A DNA stretch of 38,186 nt. It comes from Lysobacteraceae bacterium NML07-0707. GTDB taxonomy: Bacteria > Pseudomonadota > Gammaproteobacteria > Xanthomonadales > Xanthomonadaceae. Numbering within the stretch: the first letter of the stretch is position 1; the number at the start of each line of letters is the position of its first letter. The notes below the pieces were generated by a model that searched no databases, was not told where the DNA came from, and was given only the letters and a program-made list of their open reading frames with translations. This document shows, piece by piece, positions 1-38,186 of this stretch. Position numbers and translations under genes: made by a program. The DNA is taken from contig NWQT01000035.1 in assembly GCA_002798295.1 (NCBI GenBank), positions 1 to 38,186 on the forward strand, read 5' to 3'.

Positions 1-401
1 GCTGGATCTTTATAACGGTGAAATCGTCGCTTACACGATGCAGCAGCATCCCCACTTCTCGCTGGTAAAAGGCCATCTCCAAGCTGCCGGCCAAGGCCGC
101 ACCCCTGCTGCACCCGGATCAAGGCTGGCAGTATCAAATGCCTGCCTGGCGCCAGCAGCTTGCCCAGCGCGGCCTGACCCAGAGCATGTCACGCAAAGGC
201 AATTGCCTGGACAATGCAGCCATGGAGCGCTTCTTTGCCACCTTGAAGTCGGAGCTCTTTTATTTGAGGCGCTTCGACTGCATCGAGCAACTTCAACACG
301 CTATCTGCCAATATATTGACTACTACAACCACGAACGCATCAGCACAAAACTCAAAGGCCTGAGCCCGGTGCAGTACCGGACTCAGGCCTCGAACACTTA
401 A
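1..401 (+). pseudogene. IS3-family OrfB transposase, 3' part, frameshifted
   Basis: This is the DDE integrase end of an IS150-group transposase. From base 2 the frame reads LDLYNGEIVAYTMQQHP. Near base 92 homology jumps to the third frame, which gives the conserved HPDQGWQYQMPAW and then QSMSRKGNCLDNAAMERFF with the catalytic glutamate. The protein ends normally at 399-401 after YNHERISTKLKGLSPVQY. The jump needs a small indel (two bases lost or one gained) near GCTGCCGGCC, so no full-length protein is made unless it is a sequencing error. The 5' part is cut by the window edge. Confidence 0.85.
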
Positions 402-434
402 CCCGTAACCGTCCAGATTTTGGGAGTCAGTTCA
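1..434 (+). mobile_element. Right end of an IS3-family (IS150-group) element
   Basis: The left part lies outside the window. Inside are the C-terminal part of an OrfB transposase and, after its stop, a terminal inverted repeat. Read inward on the other strand from 434, the repeat starts TGAACTGACTCCCAAAATC. The element ends at the CA dinucleotide at 433-434, as usual for IS3 family. It sits 36 bp beyond the secF stop codon, so it has not damaged secF. The same terminal sequence occurs, slightly diverged, at 12451. Confidence 0.8.
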
Positions 435-470
435 AATCACCGGGGTTTGTTGTTTCGATAGTCAAGTCAC

Positions 471-1439
471 TCAGGGCCGGCGCTCAAGCTCGGCGTCATC
501 ACGCACTCTTGGCATCAAATCCTGCTTGGTGACGGTCAAAACGCCCACGGTCAAGAGTGCACAGGCCACGAATATCGAGGACACCGTCCCGACAATGGCG
601 CCAATCATCTGTGTCAGTGCCAGGCCTTGCAGCGACTCGCCACCGAACAGGAACAGCGCCAGCACCGACAGGAAGAACACCGCCGAGGTGATGATGGTAC
701 GTGAGAGGGTCTGGTTGATCGAGGCGTTGAACACTTCAAATGGCGTGCCGCGCATGCTGCGGAAGTTCTCGCGCACGCGGTCGAACACCACGATGGTGTC
801 GTTGATGGAGAAGCCCATCACTGCCAACAGGCCCGCCAGCACGGTGAGGTCGAATTCTCGCCCGGTGAGTGCGAAAAAGCCGGCCGCCACCAGCACGTCG
901 AACAAGGTGGTGATGCTGGCGACCACGGCGAATTTCCATTCAAAGCGCAGGCTGATATAAATCAGAAAGCCAATCAGGACGAAGGTAATCGCCTGCAATG
1001 CCTTGCTGGTGAGCTCGGAGCTGACCAGGGCGCTGATGGATTCACGGCTTTTGAGCTCAACCGGGTTATCGGCCGTATCAAGTGCGCTGACGATGGCATT
1101 GGACTGCGCCACGCTGTTGTCCAGCCTGTCGCCCTGCCCCTGCTCGGCACGCAGGCGTACCAGCACATCGGTACCATTGCCAAAAGCCTGCACCTGGGCT
1201 TTCTCAAAGCCGGCAGCCGCCAGCTTGCCACGCAGTTGCTCGACATTCGGGGCTTTCTCAAAGCCCAGTTCAATCGCAGTACCGCCGGTAAAGTCCAGGC
1301 CGAAATTGAAGCCCTTGATGGCGATACCGGCCAGTGCCACCACCAGCATGAGCGCGGCAGTCACCATGCCAAACCAGCGCACCCGCATGAAGTCGAACTG
1401 GGTCGAGCTGGGAATGAGTGTCAACGGAAAAATCTTCAT
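471..1439 (-). CDS. secF: Protein translocase subunit SecF
   Basis: Inner-membrane subunit that, with SecD and YajC, uses the proton gradient to help SecYEG move proteins across the membrane. The 322-residue length is normal for the family. The N-terminus has one membrane segment (about residues 20-42) followed by the SecF D1 motif FGLDFTGGT. After a periplasmic loop the C-terminal half carries about five membrane segments. It includes the conserved GFSINDTIVVFDRVREN in the proton-path region. It starts 11 nt after secD stops, so the two are almost certainly co-transcribed and perhaps translationally coupled. An IS3-type element begins 36 bp beyond its stop codon. I see no clear terminator in that gap. 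Assignment is firm. Confidence 0.97.
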   Translation of the reverse strand: MKIFPLTLIPSSTQFDFMRVRWFGMVTAALMLVVALAGIAIKGFNFGLDFTGGTAIELGFEKAPNVEQLRGKLAAAGFEKAQVQAFGNGTDVLVRLRAEQGQGDRLDNSVAQSNAIVSALDTADNPVELKSRESISALVSSELTSKALQAITFVLIGFLIYISLRFEWKFAVVASITTLFDVLVAAGFFALTGREFDLTVLAGLLAVMGFSINDTIVVFDRVRENFRSMRGTPFEVFNASINQTLSRTIITSAVFFLSVLALFLFGGESLQGLALTQMIGAIVGTVSSIFVACALLTVGVLTVTKQDLMPRVRDDAELERRP

Positions 1440-1450
1440 CTATGCGTTCC

Positions 1451-3334
1451 TCAAATCGCCAGCGTCTTGAGCTTGTTGCGACGGCCATACATCAGCGTGG
1501 CGATGGCGCGGGTCACGGTCAGGGCGGTGAACATCGAGGCCAGGATGCCGATGATGAGGGTCACCGCAAAGCCCTTCAGCGGGCCGGTACCAAAGGCGTA
1601 TAGCGCCACGCCTGCCAGGATGCCGGTGACGTTGGCGTCGAAAATCGAGCTCGATGCCTTGTCATAGCCTTCGGCAATCGCCGCCTTGGGCGGCATGCCC
1701 GCACGCAGCTCCTCGCGGATACGCTCGTTGATGAGCACGTTGGCGTCCACCGAAAGACCGATGGACAGCGCAAGCCCGGCAAAGCCCGGCAAGGTCATGG
1801 TGGCGCCGAATACCGACAATACCGCCGCCACAATCACCAGGTTGAACAGCAACGCCACCGAGGTAATCAGGCCGAACATGCGGTAATAAATCATGAAAAA
1901 CACCAGGGTGAACAAGAATGCGTACAGCACCGCACGCACCCCGCGCTCGACGTTCTCCTTGCCAAGGCTGGGGCCAATCACGCTTTCGGCCACAAAATCC
2001 ATGGGCGCGGCCAGTGCGCCGGACTTGAGCTGCTTGGCCAGGCTCTGCGCTTCTTGCTGCGAAAGCCCGGTGGTCTGAAAGTCTTTGCCGAACACGCCCT
2101 GGATGGTCGAGGCGCTGATGACGCGCTCCTCAATGCGCGAAGTCTGCACTTCTTCACCATCAACCATGCTCACCGTCGGCACACGCTCGATATACACCAC
2201 GCCAAGGCGTTGGCCGACGTTTTCCATGGTGTGCTCCAGCATGCGCTTGCCGCCTGCGGCATTCAGGGTGATGGATACGGCCGGCGAGCCATGCTGGTCG
2301 GTGGTCGGCAGCGCCGAGAGCAGCTCATCACCGGAAACCAGCACCCGCTTGGACAGCAGAATCGGGGCGCCATTTTGCTGGCGATACAGGCGCGAATCCG
2401 GCGGCACCTGACCGCTGGCCTCGGCGGCCGCTGCGGTCGCTTCATCACCGGTCACCGCGCGGAATTCCAGCGTCGCAGTCGCGCCAATCTGGCGCTTGGC
2501 CTCGGCCGTGTCCTGCAATCCAGGCAGCTGGATCACCAGGCGGTCATTGCCCTGCCGCTGCAGCACGGGCTCGGCCACACCCAGGGCATTGATACGGTCG
2601 CCGATCACGGTACGGTTCTGATCCACCGCTTCAAGTGCAATACGGTTGATTTCCGTCTCCGGCAGTCGCACCAGCAAGGTATTGGCATCCTGCACGGCCC
2701 AAGTAAAGCCGGGGCCGCCTGTCATCGGATTGCCCAAAGCATCTGTCAGCACTTTCTGCGCATCACCATTGGCAACGCCTGGCTCCAGGCTCACCACGAT
2801 GGCATTGTCAGCGCGAAGATCCACCGCGCGATATTTCAAATTGGCATCGCGCAGCGCCGCACGCATATTGTCGGCATAGGCTTCCAGGCGCTTTTCCAGT
2901 GCAGCCTTTTGATCGACCTGCATCAAAAAATGCACCCCGCCCTGCAGGTCAAGACCCAGCGACATCGGCTTGGCGCCCAGGCTTTGCAGCCAGCCAGGCA
3001 CCGAGGACAACAGGTTGAGCGCCACCGCATATTCCTGCCCCAATGCCTCACGAATGGCCGCCTGTGCCTTGGCCTGCTGTCCGGTATCGGCAAGCCTTAC
3101 CGCCACGGCGCCGGGCTTGGACACGTCGATAGCTTTGGGCTGAATTTCCGCATTCAGCAATGCGGCCTTGACGGTCGTGCGCACCGACTCAACATCCGCA
3201 TCACTCAAAGTGCCGCGTGCAGCGGTCACCTGCACCGACGGGTCTTTCGGATACAAATTGGGCAGGGCATAAACCGTGCTCAGAATCAGCACGAATACGA
3301 TGAGGGCATATTTCCAGCGAGAAAATTCAAGCAT
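1451..3334 (-). CDS. secD: Protein translocase subunit SecD
   Basis: Partner of SecF in the accessory translocase. There is one N-terminal membrane segment (WKYALIVFVLILSTVYALP), then the D1 motif LGLDLQGGVHFLMQVD. A large periplasmic region follows to about residue 450, and a C-terminal membrane block contains LSIGLSVDANVLINERIREE. The ATG at 3334 (MLEFSRWKY, 627 aa) matches the way SecD proteins usually begin. An ATG nine bases upstream at 3343 would add MNA, and neither has a strong ribosome site. The gap from yajC is about 54 nt and the gap to secF 11 nt. This is a standard yajC-secD-secF operon, except that tgt is not directly upstream of yajC. Confidence 0.96.
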   Translation of the reverse strand: MLEFSRWKYALIVFVLILSTVYALPNLYPKDPSVQVTAARGTLSDADVESVRTTVKAALLNAEIQPKAIDVSKPGAVAVRLADTGQQAKAQAAIREALGQEYAVALNLLSSVPGWLQSLGAKPMSLGLDLQGGVHFLMQVDQKAALEKRLEAYADNMRAALRDANLKYRAVDLRADNAIVVSLEPGVANGDAQKVLTDALGNPMTGGPGFTWAVQDANTLLVRLPETEINRIALEAVDQNRTVIGDRINALGVAEPVLQRQGNDRLVIQLPGLQDTAEAKRQIGATATLEFRAVTGDEATAAAAEASGQVPPDSRLYRQQNGAPILLSKRVLVSGDELLSALPTTDQHGSPAVSITLNAAGGKRMLEHTMENVGQRLGVVYIERVPTVSMVDGEEVQTSRIEERVISASTIQGVFGKDFQTTGLSQQEAQSLAKQLKSGALAAPMDFVAESVIGPSLGKENVERGVRAVLYAFLFTLVFFMIYYRMFGLITSVALLFNLVIVAAVLSVFGATMTLPGFAGLALSIGLSVDANVLINERIREELRAGMPPKAAIAEGYDKASSSIFDANVTGILAGVALYAFGTGPLKGFAVTLIIGILASMFTALTVTRAIATLMYGRRNKLKTLAI

Positions 3335-3388
3335 GGCGTTCATCCGCGCGAGCAGTATCGCGCGACTCCAAAAAACAAAAAGTAAGAA

Positions 3389-3733
3389 TCAGGCAGCTTT
3401 CAGACTGCCCTTGGGCAGCACCGCAGCGATAGCCGCTTTCTGCACGCGCACGCGCACATTGTCAGCCACTTCCACAGTGACAAAGCTCTCGCCAATATCG
3501 GTCACCACGCCTGCCAGACCGCCATTGGTAATCACCTCATCCCCCTTGCTCAACGCCCCCAGCATGGCGCGGTGCTCCTTGGCGCGCTTCATCTGCGGAC
3601 GAATCATCAGGAAATACATGATGGCAATCAGCACCAGCGGGAACAGCAAGCTCCCCATCATGCTCGGCTGTGCCGCAGCGCCAGTAGCCTGCTGTGCGTA
3701 GGCGGCGGGAATTACAAAATCAACAAGGTTCAT
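3389..3733 (-). CDS. yajC: Sec translocase accessory protein YajC
   Basis: Small single-span membrane protein of the SecDF-YajC complex, 114 aa. The N-terminus is short and alanine-rich, then a strongly hydrophobic segment GSLLFPLVLIAIMYFLMIRP runs at about residues 28-47. It is followed by the family signature RPQMKRAKEHRAMLGALSKGDEVITNGGLAG. The cytoplasmic tail ends at KAA. It is the first gene of the yajC-secD-secF operon. Its promoter must lie in the 116 bp between it and the dksA stop, which also contain the dksA terminator hairpin. In many proteobacteria tgt precedes yajC; here dksA takes that place. Confidence 0.96.
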   Translation of the reverse strand: MNLVDFVIPAAYAQQATGAAAQPSMMGSLLFPLVLIAIMYFLMIRPQMKRAKEHRAMLGALSKGDEVITNGGLAGVVTDIGESFVTVEVADNVRVRVQKAAIAAVLPKGSLKAA

Positions 3734-3807
3734 CGGTCAACTCTTAAAAAATTGAACGGGCAATTATGCCATGCTGCACTCGCCAGCGTAGCTGACAGTG
3801 GCGCAAC

Positions 3808-3838
3808 TGAAAGCCGCCGGGAGTACCGGCGGCTTCAG
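3808..3838 (-). terminator. Hairpin after dksA
   Basis: Perfect 10-bp GC-rich stem AAGCCGCCGG / CCGGCGGCTT with a 5-nt loop. It lies 12 bases beyond the dksA stop. On the minus strand it is followed by TTTCAGTTG, a weak U tract. It separates dksA transcription from yajC. Confidence 0.7.
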
Positions 3839-3849
3839 CTGGAACGCAA

Positions 3850-4563
3850 TCAATCACCCAATTGCTTGCGGCGGATTTCCCAGCGCTCCTGGGCATCGAT
3901 GGTGCGCTCCGCCTCGGGACGGGCTTCAAGCCGTTCCAGGCCGATTTCTTCGCCACTATCCACGCAATAGCCATAGTCGCCGTCATCCACACGGCGAATC
4001 ACGCTGTCAATCTTGCTGATCAGCTTGCGATAACGATCGCGCGTGCGCAGCTCCAGGGCATTTTCCGTCTCGCGGCTGGCGCGTTCGGCCTCATCGCCAA
4101 TGTCACGTACTTCGTCTTTCAGGTTTTCGATCGTCTGCTTGGACTCCTCGATAAGCTCCTCGCGACGTGCCACCAGCTTTTGACGGAAGTATTCCAGCTG
4201 CAACGGGTTCATGTATTCCTCATCTGCAGAGGGCTTGTAATCCTTGGGCAGAAGTGGACGGCCGGTGGCCTCATCCGTTTTGAACTTTACATCCTTGCCC
4301 TTGGGCTTGGGCGCTTCTACTTTTTTATCGCCTCCCACAACCACGCGCAGCACTTTGGCTGGCTTTGCAGACTTTTCTTCTGGCGCTGCCATAGCTTTGC
4401 GTGTAGTCGTCTTTTTGACGGTGGCTTTTTTGGCTACAGCTTTCTTGGTGCCTGCATTTTTGGCGCTGCTCGTCTGCGCCGCAACGGCTGCCTTTTCAAC
4501 TGCCTTGTCAGCTTTTACAGTAGCCTTGGTTTCAGTTTTCTTGACGGTTTTCTTGACTGCCAC
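3850..4563 (-). CDS. dksA: DksA-type RNA polymerase-binding regulator with long Lys/Ala tail
   Basis: DksA family protein, which binds the RNA polymerase secondary channel and, with ppGpp, adjusts transcription of rRNA and amino-acid genes. I chose the GTG at 4563 (237 aa) because AAGGA lies 7 nt upstream. The ATG at 4632 has no such site. The first ~110 residues are a basic Ala/Lys/Thr-rich tail. The coiled coil follows and keeps the tip motif DIGDEA (consensus DxxDxA). The C-terminal zinc-finger region keeps only the first of the four classical cysteines: C200 is present, and the other positions are S203, T221 and A224. Zinc binding of the classical kind is therefore unlikely. The end ([11 protein letters not shown]) is typical DksA. 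It diverges from yidD. Confidence 0.93.
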
Positions 4564-4656
4564 TTTCGTTTCCTTGAACTTCCCGGAACAGGGAAAGCGA
4601 GGCTTTATAGCCCAGCCGTTCAGCTCCTGCAAGCGTATCGCCTATTCATTTTTATC

Positions 4657-4908
4657 GTGATTGCCCGTTTCCTGATTTTTCTGCTGCGTACCTATAAGCT
4701 GTTCATCAGTCCACTGCTTGGGCAACGTTGCCGTTTTGCCCCCAGTTGCTCCGAGTATGCAATGACGGCGATTGAGCGCTTTGGCCCGGTCAAAGGCTGC
4801 TGCCTGGCCGCAGCCCGGCTTGGTCGCTGCACACCGCTGCATCCTGGTGGCTATGACCCGGTACCCCCTGCATCTGAATCCGTATCCAATCCAAAGGAGC
4901 CCTCATGA
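4657..4908 (+). CDS. yidD: Membrane protein insertion efficiency factor YidD
   Basis: Small membrane-associated protein that helps YidC insert inner-membrane proteins. There is no ATG in the right place. The GTG at 4657 gives 83 aa that cover the whole family domain, but the start is uncertain because no strong ribosome site is visible. The signature reads [20 protein letters not shown], then [23 protein letters not shown] and HPGGYDPVP, with the family cysteines present. Its stop codon overlaps the dihydroorotase start as ATGA (4905-4908), so translation is probably coupled. yidD usually sits between rnpA and yidC near the origin, so this location is displaced. A longer open frame upstream is only the antisense shadow of dksA. 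Confidence 0.88.
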
Positions 4909-6251
4909 CATCCACCCTCGTTAAAAATGCCCGTTTGGTAAACGAAGGCCGCGAATTCGAGGCCGACCTGCGTATCGAAGGCCAGCGCATCGCGGATGTG
5001 GGGACTGAGCTTGCTGCCCGCGCTAACGAGCAGGTGATGGATGCCCAGGGGCGCTGGCTGATGCCGGGCATGATTGATGACCAGGTGCATTTCCGCGAAC
5101 CAGGTCTCACCCACAAGGGTGATATCGCCAGCGAGTCGGCCGCTGCAGTGGCCGGTGGCATTACCAGTTTCATGGACATGCCCAATACCAACCCGCCGAC
5201 GCTCGACAGTGCCGCGCTGGAAGCCAAGTATGCCCTTGCCCAAGGGCGCGCCTGGGGAAATTACGGCTTTTATCTCGGAGCCAGCAACGACAATATCGAG
5301 GCCATTCGTGCTCTCGACCCGAAAGCCAGCCCCGGCATCAAAGTGTTCATGGGCGCGTCCACCGGCAATATGCTGGTGGATGACGCGGAAATCCTCGATG
5401 CCATCTTCCGCGATGCGCCCACCCCCATCATCACCCACTGTGAAGATACGCCGACCATCGATACCCTGATGGCAGCGCATCTGGCGCAATATGGCGATGC
5501 ACTTGGCGCCGATTTCCATCCCGCCATCCGCAGCCGCGAGGCCTGTCTCAAGTCCAGCACGTTGGCGGTCGAGTTGGCGCGCCGCCATGATGCCCGTCTG
5601 CATGTGCTGCATATCTCCACTGCCGATGAGTTGGCCTTGTTCGAGGCCGGCCCCTTGCTGCGTGCCGATGGCAGCAAAAAGCGCATCACTGCCGAGACCT
5701 GCGTGCATTTTTTGCACTTCGCCCGTGAGGACTATGCCCGGCTTGGCAACCAGATCAAATGCAACCCGGCCATCAAGGAGGCCAGCGACCGTGATGCGCT
5801 GATTGCTGCCCTGGCAGATGACCGTATTGATGTCCTGGCCACCGACCATGCCCCGCATGGCTGGGAGGAAAAACAGCAGCCCTATGCCAAAGCGCCCAGT
5901 GGCCTGCCGCTGGTGCAATACGCGCTGCTGAGCGCACTCGAACATGCCCACAGTGGCCGCCTCAGCCGTAGCCAGATCGTGCAGAAATTCGCTCACGCAC
6001 CGGCACAATTGTTCGACGTGGCTGAGCGCGGCTTCCTGCGCGAAGGCTATTACGCCGACCTTGTGCTGGTAGAAGACTCTCCGCTCACCGTGCAGCGACA
6101 GGATGTACTTTCCAAATGCGGCTGGTCGCCCTTTGAAGGCCATACCTTCAAATCGCGTATCGCCGCCACTTGGGTCAATGGCCAAATGGTCTGGGATGGT
6201 CAGGCTTTGCTTGGTCAGCCCCAAGGTCGCCGTTTGGAGTTTGCCCGATGA
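4905..6251 (+). CDS. pyrC: Dihydroorotase, class I type
   Basis: Zinc amidohydrolase that cyclises carbamoyl-aspartate to dihydroorotate in pyrimidine synthesis; 448 aa. AAAGGAG lies 6 nt before the ATG. Visible active-site pieces are [11 protein letters not shown] near residue 60 and [11 protein letters not shown], whose lysine is the one normally carbamylated. ITHCED, HVLHIST and ATDHAPHG follow. The usual DxHxHxR metal motif reads DDQVHFR, so the first histidine is glutamine. [11 protein letters not shown] subtype exists in some bacteria, so this probably marks a subfamily and not a dead enzyme. Hydantoinase or allantoinase is less likely because of the FREPG and DHAPH motifs. It overlaps yidD and the lipoprotein gene by 4 nt each. 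Confidence 0.92.
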
Positions 6252-6658
6252 ACATGACCGTCATTTTCTTGCCTGCTTTCATATTGGTCGCTTGTGCTGC
6301 GCCACAAAAACAGGAAATCACCGGCGGGGGATATCGGGCAGCACAACAGGAGAGCACCGTCATGCCTTCACCGTCAAAAAACATCCCACCCGAGTTGCGC
6401 CCGGTGCTGCCGGGCACCCCGGTTCCCGGCAGTCGCATTGTCGTTCCTGCGACTGTCAAAGCGGGAGAATCGCTTAATGGTCGTGTTCCGGTCGGTAGTC
6501 AGGTGTATGTCTCCGGCCAACCGGCCAGCGTCGATGCCAACGGCCACTTCCACTATCCAGTTCCACTCAATGTTGGCGCAATCCTGCAAGTGGAAGTCAA
6601 GCGCCCTGCTCCTGATTCACGCCCACCAATGCGCTTACGTGTGCAAGTGATTCGCTGA
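6248..6658 (+). CDS. Small predicted lipoprotein, unknown function
   Basis: 136 residues beginning [19 protein letters not shown]. This is a short hydrophobic signal ending in a lipobox (LVAC, Cys16), so the mature protein should be lipid-anchored and face the periplasm. The rest is proline-rich, followed by a beta-rich stretch (GRVPVGSQVYVSGQPASVDANGHFHYPVPL). That stretch resembles a small beta-sandwich or repeat of the kind seen in cell-envelope proteins, but I cannot name a family. The start overlaps the dihydroorotase stop as ATGA, and TTGGAG lies about 9 nt upstream. Co-transcription with yidD and pyrC is likely; a functional link is not evident. Confidence 0.75.
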   Translation: MNMTVIFLPAFILVACAAPQKQEITGGGYRAAQQESTVMPSPSKNIPPELRPVLPGTPVPGSRIVVPATVKAGESLNGRVPVGSQVYVSGQPASVDANGHFHYPVPLNVGAILQVEVKRPAPDSRPPMRLRVQVIR

Positions 6659-6709
6659 AGCACCTGCTCAGCCTTCACGTTTTTCTCAACGCTGAAAAAT
6701 GCAAGGATC

Positions 6710-7659
6710 TTAGGTGTTCAGTCTCATCATTAGATGGCTCGGCGCAATCCTAAAGCGTTCAGGCTGTGCGTCCCACTGTTTGCAGATGAATTCGTAGGGC
6801 GTCAGCCCTTTCAAGGTCTTGAGTCTGCGGGCGAAGTTGTAGGCGTCCATGAAGCTGGCCAGGTGCTGCTGCAGCTGAGCGTGATCGTCGTAGTGGAAAC
6901 GCTTGACCGTGGCCTCCTTGATGGTTCGGTTCATCCGTTCGACCTGTCCATTCGTCCAGGGATGCTTGAGCTGGGTCAGACGGTGCTCGATGCCATGCTC
7001 TTTACACACCCGGGTGAAGATGTGCTCCAGGCAATACCGGTCACGACGGCGGTTGGTGAATTGGATGCCGTTGTCGGTCAGCACCGTGTGGATGTGGTCG
7101 GGCGCGGTATCCATCAAATTGCGCAGAAACTGAGCCGCCGCCATCTTGTTGGCGCGGCGATGCAGCTCGGCGTAAGCGAACTTCGACGTTCTGTCGATGG
7201 CAACAAACAGGTAGAGCCTGCCTTCAGCGGTATACACCTCGGCAATATCGACATGGAAGTAGCCGATGGGATAACGCTTGAAGGTTTTTTGACGGGCTTA
7301 TCGCCTTCAGGTTCAGGCAGCCGAGAGATGCCATGGCGCTGCAAACAGCGATGCAGCGAGGAGCGCGTCAGATGCGGGATGGTTGCTTGCAAGGCATACA
7401 GACAGTCGTCCAGTGGCAGCAGGGTGTGCTTGCGGAAAGCAACGATGGCGGCCTCTTCCTCAATGGACAACACGGTAGAGCGTGGTTGCCTGGGGCCGGT
7501 AGGCAGGTCGGCCACCGAGGTGCGTTTCTTCCACTTGGCCACCGTTTTGATGTTGATGCCATAACGCTTGGCCAGCGTTCTCAGGCTCTCTTGACTATGT
7601 TGTATCGCTCGGCGGGTTGCCTCTGTCGTCGTGGCGCTTGCATGAAGAACTTGTCCCAT
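6710..7659 (-). pseudogene. IS481-family transposase, split by one frameshift
   Basis: Reconstructed as one protein of about 316 aa, the normal size. The N-terminal helix-turn-helix part (MGQVLHASATTTEATRRAIQ) runs from 7659. The homology then moves by -1 at a run of six A (minus strand; 7285-7290). The expected KPVKKTFKRYPIGYFHVDIAE is split between two frames there. The integrase core keeps all three acidic residues: D in HVDIAE, D in LTDNGIQF and E in GQVERMNR. The C-terminus RRLKTLKGLTPYEFICK is also complete. A missing A in the run or programmed slippage could both explain the split; only the indel is usual for this family. The TAA stop (6710-6712) lies in the flanking target sequence. 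ATG at 7674 is an alternative start. Confidence 0.85.
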
Positions 7660-7715
7660 AGTGCTTGCTTCCATTCGGGGGAGAAGATTGAACCATCAAA
7701 GTCTGGGATCAAATA
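6715..7715 (-). mobile_element. IS481-family insertion sequence, about 1.0 kb
   Basis: A DDE transposase gene fills the element. Candidate imperfect terminal repeats are 6715-6737 and 7693-7715; compared in inverted orientation, 14 of 23 positions agree by eye. They are flanked by CTTAGG (6709-6714) and CCTAGG (7716-7721), a near-duplicate containing the CTAG-like core that IS481 elements favour as target. Exact ends are inferred, not proven. It lies between the lipoprotein gene and the 3' end of the unknown gene at 7728 without interrupting either. Confidence 0.7.
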
Positions 7716-7727
7716 CCTAGGCAAACA

Positions 7728-8048
7728 TCAGACTCGGTGCCCCAGTTTGACCAGCATGCGCTCGCGCAAGTGGTTGTCATCGCCCTGGGGTGGCTGTATT
7801 TCACTTAGCGAAAAGCCGCGCGAGCGCGCATCGTCTTCATCCAAACCATCGAGAGCGACAAACTCCGCATCCATCAGCGCGGCTCGGGCAGTATCCGGGC
7901 TGTCATAAGGCAGGGTGGCGCCATCGGCATCCAGCACTTCGGCGGTACCGGCCTCGCGGATGGTCAGCCGAGCCCAAATCAGGGTATCGCCAAGGGTTGC
8001 CAGCCACCACTCGCTATGCGGGGTGAAATCATCATGCAATAGGTTCAT
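7728..8048 (-). CDS. Hypothetical acidic protein, 106 aa
   Basis: I do not recognise a family. The chosen start at 8048 (MNLLHDDFTPHSEWW) overlaps the stop of the upstream membrane-protein gene by one base (TAATG), which argues for translational coupling. It leaves out an unlikely upstream extension that is the shadow of that gene. The protein is acidic, soluble and without signal or membrane segment. It has a tryptophan-rich beginning (SEWWLATLGDTLIWARL), which may form a small beta-sheet. The C-terminus is charged (RERMLVKLGHRV). The IS481 element has landed 6 bp beyond the stop (target copy 7716-7721), so the gene itself is whole. Confidence 0.65.
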   Translation of the reverse strand: MNLLHDDFTPHSEWWLATLGDTLIWARLTIREAGTAEVLDADGATLPYDSPDTARAALMDAEFVALDGLDEDDARSRGFSLSEIQPPQGDDNHLRERMLVKLGHRV

Positions 8049-8371
8049 TAGCCATACTCCGGGAAAAACGCTGCCCATAGCCACATCAGGCCAGAAAACA
8101 CAAGGGCGCCAAGGGTTGTCCATAGCGCCAGAGCCGCAGGCGTGGCAAGGCCGGTAAAAGCCGCATCGCCTACCTGGCGATAGCGCATTGAAAGCAGCCA
8201 GTACAGGGCATTGGGAGAAAAGAATGCTGCTTCGCCAAGCGATTGGTGGATCTGCGGATGTCGATCACGCAGATGCACCAGCGATAGCGGCCAAAAAATC
8301 AGGAAGGCGCAGAATCCGGCAATGGCGATACCGATCAGGCACAGGGCAATGAACAGAATCATAAGCGGCAA
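8048..8371 (-). CDS. Hypothetical two-span membrane protein
   Basis: 107 residues with two clear hydrophobic segments. One is at about residues 3-28 (MILFIALCLIGIAIAGFC onward) and the other at about 80-100 (ALALWTTLGALVFSGLMWLW). Between them lies a hydrophilic region with HPQIHQSLGEAAFF. No family is recognised. It is the first gene of a two-gene unit with the acidic protein that follows, and the two overlap by one base. The 112 bp upstream contain the asnS hairpin, so the pair probably has its own promoter. The pairing of a small membrane protein with a small acidic soluble one suggests that they work together, but nothing shows how. Confidence 0.65.
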   Translation of the reverse strand: MPLMILFIALCLIGIAIAGFCAFLIFWPLSLVHLRDRHPQIHQSLGEAAFFSPNALYWLLSMRYRQVGDAAFTGLATPAALALWTTLGALVFSGLMWLWAAFFPEYG

Positions 8372-8436
8372 TTGGGCAGGTCAGGGTGAGGATATTAACG
8401 CGCCGTGGCCTTAGCACCTGTTCATGGCTTTGTTAG

Positions 8437-8465
8437 GCAGCCGTTTTTGAGGAAAACACGGCTGC
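8437..8465 (-). terminator. Hairpin after asnS
   Basis: Stem GCAGCCGT / ACGGCTGC, extended inward by TTTT/AAAA pairing around a short loop, 18 bases beyond the asnS stop codon. The downstream minus-strand sequence (CTAACAAAGCC) lacks a real U tract, so termination strength is uncertain. Confidence 0.55.
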
Positions 8466-8483
8466 ATGGTGAGGGGGGCAGGT

Positions 8484-9878
<1,395 letters not shown>

Positions 9879-9950
9879 GTGGTTGCTGCAATCAAAACAA
9901 GGGGCGATGATGATACAAGCACAGCCCTTGTTCTGGTTCTGGAGATGCGC

Positions 9951-11030
9951 ATGTTCCGCCAACTTTTTCTGCCACTTGGCCTTGCCCTGGCTCTGGCCTC
10001 GCCTGTAACCGGGACGGCACAAACCATCGAAAAGGCCGATGAACTGGCACGGCTGGCACTGGACTGCATCCACAAGGAATACCCCAATAAAATCGCCCAT
10101 GTGCTGCGCAGCGAGGCCGACAATGGCACGCCACGGCAGTTGTATCCGGCCTTTTATGGCTGCTATGACTGGCATTCGGCGGTGCATGGGCACTGGCTCC
10201 TGGTACGGCTGTTGCAGCTGAACCCGGATGCAGCGTTTGCCGGCGAGGCGCGCCGCAAGCTGGGCGAGAACCTCACGGTGGAGAACCTGGCTGCCGAAGC
10301 GGCGTATTTCCAGCGCGGCGACAAGAGCTTCGAGCGCCCTTATGGCATTGCCTGGCTGTTGCAATTGTCCGCGCAGCTGCATCAATGGGATGACCCGGAT
10401 GGCAAACGCTGGGCACAGGCGATCGTACCGGTGGAGCAAGAGGCTGCCGGGCGCATCCGCCAGTGGCTGCCCAATCTCACCTTTCCGGTGCGGGTGGGGG
10501 AACATGCCCAGACCGCCTTCGCCTTTGGCCTGATTCGTGACTGGGCCGTGGTGCGCGGTGACAAGGCCATGCAGGACTTGATCGACATCACCAGCCGCCG
10601 CTTTTATCAACGCGACCGCGATTGCCCGCTGGCCTATGAGCCTTCCGGCAGTGATTTTCTTTCTCCTTGTCTTGCCGAGGCCGACCTGATGCGCCGGGTG
10701 CTGCCGCAGCCTGAATTTGTCGCCTGGCTGGATGGCTTCATGCCACAGATTCCGCGCGATGGCCGTGCCGACTGGCTACAGCCCGGCGTTGTCACCGACA
10801 AGAGCGATGGCAAGCTGGCGCATCTGGATGGGCTGAACTTGAGCCGCGCCTGGATGCTCGATGGCATCATCCGCAGCCTGCCGCAGGACGATGCGCGCGT
10901 GCCGGCCTTGCAGGCCGCCGCCCGCAGGCATCGTGAGGCCGGATTGGCTGCCTTCGATGACATGCACTACATGGGCTCACATTGGCTGGGCAGTTTTGCC
11001 ACCTACATGCTGGCGCCGCCCGGCGCTTGA
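9951..11030 (+). CDS. DUF2891 family secreted protein
   Basis: 359 residues. A signal peptide ([24 protein letters not shown]) predicts export to the periplasm. The body matches the DUF2891 pattern: [21 protein letters not shown] near residue 65, a long helical region, and an ending with [16 protein letters not shown]. Conserved Cys, Trp and His residues resemble those of alpha-helical barrel enzymes, but no activity is established that I know of. The ATG at 9951 was chosen because GGAG lies 6 nt upstream; an ATG at 9945 would add two residues. It diverges from asnS and is followed 54 bp later by the Fe-S carrier gene, so the two may share a transcript. Confidence 0.85.
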
Positions 11031-11084
11031 AAAAGCACCTGCCGCCTTCATTTACAAGCGTGAAATCCCCCGGAGACTCAACTG

Positions 11085-11429
11085 ATGGCCGTGACCCTTG
11101 CCCCCGCCGCCCTTGCCCGCGTTCAACACTATCTGGCACAAGACCCCGGCAAACAGGGGCTGCGTTTTGGCGTGAAGCGCACCGGCTGCTCCGGCTGGGG
11201 TTATGTCATCGACATGGCGAGCGACACCCGCGATGACGACCATGTGTTTGAGCAGGACGGCGTGCGCGTGCTGGTGGATGCTGACAGCCTGCCACTGGTG
11301 GACGGCACCGAAATCGACTTTTTGAAGCAAGGGCTGAACGAGCAGTTCGTATTTCGCAATCCCAACGTCAAAGGCGAGTGCGGCTGCGGCGAGAGCTTCA
11401 CCACCGACCCGGACAAAGGCTGGGATTAA
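11085..11429 (+). CDS. A-type iron-sulfur cluster carrier (IscA/SufA family)
   Basis: 114-residue HesB/IscA-fold protein that holds and passes on Fe-S clusters or iron. The three family cysteines are present: C35 in RTGCSGWGYVID, and C99 and C101 in GECGCGESF. The C-terminal FTTDPDKGWD tail is slightly longer than in E. coli IscA. CGGAGAC gives a ribosome site before the ATG. There are no isc or suf genes next to it here, so which A-type subgroup (IscA, SufA or ErpA) it serves cannot be decided from context. A weak hairpin (GCAAAAC/GTTTTGC, 11439-11459) follows the stop codon. Confidence 0.93.
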   Translation: MAVTLAPAALARVQHYLAQDPGKQGLRFGVKRTGCSGWGYVIDMASDTRDDDHVFEQDGVRVLVDADSLPLVDGTEIDFLKQGLNEQFVFRNPNVKGECGCGESFTTDPDKGWD

Positions 11430-11438
11430 GCCAGTAAG

Positions 11439-11459
11439 GCAAAACGTTTGATGTTTTGC
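11439..11459 (+). terminator. Weak hairpin after the Fe-S carrier gene
   Basis: Seven-base-pair stem GCAAAAC / GTTTTGC with a 7-nt loop, 10 bases beyond the stop codon. It is A/T-rich with no T tract after it, so it is only a possible terminator. Confidence 0.3.
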
Positions 11460-11491
11460 ACCCCATGAGCTTAAGTAACTCTTGGGACGTG

Positions 11492-11569
11492 TTAACGCAA
11501 TCCTCTGAGCGCATCGGCAATCAACGCGAAGTTGATGAAGCCCACAAACATCAGATCCAGCTTCTCGAA
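11492..11569 (-). pseudogene. IS5-family transposase C-terminal scrap
   Basis: Twenty-five codons plus a TAA stop reading FEKLDLMFVGFINFALIAD then ALRGLR. This resembles the final helix of IS5-family transposases (pattern DKLDxMFxxFIxFALIxDALR). A stop lies just upstream in frame, and no other part of such an element is adjacent. The match is short and by eye only. Confidence 0.5.
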
Positions 11570-11570
11570 G

Positions 11571-11672
11571 CTAGGTGCAGTTTCTCAACGCGTTGCTCCC
11601 CTCAAATCCCAACTGACTCGCAAGTGGCAAGTATCCCAAGGCTGAATGAGGTTGATGGAAGTTGTCGATACA
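11571..11672 (-). pseudogene. Possible IS3-family OrfB C-terminal scrap
   Basis: About 33 codons reading CIDNFHQPHSALGYLPLA and ending at a TAG. The core resembles the YNxxRPHSALGYLxP ending of IS3-family OrfB proteins, but residues are missing from the usual motif. It directly abuts the IS5-like scrap. Too short for certainty. Confidence 0.35.
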
Positions 11673-11769
11673 TCCAGGACACGAGTTCATCGTATATAGT
11701 TTGGTACGAAGGGACTTGATTTTCAGGTACCGCAGCAGCTTGGCTAAGCGCCATAATTGGTAGGCGGTG

Positions 11770-11868
11770 CATCAGCCGCACGATCTTCACGCCCAAACTG
11801 CGGTAGTAGCGAATGGCCGTCAGCAAATGGATACAGGCGCTACTGGCGGTCTCATCATCTGAAGCAAC
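11770..11868 (-). pseudogene. IS481/integrase-type transposase scrap
   Basis: About 33 codons reading VASDDETASSACIHLLTAIR then YYRSLGVKIVRLM. The pattern (helix, then YYxSLGVKxxRVM) is the stretch before the second catalytic aspartate (TDNG) of an IS481-type integrase, but the sequence breaks off right there. It is joined in another frame to the IS1595-like remnant, which marks an old junction. Confidence 0.5.
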
Positions 11869-11884
11869 GCTCGACTCTCGGGTG

Positions 11885-12388
11885 CAGCATACGCCTGCCA
11901 CTCATCGGTGTAGTACAAGCCCCCTCGAGAGTGTGAGCCTGAATTTGCTTTATGACCGAAACCCGGTCATGGGCAGCGATGGGCATGGCCTTGACGCAGC
12001 CATTACGCTTGATAAGCCCAAACACGATGACCTTGCCTGCTGCACCCCAGCCACGTTTGCCCTTTCTGGCTCCGCCAAAGGTGGTCTCATCACATTCGAT
12101 AGTGCCTTCGAATGACTCTCTGAGCTGCTCGGCTTGAGCGCAACAGGCACGCAGCAGGCGGTAAAAGCGTTCGCGGGCAGCGCTGCTGGCTTGATCACCA
12201 AATTGCTGTCGATAGCAGGGCACCCCCAGGACAAACAAGTCCGGCAAACGATGCTTGACCTTGGCGGGCAGTTGCACTCAATCCCAGACCGATCTCCAAC
12301 TAAAGCGTTTGCCACAGGCGCGGCACTTAAAGCGTCCGTCGCTCAAGCGGTAGTGTCTGGCTCCGCTACATTCAGGACAATGTTTCAT
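11885..12388 (-). pseudogene. IS1595-family (ISXO2-like) transposase remnant
   Basis: ATG at 12388 opens MKHCPECSGARHYRLSDGRF, a zinc ribbon whose second pair is CRACGKRF. An in-frame TGA (12278-12280) then interrupts between VWD and VQLPAKVKHRL. The frame continues through LFVLGVPCYRQQFGDQA and IECDETTFGGARKGKRGWG, which contains the first catalytic aspartate. In a run of five C (plus strand, 11920-11924) one base appears lost, and the next conserved block YYTDEWQAYA is in another frame. It stops soon after, at the junction with the IS481-like scrap. One nonsense codon, one frameshift and a missing C-terminus mean it is dead. Confidence 0.8.
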
Positions 12389-12450
12389 GACCCAATCCTC
12401 CAAGATATGATCCGGTTTGGCTAGGAATGACCAAAAAGAAAGCCGGGCAA

Positions 12451-12967
12451 TGAACTACCCCAAAAAGTTGGGCATCCATCCGACCTTCGGGGTGTTTTTC
12501 ATGGCCAAATACAGTGAGGCATTCAAATTCCGTATAGCGCAAAGCCACACATCAGGAGAATAGGCTTTGAAACCCAGCGCGGCGTCATGGCCTTGACCAT
12601 GCAACGGTCAGGCGCTGAGTCAAGGCCTATCAAATACAGGGGATGCAGGGGCTTGGCAAGAAGTTCCGTCACTACAATGCAGCGTTCAAGTTGTCGGTGC
12701 TGCAACGGATAGCGCAAGAAGGACTGTCGGCACGCGAGGCGCTGGCGCTATTAATATTCGGGGTGGAACCGGGGTTCATCTCCGACTGGCAGCGCCAGCA
12801 TCATGCTCAGAGCCTGGTGGGTTTGCAGCCCAAGCTCCGAGGAGGACCCAAAATGTCGATTTCCCCCTCTTCCAGGCCTGTCAGTACGCTACTCGATGCG
12901 CATCGCTCCTGTGAAGTGCTGCTGGAAGAAGAAGTCAAGTATCTGCGCGCGGAGATAGCCTATCTAG
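12451..12967 (+). mobile_element. Left end and decayed orfA of an IS150-group IS3 element
   Basis: It opens with a terminal repeat, TGAACTACCCCAAAAAGTTG (12451-12470), that closely matches the repeat ending at 434. OrfA starts at 12500 (MAKYSEAFKFRIAQ) and soon hits a stop. Homology then continues in other frames with GFETQ and a readable stretch from 12643: GLGKKFRHYNAAFKLSVLQR, then SDWQRQ and EEEVKYLRAEIAYLE. This is the double helix-turn-helix plus leucine-zipper layout of IS150-group OrfA. It is cut off at about 12967; orfB and the right end are missing. Confidence 0.75.
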
Positions 12968-13049
12968 AAATTGGCCTGTACAGACTTGTAATGTCAAAGG
13001 ATTGTCGATTGCCGCAATATATCGCACATTTCTGCCTGACAATAGCGCG

Positions 13050-13712
13050 ATGAGCAAAGACATCGACCATTTGCTGGAAAACAACCGTCTCTGGGCCGAG
13101 CGCATCCAGAGCGAAGACCCCGGCTTTTTCCAGCGGCTTTCCACCCAGCAAACCCCGGAGTATCTATGGATAGGCTGCTCCGACTCGCGGGTGCCGGCCA
13201 ACCAGGTCATTGGCCTTGCGCCGGGCGAGGTGTTCGTGCACCGCAATATCGCCAATGTGGTGGTGCATACCGACCTCAATTGTCTTTCCGTCATCCAGTA
13301 CGCGGTGGATGTGCTCCGGGTCAAGCATATTCTGGTGGTCGGCCATTACGGCTGCGGCGGGGTGCTGGCATCACTTGAAAAAGCGCGGATTGGCCTTGCC
13401 GACAACTGGATTCGTCATGTCGATGATGTCGCCGCCAGGCATGTGGAAATCCTCACTCCGCTGTGCAAGGAATTGGCGCATGACCGGCTGTGTGAGCTCA
13501 ATGCCCTGGAGCAGGCGGTCAATGTCTGCCGTTCCACCATCATCCGCGATGCCTGGAGCCGCGGGCAGTCAATCGCGGTACATGCCTGGGTTTATAGTCT
13601 GCGCGATGGTCGAGCCCATGACCTGGGGCTTGCCGCCACCTCCACGCAGGATCTCGAAGCGCGCTACCAAGAGGCGCTTGCCCGTATCCGGGTGGATATG
13701 GAGGATCGATAA
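13050..13712 (+). CDS. can: Beta-class carbonic anhydrase
   Basis: Zinc enzyme that interconverts CO2 and bicarbonate in the cytoplasm; 220 aa, same size as E. coli Can. The ligand set is complete: C43 and D45 in [11 protein letters not shown]99 and C102 in [17 protein letters not shown] is also present. The ATG at 13050 fits the family N-terminus [19 protein letters not shown]. An upstream in-frame ATG at 13002 would add 16 residues not typical of the family. Its stop is followed after one base by the next ATG, so it leads a kynurenine-pathway operon. IS debris ends about 80 bp upstream, so the original promoter region may have been shortened or replaced. Confidence 0.95.
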
Positions 13713-13713
13713 A

Positions 13714-14262
13714 ATGCTGCCTGCCGCCTTCAATCTGCAAGCCTGGATCGATGAGCACCGCCATCTTTTGCAGCCGCCGGTGGGTAACAAGTGCATTGTG
13801 CAAGAGGACTTCATCGTGATGATTGTTGGCGGCCCCAATGCGCGCACCGACTATCACTGGGAGGAAGGCCCGGAGTGGTTCTACCAGCTCGAGGGCGAGA
13901 TGGTGCTGAAGGTTCAGGACGAGGGTGTGGCGCGTGATATCCCCATCCGCGCCGGTGAAGTGTTCTATCTGCCGCCACGTATCCCCCATTCACCGCAACG
14001 CCTGGAAAACTCGGTTGGTCTTGTCATCGAGCGCCGTCGCCTGCCGCATGAAAATGACGCGCTGATGTGGTTCTGCCAGCACTGCAACCACAAGTTGTAC
14101 GAAGAATTTTTCCACCTGAGAGATATCGAGCAGGATTTCTTCCGGGTATTTGAAACTTTTTATCGCAGTACCCGGCTGCGTACCTGTACCCAGTGCGGCA
14201 CACTCAACCCGCGCCCGGCGCGTTACGAAGCGCCGCCGGATTCACCTGCCGACATCACCTGA
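13714..14262 (+). CDS. nbaC: 3-hydroxyanthranilate 3,4-dioxygenase
   Basis: Fe(II) cupin enzyme that opens the ring of 3-hydroxyanthranilate to give the precursor of quinolinate; 182 aa. The iron ligands H48, E54 and H92 and the substrate arginines R44 and R96 are visible in [20 protein letters not shown] and [10 protein letters not shown]. The C-terminus has the rubredoxin-like metal site of bacterial enzymes (C121, C124, C158, C161). It begins one base after can stops, and GGAGG lies about 11 nt upstream of the ATG. kynU follows after 14 nt. With kynU and kmo it gives three consecutive steps from kynurenine towards quinolinate. Confidence 0.95.
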
Positions 14263-14276
14263 AATTGGAGTGCCTC

Positions 14277-15554
14277 ATGAACACCCATCTCCACGCCCAC
14301 GACTATGCCGCCGCACAAGATGCCGCCTGCGCGCTGCGGCATTTCCGTGACGAGTTTTTGCTGCCGCAGCATGAAGGCCAGCCGCAGGCTTATTTTGTCG
14401 GCAACTCGCTGGGGCTACAGCCCAAGGCGGCGCGCACGTATGTGGAAGAAGTGCTGCACAAATGGGCAAGCGAAGCGGTAGAGGGGCATTTCAACGGTAG
14501 CGGGCAATGGATGCGCTATCACGAGCTGGTGCGTGATGGGCTGGCAGAAATCGTCGGCGCCAAGCCTTCGGAAGTGGTGGCGATGAACTCGCTGACTGCA
14601 AACCTGCATCTGATGATGGCGAGCTTCTATACCCCCACGCCTGAGCGCAATGCCATCCTCATTGAAAAGGGGAGCTTTCCTTCCGACCGTTATGCGGTGG
14701 AATCGCAAATCCGCTTCCATGGCTTTTCGCCCGATACTTGCCTGATTGAGGTCGAGCCTGACCTGCCCGGCCATCTGTTCTCGGCCGAAGCTATCGGAAA
14801 CGCCATCCGCGAACAGGGCGCGCGCCTGGCGCTGGTGCTCTGGCCCGGGGTGCAATACCTGACCGGGCAAGCCTTCGACTTGCCGCGTATCGCCGCACTC
14901 GCCCATGAGGTCGGCGCACAAGTGGGCTTTGACCTGGCGCATGCGGTCGGCAATCTGTCACTGGGCTTGCATGAGAGTGATGCCGACTTCGCGGTCTGGT
15001 GTCATTACAAATATCTGAATTCAGGCCCGGGAGCCGTGGCCGGCTGCTTTGTGCATGAACGCCATGCGCGCACCGAGCGCCCGCGTCTGGCGGGCTGGTG
15101 GGGCAATGACCCGGCGACCCGCTTCCTGATGGCGCCGGACTTCAACCCGTCGGTGGGTGCCGAGGGCTGGATGCTCTCCAACCCGCCGGTATTGGCGCTG
15201 GCGCCGCTGCGTGCGGCCGTCGAGCAATTCCAGCGCGCCGGGATGCAGGCATTGCGGCAGAAGTCTCGCCAGCTGACCGGCTATCTTGAAGCCCTGATTG
15301 AGGCGCATCTGGCCGATGCCATCGAGATTCTCACCCCGCGCGATGCAGCCCAGCGCGGCGCGCAGCTATCGCTGCGGGTCAAGGCCGGGCGCGATGCCGG
15401 GCGCAGCCTGTTTGCCTATCTGCAAGCACACGGCGTGCTGGGCGACTGGCGCGAACCGGATGTGATCCGCATCTCGCCGGCGCCGCTGTACAACACCCAC
15501 CAGGACGTGCTGCGCTTTGCACAAACCACCCGGGAGTGGATGGATGGGCAGTGA
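14277..15554 (+). CDS. kynU: Kynureninase
   Basis: PLP enzyme of the aspartate-aminotransferase fold that splits kynurenine or 3-hydroxykynurenine, giving anthranilate or 3-hydroxyanthranilate plus alanine; 425 aa. The early motif YFVGNSLGLQPKAA is characteristic. GFDLAHAVGN carries the PLP-ring aspartate, and K245 in VWCHYKYLNSGPGAVAG is the Schiff-base lysine. ATG at 14277 has TTGGAG just upstream. It overlaps the start of kmo by 11 nt, so the two are coupled. No tryptophan dioxygenase or formamidase gene is in the window; these must be elsewhere if the full route exists. Confidence 0.96.
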   Translation: MNTHLHAHDYAAAQDAACALRHFRDEFLLPQHEGQPQAYFVGNSLGLQPKAARTYVEEVLHKWASEAVEGHFNGSGQWMRYHELVRDGLAEIVGAKPSEVVAMNSLTANLHLMMASFYTPTPERNAILIEKGSFPSDRYAVESQIRFHGFSPDTCLIEVEPDLPGHLFSAEAIGNAIREQGARLALVLWPGVQYLTGQAFDLPRIAALAHEVGAQVGFDLAHAVGNLSLGLHESDADFAVWCHYKYLNSGPGAVAGCFVHERHARTERPRLAGWWGNDPATRFLMAPDFNPSVGAEGWMLSNPPVLALAPLRAAVEQFQRAGMQALRQKSRQLTGYLEALIEAHLADAIEILTPRDAAQRGAQLSLRVKAGRDAGRSLFAYLQAHGVLGDWREPDVIRISPAPLYNTHQDVLRFAQTTREWMDGQ

Positions 15555-16905
15555 GCGTCATCTGACCCTGATTGGTGCTGGGCTGGCCGGGGCGCTGCTC
15601 GCCATCCTGCTGGCCAAACAAGGCTGGCGCGTGCAGGTATTCGAGCGCCGGGGCGACCCGCGCATCGATGGCTATGCCGGTGGCCGCTCCATCAATCTGG
15701 CGCTGACCGAGCGCGGCCTGGATGCACTGCGGCGCGCCGGCACTGCCGAGCAGGTGCTGAGCCAGGCGGTGATGATGCGTGGCCGCATGGTGCATCCCCT
15801 GGGCGAGCCAGCCCATTTGCAGCGCTATGGCCGCGATGATTCGGAAGTCATCTGGTCAATCAGCCGTGGCGATCTCAATCTCACCCTGATCAATGCCGCA
15901 GAAGCCGCTGGCGTGGATATCCTGTTCGACCACAGCCTGGAAAGCGTGGATTTCGATGCCGGCATCGCGGTGTTCAAAACCCCGGAAAACCCGCAGCGCC
16001 GCCATGCCTTCAACACGCTGATTGGCTGTGATGGCGCCGGCTCCACCTTGCGCGCGGAAATGGAGAAAGTAGCGCCGCTTGGCAGCCGTACCGAATGGCT
16101 CGGGCATGGCTACAAGGAGCTGGAAATCCCGCCAGGCTTCGATGGCGATTTTCAAATCGAGCCCAATGCCCTGCATATCTGGCCGCGTGGCCGTTATATG
16201 TGCATCGCCCTGCCCAATGACGAGCGCACCTTTACCGTCACCCTGTTTCTGCCCAATGAGGGTGAAGCGCCGAGCTTTGCCACGGTCAAAAACGGCGCAG
16301 ATGCCCGCGCCCTGTTCGAGCGTGAGTTCCCCGACGCACTGCCGCTCATTCCCCGCCTTGAAGCCGATTTCGAGCACAATCCGGTGGGCATCCTCGGCAC
16401 GCTTTATCTCCAGCGCTGGCATCTGCATGGACGCGCGGTGCTGCTGGGCGATGCCGCCCATGCCATGGTGCCATTCCACGGCCAGGGCATGAACTGCGCC
16501 TTTGAAGACTGTGTGGCACTGGCCGCGCATTTGCCTGTGGATGTCAAGGACTTTGCCAGTGCCTTTGCCGCTTTCGAGGCTGAGCGCGCCCCCAATGCCC
16601 TGGCCATCCAGCAAATGGCGCTGGAAAACTATCTGGAAATGCGTGACCACGTCGATGATGCCGACTACCAGCTGCAACGCGCGCTGGAGCTGGAACTGGC
16701 GCGCCGCTACCCGGGGCAATTCATTCCGCGCTACAGCATGGTGAGCTTCACCCGTCTGCCCTATGCCCTTGCCCAATCGCGCGGGCGCGTGCAGCGCGAG
16801 CTCTTGGTCGAAGCCACACAGCATATCGACACCCTCGATGCCGTGGACTGGGACTGGCTGGATGCGCAAATCCATACACGCCTGCCGCCGCTGGAAACCC
16901 GATGA
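15544..16905 (+). CDS. kmo: Kynurenine 3-monooxygenase
   Basis: FAD-dependent hydroxylase converting kynurenine to 3-hydroxykynurenine; 453 aa. The N-terminal Rossmann motif reads LIGAGLAGALLAILLAKQG, followed by YAGGRSINLALTERGLDALR. The second FAD motif is VLLGDAAHAMVPFHGQGMNC. A C-terminal region with FTRLPYALAQSRG fits bacterial KMO. The start at 15544 lies inside the 3' end of kynU (11-nt overlap); an earlier ATG at 15517 would add only nine residues. The stop overlaps sbcB as ATGA. Together with kynU and the dioxygenase it makes the kynurenine-to-quinolinate section of NAD synthesis or tryptophan breakdown. Confidence 0.96.
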   Translation: MGSERHLTLIGAGLAGALLAILLAKQGWRVQVFERRGDPRIDGYAGGRSINLALTERGLDALRRAGTAEQVLSQAVMMRGRMVHPLGEPAHLQRYGRDDSEVIWSISRGDLNLTLINAAEAAGVDILFDHSLESVDFDAGIAVFKTPENPQRRHAFNTLIGCDGAGSTLRAEMEKVAPLGSRTEWLGHGYKELEIPPGFDGDFQIEPNALHIWPRGRYMCIALPNDERTFTVTLFLPNEGEAPSFATVKNGADARALFEREFPDALPLIPRLEADFEHNPVGILGTLYLQRWHLHGRAVLLGDAAHAMVPFHGQGMNCAFEDCVALAAHLPVDVKDFASAFAAFEAERAPNALAIQQMALENYLEMRDHVDDADYQLQRALELELARRYPGQFIPRYSMVSFTRLPYALAQSRGRVQRELLVEATQHIDTLDAVDWDWLDAQIHTRLPPLETR

Positions 16906-18338
16906 GCAATTCCTTTTTGTTCTACGACCTGGAAACCTTTGGCGCTGACCCGCGCAGCAGCCGCATTGCCCAGTTCGCGGCGATTCGCACCGATGAGCAT
17001 CTCGACATCATCGAAGACCCGGTCGATTTCTTCATCCAGCCAGCCCCCGACTTCCTGCCCTCACCCGAAGCGACGCTGATTACCCACATCCTGCCACAGC
17101 AGGCGCGCCGCGACGGGCTGCTGGAAGCCGAGGCGATGGCGCGCATCTGCGAGGAAATGTCCCGCCCCGGTACCTGCACACTGGGCTACAACTCGCTGCG
17201 CTTTGACGATGAATTCATCCGCTTTGGCCTGTACCGCAATTTTCACGATGCCTACGAGCGCGAATGGCGCAACGGCAATTCGCGCTGGGATTTGCTGGAC
17301 GTGGTGCGCTTGGCACACGCGCTGCGCCCGGAAGGCATCATCTGGCGCGCACGTGAGGACGGCCAGGGCACCAGCTTCAAATTGGAGCATCTGGCCGAGG
17401 ACAATGGCTTGCGCGAAGGCATGGCGCACGAAGCGCTCTCGGATGTGCGCGCACTGATTGGCCTTGCCCGGCAGCTGAAAAACGCCCAGCCCAAGCTCTG
17501 GGACTACGCGCTTGGTGCGCGCGACAAGCGCCGCATGCTGCAACTGCTGAACCCGCTGGCCATGCCGCTGCTGCTGCATGTTTCGCAGCGCTTTGCCGCC
17601 AGCCGCCTGTGTGCCGCGCCGGTTATCGTGCTGGCACAGCATCCGTATATCGACAACCGGGTGATTGCCTTCGACCTGATGCAGGACATCGAACCGCTGC
17701 TCAACCTGCCTGCCGAAACCATTGCCGAACGGCTCTACACCCCGCGCGAAGCGCTGACTGAAGGGCAAGCGCGCATCGCGCTCAAGGAAATCCATGCCAA
17801 CCGCTGCCCGATGCTGGTGGATTTTGCCCACCTGCGCGCAGCCGACTTTGAGCGACTGGCCATCGACCCAGCACTTGTGCAGGCACGTGCTGCACACCTG
17901 CGTCAGCATGGCGCGGAACTGGCCGAAAAAATGCGCCGCGTGTTCGCCCAAAAGCGTGAATTTGCCGCCAGCGATGCCGATGGCGCCCTGTATGACGGTT
18001 TCATCTCACCGCATGACAAACGCCTGATGACGCAAGTACGCGCAACCCCGCCCGAAAAACTCACGGGCAGCGGCATCCAGTTCCGCGATGCGCGCCTGGA
18101 TGAGTTGCTGTTTCGCTACCGTGCCCGCAACTGGCCGCACAGCCTCAATTTTGAAGAACAAGCCCGCTGGTATGACTTCCGCCGTGAGCGCCTACTCTCG
18201 GGCACGCCTTCGGCACTGGATGAATATCGCGCGCAAATCGAGGAGCTTGCCCGCGCGCGCCAGGACGACGAAAACGCCCTGAACCTGCTCCAGCACCTGC
18301 GCGCCTTTGGCAATGAACTGGAAGCGGAGATCAGCTGA
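16902..18338 (+). CDS. sbcB: Exodeoxyribonuclease I
   Basis: DEDDh 3'-5' single-strand DNA exonuclease involved in recombination and mismatch repair; 478 aa, as in E. coli. ExoI begins with FLFYDLETFGADPR (first acidic pair D and E). GYNSLRFDDEFIRFGLYRNF gives the next aspartates, and HEALSDVRALIGLAR has the His and last Asp. The SH3-like and C-terminal helical parts follow, with YDGFISPHDKRLM and LLFRYRARNWPHSL. It overlaps kmo by 4 nt and the DUF2461 gene by 1 nt. It therefore appears to be transcribed with the kynurenine genes although the functions are unrelated. Confidence 0.96.
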   Translation: MSNSFLFYDLETFGADPRSSRIAQFAAIRTDEHLDIIEDPVDFFIQPAPDFLPSPEATLITHILPQQARRDGLLEAEAMARICEEMSRPGTCTLGYNSLRFDDEFIRFGLYRNFHDAYEREWRNGNSRWDLLDVVRLAHALRPEGIIWRAREDGQGTSFKLEHLAEDNGLREGMAHEALSDVRALIGLARQLKNAQPKLWDYALGARDKRRMLQLLNPLAMPLLLHVSQRFAASRLCAAPVIVLAQHPYIDNRVIAFDLMQDIEPLLNLPAETIAERLYTPREALTEGQARIALKEIHANRCPMLVDFAHLRAADFERLAIDPALVQARAAHLRQHGAELAEKMRRVFAQKREFAASDADGALYDGFISPHDKRLMTQVRATPPEKLTGSGIQFRDARLDELLFRYRARNWPHSLNFEEQARWYDFRRERLLSGTPSALDEYRAQIEELARARQDDENALNLLQHLRAFGNELEAEIS

Positions 18339-19024
18339 TGCGCCCTTATTTCACACAGCAGAGCCTTGCCTTCCTGCACAAGCTCGCCGCCAACAACCGC
18401 CGCGAATGGTTCCAGACGCACAAGGACGACTACCAGCGCCATGTGCGCGAGCCGTTCCAGCAGCTGCTGGCCGACCTGATTGTGCCGCTTGCCGCCATCA
18501 GCCCGCATTTTCGTGCTGACCCCAAGCCCGTGGGCGGCTCACTGTTCCGCATCTACCGCGATACCCGCTATGCCAGCGACAAATCGCCCTACAAACCCTG
18601 GCAGGGTGCGCAGCTTTTCCACGAACGCCGCAGACAAGTCACCGCGCCTGCGTTTTATCTGCATCTTGAGCCGGGGGAAAGTTTCATCGGTGCCGGACTT
18701 TGGCATCCGCCCACTGAAGTACAGCGGCATATCCGCCAGTTCATCTTTGAAAACCCGGAAAGCTGGGCGCGCGCTGCCCATGCCCCGACACTGCGGGAAA
18801 ACTTCCAAAGCTATAGTGAGGACATGCTGAAAAGACCACCGGCAGGCTTTCCGGCAGACTTCCGCTTTATCGACGACCTGCGCCAGCGCAGTTTCGTGCT
18901 GAGCCGCGCACTTGACGATGCCCAGATGACTTCCGCAGACCTGCTGGAAACTGTTGTCCATAACCTTGAGCAACTTGCCGCGTTTGTTGACTACCTCTGC
19001 GCCGCACTGGATTTGGAGTTTTAA
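18338..19024 (+). CDS. DUF2461 domain protein
   Basis: 228 residues of the DUF2461 family, whose function is unknown. Recognisable parts are NNRREWFQTHKDDYQRHVREPF near the start, GGSLFRIYRDTRYASDKSPY (the most conserved block), and FYLHLEPGESFIGAGLWHP. No signal peptide or membrane segment is seen. Its ATG overlaps the sbcB stop by one base (TGATG), so it is the last gene of the can-nbaC-kynU-kmo-sbcB operon. Its TAA overlaps the stop of the convergent nucleotidase gene in the palindrome TTAA (19021-19024), leaving no room for a separate terminator. Confidence 0.88.
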   Translation: MRPYFTQQSLAFLHKLAANNRREWFQTHKDDYQRHVREPFQQLLADLIVPLAAISPHFRADPKPVGGSLFRIYRDTRYASDKSPYKPWQGAQLFHERRRQVTAPAFYLHLEPGESFIGAGLWHPPTEVQRHIRQFIFENPESWARAAHAPTLRENFQSYSEDMLKRPPAGFPADFRFIDDLRQRSFVLSRALDDAQMTSADLLETVVHNLEQLAAFVDYLCAALDLEF

Positions 19025-19932
19025 TCCATATTCGCAACGCCATGCGGCACGTGCCCGGCTGCCACATGACGGCGGGCAGAGTCGATATTGTGGCGGCTAT
19101 CGTCAAAGAAAATATCCGCGCCGAAAGCCTCAAGAAACGCCCCCTTGTCGCGTCCGCCAAGAAACAGCGCCTCGTCCAGGCGCACGCCCCATTGCCGCAG
19201 GGTACGAATCACCCGCTCATGCGCCGGTGCCGAGCGCGCAGTGACCAGCGCGGTGCGAATCGGTGCGTTTTCATCGGCCGGATACGCCTGCTGCAAATCA
19301 TGCAATGCCTGCAAAAAACCACGAAATGGCCCGCCGGAGAGCGGCTCATGGGCACGTTCGCGCTCATGCCGGCCAAAAGCCTCCACCCCCTGCTCACGCG
19401 AAACCCGCTCGCTTTCATCGCCAAAAATCACCGCATCGCCGTCGAAGGCAATGCGCAACTGGTCTTGCCGCGATTCCGGCGCACGCGCTGGCAGAATGGT
19501 CGCCGCCCCAATCCCCGCCTCCAGCGCCCGGCGTACTGATTCAGGATTGGCCGACAGGAACAACTGTGCCCCGAACGGCTTGATATACGGCCATACCGGT
19601 GCCCCGGAAGTGAGCGTGGCACGGCGGATGGCCAGGCCATGATGCTGGAAAGAATTGAAGATGCGAAGGCCGGTATCGGCAGAATTGCGTGAAAGCAGAA
19701 TTACCTCGATACGCGGATTGTCTGCCAGCGGATCGGGATTGAGCGCCAGCAATTTTTTCACCAGCGGGAAAGCAATCCCCGGTGCCAGTGGCTCGTCCTC
19801 GTGCTCGCGCTGATAGGCGCTGAAGGCCGCTACACCCTCACGCTCGAACAAGCGGTGACTGTCCTCCATGTCGAACAGTGCACGCGCAGTGATGGCCACA
19901 ATCAACGGACGGGATTCTTGATTCATTTCCAT
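19021..19932 (-). CDS. Cytosolic 5'-nucleotidase (5'-nucleotidase I-like family)
   Basis: 303 residues resembling the NT5C1-type family that removes phosphate from nucleoside monophosphates. Characteristic stretches are IVAITARALFDMEDSH at the N-terminus, then PLVKKLLALN, VILLSRNSADTGLRIFNS and LTSGAPVWPYIKPFGAQLFL. FDGDAVIFGDESERV and FDDSRHNIDSARR carry the acidic residues expected for a HAD-like phosphatase. The start at 19932 is the first ATG; a second ATG two codons on is possible. It converges on the DUF2461 gene, the two stop codons sharing TTAA. About 90 bp upstream separate it from the small membrane ORF. Confidence 0.88.
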   Translation of the reverse strand: MEMNQESRPLIVAITARALFDMEDSHRLFEREGVAAFSAYQREHEDEPLAPGIAFPLVKKLLALNPDPLADNPRIEVILLSRNSADTGLRIFNSFQHHGLAIRRATLTSGAPVWPYIKPFGAQLFLSANPESVRRALEAGIGAATILPARAPESRQDQLRIAFDGDAVIFGDESERVSREQGVEAFGRHERERAHEPLSGGPFRGFLQALHDLQQAYPADENAPIRTALVTARSAPAHERVIRTLRQWGVRLDEALFLGGRDKGAFLEAFGADIFFDDSRHNIDSARRHVAAGHVPHGVANMD

Positions 19933-20025
19933 ATTGAAAGCATGACAGAAGCCAATATCAAATACTGCGATTCATACCAATATCCGATTTTCTCCAGCCA
20001 TTGCCTTGAATATATATGATTGACG

Positions 20026-20178
20026 TCATGGCAGCGGCCAGCCAAACACGCTGGCAAAGAAGAAATAGGCCATGCCCGCCAGTAACAGCCACAGGCTGAT
20101 TTTCAGCGCCATGCTGACCACTTTGATCGCCATCCATAACACTGCGATGGCGAACAATATCCAAATCCATTCGCTCAT
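20026..20178 (-). CDS. Small hydrophobic membrane protein, 50 aa
   Basis: It starts MSEWIWILFAIAVLWMAIKV and is hydrophobic almost throughout, with two probable membrane segments (about residues 4-20 and 28-45). It ends FASVFGWPLP. Its ATG overlaps the trhO stop as ATGA (20175-20178), which strongly supports real, coupled translation. No known family is recognised. It is co-directional with and downstream of trhO and lies ahead of the nucleotidase gene. Confidence 0.65.
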   Translation of the reverse strand: MSEWIWILFAIAVLWMAIKVVSMALKISLWLLLAGMAYFFFASVFGWPLP

Positions 20179-20942
20179 GGCTGCGACGGCGAGGGCAACG
20201 CGGCCACCGGCTCATCACGCAGCGGCTTGAGCTCCGGGTCAAGGGCAACGCGCTCATCGAACACGAAGCAGCCGCCCTGATAGCCGAAGCCGCCGACTTC
20301 TTCAAAATATTTCAGGATGCCGCCTTCGAGCTGCAACACGTTATCGAGGCCTATCTGATTCATCCACGGAACGGCTTTTTCGCAGCGGATGCCGCCGGTG
20401 CAAAAACTCACCACGGTGGCATCCTGCAACTGCTCGCGGATGGCCTCCACGGCTTCGGGCAAGTCGTTGAAATTGTCGATCGGCAAGGTCAGCGCATTGG
20501 CAAAGGTGCCGTAGCGGATTTCTTCGCGGTTGCGGGTATCGAGCAGCAGCAGCGGTTTGCCGGCATCGTCATGACCGTTCTCAATCCAGCGCGCCAGAGT
20601 TTTGGCATCCACATCCGGGGCACGGTTTTCCCCCACGCCCGCCGGGCGGCCTGCAAATGGCACGATTTCGCGCTTTTGCTTGATTTTCAGCCGGGCAAAG
20701 GGCACATGCTGGCTCCAGCTTTCCTTGGCAGTGACTGCGGCAAAACGTGCGTCCTGGCGCAGCCAGGCCAGAAAGCCGCGCACCTGATCAGGTGCACCTG
20801 CAAGAAACATGTTGATGCCCTCGCCTGCCACCAGAATGGTGCCGCGCAACTCATGCGACTGGCAGGCGCTGCGAAGTGTTGCCGCAAGCGCGGCCACATC
20901 ATCAATCGGCACGAAGTGATAGGCGGCAATATTCAGAATCAC
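20175..20942 (-). CDS. trhO: tRNA uridine-34 5-hydroxylase TrhO (rhodanese family)
   Basis: 255-residue YceA-type protein that hydroxylates wobble uridine in tRNA. An N-terminal acylphosphatase-like domain (NIAAYHFVPIDDVAALAATL then GTILVAGEGINMFLAG) is followed by a rhodanese domain. The rhodanese domain has LLLDTRNREEIRYGTF and the active-site loop VSFCTGGIRCEKAVPWM. GGFGYQGGCFVFDERV closes the domain as in the family. The C-terminus lacks the longer cysteine-rich tail of some homologues. It lies 2 bp after the aminopeptidase stop and overlaps the 50-aa membrane ORF, forming a lap-trhO-small ORF unit. Confidence 0.93.
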   Translation of the reverse strand: MILNIAAYHFVPIDDVAALAATLRSACQSHELRGTILVAGEGINMFLAGAPDQVRGFLAWLRQDARFAAVTAKESWSQHVPFARLKIKQKREIVPFAGRPAGVGENRAPDVDAKTLARWIENGHDDAGKPLLLLDTRNREEIRYGTFANALTLPIDNFNDLPEAVEAIREQLQDATVVSFCTGGIRCEKAVPWMNQIGLDNVLQLEGGILKYFEEVGGFGYQGGCFVFDERVALDPELKPLRDEPVAALPSPSQP

Positions 20943-20944
20943 GC

Positions 20945-22477
20945 TTATTTACCCTGATGATGGTCGCGCACGAACTGGTCGAACAGCAATACGCCAAACC
21001 CGGTGGCGCCTGCGGGCGAAGTCGGCTTGCCGCCGGACTCAATCCAGGCCATGCCCGCCATGTCCACATGCGCCCACGGTGTGCCACGGGCAACCCATTC
21101 ACCCAGGAACCAGGCCGCCGTGCCGGAGCCGGGACGGCCACCGCCATTGCGCATGTCGGCAATGGGTGAAGCCAGCATCGGCCCATAGCTGTCCAGCAGC
21201 GGCATGCGCCATACCCAGTTGCCGGAATTCTGGCCGGACTGGTACAGCTGGCTGGCGAGCGCGTCATCACGGCTGAACAGCCCGGCGTAATCATTGCCAA
21301 GCGCAGTGACGATGCTGCCAGTCAAGGTGGCGATATCAATGATGACCTTGGGCTTGTCCTGGCGCTGCACATACCAGAGCGCATCCACCAGCACCATGCG
21401 GCCTTCGGCATCGGTGCTCATCACCTCGAAGGTTTTGCCGGAGGCGGTACGAATCACATCCCCGGGACGGTCGGCCGTGCCCGAAGGCATGTTTTCCGCC
21501 AGCGCCGCCACCGCCACGGCATTCACCGGCGCACGCCGTCCGGCCAGCGCCAGCACTGCGGCGGTGGAAGCGGCCGCCCCGGCCATGTCGTACTTCATCT
21601 TCCACATGCCGTCATTGCCCTTGATGGAAATGCCGCCACTGTCAAAGGTGATGCCCTTGCCGACAAAGGCCAGCGGCGCATCGCCTGCGCGGCCGCCGTT
21701 ATAGCGCAGCAGCAACATGCGTGGCGGCCGGGCGCTGCCCTGCCCCACGGAGAGCATGCCGCCCATGCCGAGCTTTTCCATGGCCGCCACGTCCAGCACT
21801 TCCAGCGTCACCGGCAAGCCACGCGCCTGCTCGCGCACGCGCTCCACGAATGATTCCGGGTAGATGGCATTGGCAGGCTCGGTGATGAGGTCACGGGCAA
21901 AATTCACCGCCCGGGCAACCGGCTGCCATTCACGCTGCCACTGCGCCGCCGCTGCACGTCCTGCCGGCGTGCGAATCAGCACTTCGCCCGTGACCGGCTT
22001 GCTATTGCTCTTGTATTGGTCAAAACGATATTGACCCAGCGCCACCCCCATCGCCAATTGCGAAGCGGCATCGTCTTCATTGCCGCCCCAATACAGATTG
22101 ACCGGCTGCGCGGAAGCGCTGCTGGCAAAATGCTGTGCCACCGCGCCGCCAACATCGCGCAGGGCAAGCGCATCGGGGCTGTCTTTGCCCATGCCAACCA
22201 GCAGCACGCGCTCATAGCTGGCAAGTCCCGGCAAGTCCAGCTTGCTGCCCTTGTCGCCCTTGAAGCCGGCTGCTGTTGCCGCACGCCGCAATGCCCCCTG
22301 GCTGGCGGCATCGAGCGCATCAAAATCACGCCCGGCAAGCCCCTCGGCCACGGCAATCGCCAGCACGCCCCGCTCAGGCAAGGTCGCCTCCTCAAACACA
22401 AGGCTGCGCTGCGCCTTGGCATCAACAGGCAGAAGCAGGGCAAAAGGCAGGGCGAGCGTAACAAGCCAGCGAGACAT
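20945..22477 (-). CDS. M17 leucyl aminopeptidase with signal peptide
   Basis: Two-metal aminopeptidase that removes N-terminal residues from peptides; 510 aa. The usual PepA core is complete: FVGKGITFDSGGISIKG (metal lysine and aspartate), KYDMAGAA, and STDAEGRMVLVDALWY. GSIVTALGNDYAGLF and HVDMAGMAW also match. Unlike the classical cytoplasmic PepA, it begins MSRWLVTLALPFALLLPVDA, a clear signal peptide ending near AKA. The enzyme should therefore act in the periplasm or outside. The ATG at 22477 was chosen for that reason; longer upstream reading is not conserved-looking. It is followed by trhO after 2 bp. Confidence 0.93.
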   Translation of the reverse strand: MSRWLVTLALPFALLLPVDAKAQRSLVFEEATLPERGVLAIAVAEGLAGRDFDALDAASQGALRRAATAAGFKGDKGSKLDLPGLASYERVLLVGMGKDSPDALALRDVGGAVAQHFASSASAQPVNLYWGGNEDDAASQLAMGVALGQYRFDQYKSNSKPVTGEVLIRTPAGRAAAAQWQREWQPVARAVNFARDLITEPANAIYPESFVERVREQARGLPVTLEVLDVAAMEKLGMGGMLSVGQGSARPPRMLLLRYNGGRAGDAPLAFVGKGITFDSGGISIKGNDGMWKMKYDMAGAAASTAAVLALAGRRAPVNAVAVAALAENMPSGTADRPGDVIRTASGKTFEVMSTDAEGRMVLVDALWYVQRQDKPKVIIDIATLTGSIVTALGNDYAGLFSRDDALASQLYQSGQNSGNWVWRMPLLDSYGPMLASPIADMRNGGGRPGSGTAAWFLGEWVARGTPWAHVDMAGMAWIESGGKPTSPAGATGFGVLLFDQFVRDHHQGK

Positions 22478-22586
22478 GGCAACTCCGTAATCTGTGGATA
22501 TCAAACCGGTAATGATAACGGCCTGCCATGGCGCTGCGCTTGGAGCCTGGTCGCAAACTCTTGCTACATAGGCAGCAATACTGGAG

Positions 22587-23546
22587 TTAACGACAATCTG
22601 GCGCTGCCGCGCATTGCGTAAACAGCCAGCGGATACCGTCAAGCAGGGCATGGACTGCCACGGTTCCGTGGGTTTGTCCGGGATAAAGCTGGTATGCCAC
22701 CACTGCTTCTGCGCCTGCCTCGGTCTGCAAACGGTTGGCCACTTCGGCAGCGGCATCGACCATCTGCCGTTGCTGCAACATGGCCTCACGTGCCGGATTG
22801 GCAGGCAGGTGCGGTGCCAGCTTCTGCTCATATTCGCCTGCAGTGATGCGTACCACAATGGAATTACTGCCTTGTGCAAGTCGCTGGGCGAAGCCTGGAA
22901 AATCCTGCATCACCCGGCGCTGGTTCCACCAGATCGATGGGCTGGAAATCAGGTAGTTGCGAAAATCCCGGGGGGCGGTCAATAACTGGTGCAGCGCAAA
23001 CAAGCCGCCATAAGAATGTCCGAACAGGCTTTGTTGCTGTCGATTAACCGGGAATTCGCCAGCGATGGCTTCGCGCAGGCTGCCAGTCAAAAAGCGTGAA
23101 AACGCTTCAGCACCCCCAAAGCGCTGGCTGAGCCGGTCGCCGGTTTGCGCATAACTGGCCGAGGCCGGAGTGAAATCTTCAGCACGAGCCGACAAGTCCA
23201 GCAAACCGCCATTGTCATAGCCAATCCCCACCACCAGCATTGCGCTGGCCTGATGCTCAGCTGCGCGCATATGCATGCCCTGCGCCAACAAGGCGGCCAG
23301 CGGAAATAAACCATCACCATCGAGCACATACAGCACCGGATAGCCATTGGCCGGCGGCTGGCCTATCGCTGCGACCTGGATACGGTAATTGCGCCCAGTT
23401 TCATTGGCGTGGACAACCCGCTCCCTGGCGCCAATCAACCGTGCCGGCTGCCAACCGGCAAGCAGCTCATCCGCCTGTGCCTTGGCCGCAGCCAGCAGCA
23501 GCACACAGGCAAGCACGGCGTTGCCATAACGCTGGAAAAAACGCAT
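22587..23546 (-). CDS. Secreted alpha/beta-hydrolase, siderophore-esterase-like
   Basis: 319 residues with a signal peptide (MRFFQRYGNAVLACVLLLAA). The fold is that of the Fes/IroE esterases. LYVLDGDGLFPL lies near residue 75, the nucleophile elbow GHSYGGLFALHQLL comes mid-protein, and GQTHGTVAVHALL provides the likely catalytic histidine. FRNYLISSPSIWWN is typical of the group. It lies 57 bp after the TonB receptor gene on the same strand. The likely role is cutting an imported or bound ferric siderophore in the periplasm; the substrate is not shown. The start at 23546 precedes the signal sequence and an upstream ATG gives a non-signal-like extension. Confidence 0.85.
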   Translation of the reverse strand: MRFFQRYGNAVLACVLLLAAAKAQADELLAGWQPARLIGARERVVHANETGRNYRIQVAAIGQPPANGYPVLYVLDGDGLFPLAALLAQGMHMRAAEHQASAMLVVGIGYDNGGLLDLSARAEDFTPASASYAQTGDRLSQRFGGAEAFSRFLTGSLREAIAGEFPVNRQQQSLFGHSYGGLFALHQLLTAPRDFRNYLISSPSIWWNQRRVMQDFPGFAQRLAQGSNSIVVRITAGEYEQKLAPHLPANPAREAMLQQRQMVDAAAEVANRLQTEAGAEAVVAYQLYPGQTHGTVAVHALLDGIRWLFTQCAAAPDCR

Positions 23547-23603
23547 TGCATGACTCCTGAAAAACGACCTGCCGCAATAGCATTTGCGACAGGCCAAAGC
23601 GTT

Positions 23604-25823
23604 TTACCAACCCAAACGCAGGCTGGCGCTGATGGTGCGTCCCGTGCCGTAATAGCAGGACGCTGGCGAGGTACAAGTAGAGACATAGACCTTGTCTGCC
23701 AAATTGCTGACATTCACTGCAATCTGGCTGGAAAGCCCAGCGCTTGTACCCAGGTCATAACGAATTGCCGCATCCCAGAGCAGGAACGAGGGGATGACAA
23801 AGGCATTGCTGTTTTCACCATAGGCCTTGCCGTTATAGCGTGAGCCAGCAGCAAGGCTCAGCCCGCGCAAGCCACCGTGCTGGAAGGTGTAGTCCAGCCA
23901 CAAGGCAGCCGTCCAGTCCGCTACCTTGGGCAGATGCTTGCCAATATGCGCCGGATTGCCGCGCAATAGCTTGGAGCGCATCCGGGTGGCGGCACCGATG
24001 ATGCTGAATCCTTCCATTGGCGTGGCTCGGGCTTCAAACTCGATGCCGCGCACCTGCCCTTCTCCGCCCTGTACCTTGCAGCGCTCATTGCCTGTCAGCC
24101 CGCAGCTCATATGCGCCGGATTGGGATCATCCAGCAGGATATTTTGCTGGCGCAACTCATAGGCCGAAAGCGTAAACAGCCCATCGAAACTTCCGGGCTG
24201 GAACTTGACGCCGATTTCATGCTGCTTGCCGGTCACCGGCTTGAAGGCTTCGCCGTTATGACTCCAGCTGGCATCACGGTTGGCAGGCTGGAACGATTCG
24301 GCATAACTGTAATAAGGCGTCAGGCCATTGTCAGCGGCATACATCAGCCCGGCGCGGGCAGTGAATGCCTGACTTTTGACCTTGTTGGCAGCCTGATTGC
24401 GCACCATGCTGGTGCCGACCAGACGCCGGGTCAGGCTGGAAACATCATCATTCGTCCAGTCATAACGCCCCCCCACCGAAAAGCGCCAATTGCCTGCACT
24501 GAGCTGATCTTGCAAATACACGCCGCTCTGCCGGTTGAGTCCGCGCGCCGGCGACTCCATCTGCGCTACCGGCCCGCTGGCACCATAGCCGCTATATACC
24601 GGCGCAAAAATATCAATCGCAGGCGGATTGTTCATATGCAGACGTGAGCCGTGCCAGTCAGCTTTCTGCCAGTCCACCCCCAGCAGCAAGGTATGCTTCA
24701 GCGCGCCGGTATCGAACTGGCCGGTCAGGCGAGTATCGATAGTCTGACCGTCGGATTCGCCCGGCGCCATGATGGCGCGGCGATTCTGGGTACGGCCATC
24801 CGGTCGCAGTGCGCCCAGGGTAATTACGCCGCGATACAGGCTGTCCACATGGGTATGGCGGGCGCTTTGTGCCAACGTCCAGTTTTCGTTGAAGTCATGT
24901 TCAAAGAGCCAGCCGGCAGTCCATACCGTGCGGTTATAGGTATTCCAGTCCGGCTCGCCGATAAAAGTGCTGTTCTTCATGCGGCCATGAGCCGTCGGCA
25001 CCAGGGTGCCTGCCATCGGCAGAAACTGGTAAGTCGTACCGCCATGGTCTTGCTGATACATGCCCAGCAGGGTCAGGCGCGTGCTATCGGCGATTTGCAG
25101 GGTATAGCTCGGCGCAATAAACCAGCGCTGCCCCTGGCTGTGCTTGAGTTGCATCCGGCCATTGCGATACAGCCCCACCAGACGGAATAAATGACGGTTA
25201 TCGGCGCTGCCGCCCCCAAAATCAAAGGCTGCACTGTGCTGGGCATGCCCATCCAGGCCAAGGCGTATTACCTGCCGCTGTCCTGGCTGCGGTGTTTTGC
25301 TGACCTGGTTGACCATCCCGCCCGGCGCCATCTGCCCATACATCACCGCCGATGGACCTTTGAGCACCTCAACCCGCTCCAGATTCCAGCTATCGAACAT
25401 TGGACGGTTGAACTGGCTGCCCTGCGGCGCACGCATGCCGTCCAGGGTGACGTTATCGCCCCAGCTACCGGCATCAAAGCCTCGGATACTGAAATCATCG
25501 ACACGGTTATCAATGCCGGTGCTCTCATGACCGATACCGGCGATATAGCGCATGATTTCGTTGAGGTTTTGCGCACCGCGGGCATCCATTTCCTCACGGG
25601 CAATCACCGATACCGACTGCGCCGTTTCAGCAATCGGGGTGTCGGTTTTGGTCGCGCCCTGGGTATGCGTAACCGTGCGATAAGCCGTGACCTGCACCCG
25701 ATCCAGCAGCTGCGAATCATCTGAACGCTGACTGGCAATCGCCATAGGCGACGCAAGGCTACTGGCAATAGCCAGGAAAAGCATGGAACGGCCACGAGCC
25801 GTGGAGGCAGGAGTGAATGCCAT
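23604..25823 (-). CDS. TonB-dependent siderophore receptor
   Basis: Outer-membrane receptor of 739 residues. The signal peptide ends near AIASQ, followed by a TonB-box-like stretch DRVQVTAYR. The plug domain holds AETAQSVSVIAREEMDARGA, then DDFSIRGFD and LERVEVLKGPSAVMYGQMAPGG. A beta-barrel completes the protein and ends in a terminal tryptophan (SLRLGW). No extra N-terminal signalling domain precedes the plug, so it should not drive a sigma/anti-sigma relay. GGAG 6-7 nt upstream supports the ATG at 25823. The upstream Fur-like site and the esterase-like gene downstream fit iron-siderophore import; the plug looks closest to the FhuA/FpvA-type hydroxamate group, which is only a guess at the ligand. 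Confidence 0.93.
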   Translation of the reverse strand: MAFTPASTARGRSMLFLAIASSLASPMAIASQRSDDSQLLDRVQVTAYRTVTHTQGATKTDTPIAETAQSVSVIAREEMDARGAQNLNEIMRYIAGIGHESTGIDNRVDDFSIRGFDAGSWGDNVTLDGMRAPQGSQFNRPMFDSWNLERVEVLKGPSAVMYGQMAPGGMVNQVSKTPQPGQRQVIRLGLDGHAQHSAAFDFGGGSADNRHLFRLVGLYRNGRMQLKHSQGQRWFIAPSYTLQIADSTRLTLLGMYQQDHGGTTYQFLPMAGTLVPTAHGRMKNSTFIGEPDWNTYNRTVWTAGWLFEHDFNENWTLAQSARHTHVDSLYRGVITLGALRPDGRTQNRRAIMAPGESDGQTIDTRLTGQFDTGALKHTLLLGVDWQKADWHGSRLHMNNPPAIDIFAPVYSGYGASGPVAQMESPARGLNRQSGVYLQDQLSAGNWRFSVGGRYDWTNDDVSSLTRRLVGTSMVRNQAANKVKSQAFTARAGLMYAADNGLTPYYSYAESFQPANRDASWSHNGEAFKPVTGKQHEIGVKFQPGSFDGLFTLSAYELRQQNILLDDPNPAHMSCGLTGNERCKVQGGEGQVRGIEFEARATPMEGFSIIGAATRMRSKLLRGNPAHIGKHLPKVADWTAALWLDYTFQHGGLRGLSLAAGSRYNGKAYGENSNAFVIPSFLLWDAAIRYDLGTSAGLSSQIAVNVSNLADKVYVSTCTSPASCYYGTGRTISASLRLGW

Positions 25824-25869
25824 GAAATTCTCCAGAACACAGGGAATTACCCTCACCCTCCCTACAATT

Positions 25870-25888
25870 GAGAATGAGAATAATAATT
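25870..25888 (-). promoter_or_regulatory. Fur-box-like operator
   Basis: GAGAATGAGAATAATAATT on the plus strand matches the 19-bp Fur consensus GATAATGATAATCATTATC at 14 positions. It lies 47 bp before the receptor start codon. It fits iron-dependent repression of the receptor and esterase genes. Confidence 0.75.
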
Positions 25889-25897
25889 AAAATTGAA

Positions 25898-25912
25898 TGT
25901 GATATTTTCACA
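25898..25912. promoter_or_regulatory. Inverted repeat TGTGA-N5-TCACA
   Basis: It resembles a CRP/Clp half-site pair but with a 5-base spacer where CRP sites have 6. It lies 10 bp further upstream than the Fur-like box. It is a possible activator site for the receptor gene or chance. Confidence 0.3.
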
Positions 25913-25984
25913 CCACAATCCTGTTCTGGCAAGTCTTGCTTGCCTCCCAATCTGCGCTTCACATGCGCAGGGCTTACCCACAAG

Positions 25985-26008
25985 AAGGGGCATCTTGCGA
26001 TGCCCCTT
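25985..26008 (-). terminator. Hairpin after acnB
   Basis: Perfect 9-bp stem AAGGGGCAT / ATGCCCCTT around a 6-nt loop, about 20 bases beyond the acnB stop. The minus-strand tail (CTTGTGGG) has only a weak U tract. Confidence 0.6.
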
Positions 26009-26028
26009 GTGTTTTGTCCGGGCAGCAA

Positions 26029-28632
26029 TCAGGCAGTGACGGTTGCGGCGATTTCCTGATATTCAGGAATCTGGTCGAAGTTCATATAGCGATAAATTTC
26101 TTCGCCCTTGCCGTCGATAACCTGCATATCGGCCAAGTATTCCTCGCGGGTGGGGATGCGCCCAAGGCGCGAGCAGATCGCCGCCAGCTCCGCCGAGCCC
26201 AGGTACACATTGGTATTGCGCCCCAGACGGTTCGGGAAGTTGCGGGTCGAGGTGCTCATCACCGTGGCGCCTTCACGCACCTGCGCCTGGTTGCCCATGC
26301 ACAGCGAACAGCCGGGCATTTCCATGCGCGCGCCAGCGGTGCCGAAGGTGCCGTAATGGCCTTCCTTGGTCAGCTCCGATGCATCCATCTTGGTCGGCGG
26401 CGCCACCCACAAACGGGTCGGGATGTCACGCTTGCCTTCCAGCAGTTTGGCAGCCGCGCGGAAGTGACCGATATTGGTCATGCACGAGCCGATAAACACT
26501 TCGTCGATGGCAGCACCGGCCACTTCCGAGAGTGTCTTGGCATCGTCCGGGTCGTTCGGGCAGCAGACAATCGGCTCGATGATTTCATCGAGATTGATTT
26601 CGATGACGGCGGCGTATTCGGCATCGGCATCGGCTTCCAAGAGCTGCGGATCGGCAAGCCAAGCTTCCATTTTTTCGATACGGCGCTGTAGCGAACGGGC
26701 ATCGGCATAGCCTTCGGCAATCATCCACTTCAGCAGGGTGATATTGCTGTTGAGGTATTCGATGATCGGCGCCTTGTCGAGCTTCACCGTGCAGCCGGCA
26801 GCCGAACGCTCTGCCGAGGCATCGGCAAGCTCAAAGGCTTGCTCCACCTTCAGATGCGGCAGGCCTTCGATTTCCAGAATGCGGCCGGAGAACACGTTCT
26901 TCTTGCCCTTCTTTTCCACCGTCAGCAGGCCTTGCTTGATGGCATACAGCGGGATGGCATGCACCAGGTCCCGCAGGGTCACGCCCGGCTGCATCTTGCC
27001 GGTAAAGCGCACCAGAACCGATTCTGGCATGTCCAGCGGCATCACGCCGGTGGCGGCGGCAAAGGCCACCAGCCCCGAGCCTGCCGGGAAGGAAATGCCG
27101 ACCGGGAAGCGGGTGTGGCTGTCGCCGCCAGTGCCGACGGTATCGGGCAGCAGCATGCGGTTCAGCCAGCTGTGAATGACGCCATCGCCGGGGCGCAGGC
27201 TGATGCCGCCACGGGTGGAGATGAACTCCGGCAGGGTGTGATGGGTCTTGACGTCCACCGGCTTGGGATAAGCCGCGGTGTGGCAGAACGACTGCATCAC
27301 AAGGTCTGCCGAGAAGCCCAGGCAGGCCAAGTCTTTGAGCTCGTCGCGGGTCATCGGGCCGGTGGTGTCCTGCGAGCCCACCGAGGTCATCTTCGGCTCG
27401 CAATAGGTGCCGGGGCGAATACCCTGGCCTTCCGGCAGGCCGCAGGCGCGACCGACCATCTTCTGCGCCAGGGTGAAGCCCTTGCCGCTGTCAGCCGGGT
27501 TCTGCGGCAGACGGAACAGTTCGGACGGCGGCAAGCCCAGTGCCTCACGTGCCTTGGCCGTCAGGCTGCGGCCAATAATCAGCGGAATACGGCCGCCGGC
27601 GCGCACTTCGTCCAGCAGCACATCAGACTTCAACACGCTCTCGGCAATCTGCTTGCCATCCTTGAAAGCCGTGACCTTGCCGCTGGAATGGTCGATTTTC
27701 AGCTCGATGACATCGCCCAGATTCATTTCCGAGACATCGATTTCCAGCGGCAGCGCGCCGGCATCTTCCATGGTGTTGTAGAAAATCGGCGCAATCTTGC
27801 CGCCCAGGCAAACACCGCCAAAACGCTTGTTGGGGATATAGGGAATATCCTCGCCGGTCCACCACAACACGCTATTGGTGGCCGATTTGCGGCTGGAGCC
27901 GGTGCCGACCACATCCCCCACATAGGCGACCAGATGGCCTTTTTCCTTGAGCTTTTGAATCACCTCAATCGGGCCGCGCTTGCCGTCTTCTTCCGGCTCG
28001 AACGGCGCATCCGGGCGCTTGTTCTTCAGCATCGCCAGCGCGTGCAGCGGAATATCCGGGCGGGTGGTGGCGTCCGGTGCGGGCGAAAGGTCGTCGGTAT
28101 TGGTTTCCCCCGGCACCTTGAACACGGTAATGGTCAGCGATTCGGGCACGCCTTCACGGCTGGTGAACCATTCGCCATCGGCCCAGCTCTGCATCACCGC
28201 CTTGGCATGGGCATTGCCTGCATCAGCCTTGGCCTTGACATCATGGAAAGCATCGAACATCAGCAGGGTGTGCTTCAGCGCTTGGGCAGCAGTTTCGCCA
28301 AGCTCGGCATCGTCCAGCAATTCCACCAGCGGATGAATGTTGTAGCCGCCCAGCATGGTGCCAAGCAGCTCCACCGCATGCTTGCGGCTGATCAGCGGGG
28401 TGACTTCCTTGCCAAAGGCGACCGCCGCCAGATAGCTGGCCTTGACCTTGGCGGCATCATCCACGCCCGCAGGCACGCGCTGGCTAAGCAGTTCAACCAG
28501 ATATTCGCCCTCGCCTGCAGGCGGGTTCTTGATGAGTTCAATGAGTTCTGCGGTTTGTTGCGCACTCAGCGGCAGCGGCGGGATGCCGAGAGCGGCGCGT
28601 TCTTCGACGTGTTGGCGATAGCTGGCAAGCAT
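26029..28632 (-). CDS. acnB: Aconitate hydratase B
   Basis: Fe-S enzyme of the citric acid cycle (citrate to isocitrate), 867 aa as in E. coli AcnB. The HEAT-like N-terminal domain (about 1-160) is followed by the swivel domain, with [20 protein letters not shown], and the catalytic domains. The cluster cysteines are visible in [10 protein letters not shown] and [12 protein letters not shown]. Other conserved stretches are [19 protein letters not shown] and [26 protein letters not shown] lies about 7 nt before the ATG. The vapC stop is only 43 bp upstream on the same strand with no terminator-like hairpin between, so vapBC transcription may run into acnB. Confidence 0.97.
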
Positions 28633-28675
28633 CGAAATTCTCCTGAGGGATTAAGGTAATGAAAGGGAAAATGGT

Positions 28676-29071
28676 TCAGGGCGTGATGAGTTTCAAGCCC
28701 TTGAACCAGTCACGGTAAAACACGGCATCGTGGGTAATCAGCCCATCGCACTGCATCAGCGCATGGGCGCCAATCAAAAATTCCGGGACAGCCCGGTCGC
28801 CCTCGCCACCACGCTGGCGATAGCGACGCTGCATTTCTCCGGCGCGCAGTGCGGACTTGGCTTCCAGCGGCAGATAGCGGATGCCGATTTCTTCCAGCAC
28901 GGCAAGCGCTTCATCCCCATCTTGCAGGGCGCTACAGACCTCTGCCAGGGCAACCTCGCCAATCACCACCGCGCCTTGCGCCAGCGCCCGGCGCAGCACT
29001 GCTTCCGCAGCATCGGCATGCTCGCCATCGGTGAGCAGATCCAGCAGCACGCCCGAATCAATGGCAATCAC
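28676..29071 (-). CDS. vapC: VapC-type PIN-domain toxin
   Basis: 131-residue PIN-domain ribonuclease, the toxin half of a type II toxin-antitoxin pair. Acidic residues are D5 (MIAIDSGVLLDLL), E44 (ALAEVCSAL), E97 (PEFLIGAHALMQ) and D115 (LITHDAVFYRDWF). At E97 most VapC proteins have aspartate, so this is a conservative change in the catalytic set. Its ATG overlaps the antitoxin stop as ATGA (29068-29071), the normal arrangement for coupled translation. Its stop lies 43 bp before acnB. The RNA target cannot be told from sequence. Confidence 0.9.
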   Translation of the reverse strand: MIAIDSGVLLDLLTDGEHADAAEAVLRRALAQGAVVIGEVALAEVCSALQDGDEALAVLEEIGIRYLPLEAKSALRAGEMQRRYRQRGGEGDRAVPEFLIGAHALMQCDGLITHDAVFYRDWFKGLKLITP

Positions 29072-29301
29072 GCCGCCCCGCCCTTGCCACGCACGGCGCG
29101 GCTGGCTGCGGCACTATCGGCAAAGCCATCCAGCCGGAAGCGCCCGCGGGCGCGTGAGAGCACATCATCGACATGCTTGCGCAGCACGATGCGACCGCCA
29201 TCCATCTCCACCTTCAAGGTGCTGCCCTTGGTCAGCCCCAGGGCATCACGCACGGCTTTGGGCAAGGTGATTTGTCCACGTTCGGCTACGGTCACTTCCA
29301 T
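29068..29301 (-). CDS. vapB: VapB-type antitoxin, AbrB/SpoVT fold
   Basis: 77 residues. The N-terminal swapped-hairpin AbrB domain reads VTVAERGQITLPKAVRDALG then GSTLKVEMDGGRIVLRK. It is followed by a short flexible tail that should block the toxin. I chose the ATG at 29301. The upstream ATG at 29328 lies only 3 bases past the -10 hexamer, so it would sit before or at the transcript start. The protein should bind its own promoter; the repeats there fit this. Gene order (antitoxin first, 4-nt overlap) is standard for vapBC. Confidence 0.88.
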   Translation of the reverse strand: MEVTVAERGQITLPKAVRDALGLTKGSTLKVEMDGGRIVLRKHVDDVLSRARGRFRLDGFADSAAASRAVRGKGGAA

Positions 29302-29320
29302 GGCGGCGGCTCTGGATGAA

Positions 29321-29359
29321 GTATGCATGCATTATACATACTTGAAGATACATACCCAA
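29321..29359 (-). promoter_or_regulatory. vapBC promoter with repeat operator
   Basis: On the minus strand TTGGGT (29359-29354), a 17-bp spacer and a perfect TATAAT (29336-29331) form a sigma-70-type promoter. GTATGTAT occurs twice as a direct repeat 14 bp apart (29355-29348 and 29341-29334). The inverted half ATGCATAC (29328-29321) follows. The repeats overlap both promoter hexamers, as expected for an antitoxin operator. Confidence 0.65.
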
Positions 29360-29474
29360 ATTTCTCTGCACCCAAGGCGGCTAGGTGCTGCACCGCAACA
29401 GCAAGAATGCTTGCTGAAATTCAGCTTTGCATGATGAAATCCTGCATTCAATACGTTTTGTGCAGGAAAATCGA

Positions 29475-31175
29475 ATGAATCATGCAGCGCGTCCTTGGTT
29501 GGCTCACTACCCCGCAGGCATCCCGCACGAAATTGATCCCGATTCCTATGCCTCGATCAATGCCGTAGTTGGCAAAGCCATTGACCGCTTCCGCCACAAG
29601 CCCGCTTTCTACAATATGGGCAAGGAAATCAGCTATGACGAGTTCGACCGGCTGAGCCTGCAATTTGCCGCTTATCTGACCAATGTGCTGGGGCTGAAAA
29701 AAGGCGAGCGCGTGGCGGTGATGATGCCCAACTGCCTGCAGCAGCCCATTGCCACTTTCGGCATTTTGCGCGCCGGCCTGACCGTCGTGAATGTCAACCC
29801 GCTCTACACCGCGCGCGAGCTGCAACACCAGTTGCGCGACTCCGGCACCTCGGCCGTGGTCATCGTCGATAACTTTGGCCATACCCTGGCCGACATCATC
29901 GCCAGTACCGAGGTCAAGCATGTGGTCACCACCGGGCTTGGCGACATGCTGGGCGGCCTCAAAGGTTGGCTGGTCAATTTCGTGGTCAAGCACATCAAAA
30001 AAATGGTGCCCGCCTATCACATCGCCGGGGCAGTACGCTTCCGCGATGCATTGGCCAAAGGCGCAGCAAGCGGTGCGCTGCCCAAACTCGACATTACCGG
30101 GCAGGATTTGGCCTTTTTGCAATACACCGGCGGCACCACCGGCGTGGCCAAGGGCGCGATGCTGACTCATCGCAATCTGGTCGCCAATATGCTGCAGGCA
30201 CGCGCCTGGATTGGCGAAAACGCCAAAGACGGCGAAGAAATCATCATCACCGCCCTGCCGCTGTACCACATCTTTGCCCTGACCGCGAACGCGCTGACCT
30301 TTGTGGAGCTGGGCGCGAAGAATATCCTCATCACCAACCCGCGCGACATGCCGGGCTTTGTGAAAGAACTCAAAAAGCACAAATTCACTGCCATTACCGG
30401 CGTCAACACGCTGTTCAACGGCCTTCTGAATACGCCGGGCTTTAGCGAGCTGGATTTCTCCTCGCTGAAACTCAGCCTTGGCGGTGGCATGGCCGTACAG
30501 CGCAGCGTGGCCGAGCGCTGGAAAAAAACCACCGGCTGCACGCTGGCCGAAGCCTATGGCCTGACGGAAACCTCACCGGCAGTCTGTATCAACCCGCTGG
30601 ATTTGCCCGACTACAACGGCGCGATTGGCCTGCCGATTTCCTCCACCCTGGTCTGTATCAAGGACGAGGACGGCAATACCCTGCCGATGGATGGCGAAGC
30701 CGTCGGCGAGCTGTGCGTCAAAGGCCCGCAGGTGATGCGTGGCTACTGGCAGCGCGAGGACGAAACCGCCAAGGTGATGGATGCCGAAGGCTGGCTGCAT
30801 ACCGGCGATATGGCGCGCATCGAGCCCAATGGCTATGTGTATATCGTCGATCGCAAAAAAGACATGATTCTGGTCTCCGGCTTCAACGTCTATCCCAACG
30901 AAGTCGAAGACGTACTGGCGGCCATGCCCGGCATCACCGAAGTGGCCGCCATTGGTGTCCCGGATGAGCGCTCCGGTGAAACGGTCAAGGTCTTTATCGT
31001 GAAAAAAGACCCGGGCCTGACCGCAGAAAAAGTCAGGGCTTATGCCCGTGAAAACCTCACCGGCTATAAGCGCCCGCATCACATCGAATTTATTGACGAG
31101 CTGCCCAAGACCAATGTCGGCAAAATTCTGCGCCGCGAGCTGCGTGAGCGGGAACTGGCCAAAATTCAAAGCTGA
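29475..31175 (+). CDS. fadD: Long-chain fatty acid--CoA ligase
   Basis: AMP-forming acyl-CoA synthetase that activates fatty acids for beta-oxidation; 566 aa, the usual size. The ATP/AMP motif is LQYTGGTTGVAKGAMLTHRN near residue 215. The second motif is AEAYGLTETSP near 360, followed by WLHTGDMARIEPNGYVYIVD and the hinge RKKDMILVSGFNVYPNEVED (FACS signature). The C-terminal lysine is in KTNVGKILRRELR. I chose the ATG at 29475 because AGGA lies just upstream. An in-frame ATG at 29427 adds 16 unconvincing residues. It diverges from vapBC and ends at a strong terminator. Confidence 0.95.
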   Translation: MNHAARPWLAHYPAGIPHEIDPDSYASINAVVGKAIDRFRHKPAFYNMGKEISYDEFDRLSLQFAAYLTNVLGLKKGERVAVMMPNCLQQPIATFGILRAGLTVVNVNPLYTARELQHQLRDSGTSAVVIVDNFGHTLADIIASTEVKHVVTTGLGDMLGGLKGWLVNFVVKHIKKMVPAYHIAGAVRFRDALAKGAASGALPKLDITGQDLAFLQYTGGTTGVAKGAMLTHRNLVANMLQARAWIGENAKDGEEIIITALPLYHIFALTANALTFVELGAKNILITNPRDMPGFVKELKKHKFTAITGVNTLFNGLLNTPGFSELDFSSLKLSLGGGMAVQRSVAERWKKTTGCTLAEAYGLTETSPAVCINPLDLPDYNGAIGLPISSTLVCIKDEDGNTLPMDGEAVGELCVKGPQVMRGYWQREDETAKVMDAEGWLHTGDMARIEPNGYVYIVDRKKDMILVSGFNVYPNEVEDVLAAMPGITEVAAIGVPDERSGETVKVFIVKKDPGLTAEKVRAYARENLTGYKRPHHIEFIDELPKTNVGKILRRELRERELAKIQS

Positions 31176-31190
31176 CTTCTCACATGGCAC

Positions 31191-31218
31191 AAATGGCAGA
31201 CTGCAATGTCTGCCATTT
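31191..31218 (+). terminator. Rho-independent terminator after fadD
   Basis: Perfect 11-bp stem AAATGGCAGAC / GTCTGCCATTT with loop TGCAAT. The stem runs into TTTTT (31216-31220). It begins 15 bases beyond the fadD stop. Confidence 0.85.
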
Positions 31219-31227
31219 TTACTGCCA

Positions 31228-31671
31228 ATGAATCACTATCTGTTAATGCACTTGATGCACCTTTTGGCTGCATTTGTTTTTGTCGGCGTGGTGTTTTTCG
31301 AAGTGTTGTTTCTTGGCAGCATCCGCAAGCACTTGCCGGACAGCATCATCCGCCCCATTGAAAAAGCCATCGGCAACCGGGCAGTGCAGTTAATGCCCTG
31401 GACGCTGATGCTGCTCTACGGCAGCGGTATCGGCATGGCCTGGCGTTATCGTGCCGCCCTGGCCGATCCGCTGAACAACAGCTTTGGATTGTTATTGACA
31501 GTGAAAATCGCACTGGCTTTGAGTGTCCTGGGACATTTCATGACTGCCATGTGGCTGCGCCGCCAGGGCAAGCTGATAGCGCTCACCTCAAAACGTCTTC
31601 ATATCAGTGTGTTCAGCCATATGCTCGGCATCATCATGCTGGCCAAGCTGATGTTTGCGACAAGTTGGTAG
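31228..31671 (+). CDS. Small integral membrane protein, CopD/DUF2269-like
   Basis: 147 residues with four predicted membrane segments (about residues 8-30, 53-72, 82-104 and 122-143). It begins MNHYLLMHLMHLLAAFVFVG. Histidines at the start of helices (MHLMHLL, LGHFMTAMW, VFSHMLG) recall the membrane heme or copper proteins of the CopD/DUF2269 type; this is a resemblance only. It starts 10 bases after the fadD terminator hairpin, so it needs its own promoter or read-through. It converges with the five-gene operon, with 5 bp between stop codons. Confidence 0.7.
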   Translation: MNHYLLMHLMHLLAAFVFVGVVFFEVLFLGSIRKHLPDSIIRPIEKAIGNRAVQLMPWTLMLLYGSGIGMAWRYRAALADPLNNSFGLLLTVKIALALSVLGHFMTAMWLRRQGKLIALTSKRLHISVFSHMLGIIMLAKLMFATSW

Positions 31672-31676
31672 CCGCT

Positions 31677-32306
31677 TCAAGCGTCTATCGGCATAGCTGA
31701 GAATCGGGCATTGGCCGAGCGTAGCCCCCAAACCAGTTGCACAAAGGCAATATTGTTGATGAGTGGTTCATCACCAATAATCAGCCAGTAGCCGGCGCCA
31801 TCCACCCAGAACATGATCAGGCTTGTAGTGGGCAGCAGCATGTCGATGTCGTTGTGAAACGATACTGCACGGGCGCTGCCACTCCAGCCGCGTTGACGCT
31901 GACGCTGCACAAAATCGGCAAATTCTGCCGCGGCCGCGCAAAGCGCTTCGGCCTCCGTTTGCGAGTACCCAACCCGCGCAAGACAAAAACCGTCATTGGA
32001 TGCCAGCGCTGCCGTGCGGCTGCCAGAGAGGCCGGCAATGGCATGCGGCAGATAATTGTCGAGATTGGCGTCAGGCGCATGCAGTGGCTGCGAAACTTCC
32101 TGCACCCACCCCTCTGCCAACGCCACGGTCAAGAATGTCAAATCGGCGCCACTACGCTCAAGCCATATGCTGCGCAATGGCGCTTGTGATGTGGCCATCA
32201 GGCTTTGCAAGACCTTGCTGACTTCATCAGGCTCAGCCTGGGCATAAGCGCGCAGCGTGCCTATCGGGGTCAGCATCAAATAAGGCTCGGCCGTCTTATC
32301 AGGCAT
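31677..32306 (-). CDS. Unknown protein, last gene of the roadblock/PAS operon
   Basis: 209 residues, soluble, start chosen at 32306 because GAGGAG lies 5 nt upstream. The first half looks mixed alpha/beta. The second half (about residues 110-209) shows a strand-helix-strand-strand-helix order. It runs ALASNDGFCLARVGYSQTEA, then a helix, then SLIMFWVDGAGYWLIIGDEP and a final helix NIAFVQLVWGLR. This order resembles a roadblock/LC7 fold, but sequence similarity is too weak to claim it. It is the fifth gene of the operon, 42 bp after the fourth. I cannot assign a function. Confidence 0.7.
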   Translation of the reverse strand: MPDKTAEPYLMLTPIGTLRAYAQAEPDEVSKVLQSLMATSQAPLRSIWLERSGADLTFLTVALAEGWVQEVSQPLHAPDANLDNYLPHAIAGLSGSRTAALASNDGFCLARVGYSQTEAEALCAAAAEFADFVQRQRQRGWSGSARAVSFHNDIDMLLPTTSLIMFWVDGAGYWLIIGDEPLINNIAFVQLVWGLRSANARFSAMPIDA

Positions 32307-32348
32307 GGCACTCCTCGCTTGCAATCGGTTTCCAAAATCCACAGGACT

Positions 32349-32957
32349 TCAAGTATTTGAGCTTCTGACGCTTTCCAGCGTAGCGGCAACCTCATCCCAG
32401 CGTGTATCCAGGGGCTTTTTGTGTTTGAAAAGCTCACGTCTTACCAGCATGAAGGCCAAGGTATCAAATGTGGCCTGACAGTGCGCCAGAAACTCGTTTT
32501 CTGCCTGCGTATCGCCTGCGAGTATGGCGCACAGCGCCGCTGCGGCCAATGTGCGCGAGTCATCCGTCCCGCACAACAGCGCACGGCGCGGCACATCCAG
32601 CGATGGTGTGGCCAGGATGCACCAGCGCGTTGCCCAGCGGGTAGCGCGCGGCAGGCATTCTCCTGACTGCGCCACGAGGCAAAGTGCTGCATGCGCATGG
32701 GCGGGCAATCGCTGGGCGATATCAGGCGATGCCAACAATTTTGCAAACAACTCAGGCTCGGGCGGGCAGGCATGCAGCATGTCCACCACTGCCGCTTGCA
32801 ATGCCTCACTCCCCGGCATCTGCATGGCCGCGTCAATACGCGCCTGATGATGCGCATGAATCTCAGGCGCGGCCAATACCCTGCGACCAGCGCGCTGGAA
32901 GGCGATACGCACAGCCTGCCCCTCAAGGTTTTCCGGGGCAGGCGGTATAAGCGTCAT
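32349..32957 (-). CDS. Unknown helical protein, fourth gene of the roadblock/PAS operon
   Basis: 202 residues, apparently all helical, no signal peptide or membrane segment. It is rich in alanine, with scattered cysteine and histidine (for example APEIHAHHQARIDAAM, ALLCGTDDSRTLAAAALCAI). The C-terminus is charged (RRELFKHKKPLDTRWDEVAA). GAGG lies about 8 nt before the ATG. No family is recognised. It lies 39 bp after the PhnD-like gene and 42 bp before the last gene. An adaptor or chaperone for the sensory proteins is conceivable but unsupported. Confidence 0.7.
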   Translation of the reverse strand: MTLIPPAPENLEGQAVRIAFQRAGRRVLAAPEIHAHHQARIDAAMQMPGSEALQAAVVDMLHACPPEPELFAKLLASPDIAQRLPAHAHAALCLVAQSGECLPRATRWATRWCILATPSLDVPRRALLCGTDDSRTLAAAALCAILAGDTQAENEFLAHCQATFDTLAFMLVRRELFKHKKPLDTRWDEVAATLESVRSSNT

Positions 32958-32996
32958 AGCTGTGGCCTCGGGCTGGATTGAGCAGTGAGCCGCCGG

Positions 32997-33749
32997 TCAG
33001 TCCAGAAGCGTATCCATGAGGTCGATCATGAATTCGGCATCTTCCCTGTCCATGGCCTCAAATCCGCCCTTGATACCCAGATCATCCAGCACCGGCTGCC
33101 CATCGGCAGAGCCTGAAAGCGACAGCAAGGCCTGCAAAATCTTCTCGCCAGCCTCCTCGTCAACTTGCTTGCCAAGCAAAATCACATGGGTGATATCGGT
33201 CAGCCTGCTTTCAATCAGCGGTTTGAGCTGGGATTGGCTCAGGCGCGACAGCGAGTGATAAGCCTCTGCCAAGAAGAAAGAAGCATCCACTTCCCCCTTG
33301 ATGGCCAGGCGCGCCGAGGCCTGATAGGTGTCCACCTGCACCCAGTTGATATCGGCTTCGGTCAAATCCGCCGCTTCCAGCAGGCGCAGGCCAATCAGCT
33401 TGACATCCTTGTTGTCGGTAAGCGCGATACGGCAGCCGGGCTTGAGATCCTGGATTTTGTTGCAGGGCGAGTGGGCAGAAGTGGCAATCACCATTTCATC
33501 GGGCTTGCCTACCGGGCGGGCAATAGCCCGATAGCCCTGTTCACGCAACATGGTTGCCGCATCAAAGGGATTGGCATAAACCGCCCCCACCTTGCCCGAA
33601 GCGATCCATTCAGCTTGCTCTGCCGCCGAAGCCGGCGTCAGCAAATGAATCTGCATGCCGGTCTTTTTTTGCAGCAGCGTATTGAGCATATGCCAGCCGG
33701 CGAAACGCTCAGGGGCAAAATCCGGCGCAATCAGCATATTGAGCATCAT
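32997..33749 (-). CDS. PhnD-like substrate-binding-fold protein without signal peptide
   Basis: 250 residues of the phosphate/phosphonate-binding (PhnD, type 2 periplasmic binding) fold. Recognisable stretches are MLIAPDFAPERFAGW at the start, then SGKVGAVYANPFDAATMLRE. LKPGCRIALTDNKDVKLIG and GEVDASFFLAEAYHSLS follow. True PhnD proteins carry a signal peptide and sit in the periplasm; this one starts MMLNMLIAPDF directly at the first beta strand, so it should stay in the cytoplasm. GGAGG lies 6 nt upstream. Its ATG overlaps the PAS gene stop (33746-33749, ATGATG). With no transporter genes nearby it is more likely a ligand sensor than an uptake protein. Confidence 0.82.
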   Translation of the reverse strand: MMLNMLIAPDFAPERFAGWHMLNTLLQKKTGMQIHLLTPASAAEQAEWIASGKVGAVYANPFDAATMLREQGYRAIARPVGKPDEMVIATSAHSPCNKIQDLKPGCRIALTDNKDVKLIGLRLLEAADLTEADINWVQVDTYQASARLAIKGEVDASFFLAEAYHSLSRLSQSQLKPLIESRLTDITHVILLGKQVDEEAGEKILQALLSLSGSADGQPVLDDLGIKGGFEAMDREDAEFMIDLMDTLLD

Positions 33750-34243
33750 GCCGCACCTCCTTGTTCTGCCTGGCGCATCTGCTTGTAAAGTGCAGTCATT
33801 TCTTCAATCTTGCGCCGTGAAGGCGCGCGGCGAACCGAAGCAAAACCAACAACTTTGCCATCGCGGATATTGGGTACGGCCGTGGCATACACCCAGTAAT
33901 AGCTGCCATCCTTGCAAAGATTTTTGACATAGCCATGCCATTTTTTGCCTGCATTCAAGGTGTCCCACAAATCCTTGAAGGCCGCGCGCGGCATGTCCGG
34001 ATGGCGCAAGATGCTATGCGGCTGACCGATCAGCTCGCTGCGCGCGTAGCCGGAAATTTCCACAAAAGCATCATTGGCATGGGTCAGGATGCCATTGAGG
34101 TCGGTTCTTGAAACAATCAAGCGTCCTTCCGGGAAAGGCAGCTCGTTATCAGTGACATAAATGGTACGGGAGCTGCCATCGGCATAGGTCCACGTATGCG
34201 CTTGTGCCGGTACTGCCGGCTGGGTCATGTCGGAAAGTGCCAT
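33746..34243 (-). CDS. PAS-domain protein, Aer-like
   Basis: 165 residues from the ATG at 34243. The alternative ATG at 34264 overlaps the roadblock stop as ATGA and adds seven residues; which is used is unclear. A single PAS domain (about residues 40-145) reads LIVSRTDLNGILTHANDAFV, then ISGYARSELIGQPHSILRHP, KDGSYYWVYATAVP and GKVVGFASVRRAP. This is very like the FAD-binding PAS domain of aerotaxis receptors. There is no membrane segment, HAMP or chemoreceptor signalling domain; only a short helix (RRKIEEMTALYKQMRQAE) follows. The output must go through a partner, most simply a neighbour in the operon. Confidence 0.88.
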   Translation of the reverse strand: MALSDMTQPAVPAQAHTWTYADGSSRTIYVTDNELPFPEGRLIVSRTDLNGILTHANDAFVEISGYARSELIGQPHSILRHPDMPRAAFKDLWDTLNAGKKWHGYVKNLCKDGSYYWVYATAVPNIRDGKVVGFASVRRAPSRRKIEEMTALYKQMRQAEQGGAA

Positions 34244-34260
34244 GATGAAAACACTCCCAA

Positions 34261-34623
34261 TCAAATCAATTTGGCAAGCGCTTCGGCTGCACGCTTGATA
34301 TCCAGGAACAACAGGCCGAGCTTGGCATTTTGGCGAGCCAGCACGATCAGCACGGCTTCATTGCCTGCCGCACTCATGATGACGTAGCCCTTGTCGCCCT
34401 GGATCAAGACCCGCTCCAGAGAGCCGCGCGCCAGTTCCTGGGCAGCGCGCTCGCCCAGCGACAAAAGCGCAGCCGACATCGCACCAACCCGATCTTCGTC
34501 CATATCATGCGGCAGTGACGAGGCAATCATCAGGCCATCGGTCGATGTCAATGCAGAAGCCTCGATATCCGCAGAAGATCCGGTCAGGTCTTCCAGCAAC
34601 CGTTGAAACATATCAGTACGCAT
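34261..34623 (-). CDS. Roadblock/LC7-domain protein (MglB-like)
   Basis: 120 residues that are almost entirely a roadblock/LC7 domain. The pattern SADIEASALTSTDGLMIASS, then AALLSLGERAAQELARGSLE and VLIQGDKGYVIMSAAGNEAV with AKLGLLFLDIKRAAEAL is typical. In MglB, proteins of this fold regulate small Ras-like GTPases; others serve as scaffolds. No Ras-like GTPase gene is in the window. GGGGAG 6 nt upstream fixes the ATG at 34623. It is the first gene of the five-gene operon, and its stop overlaps the possible start of the PAS gene. Confidence 0.87.
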   Translation of the reverse strand: MRTDMFQRLLEDLTGSSADIEASALTSTDGLMIASSLPHDMDEDRVGAMSAALLSLGERAAQELARGSLERVLIQGDKGYVIMSAAGNEAVLIVLARQNAKLGLLFLDIKRAAEALAKLI

Positions 34624-34800
34624 GTGTATCTCCCCAGACAGTATTGAGCGTATATCAAAGTCGCCAGCAGGAGCCGCTTGCGCCAGCCCCATGCGATGTA
34701 TTGTCCATGGTCAAGCCAGCAAAGCAGCGCTTATGGCTGGGCGAAACCACATCAAGCCTAGGATAGACCTGTAGGCGAAAGTTCGCAAAGCGCCAAGGCA

Positions 34801-34825
34801 AAAAGCTGGATAAATTCCAGCTTTT
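34801..34825 (-). terminator. Rho-independent terminator after lysS
   Basis: Perfect 10-bp stem AAAAGCTGGA / TCCAGCTTTT with a 5-nt loop, followed on the minus strand by a T run (CTTTTTGCC). A second hairpin, GTTGCGCC / GGCGCAAC (34856-34878), lies between it and the lysS stop. The remaining 177 bp to the roadblock gene should hold that operon's promoter; I see no convincing consensus there. Confidence 0.8.
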
Positions 34826-34891
34826 ACCATTATTTCAGGGGTCAAAGGCACGAGCGTTGCGCCGATATGCGGCGCAACAAGGCAGCGGCAA

Positions 34892-36400
34892 TCAGTCCGC
34901 CTGCGGGCGCATATAGGGGAACAGCAGCACATCGCGGATGGAGTCCGAGCCGGTCAGCAGCATCACCAAGCGGTCGATGCCAATGCCCAGCCCGCCGGTC
35001 GGCGGCAAGCCGACTTCCAGCGCGCGGATATAGTCGGCGTCAAAGTGCATCGCCTCATCATCGCCGGACTCTTTGGCGGCCACTTGCGCCTGGAAGCGCG
35101 CGGCCTGATCTTCGGCATCGTTGAGCTCGGAAAAGCCGTTGGCGATCTCCTTGCCGCCGATGAACAACTCGAAGCGGTCGGTGATGCCAGGCTCGGTGTC
35201 AGACTCGCGTGCCAGCGGCGAGACTTCCACCGGGTAATGGGTGATGAAAGTCGGCTGGGTTAAGCCGCCCTCCACGGTTTTTTCAAAGATTTCCAGCAGC
35301 AGTTTGCCCCAGCCGTAGCCGGGCTTGACCGGAATCTTCAAGCGCGCGCAATGCGCCGCCAGCGCCTCACGGTCGCGGCAGTCGGCCTCGGAAATTTCCG
35401 GGTTCAATTCGCGCACGGCCTCGTCCATGCGCCAGCGACGGAAGGGCTGGCCAAGGTCGATGGCATTGCCATCCCACACCACCTGCGTCTGGCCAATGGC
35501 CTCTTGCGCCGCATGGCGAATCAGCGCCTCGGCCAAGTCCATGATTTCGTTGTAGCTGGCATAGGCCTCGTACAACTCCAGCATGGTGAATTCGGGATTG
35601 TGGCGGGTGGACACGCCCTCGTTGCGGAAATTGCGGTTGATTTCATACACCCGATCAAAGCCGCCCACCACCAGGCGCTTCAGATACAGCTCCGGTGCCA
35701 CGCGCAGGAACAAATCCAAATCCAGCGCATTGTGATGGGTGACGAAGGGGCGCGCCGTGGCACCACCGGCGATGTAATGCATCATCGGCGTTTCCACTTC
35801 CAGAAAGCGTCGTGCATCCAGCCAGCGGCGAATGCTGGAAATGATGCGCGAGCGCGCCATGAACACTTCACGCGCTTCCGGGTTGACAATCAAATCCACA
35901 TAACGCTGCCGATAGCGCTGTTCGACATCGGCCAGACCATGCCATTTATCCGGCAACGGGCGCAGCGACTTGGTCAAAAGCCGCAGGGCATCCACCTTGA
36001 CCGACAGCTCGCCGGTCTTGGTGCGCATCAGCGTGCCTTCGGCGGCGATGATGTCGCCCACATCCCAGCCCTTGAACGCCTGATACACCTCGCCGAGCGT
36101 GGTGGATTGCAGGAACAGCTGAATATCGCCGCTGCCATCGCGCAACCGCGCGAAGGCCGCCTTGCCCATGATGCGCTTGGCGAGCATCCGCCCGGCGATT
36201 TTCACCCGGCGGCCAGTGGTTTCCAGCGCCTCGCCCGTCCATTTTTCGGCATCGGCATACTCGGCCTGCAACGCCCCGGCCTCATCGCTGCGGCGGAAAT
36301 CATTGGGAAAGGCAATGCCGCTTTCGCGTATCGCCGCCAGCTTGTTGCGGCGCTCGGCAATCAGGCTGTTTTCGTCTTGTTGGACAGGGGTGTCGTTCAT
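34892..36400 (-). CDS. lysS: Lysine--tRNA ligase, class II
   Basis: Class IIb synthetase charging tRNA-Lys, 502 aa, normal length. The N-terminal OB-fold (about residues 60-150) begins [20 protein letters not shown]. The catalytic motifs are [20 protein letters not shown] (motif 2) and [20 protein letters not shown] (motif 3), with the C-terminus [11 protein letters not shown]. It begins [20 protein letters not shown]. It follows prfB by 50 bp on the same strand, the same prfB-lysS pairing as in E. coli. It is closed by two hairpins downstream. Confidence 0.97.
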
Positions 36401-36450
36401 ATGGGTTTTATCAAAAAAGATGCGGGTGCCTGACGCACCCGCGTAAAAAG

Positions 36451-37579
36451 TCAGGCCATATCGGCGCGCTTGGCGCCGGCATCCAGGCCGGATTTCAAAC
36501 TGGCTTCAACAAATTCATCGAGATCGCCATCGAGCACTTTCTGGGTATCGCTGCGCTCAACGCCGGTACGCAAGTCCTTGATGCGCGACTGATCCAGCAC
36601 ATAGTTGCGAATCTGGTTGCCCCAGCCGATATCGGACTTACCCGCTTCCACCGCATCGCGCTCGGCATTGCGTTTTTGCATTTCCAGTTCGTAGAGCTTG
36701 GCGGCCAGCATTTTCATCGCGGTATCGCGGTTCTGGTGCTGGCTGCGGCCATTCTGGCAGGCCACCACGATGCCGGTCGGCACATGGGTAATGCGCACGG
36801 CAGATTCGGTCTTGTTGACGTGCTGGCCACCGGCGCCACTGGAACGATAGACATCGGTCTTGAGGTCGGCCGGATTGATTTCGATGTCGATATTGTCATC
36901 GACTTCCGGCGAGACAAACACGCTGGTGAAGCTGGTATGGCGGCGGTTGTCGGAGTCGAACGGCGATTTGCGCACCAGGCGGTGCACGCCGGTTTCGGTC
37001 TTCAGCCAGCCATAGGCGTACTCGCCCTCCACCCGGAAGGTGGCGGACTTGATGCCGGCCACATCGCCACCCGAAGCTTCCATCAGCTCGACCTTCCAGC
37101 CATGCGATTCGGCCCAGCGCAGATACATGCGCAGCAGCATTTCCGCCCAGTCCTGTGCCTCGGTGCCGCCAGCACCGGCCTGGATATCGACAAAGGCGTT
37201 GGTGTTGTCCATCTTGCCGGAGAACATGCGCTGGAATTCCAGCGCGGCCACGTCTTTTTCAAAACGGTCAACATCGGCCACCACAGCAAGCGCGGTGTCC
37301 TCATCGTCTTCCATTTCGGCCAGCTCAAGCAGTTCGGTCGCGCCGTTCAGGCCGTCGGTCAGATTGCGGATGCCGTTGACGTTCTTGTCCAGCGATGCAC
37401 GTTCACGCCCCAGTGCCTGGGCTTGCTCGGGATTGTTCCAGATGTCCGGGTTTTCCAGCTCCCGCTCGACTTCTTCAAGACGCTCACGTTTGGCGTCGTA
37501 GTCAAAGAAACCCCCGGAGCGCATCCAGCCGGCCAATCAGGTCGGCGATGCGTGCTCGGATCGGATTGAGTTCGATCAT
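36451..37579 (-). CDS. prfB: Peptide chain release factor 2, with programmed +1 frameshift
   Basis: RF2 ends translation at UGA and UAA. The gene starts at the ATG at 37579 ([20 protein letters not shown]). It meets an in-frame TGA as codon 26 (37504-37502) and continues in the +1 frame from 37503 ([15 protein letters not shown]). Skipping T37504 gives a 375-residue protein. The stop-codon recognition motif SPF ([13 protein letters not shown]) and the catalytic GGQ ([14 protein letters not shown]) are both present. It is followed by lysS after 50 bp. The 106 bp upstream are cut short by an IS3-type element, so the usual upstream neighbour is missing. Confidence 0.96.
37501..37516 (-). promoter_or_regulatory. 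prfB +1 frameshift signal
   Basis: The minus strand reads CGGGGGTTTCTTTGAC. This has a Shine-Dalgarno-like GGGGG three bases before CTT-TGA-C, the classic RF2 autoregulatory site. When RF2 is scarce, the ribosome slips +1 on CTT and reads GAC. Confidence 0.93.
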
Positions 37580-37685
37580 GGCAATTCAAGATAAATGAGA
37601 GCCGGGTATTCTATAAGGAAAGTGGCCTGGACATTAGCGTTGACCTACTCTCTGAGCCGTAGCAATGGAACCTGACAAATTGTAA

Positions 37686-38186
37686 TGACCCACCCCTTTC
37701 TGCCCAGGTCAGGCTGCTAAAGCATACGCTTCAGCGGGTGTTTTCATGCCGAGCGCCTGATGTGGGCGTCGGTGGTTGTAGAACTGGATCCAGTCGCCCA
37801 GCACACGCATGGCATGCTGCTGGCTCTCAAAGCGATGACGGTGTACGCATTGCTCCTTGAGGGTGCGGATGAGGCGTTCCACCATGCCGTTTTGCTGCGG
37901 GCAATGCGGGGTGATGAATTCCTGTTGCAGTCCGTAGCTGCGAACCAGCCGCGTGTAATCGCGGCTGGTAAACACCAGGCCGTTGTCCGAACGCAGCAGG
38001 AACGGCTCAGGCACACGCCCGAGCGTGCCATAGCGGGCAATCAGCGCCTGCTCCAATGCCGCCACCGCGGTACTGGCCTTGCCGCTGCGTGAGAGATGCC
38101 AGCCCAGCCATTGCCGGGTATGGCAATCGATAACAAGTGCCAACGTCAGCCAGCCATCACGTCCTCCCCATACCCGGCACAGGTCG
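37686..38186 (-). mobile_element. IS3-family element, one end only
   Basis: It holds the 3' part of an OrfB transposase and runs off the window. The likely terminal repeat starts TGACCCACCCC at 37686, beginning with TG as IS3 ends do; the exact end is inferred. It belongs to a different IS3 subgroup from the elements at 1-434 and 12451, since the OrfB ending is different. Confidence 0.7.
37709..38185 (-). CDS. IS3-family OrfB transposase, 3' part
   Basis: The open frame enters from the window edge at DLCRVWGGRDGWLTLALVID, whose first residue is probably the first catalytic aspartate. The second is in LLRSDNGLVFTSRDY and the glutamate in NGMVERLIRTLKEQC. It ends RRPHQALGMKTPAEAYALAA, a complete C-terminus. 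No stop or frameshift is seen in these 158 codons, so the copy may be functional. The N-terminal half and OrfA are outside the window. It lies upstream of prfB and points in the same direction as prfB. Confidence 0.88.
   Translation of the reverse strand, partial: DLCRVWGGRDGWLTLALVIDCHTRQWLGWHLSRSGKASTAVAALEQALIARYGTLGRVPEPFLLRSDNGLVFTSRDYTRLVRSYGLQQEFITPHCPQQNGMVERLIRTLKEQCVHRHRFESQQHAMRVLGDWIQFYNHRRPHQALGMKTPAEAYALAA

Follow-up and report, generated by a model that had tools for sequence, protein, structure and literature searches.

A five-gene roadblock, PAS and PhnD-fold operon of a Lysobacteraceae bacterium as a probable GTPase-less derivative of Group 3 MglA/MglB systems

Results

The window, that is, the whole 38,186-nt stretch of DNA analysed here (contig NWQT01000035.1 of Lysobacteraceae bacterium NML07-0707), carries a compact operon of five minus-strand genes, and all five frames are open (Table 1). 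A preliminary description had depicted a compact unit in which the PAS and PhnD-like genes overlap by 4 nt and later genes lie about 40 nt apart, and our measurements confirmed this layout: the PAS/PhnD junction is a 4-nt ATGA overlap, and the gaps are 17 nt (RB-PAS), 39 nt (PhnD-U4) and 42 nt (U4-RB2). Read by eye, the neighbours are lysS, prfB, fadD and a small membrane-protein frame. The hairpin after the lysS-like gene suggests that the operon has its own transcription; its stem was found on the plus strand, in a region with 6 terminator-like sites versus 3.6 in shuffles.

Table 1. Features of the operon and its upstream flank (window positions)
Feature	Position	Strand	Evidence or remark
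RB: roadblock/LC7 (MglB-like), 120 aa	34261-34623	-	Pfam Robl_LC7, 4.4e-18
PAS, Aer-type, 165 aa	33746-34243 (ATG at 34243)	-	Pfam PAS_3, 1.6e-18
PhnD-like, Phosphonate-bd fold, 250 aa	32997-33749	-	Pfam PF12974, 7.8e-39
U4 (gene 4), all-helical, 202 aa	32349-32957	-	no Pfam family at E<=1
U4-RB2 gap, 42 nt	32307-32348	-	relatives' site for receiver-like and Ras-like GTPase (MglA) genes; both absent here
RB2 (gene 5), predicted second roadblock, 209 aa	31677-32306 (ATG at 32306 taken)	-	predicted structure
Terminator-like hairpin after lysS-like gene	34801-34825	-	stem, then TTTTTG on minus strand

None of the five N-termini resembles a signal peptide, as judged by eye, and all 19-residue Kyte-Doolittle means of the five proteins are at or below 1.44, which bears out the earlier claim that signal peptides and membrane spans are lacking. 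No kinase family, and hence no CvnA-type histidine kinase, scored above the Pfam/NCBIfam cut-offs among the five proteins. The operon genes are under purifying selection, with dN/dS values versus G012 and G001, the other members of the genus that have the operon, of 0.000 and 0.009 (RB), 0.12 and 0.04 (PAS), 0.06 and 0.02 (PhnD-like), 0.24 and 0.30 (U4, the fastest-evolving of the five) and 0.12 and 0.08 (RB2).

The PAS protein (domain scans were run on 33746-34240) matches the PAS domain of Escherichia coli Aer at 9.9e-40. When the FAD-contact residues of Aer, taken from sections of PMC9668731, were located in the window protein, all five (H53, R57, W70, N85, and R115) were present; across 92 aligned rows, R57, W70 and N85 are found in 92/92, R115 in 91/92, and H53 in 76/92. 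Thus, the window protein is close to the PAS domain of Aer in sequence and keeps its FAD contacts, but it lacks the membrane anchor, HAMP and signalling domain of Aer: only PAS families scored above cut-off, with neither a HAMP nor a chemoreceptor signalling domain found, and no hydrophobic span was seen in the Kyte-Doolittle profile.

The PhnD-like protein carries a conserved acidic C-terminal tail, EDAEFMIDLMDTLLD, in an alignment of 27 sequences. At E<=0.001, its profile matched two PDB sequences only, PtxB and ArrX, and because both did so at 7.5e-4 a ligand cannot be guessed. The Phosphonate-bd domain is common to this protein and the ABC phosphonate-binding protein PhnD, but export and adjacent permease and ATPase genes, which are features of PhnD, are not seen here. 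A role in phosphonate transport was rejected, given that the start is not signal-peptide-like, that no permease or ATPase gene was recognised alongside, and that only PtxB and ArrX were matched.

RB passes the Robl_LC7 cut-off (65.2 versus 23 bits), and its Asp29-Gly30 pair is invariant in 15 aligned sequences; in the sections of PMC4316618 covered here, an Asp-Gly pair is a feature of the MglBs of Groups 2-5. RB2 fails the same cut-off (E 0.0067, 16.6 versus 23 bits). Its AlphaFold2 model (pLDDT 91.3) comprises a small N-terminal domain (~9-71), mostly helical with flanking strands, followed by a roadblock fold (~82-203). More specifically, the top Foldseek match was a Streptomyces avermitilis roadblock domain (3kye, 5.1e-4; TM 0.58 by target length, 0.37 by query length), and MglB of Myxococcus xanthus (6hjm) was matched at 7.3e-4. 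RB2 is accordingly predicted from its modelled fold to be a second roadblock protein, although an HHalign comparison of the RB2 and RB alignments (probability 0.7%) lent no support to roadblock kinship. U4 has no family in Pfam or NCBIfam; its AlphaFold2 model is all helices (pLDDT 91.4), and Foldseek against the PDB gave nothing better than E 0.24. Of the two proteins that had been called unrecognised, therefore, U4 remains without a Pfam family, and RB2 appears by its predicted fold to be a roadblock protein.

In a gene-neighbourhood comparison, 304 relatives were ranked by their PhnD-like protein, and the best 80 were taken as named loci. All five genes share a strand and an unchanged order in 74/80 of these loci, the other six ending at contig ends, so the genes are conserved together and a module private to the window genome is ruled out. 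The case that the preliminary description had named as refuting it, separate occurrence of the genes in other genomes, thus did not arise. A receiver-like gene is present in 42/80 named loci (the candidate in Moraxella has no Pfam family), and a Ras-like GTPase gene (MglA) follows U4 in 26/80, all 26 of which also have the receiver-like gene; the GTPase link that had been surmised is therefore likely. Contig ends affect two loci. In L027, which has MglA, the contig stops short of RB2; in L038 it includes the receiver-like gene but breaks off too early for MglA to be visible, and this locus was scored as GTPase-less in the tree. In the relatives' MglA proteins, the G3 motif is GTPGQ in 12/12 aligned sequences, G5 is DAR in 11/12, and G4 is without its usual lysine in 11/12. 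GTPGQ and DAR are the motifs published for Group 3 MglA, in the sections covered, by Wuichet and Søgaard-Andersen (2014, PMC4316618). The window operon has neither an MglA with these motifs nor a receiver-like/winged-helix gene.

A survey of the class found RB at E<1e-30 in 27/229 genomes. Where the stretch was read in the 26 genomes other than the window's, MglA was found in 21, U4 in 15, and PAS plus PhnD in 9. The fuller order is U4, receiver, MglA, RB2, RB, with PAS and PhnD added in a subset, and in the relatives U4 is often the first gene of the MglA operon. Within the window's genus, operon-type RB is present in 3/17 members.

To follow the GTPase along the tree, we used 92 rows, in which three genomes appear twice (L010/L219, L011/L103, and L084/L105). 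GTPase presence changes five times, at least four of these changes being forced by starred branches. A single GTPase loss was rejected by an AU test on 66 rows with one GTPase-less clade (p 3e-37; test set up after the tree was seen). The tree alone does not tell gain from loss; we infer that the changes are losses. The receiver-like gene is retained without MglA in the Polaromonas/Rhodoferax group, and in one clade every one of the 31 Psychrobacter rows keeps the GTPase-less set. Residues co-varying with GTPase loss are scattered and mostly conservative changes only. The family's 8 rows were likewise rejected as a single clade (p 4.5e-5; this AU test was also set up after the tree was seen), and horizontal transfer is thus likely.

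We also searched for MglA elsewhere in the genomes. Among distinct genomes with a GTPase-less operon, 17/26 have no MglA match at E<=1e-3, 7 of the 17 being metagenome assemblies; G017 and G065 were taken as one genome because their PilM coordinates are identical, hence 17/26 and not 18/27. This finding does not bear out, as a general rule, the earlier proposal of a GTPase encoded elsewhere. One of the nine MglA matches in these genomes is a 72-base remnant, and of the eight controls that carry the GTPase, six were themselves rows of the MglA search profile. The window genome has one other MglA match, on contig C52 with an adjoining MglB, and its G3 motif is GLPGQ, unlike GTPGQ. Another MglA and MglB are likewise present in G001 and G012, and MglA and/or MglB occur in four members of the genus without operon-type RB (G008, G009, G010, and G013). 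The MglA match of Moraxella atlantae has an in-frame stop in the search output, which was not seen on translating the corresponding L030 stretch, and nothing is concluded from it.

Regarding a possible target, PilM was present in 27/27 RB genomes versus 144/202 others (Fisher p 2e-4, not corrected for phylogeny); these 27 omit weaker matches to RB (five, with E from 1e-22 to 1e-14); once they are counted, PilM is found in 31/32. Flagellin was enriched too (21/27 versus 103/202, p 0.007, not corrected for phylogeny), and so the association with pili is not specific. In the window's genus, PilM occurs in 17/17 genomes and operon-type RB in 3, leaving no within-genus contrast. Among 35 operon genomes tested, a PilM match was absent in 2, both metagenome assemblies.

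Discussion

MglB-type roadblock proteins are regarded as regulators of MglA. The five-gene operon had been presented as a candidate undescribed module, a view that needs revising: at its core it is similar to the Group 3 MglA/MglB systems that were defined in beta- and gamma-proteobacteria by Wuichet and Søgaard-Andersen (2014, PMC4316618), at least as those systems appear in the sections covered. Like Group 3, relatives of the operon encode two roadblock proteins alongside a receiver-like protein and a GTPGQ/DAR MglA, but the window operon is without MglA and the receiver-like gene. Likewise, one or two MglBs with the Asp-Gly pair, as in Group 3, are found here, and the coupling to MglA is found in the relatives and not in the window. 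Given the relatives' fuller order with a Group 3 MglA, we consider the operon to be probably a GTPase-less derivative, the sensor half, of such a signalling system.

In those sections of the 2014 survey (PMC4316618), no sensor is named for Group 3 systems and U4 is not met; 'PAS' and 'phosphonate' have 0 occurrences in its main text. A search of the open-access literature for roadblock together with PhnD found no paper, and neither a PAS/PhnD module nor repeated GTPase loss was described in the titles and abstract openings of the matches listed. The operon therefore offers candidate inputs for Group 3 Mgl systems, namely, redox via a flavin PAS and a metabolite via a cytoplasmic PhnD fold, and adds U4 as a recurrent component of their operons.

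It is plausible, as had been proposed, that a redox and a ligand signal are joined on a roadblock scaffold. The Aer-type PAS would bind FAD and report redox or respiratory state, and the ligand of the PhnD-fold protein, which is cytoplasmic, would be a small metabolite; both proteins would act on a complex of RB, RB2 and U4. In the ancestral system, MglA's nucleotide state would be under the control of such a sensor-roadblock complex, with output to surface motility by type IV pili or, through the receiver-like protein, to transcription. In the window lineage, the complex may act directly on a non-GTPase client, for which the type IV pilus machinery would be the likeliest candidate, or alternatively on the unlinked MglA of the genome's second Mgl system. 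We put forward tentatively, as a possibility that we would not rate at even chances, that here the roadblock proteins operate with no Ras-like GTPase at all, in a soluble FAD-PAS/PhnD-fold sensing complex that acts on a client (e.g., type IV pili), the GTPase having been repeatedly discarded. The apparent loss of the GTPase at least four times, with roadblocks and partners kept, would make this operon a test case for roadblock function alone.

The alternative of a GTPase-based system split in two, in which the sensor-roadblock complex regulates the unlinked C52 MglA, has in its favour that this MglA and its adjoining MglB exist in the window genome, with counterparts in G001 and G012. A possible parallel comes from Snodgrassella (PMC11112851, sections covered), where mglB-3 is a roadblock gene unlinked to mglA and its G78R change gave colony-edge flares on soft agar, attributed by the authors to type IV pilus-dependent motility; both cases have a roadblock gene without linked mglA. 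However, the C52 MglA has an adjacent MglB of its own and a different G3, MglA and/or MglB also occur in the four genus members without operon-type RB, and 17/26 distinct genomes with the GTPase-less operon have no MglA match. We consider a split system rather unlikely.

A transcriptional sensor that, with MglA gone, reaches gene expression through RB2's N-terminal domain or a receiver-like protein encoded elsewhere would fit retention of the receiver-like gene without MglA in the Polaromonas/Rhodoferax group, the receiver and winged-helix folds predicted for a Group 3 protein of unknown family (PMC4316618, sections covered), and the small, mostly helical domain with flanking strands in the RB2 model. 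We judge it improbable, since a receiver-like gene is missing from the window operon and the 50 RB2 Foldseek matches listed include no DNA-binding protein. That the operon is a decaying relic of horizontal transfer, functionless in the window lineage, seems very improbable to us: its presence in just 3/17 genus members, the likely transfer and the fast evolution of U4 would be expected of a relic, but the five frames are open, dN/dS of RB, PAS and PhnD is 0 to 0.12, and one clade with 31 Psychrobacter rows maintains the GTPase-less set in every one of them.

The MglA/MglB/MglC polarity module of Myxococcus, in the portions of the literature covered, likewise has more than one roadblock protein, and the fold of RB2 matches M. 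xanthus MglB; the MglA there is of Group 1, and a polarity role is a feature of Myxococcus. We know of no PAS/PhnD partner of the Myxococcus module. Actinobacterial conservons (CvnA-D) encode a sensor, a roadblock protein and a Ras-like GTPase together (PMC4316618, sections covered). Unlike them, the window has no histidine kinase, with soluble PAS and PhnD-fold proteins in the sensor's place and the GTPase missing; the best fold match of RB2 is nonetheless to a roadblock domain of Streptomyces avermitilis.

Operon organization and relationship to Group 3 Mgl systems

We interpret the window operon as the half of a Group 3 Mgl system that comprises sensors and roadblock proteins; the Ras-like GTPase (MglA) that normally accompanies the roadblock partner (MglB) is absent. 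The PAS and PhnD genes overlap by 4 nt, the remaining intergenic gaps are 17, 39, and 42 nt, and none of the five proteins displayed a signal-peptide-like start or hydrophobic span by eye or hydropathy. The terminator-like hairpin following the lysS-like gene suggests that the operon forms its own transcription unit (6 terminator-like sites in the scanned region versus 3.6 in shuffles).

Operon genes and flanking terminator-like site (window coordinates)
Feature	Coordinates	Strand	Basis
RB, roadblock/LC7 protein	34261-34623	minus	open frame
PAS protein	33746-34243	minus	open frame
PhnD-fold protein	32997-33749	minus	open frame
U4, no family found	32349-32957	minus	open frame
Fifth protein (RB2), ATG taken as start	31677-32306	minus	open frame
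Terminator-like hairpin past lysS-like gene	34801-34825		terminator-like site scan

We searched named genomes with the PhnD-like protein and took forward the best 80 of the 304 relatives obtained. Among these 80 loci, 74 carry the five genes on one strand and in the same order, and the other 6 are interrupted by contig ends; hosts include Comamonadaceae (Ottowia, Vandammella, Polaromonas, and Rhodoferax), Moraxella, Psychrobacter, Pseudoxanthomonas, and Stenotrophomonas. A Ras-like GTPase gene follows U4 at 26 of these best 80 loci, always together with a receiver-like gene (26/26; 42/80 overall), and was seen between U4 and RB2 at 25, the contig of the remaining locus (L027) ending first. All 12 GTPases that we aligned have GTPGQ as G3, their G5 is DAR (11/12) or DPR (1/12), and G4 is without the usual lysine in 11. 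Wuichet and Søgaard-Andersen (PMC4316618) give GTPGQ, DAR, and a lysine-less G4 as features of Group 3 MglA. According to them, Group 3 operons comprise MglA, one or two MglBs, and a protein whose family is unknown and whose predicted folds are receiver and winged helix, and these operons are almost confined to beta- and gammaproteobacteria. Likewise, the window RB shares the Asp-Gly pair that the same study describes in MglBs of Groups 2-5.

In a wider survey of 229 genomes drawn evenly across the host's class, RB was found in 27 genomes at E<1e-30 (32 at E<=1e-10) and an operon-type PhnD protein in 12 at E<=1e-20. Within the neighborhoods of 26 RB genomes (the window's excluded; several cut by short contigs), MglA lies near RB in 21 and U4 in 15, and PAS plus PhnD adjoin RB in 9. 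The commonest order is U4-receiver-MglA-RB2-RB, with PAS-PhnD, if present, after RB. From these orders and counts, U4 is a recurrent part of RB/MglA operons, and PAS and PhnD look like a sensor pair added to them. A duplicated form of the system occurs at L108:2003-9459, in a genome from the host's taxonomic order, where tandem RB-PhnD and RB-PAS-PhnD units converge on a set consisting of receiver-like, RB2, MglA, receiver-like, and short U4 genes. In two genomes (G090 and G236), PhnD relatives (L182 to L184) are on contigs other than that of the strong RB match, with a weak RB-like match (1.7e-4) near L184. By eye, the PhnD-fold relative at L182:7310-8143 is without a signal-peptide-like start and has type II secretion-like genes and an SCP2-like frame as neighbors.

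Predicted properties of the operon proteins

In sequence, the PAS protein closely resembles E. coli Aer (9.9e-40), and it has all five of the FAD-contacting residues H53, R57, W70, N85, and R115 reported from an Aer PAS variant crystal structure (PMC9668731). Across PAS rows, R57, W70, and N85 are kept in 92/92, R115 in 91/92, and H53 in 76/92 (Q in the remaining 16). Leu replaces M69, a sixth contact, in 91/92. Given these retained contacts, the window PAS protein likely binds flavin. At the C terminus of the PhnD-fold proteins is an acidic helix that is strongly conserved (EDAEFMIDLMDTLLD for the window protein, 32997-33749; 27-sequence alignment A4) and is a candidate docking tail.

The fifth protein is predicted to be a second roadblock protein. 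Its AlphaFold2 model (28-sequence alignment; pLDDT 91.3, pTM 0.86) has a small N-terminal domain followed by the roadblock element order, and its top PDB matches in Foldseek were a Streptomyces avermitilis roadblock protein (3kye, 5.1e-4) and Myxococcus MglB (6hjm, 7.3e-4). Its Pfam roadblock match (E 0.0067) falls below the cut-off, and its weak profile comparison with RB counts against this assignment. The U4 model is all-helical (pLDDT 91.4), and Foldseek returned no convincing fold match for it (best E 0.24).

Repeated change in GTPase presence and selection on the remaining genes

On a 92-row tree of RB, PAS, and PhnD (three genomes occur twice), GTPase presence changes 5 times, against a mean of 26.6 in shuffles, and well-supported branches require at least 4 of these changes. 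The tree by itself is silent on gain versus loss; we infer losses, because the deep-branching rows, except one, have the GTPase and the GTPase-less L029 keeps a remnant. The L029 record, titled Streptomyces cinereus, has a Moraxella-like operon and is probably mislabelled or contaminated. A single GTPase-less clade was rejected by the AU test (p 3e-37; 66 rows, post hoc after the tree was seen). A single clade of the 8 Xanthomonadaceae-family rows was also rejected (AU p 4.5e-5; 66 rows, post hoc), which points to the operon having reached the window lineage by horizontal transfer; within the window's genus, just 3 of the 17 genomes carry operon-type RB.

A whole-genome MglA profile search found 8/8 GTPase-bearing controls, 6 of them profile rows. 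Among 27 genomes with a GTPase-less operon, MglA was absent at E<=1e-3 in 18 and matched in 9, one match being the 72-base remnant in the L029 genome. As G017 and G065 are apparently one genome, 17 of 26 distinct genomes are without an MglA match; 7 of these are metagenome assemblies, and one (G022), with a completeness rating of 100%, consists of a single contig.

The operon genes are maintained by selection though the GTPase is absent from the operon. In comparisons of the window with G012 and G001 (same genus), respective dN/dS values were 0.000 and 0.009 (RB), 0.12 and 0.04 (PAS), 0.06 and 0.02 (PhnD), 0.24 and 0.30 (U4), and 0.12 and 0.08 (RB2; the last with dS 1.8, near saturation).

Proposed mechanism and candidate targets

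The mechanism with the most support is a soluble complex, a two-roadblock assembly with U4 whose state would be set by the flavin PAS and PhnD-fold proteins. Among the titles and abstract openings listed in our open-access literature searches, none describes the PAS/PhnD module or repeated GTPase loss. The complex may act on pilus machinery directly or on the window genome's unlinked MglA. Regarding the pilus, the type IV pilus marker PilM occurs in 27/27 strong-RB genomes versus 144/202 others (p 2e-4, kinship ignored), in 31/32 once weaker RB matches are included, in 33/35 operon genomes tested, and in the window genome. However, flagellin is enriched too (21/27 versus 103/202, p 0.007, kinship ignored), with no match in the window genome. 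In Snodgrassella, an allele of an unlinked mglB, possibly an RB ortholog, reportedly leads to colony-edge flares on soft agar, which the authors of that study ascribe to pilus-dependent motility (PMC11112851). As for the GTPase, the window genome has one other MglA (contig C52; G3, GLPGQ), adjoined by MglB and a receiver-like frame; genus members without operon-type RB also have other MglA and/or MglB genes.

This second Mgl system (G000:C52, L102:8486-10151, minus) consists of a receiver-like plus winged-helix-like frame (by eye), MglA, and MglB. Nearby, also by eye, L102:6823-8439 encodes a ferredoxin-reductase/globin-like fusion, and the frame at L102:10628-11965 is ABC ATPase-like, its C-terminal part resembling a phosphatase. 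In Psychrobacter sp. WY6 (L222:6267-7931, minus), an MglA-MglB pair adjoins a frame with a BLUF-like flavin photoreceptor N terminus (by eye), which suggests that bacterial Mgl systems may have other flavin inputs.

Elsewhere in the window, tandem small AbrB-like and PIN-like genes (28676-29328), flanked by an aconitase-like gene and fadD, look by eye like a VapBC-type toxin-antitoxin pair, and two overlapping frames at 6710-7674 are IS3-type transposase-like by eye.
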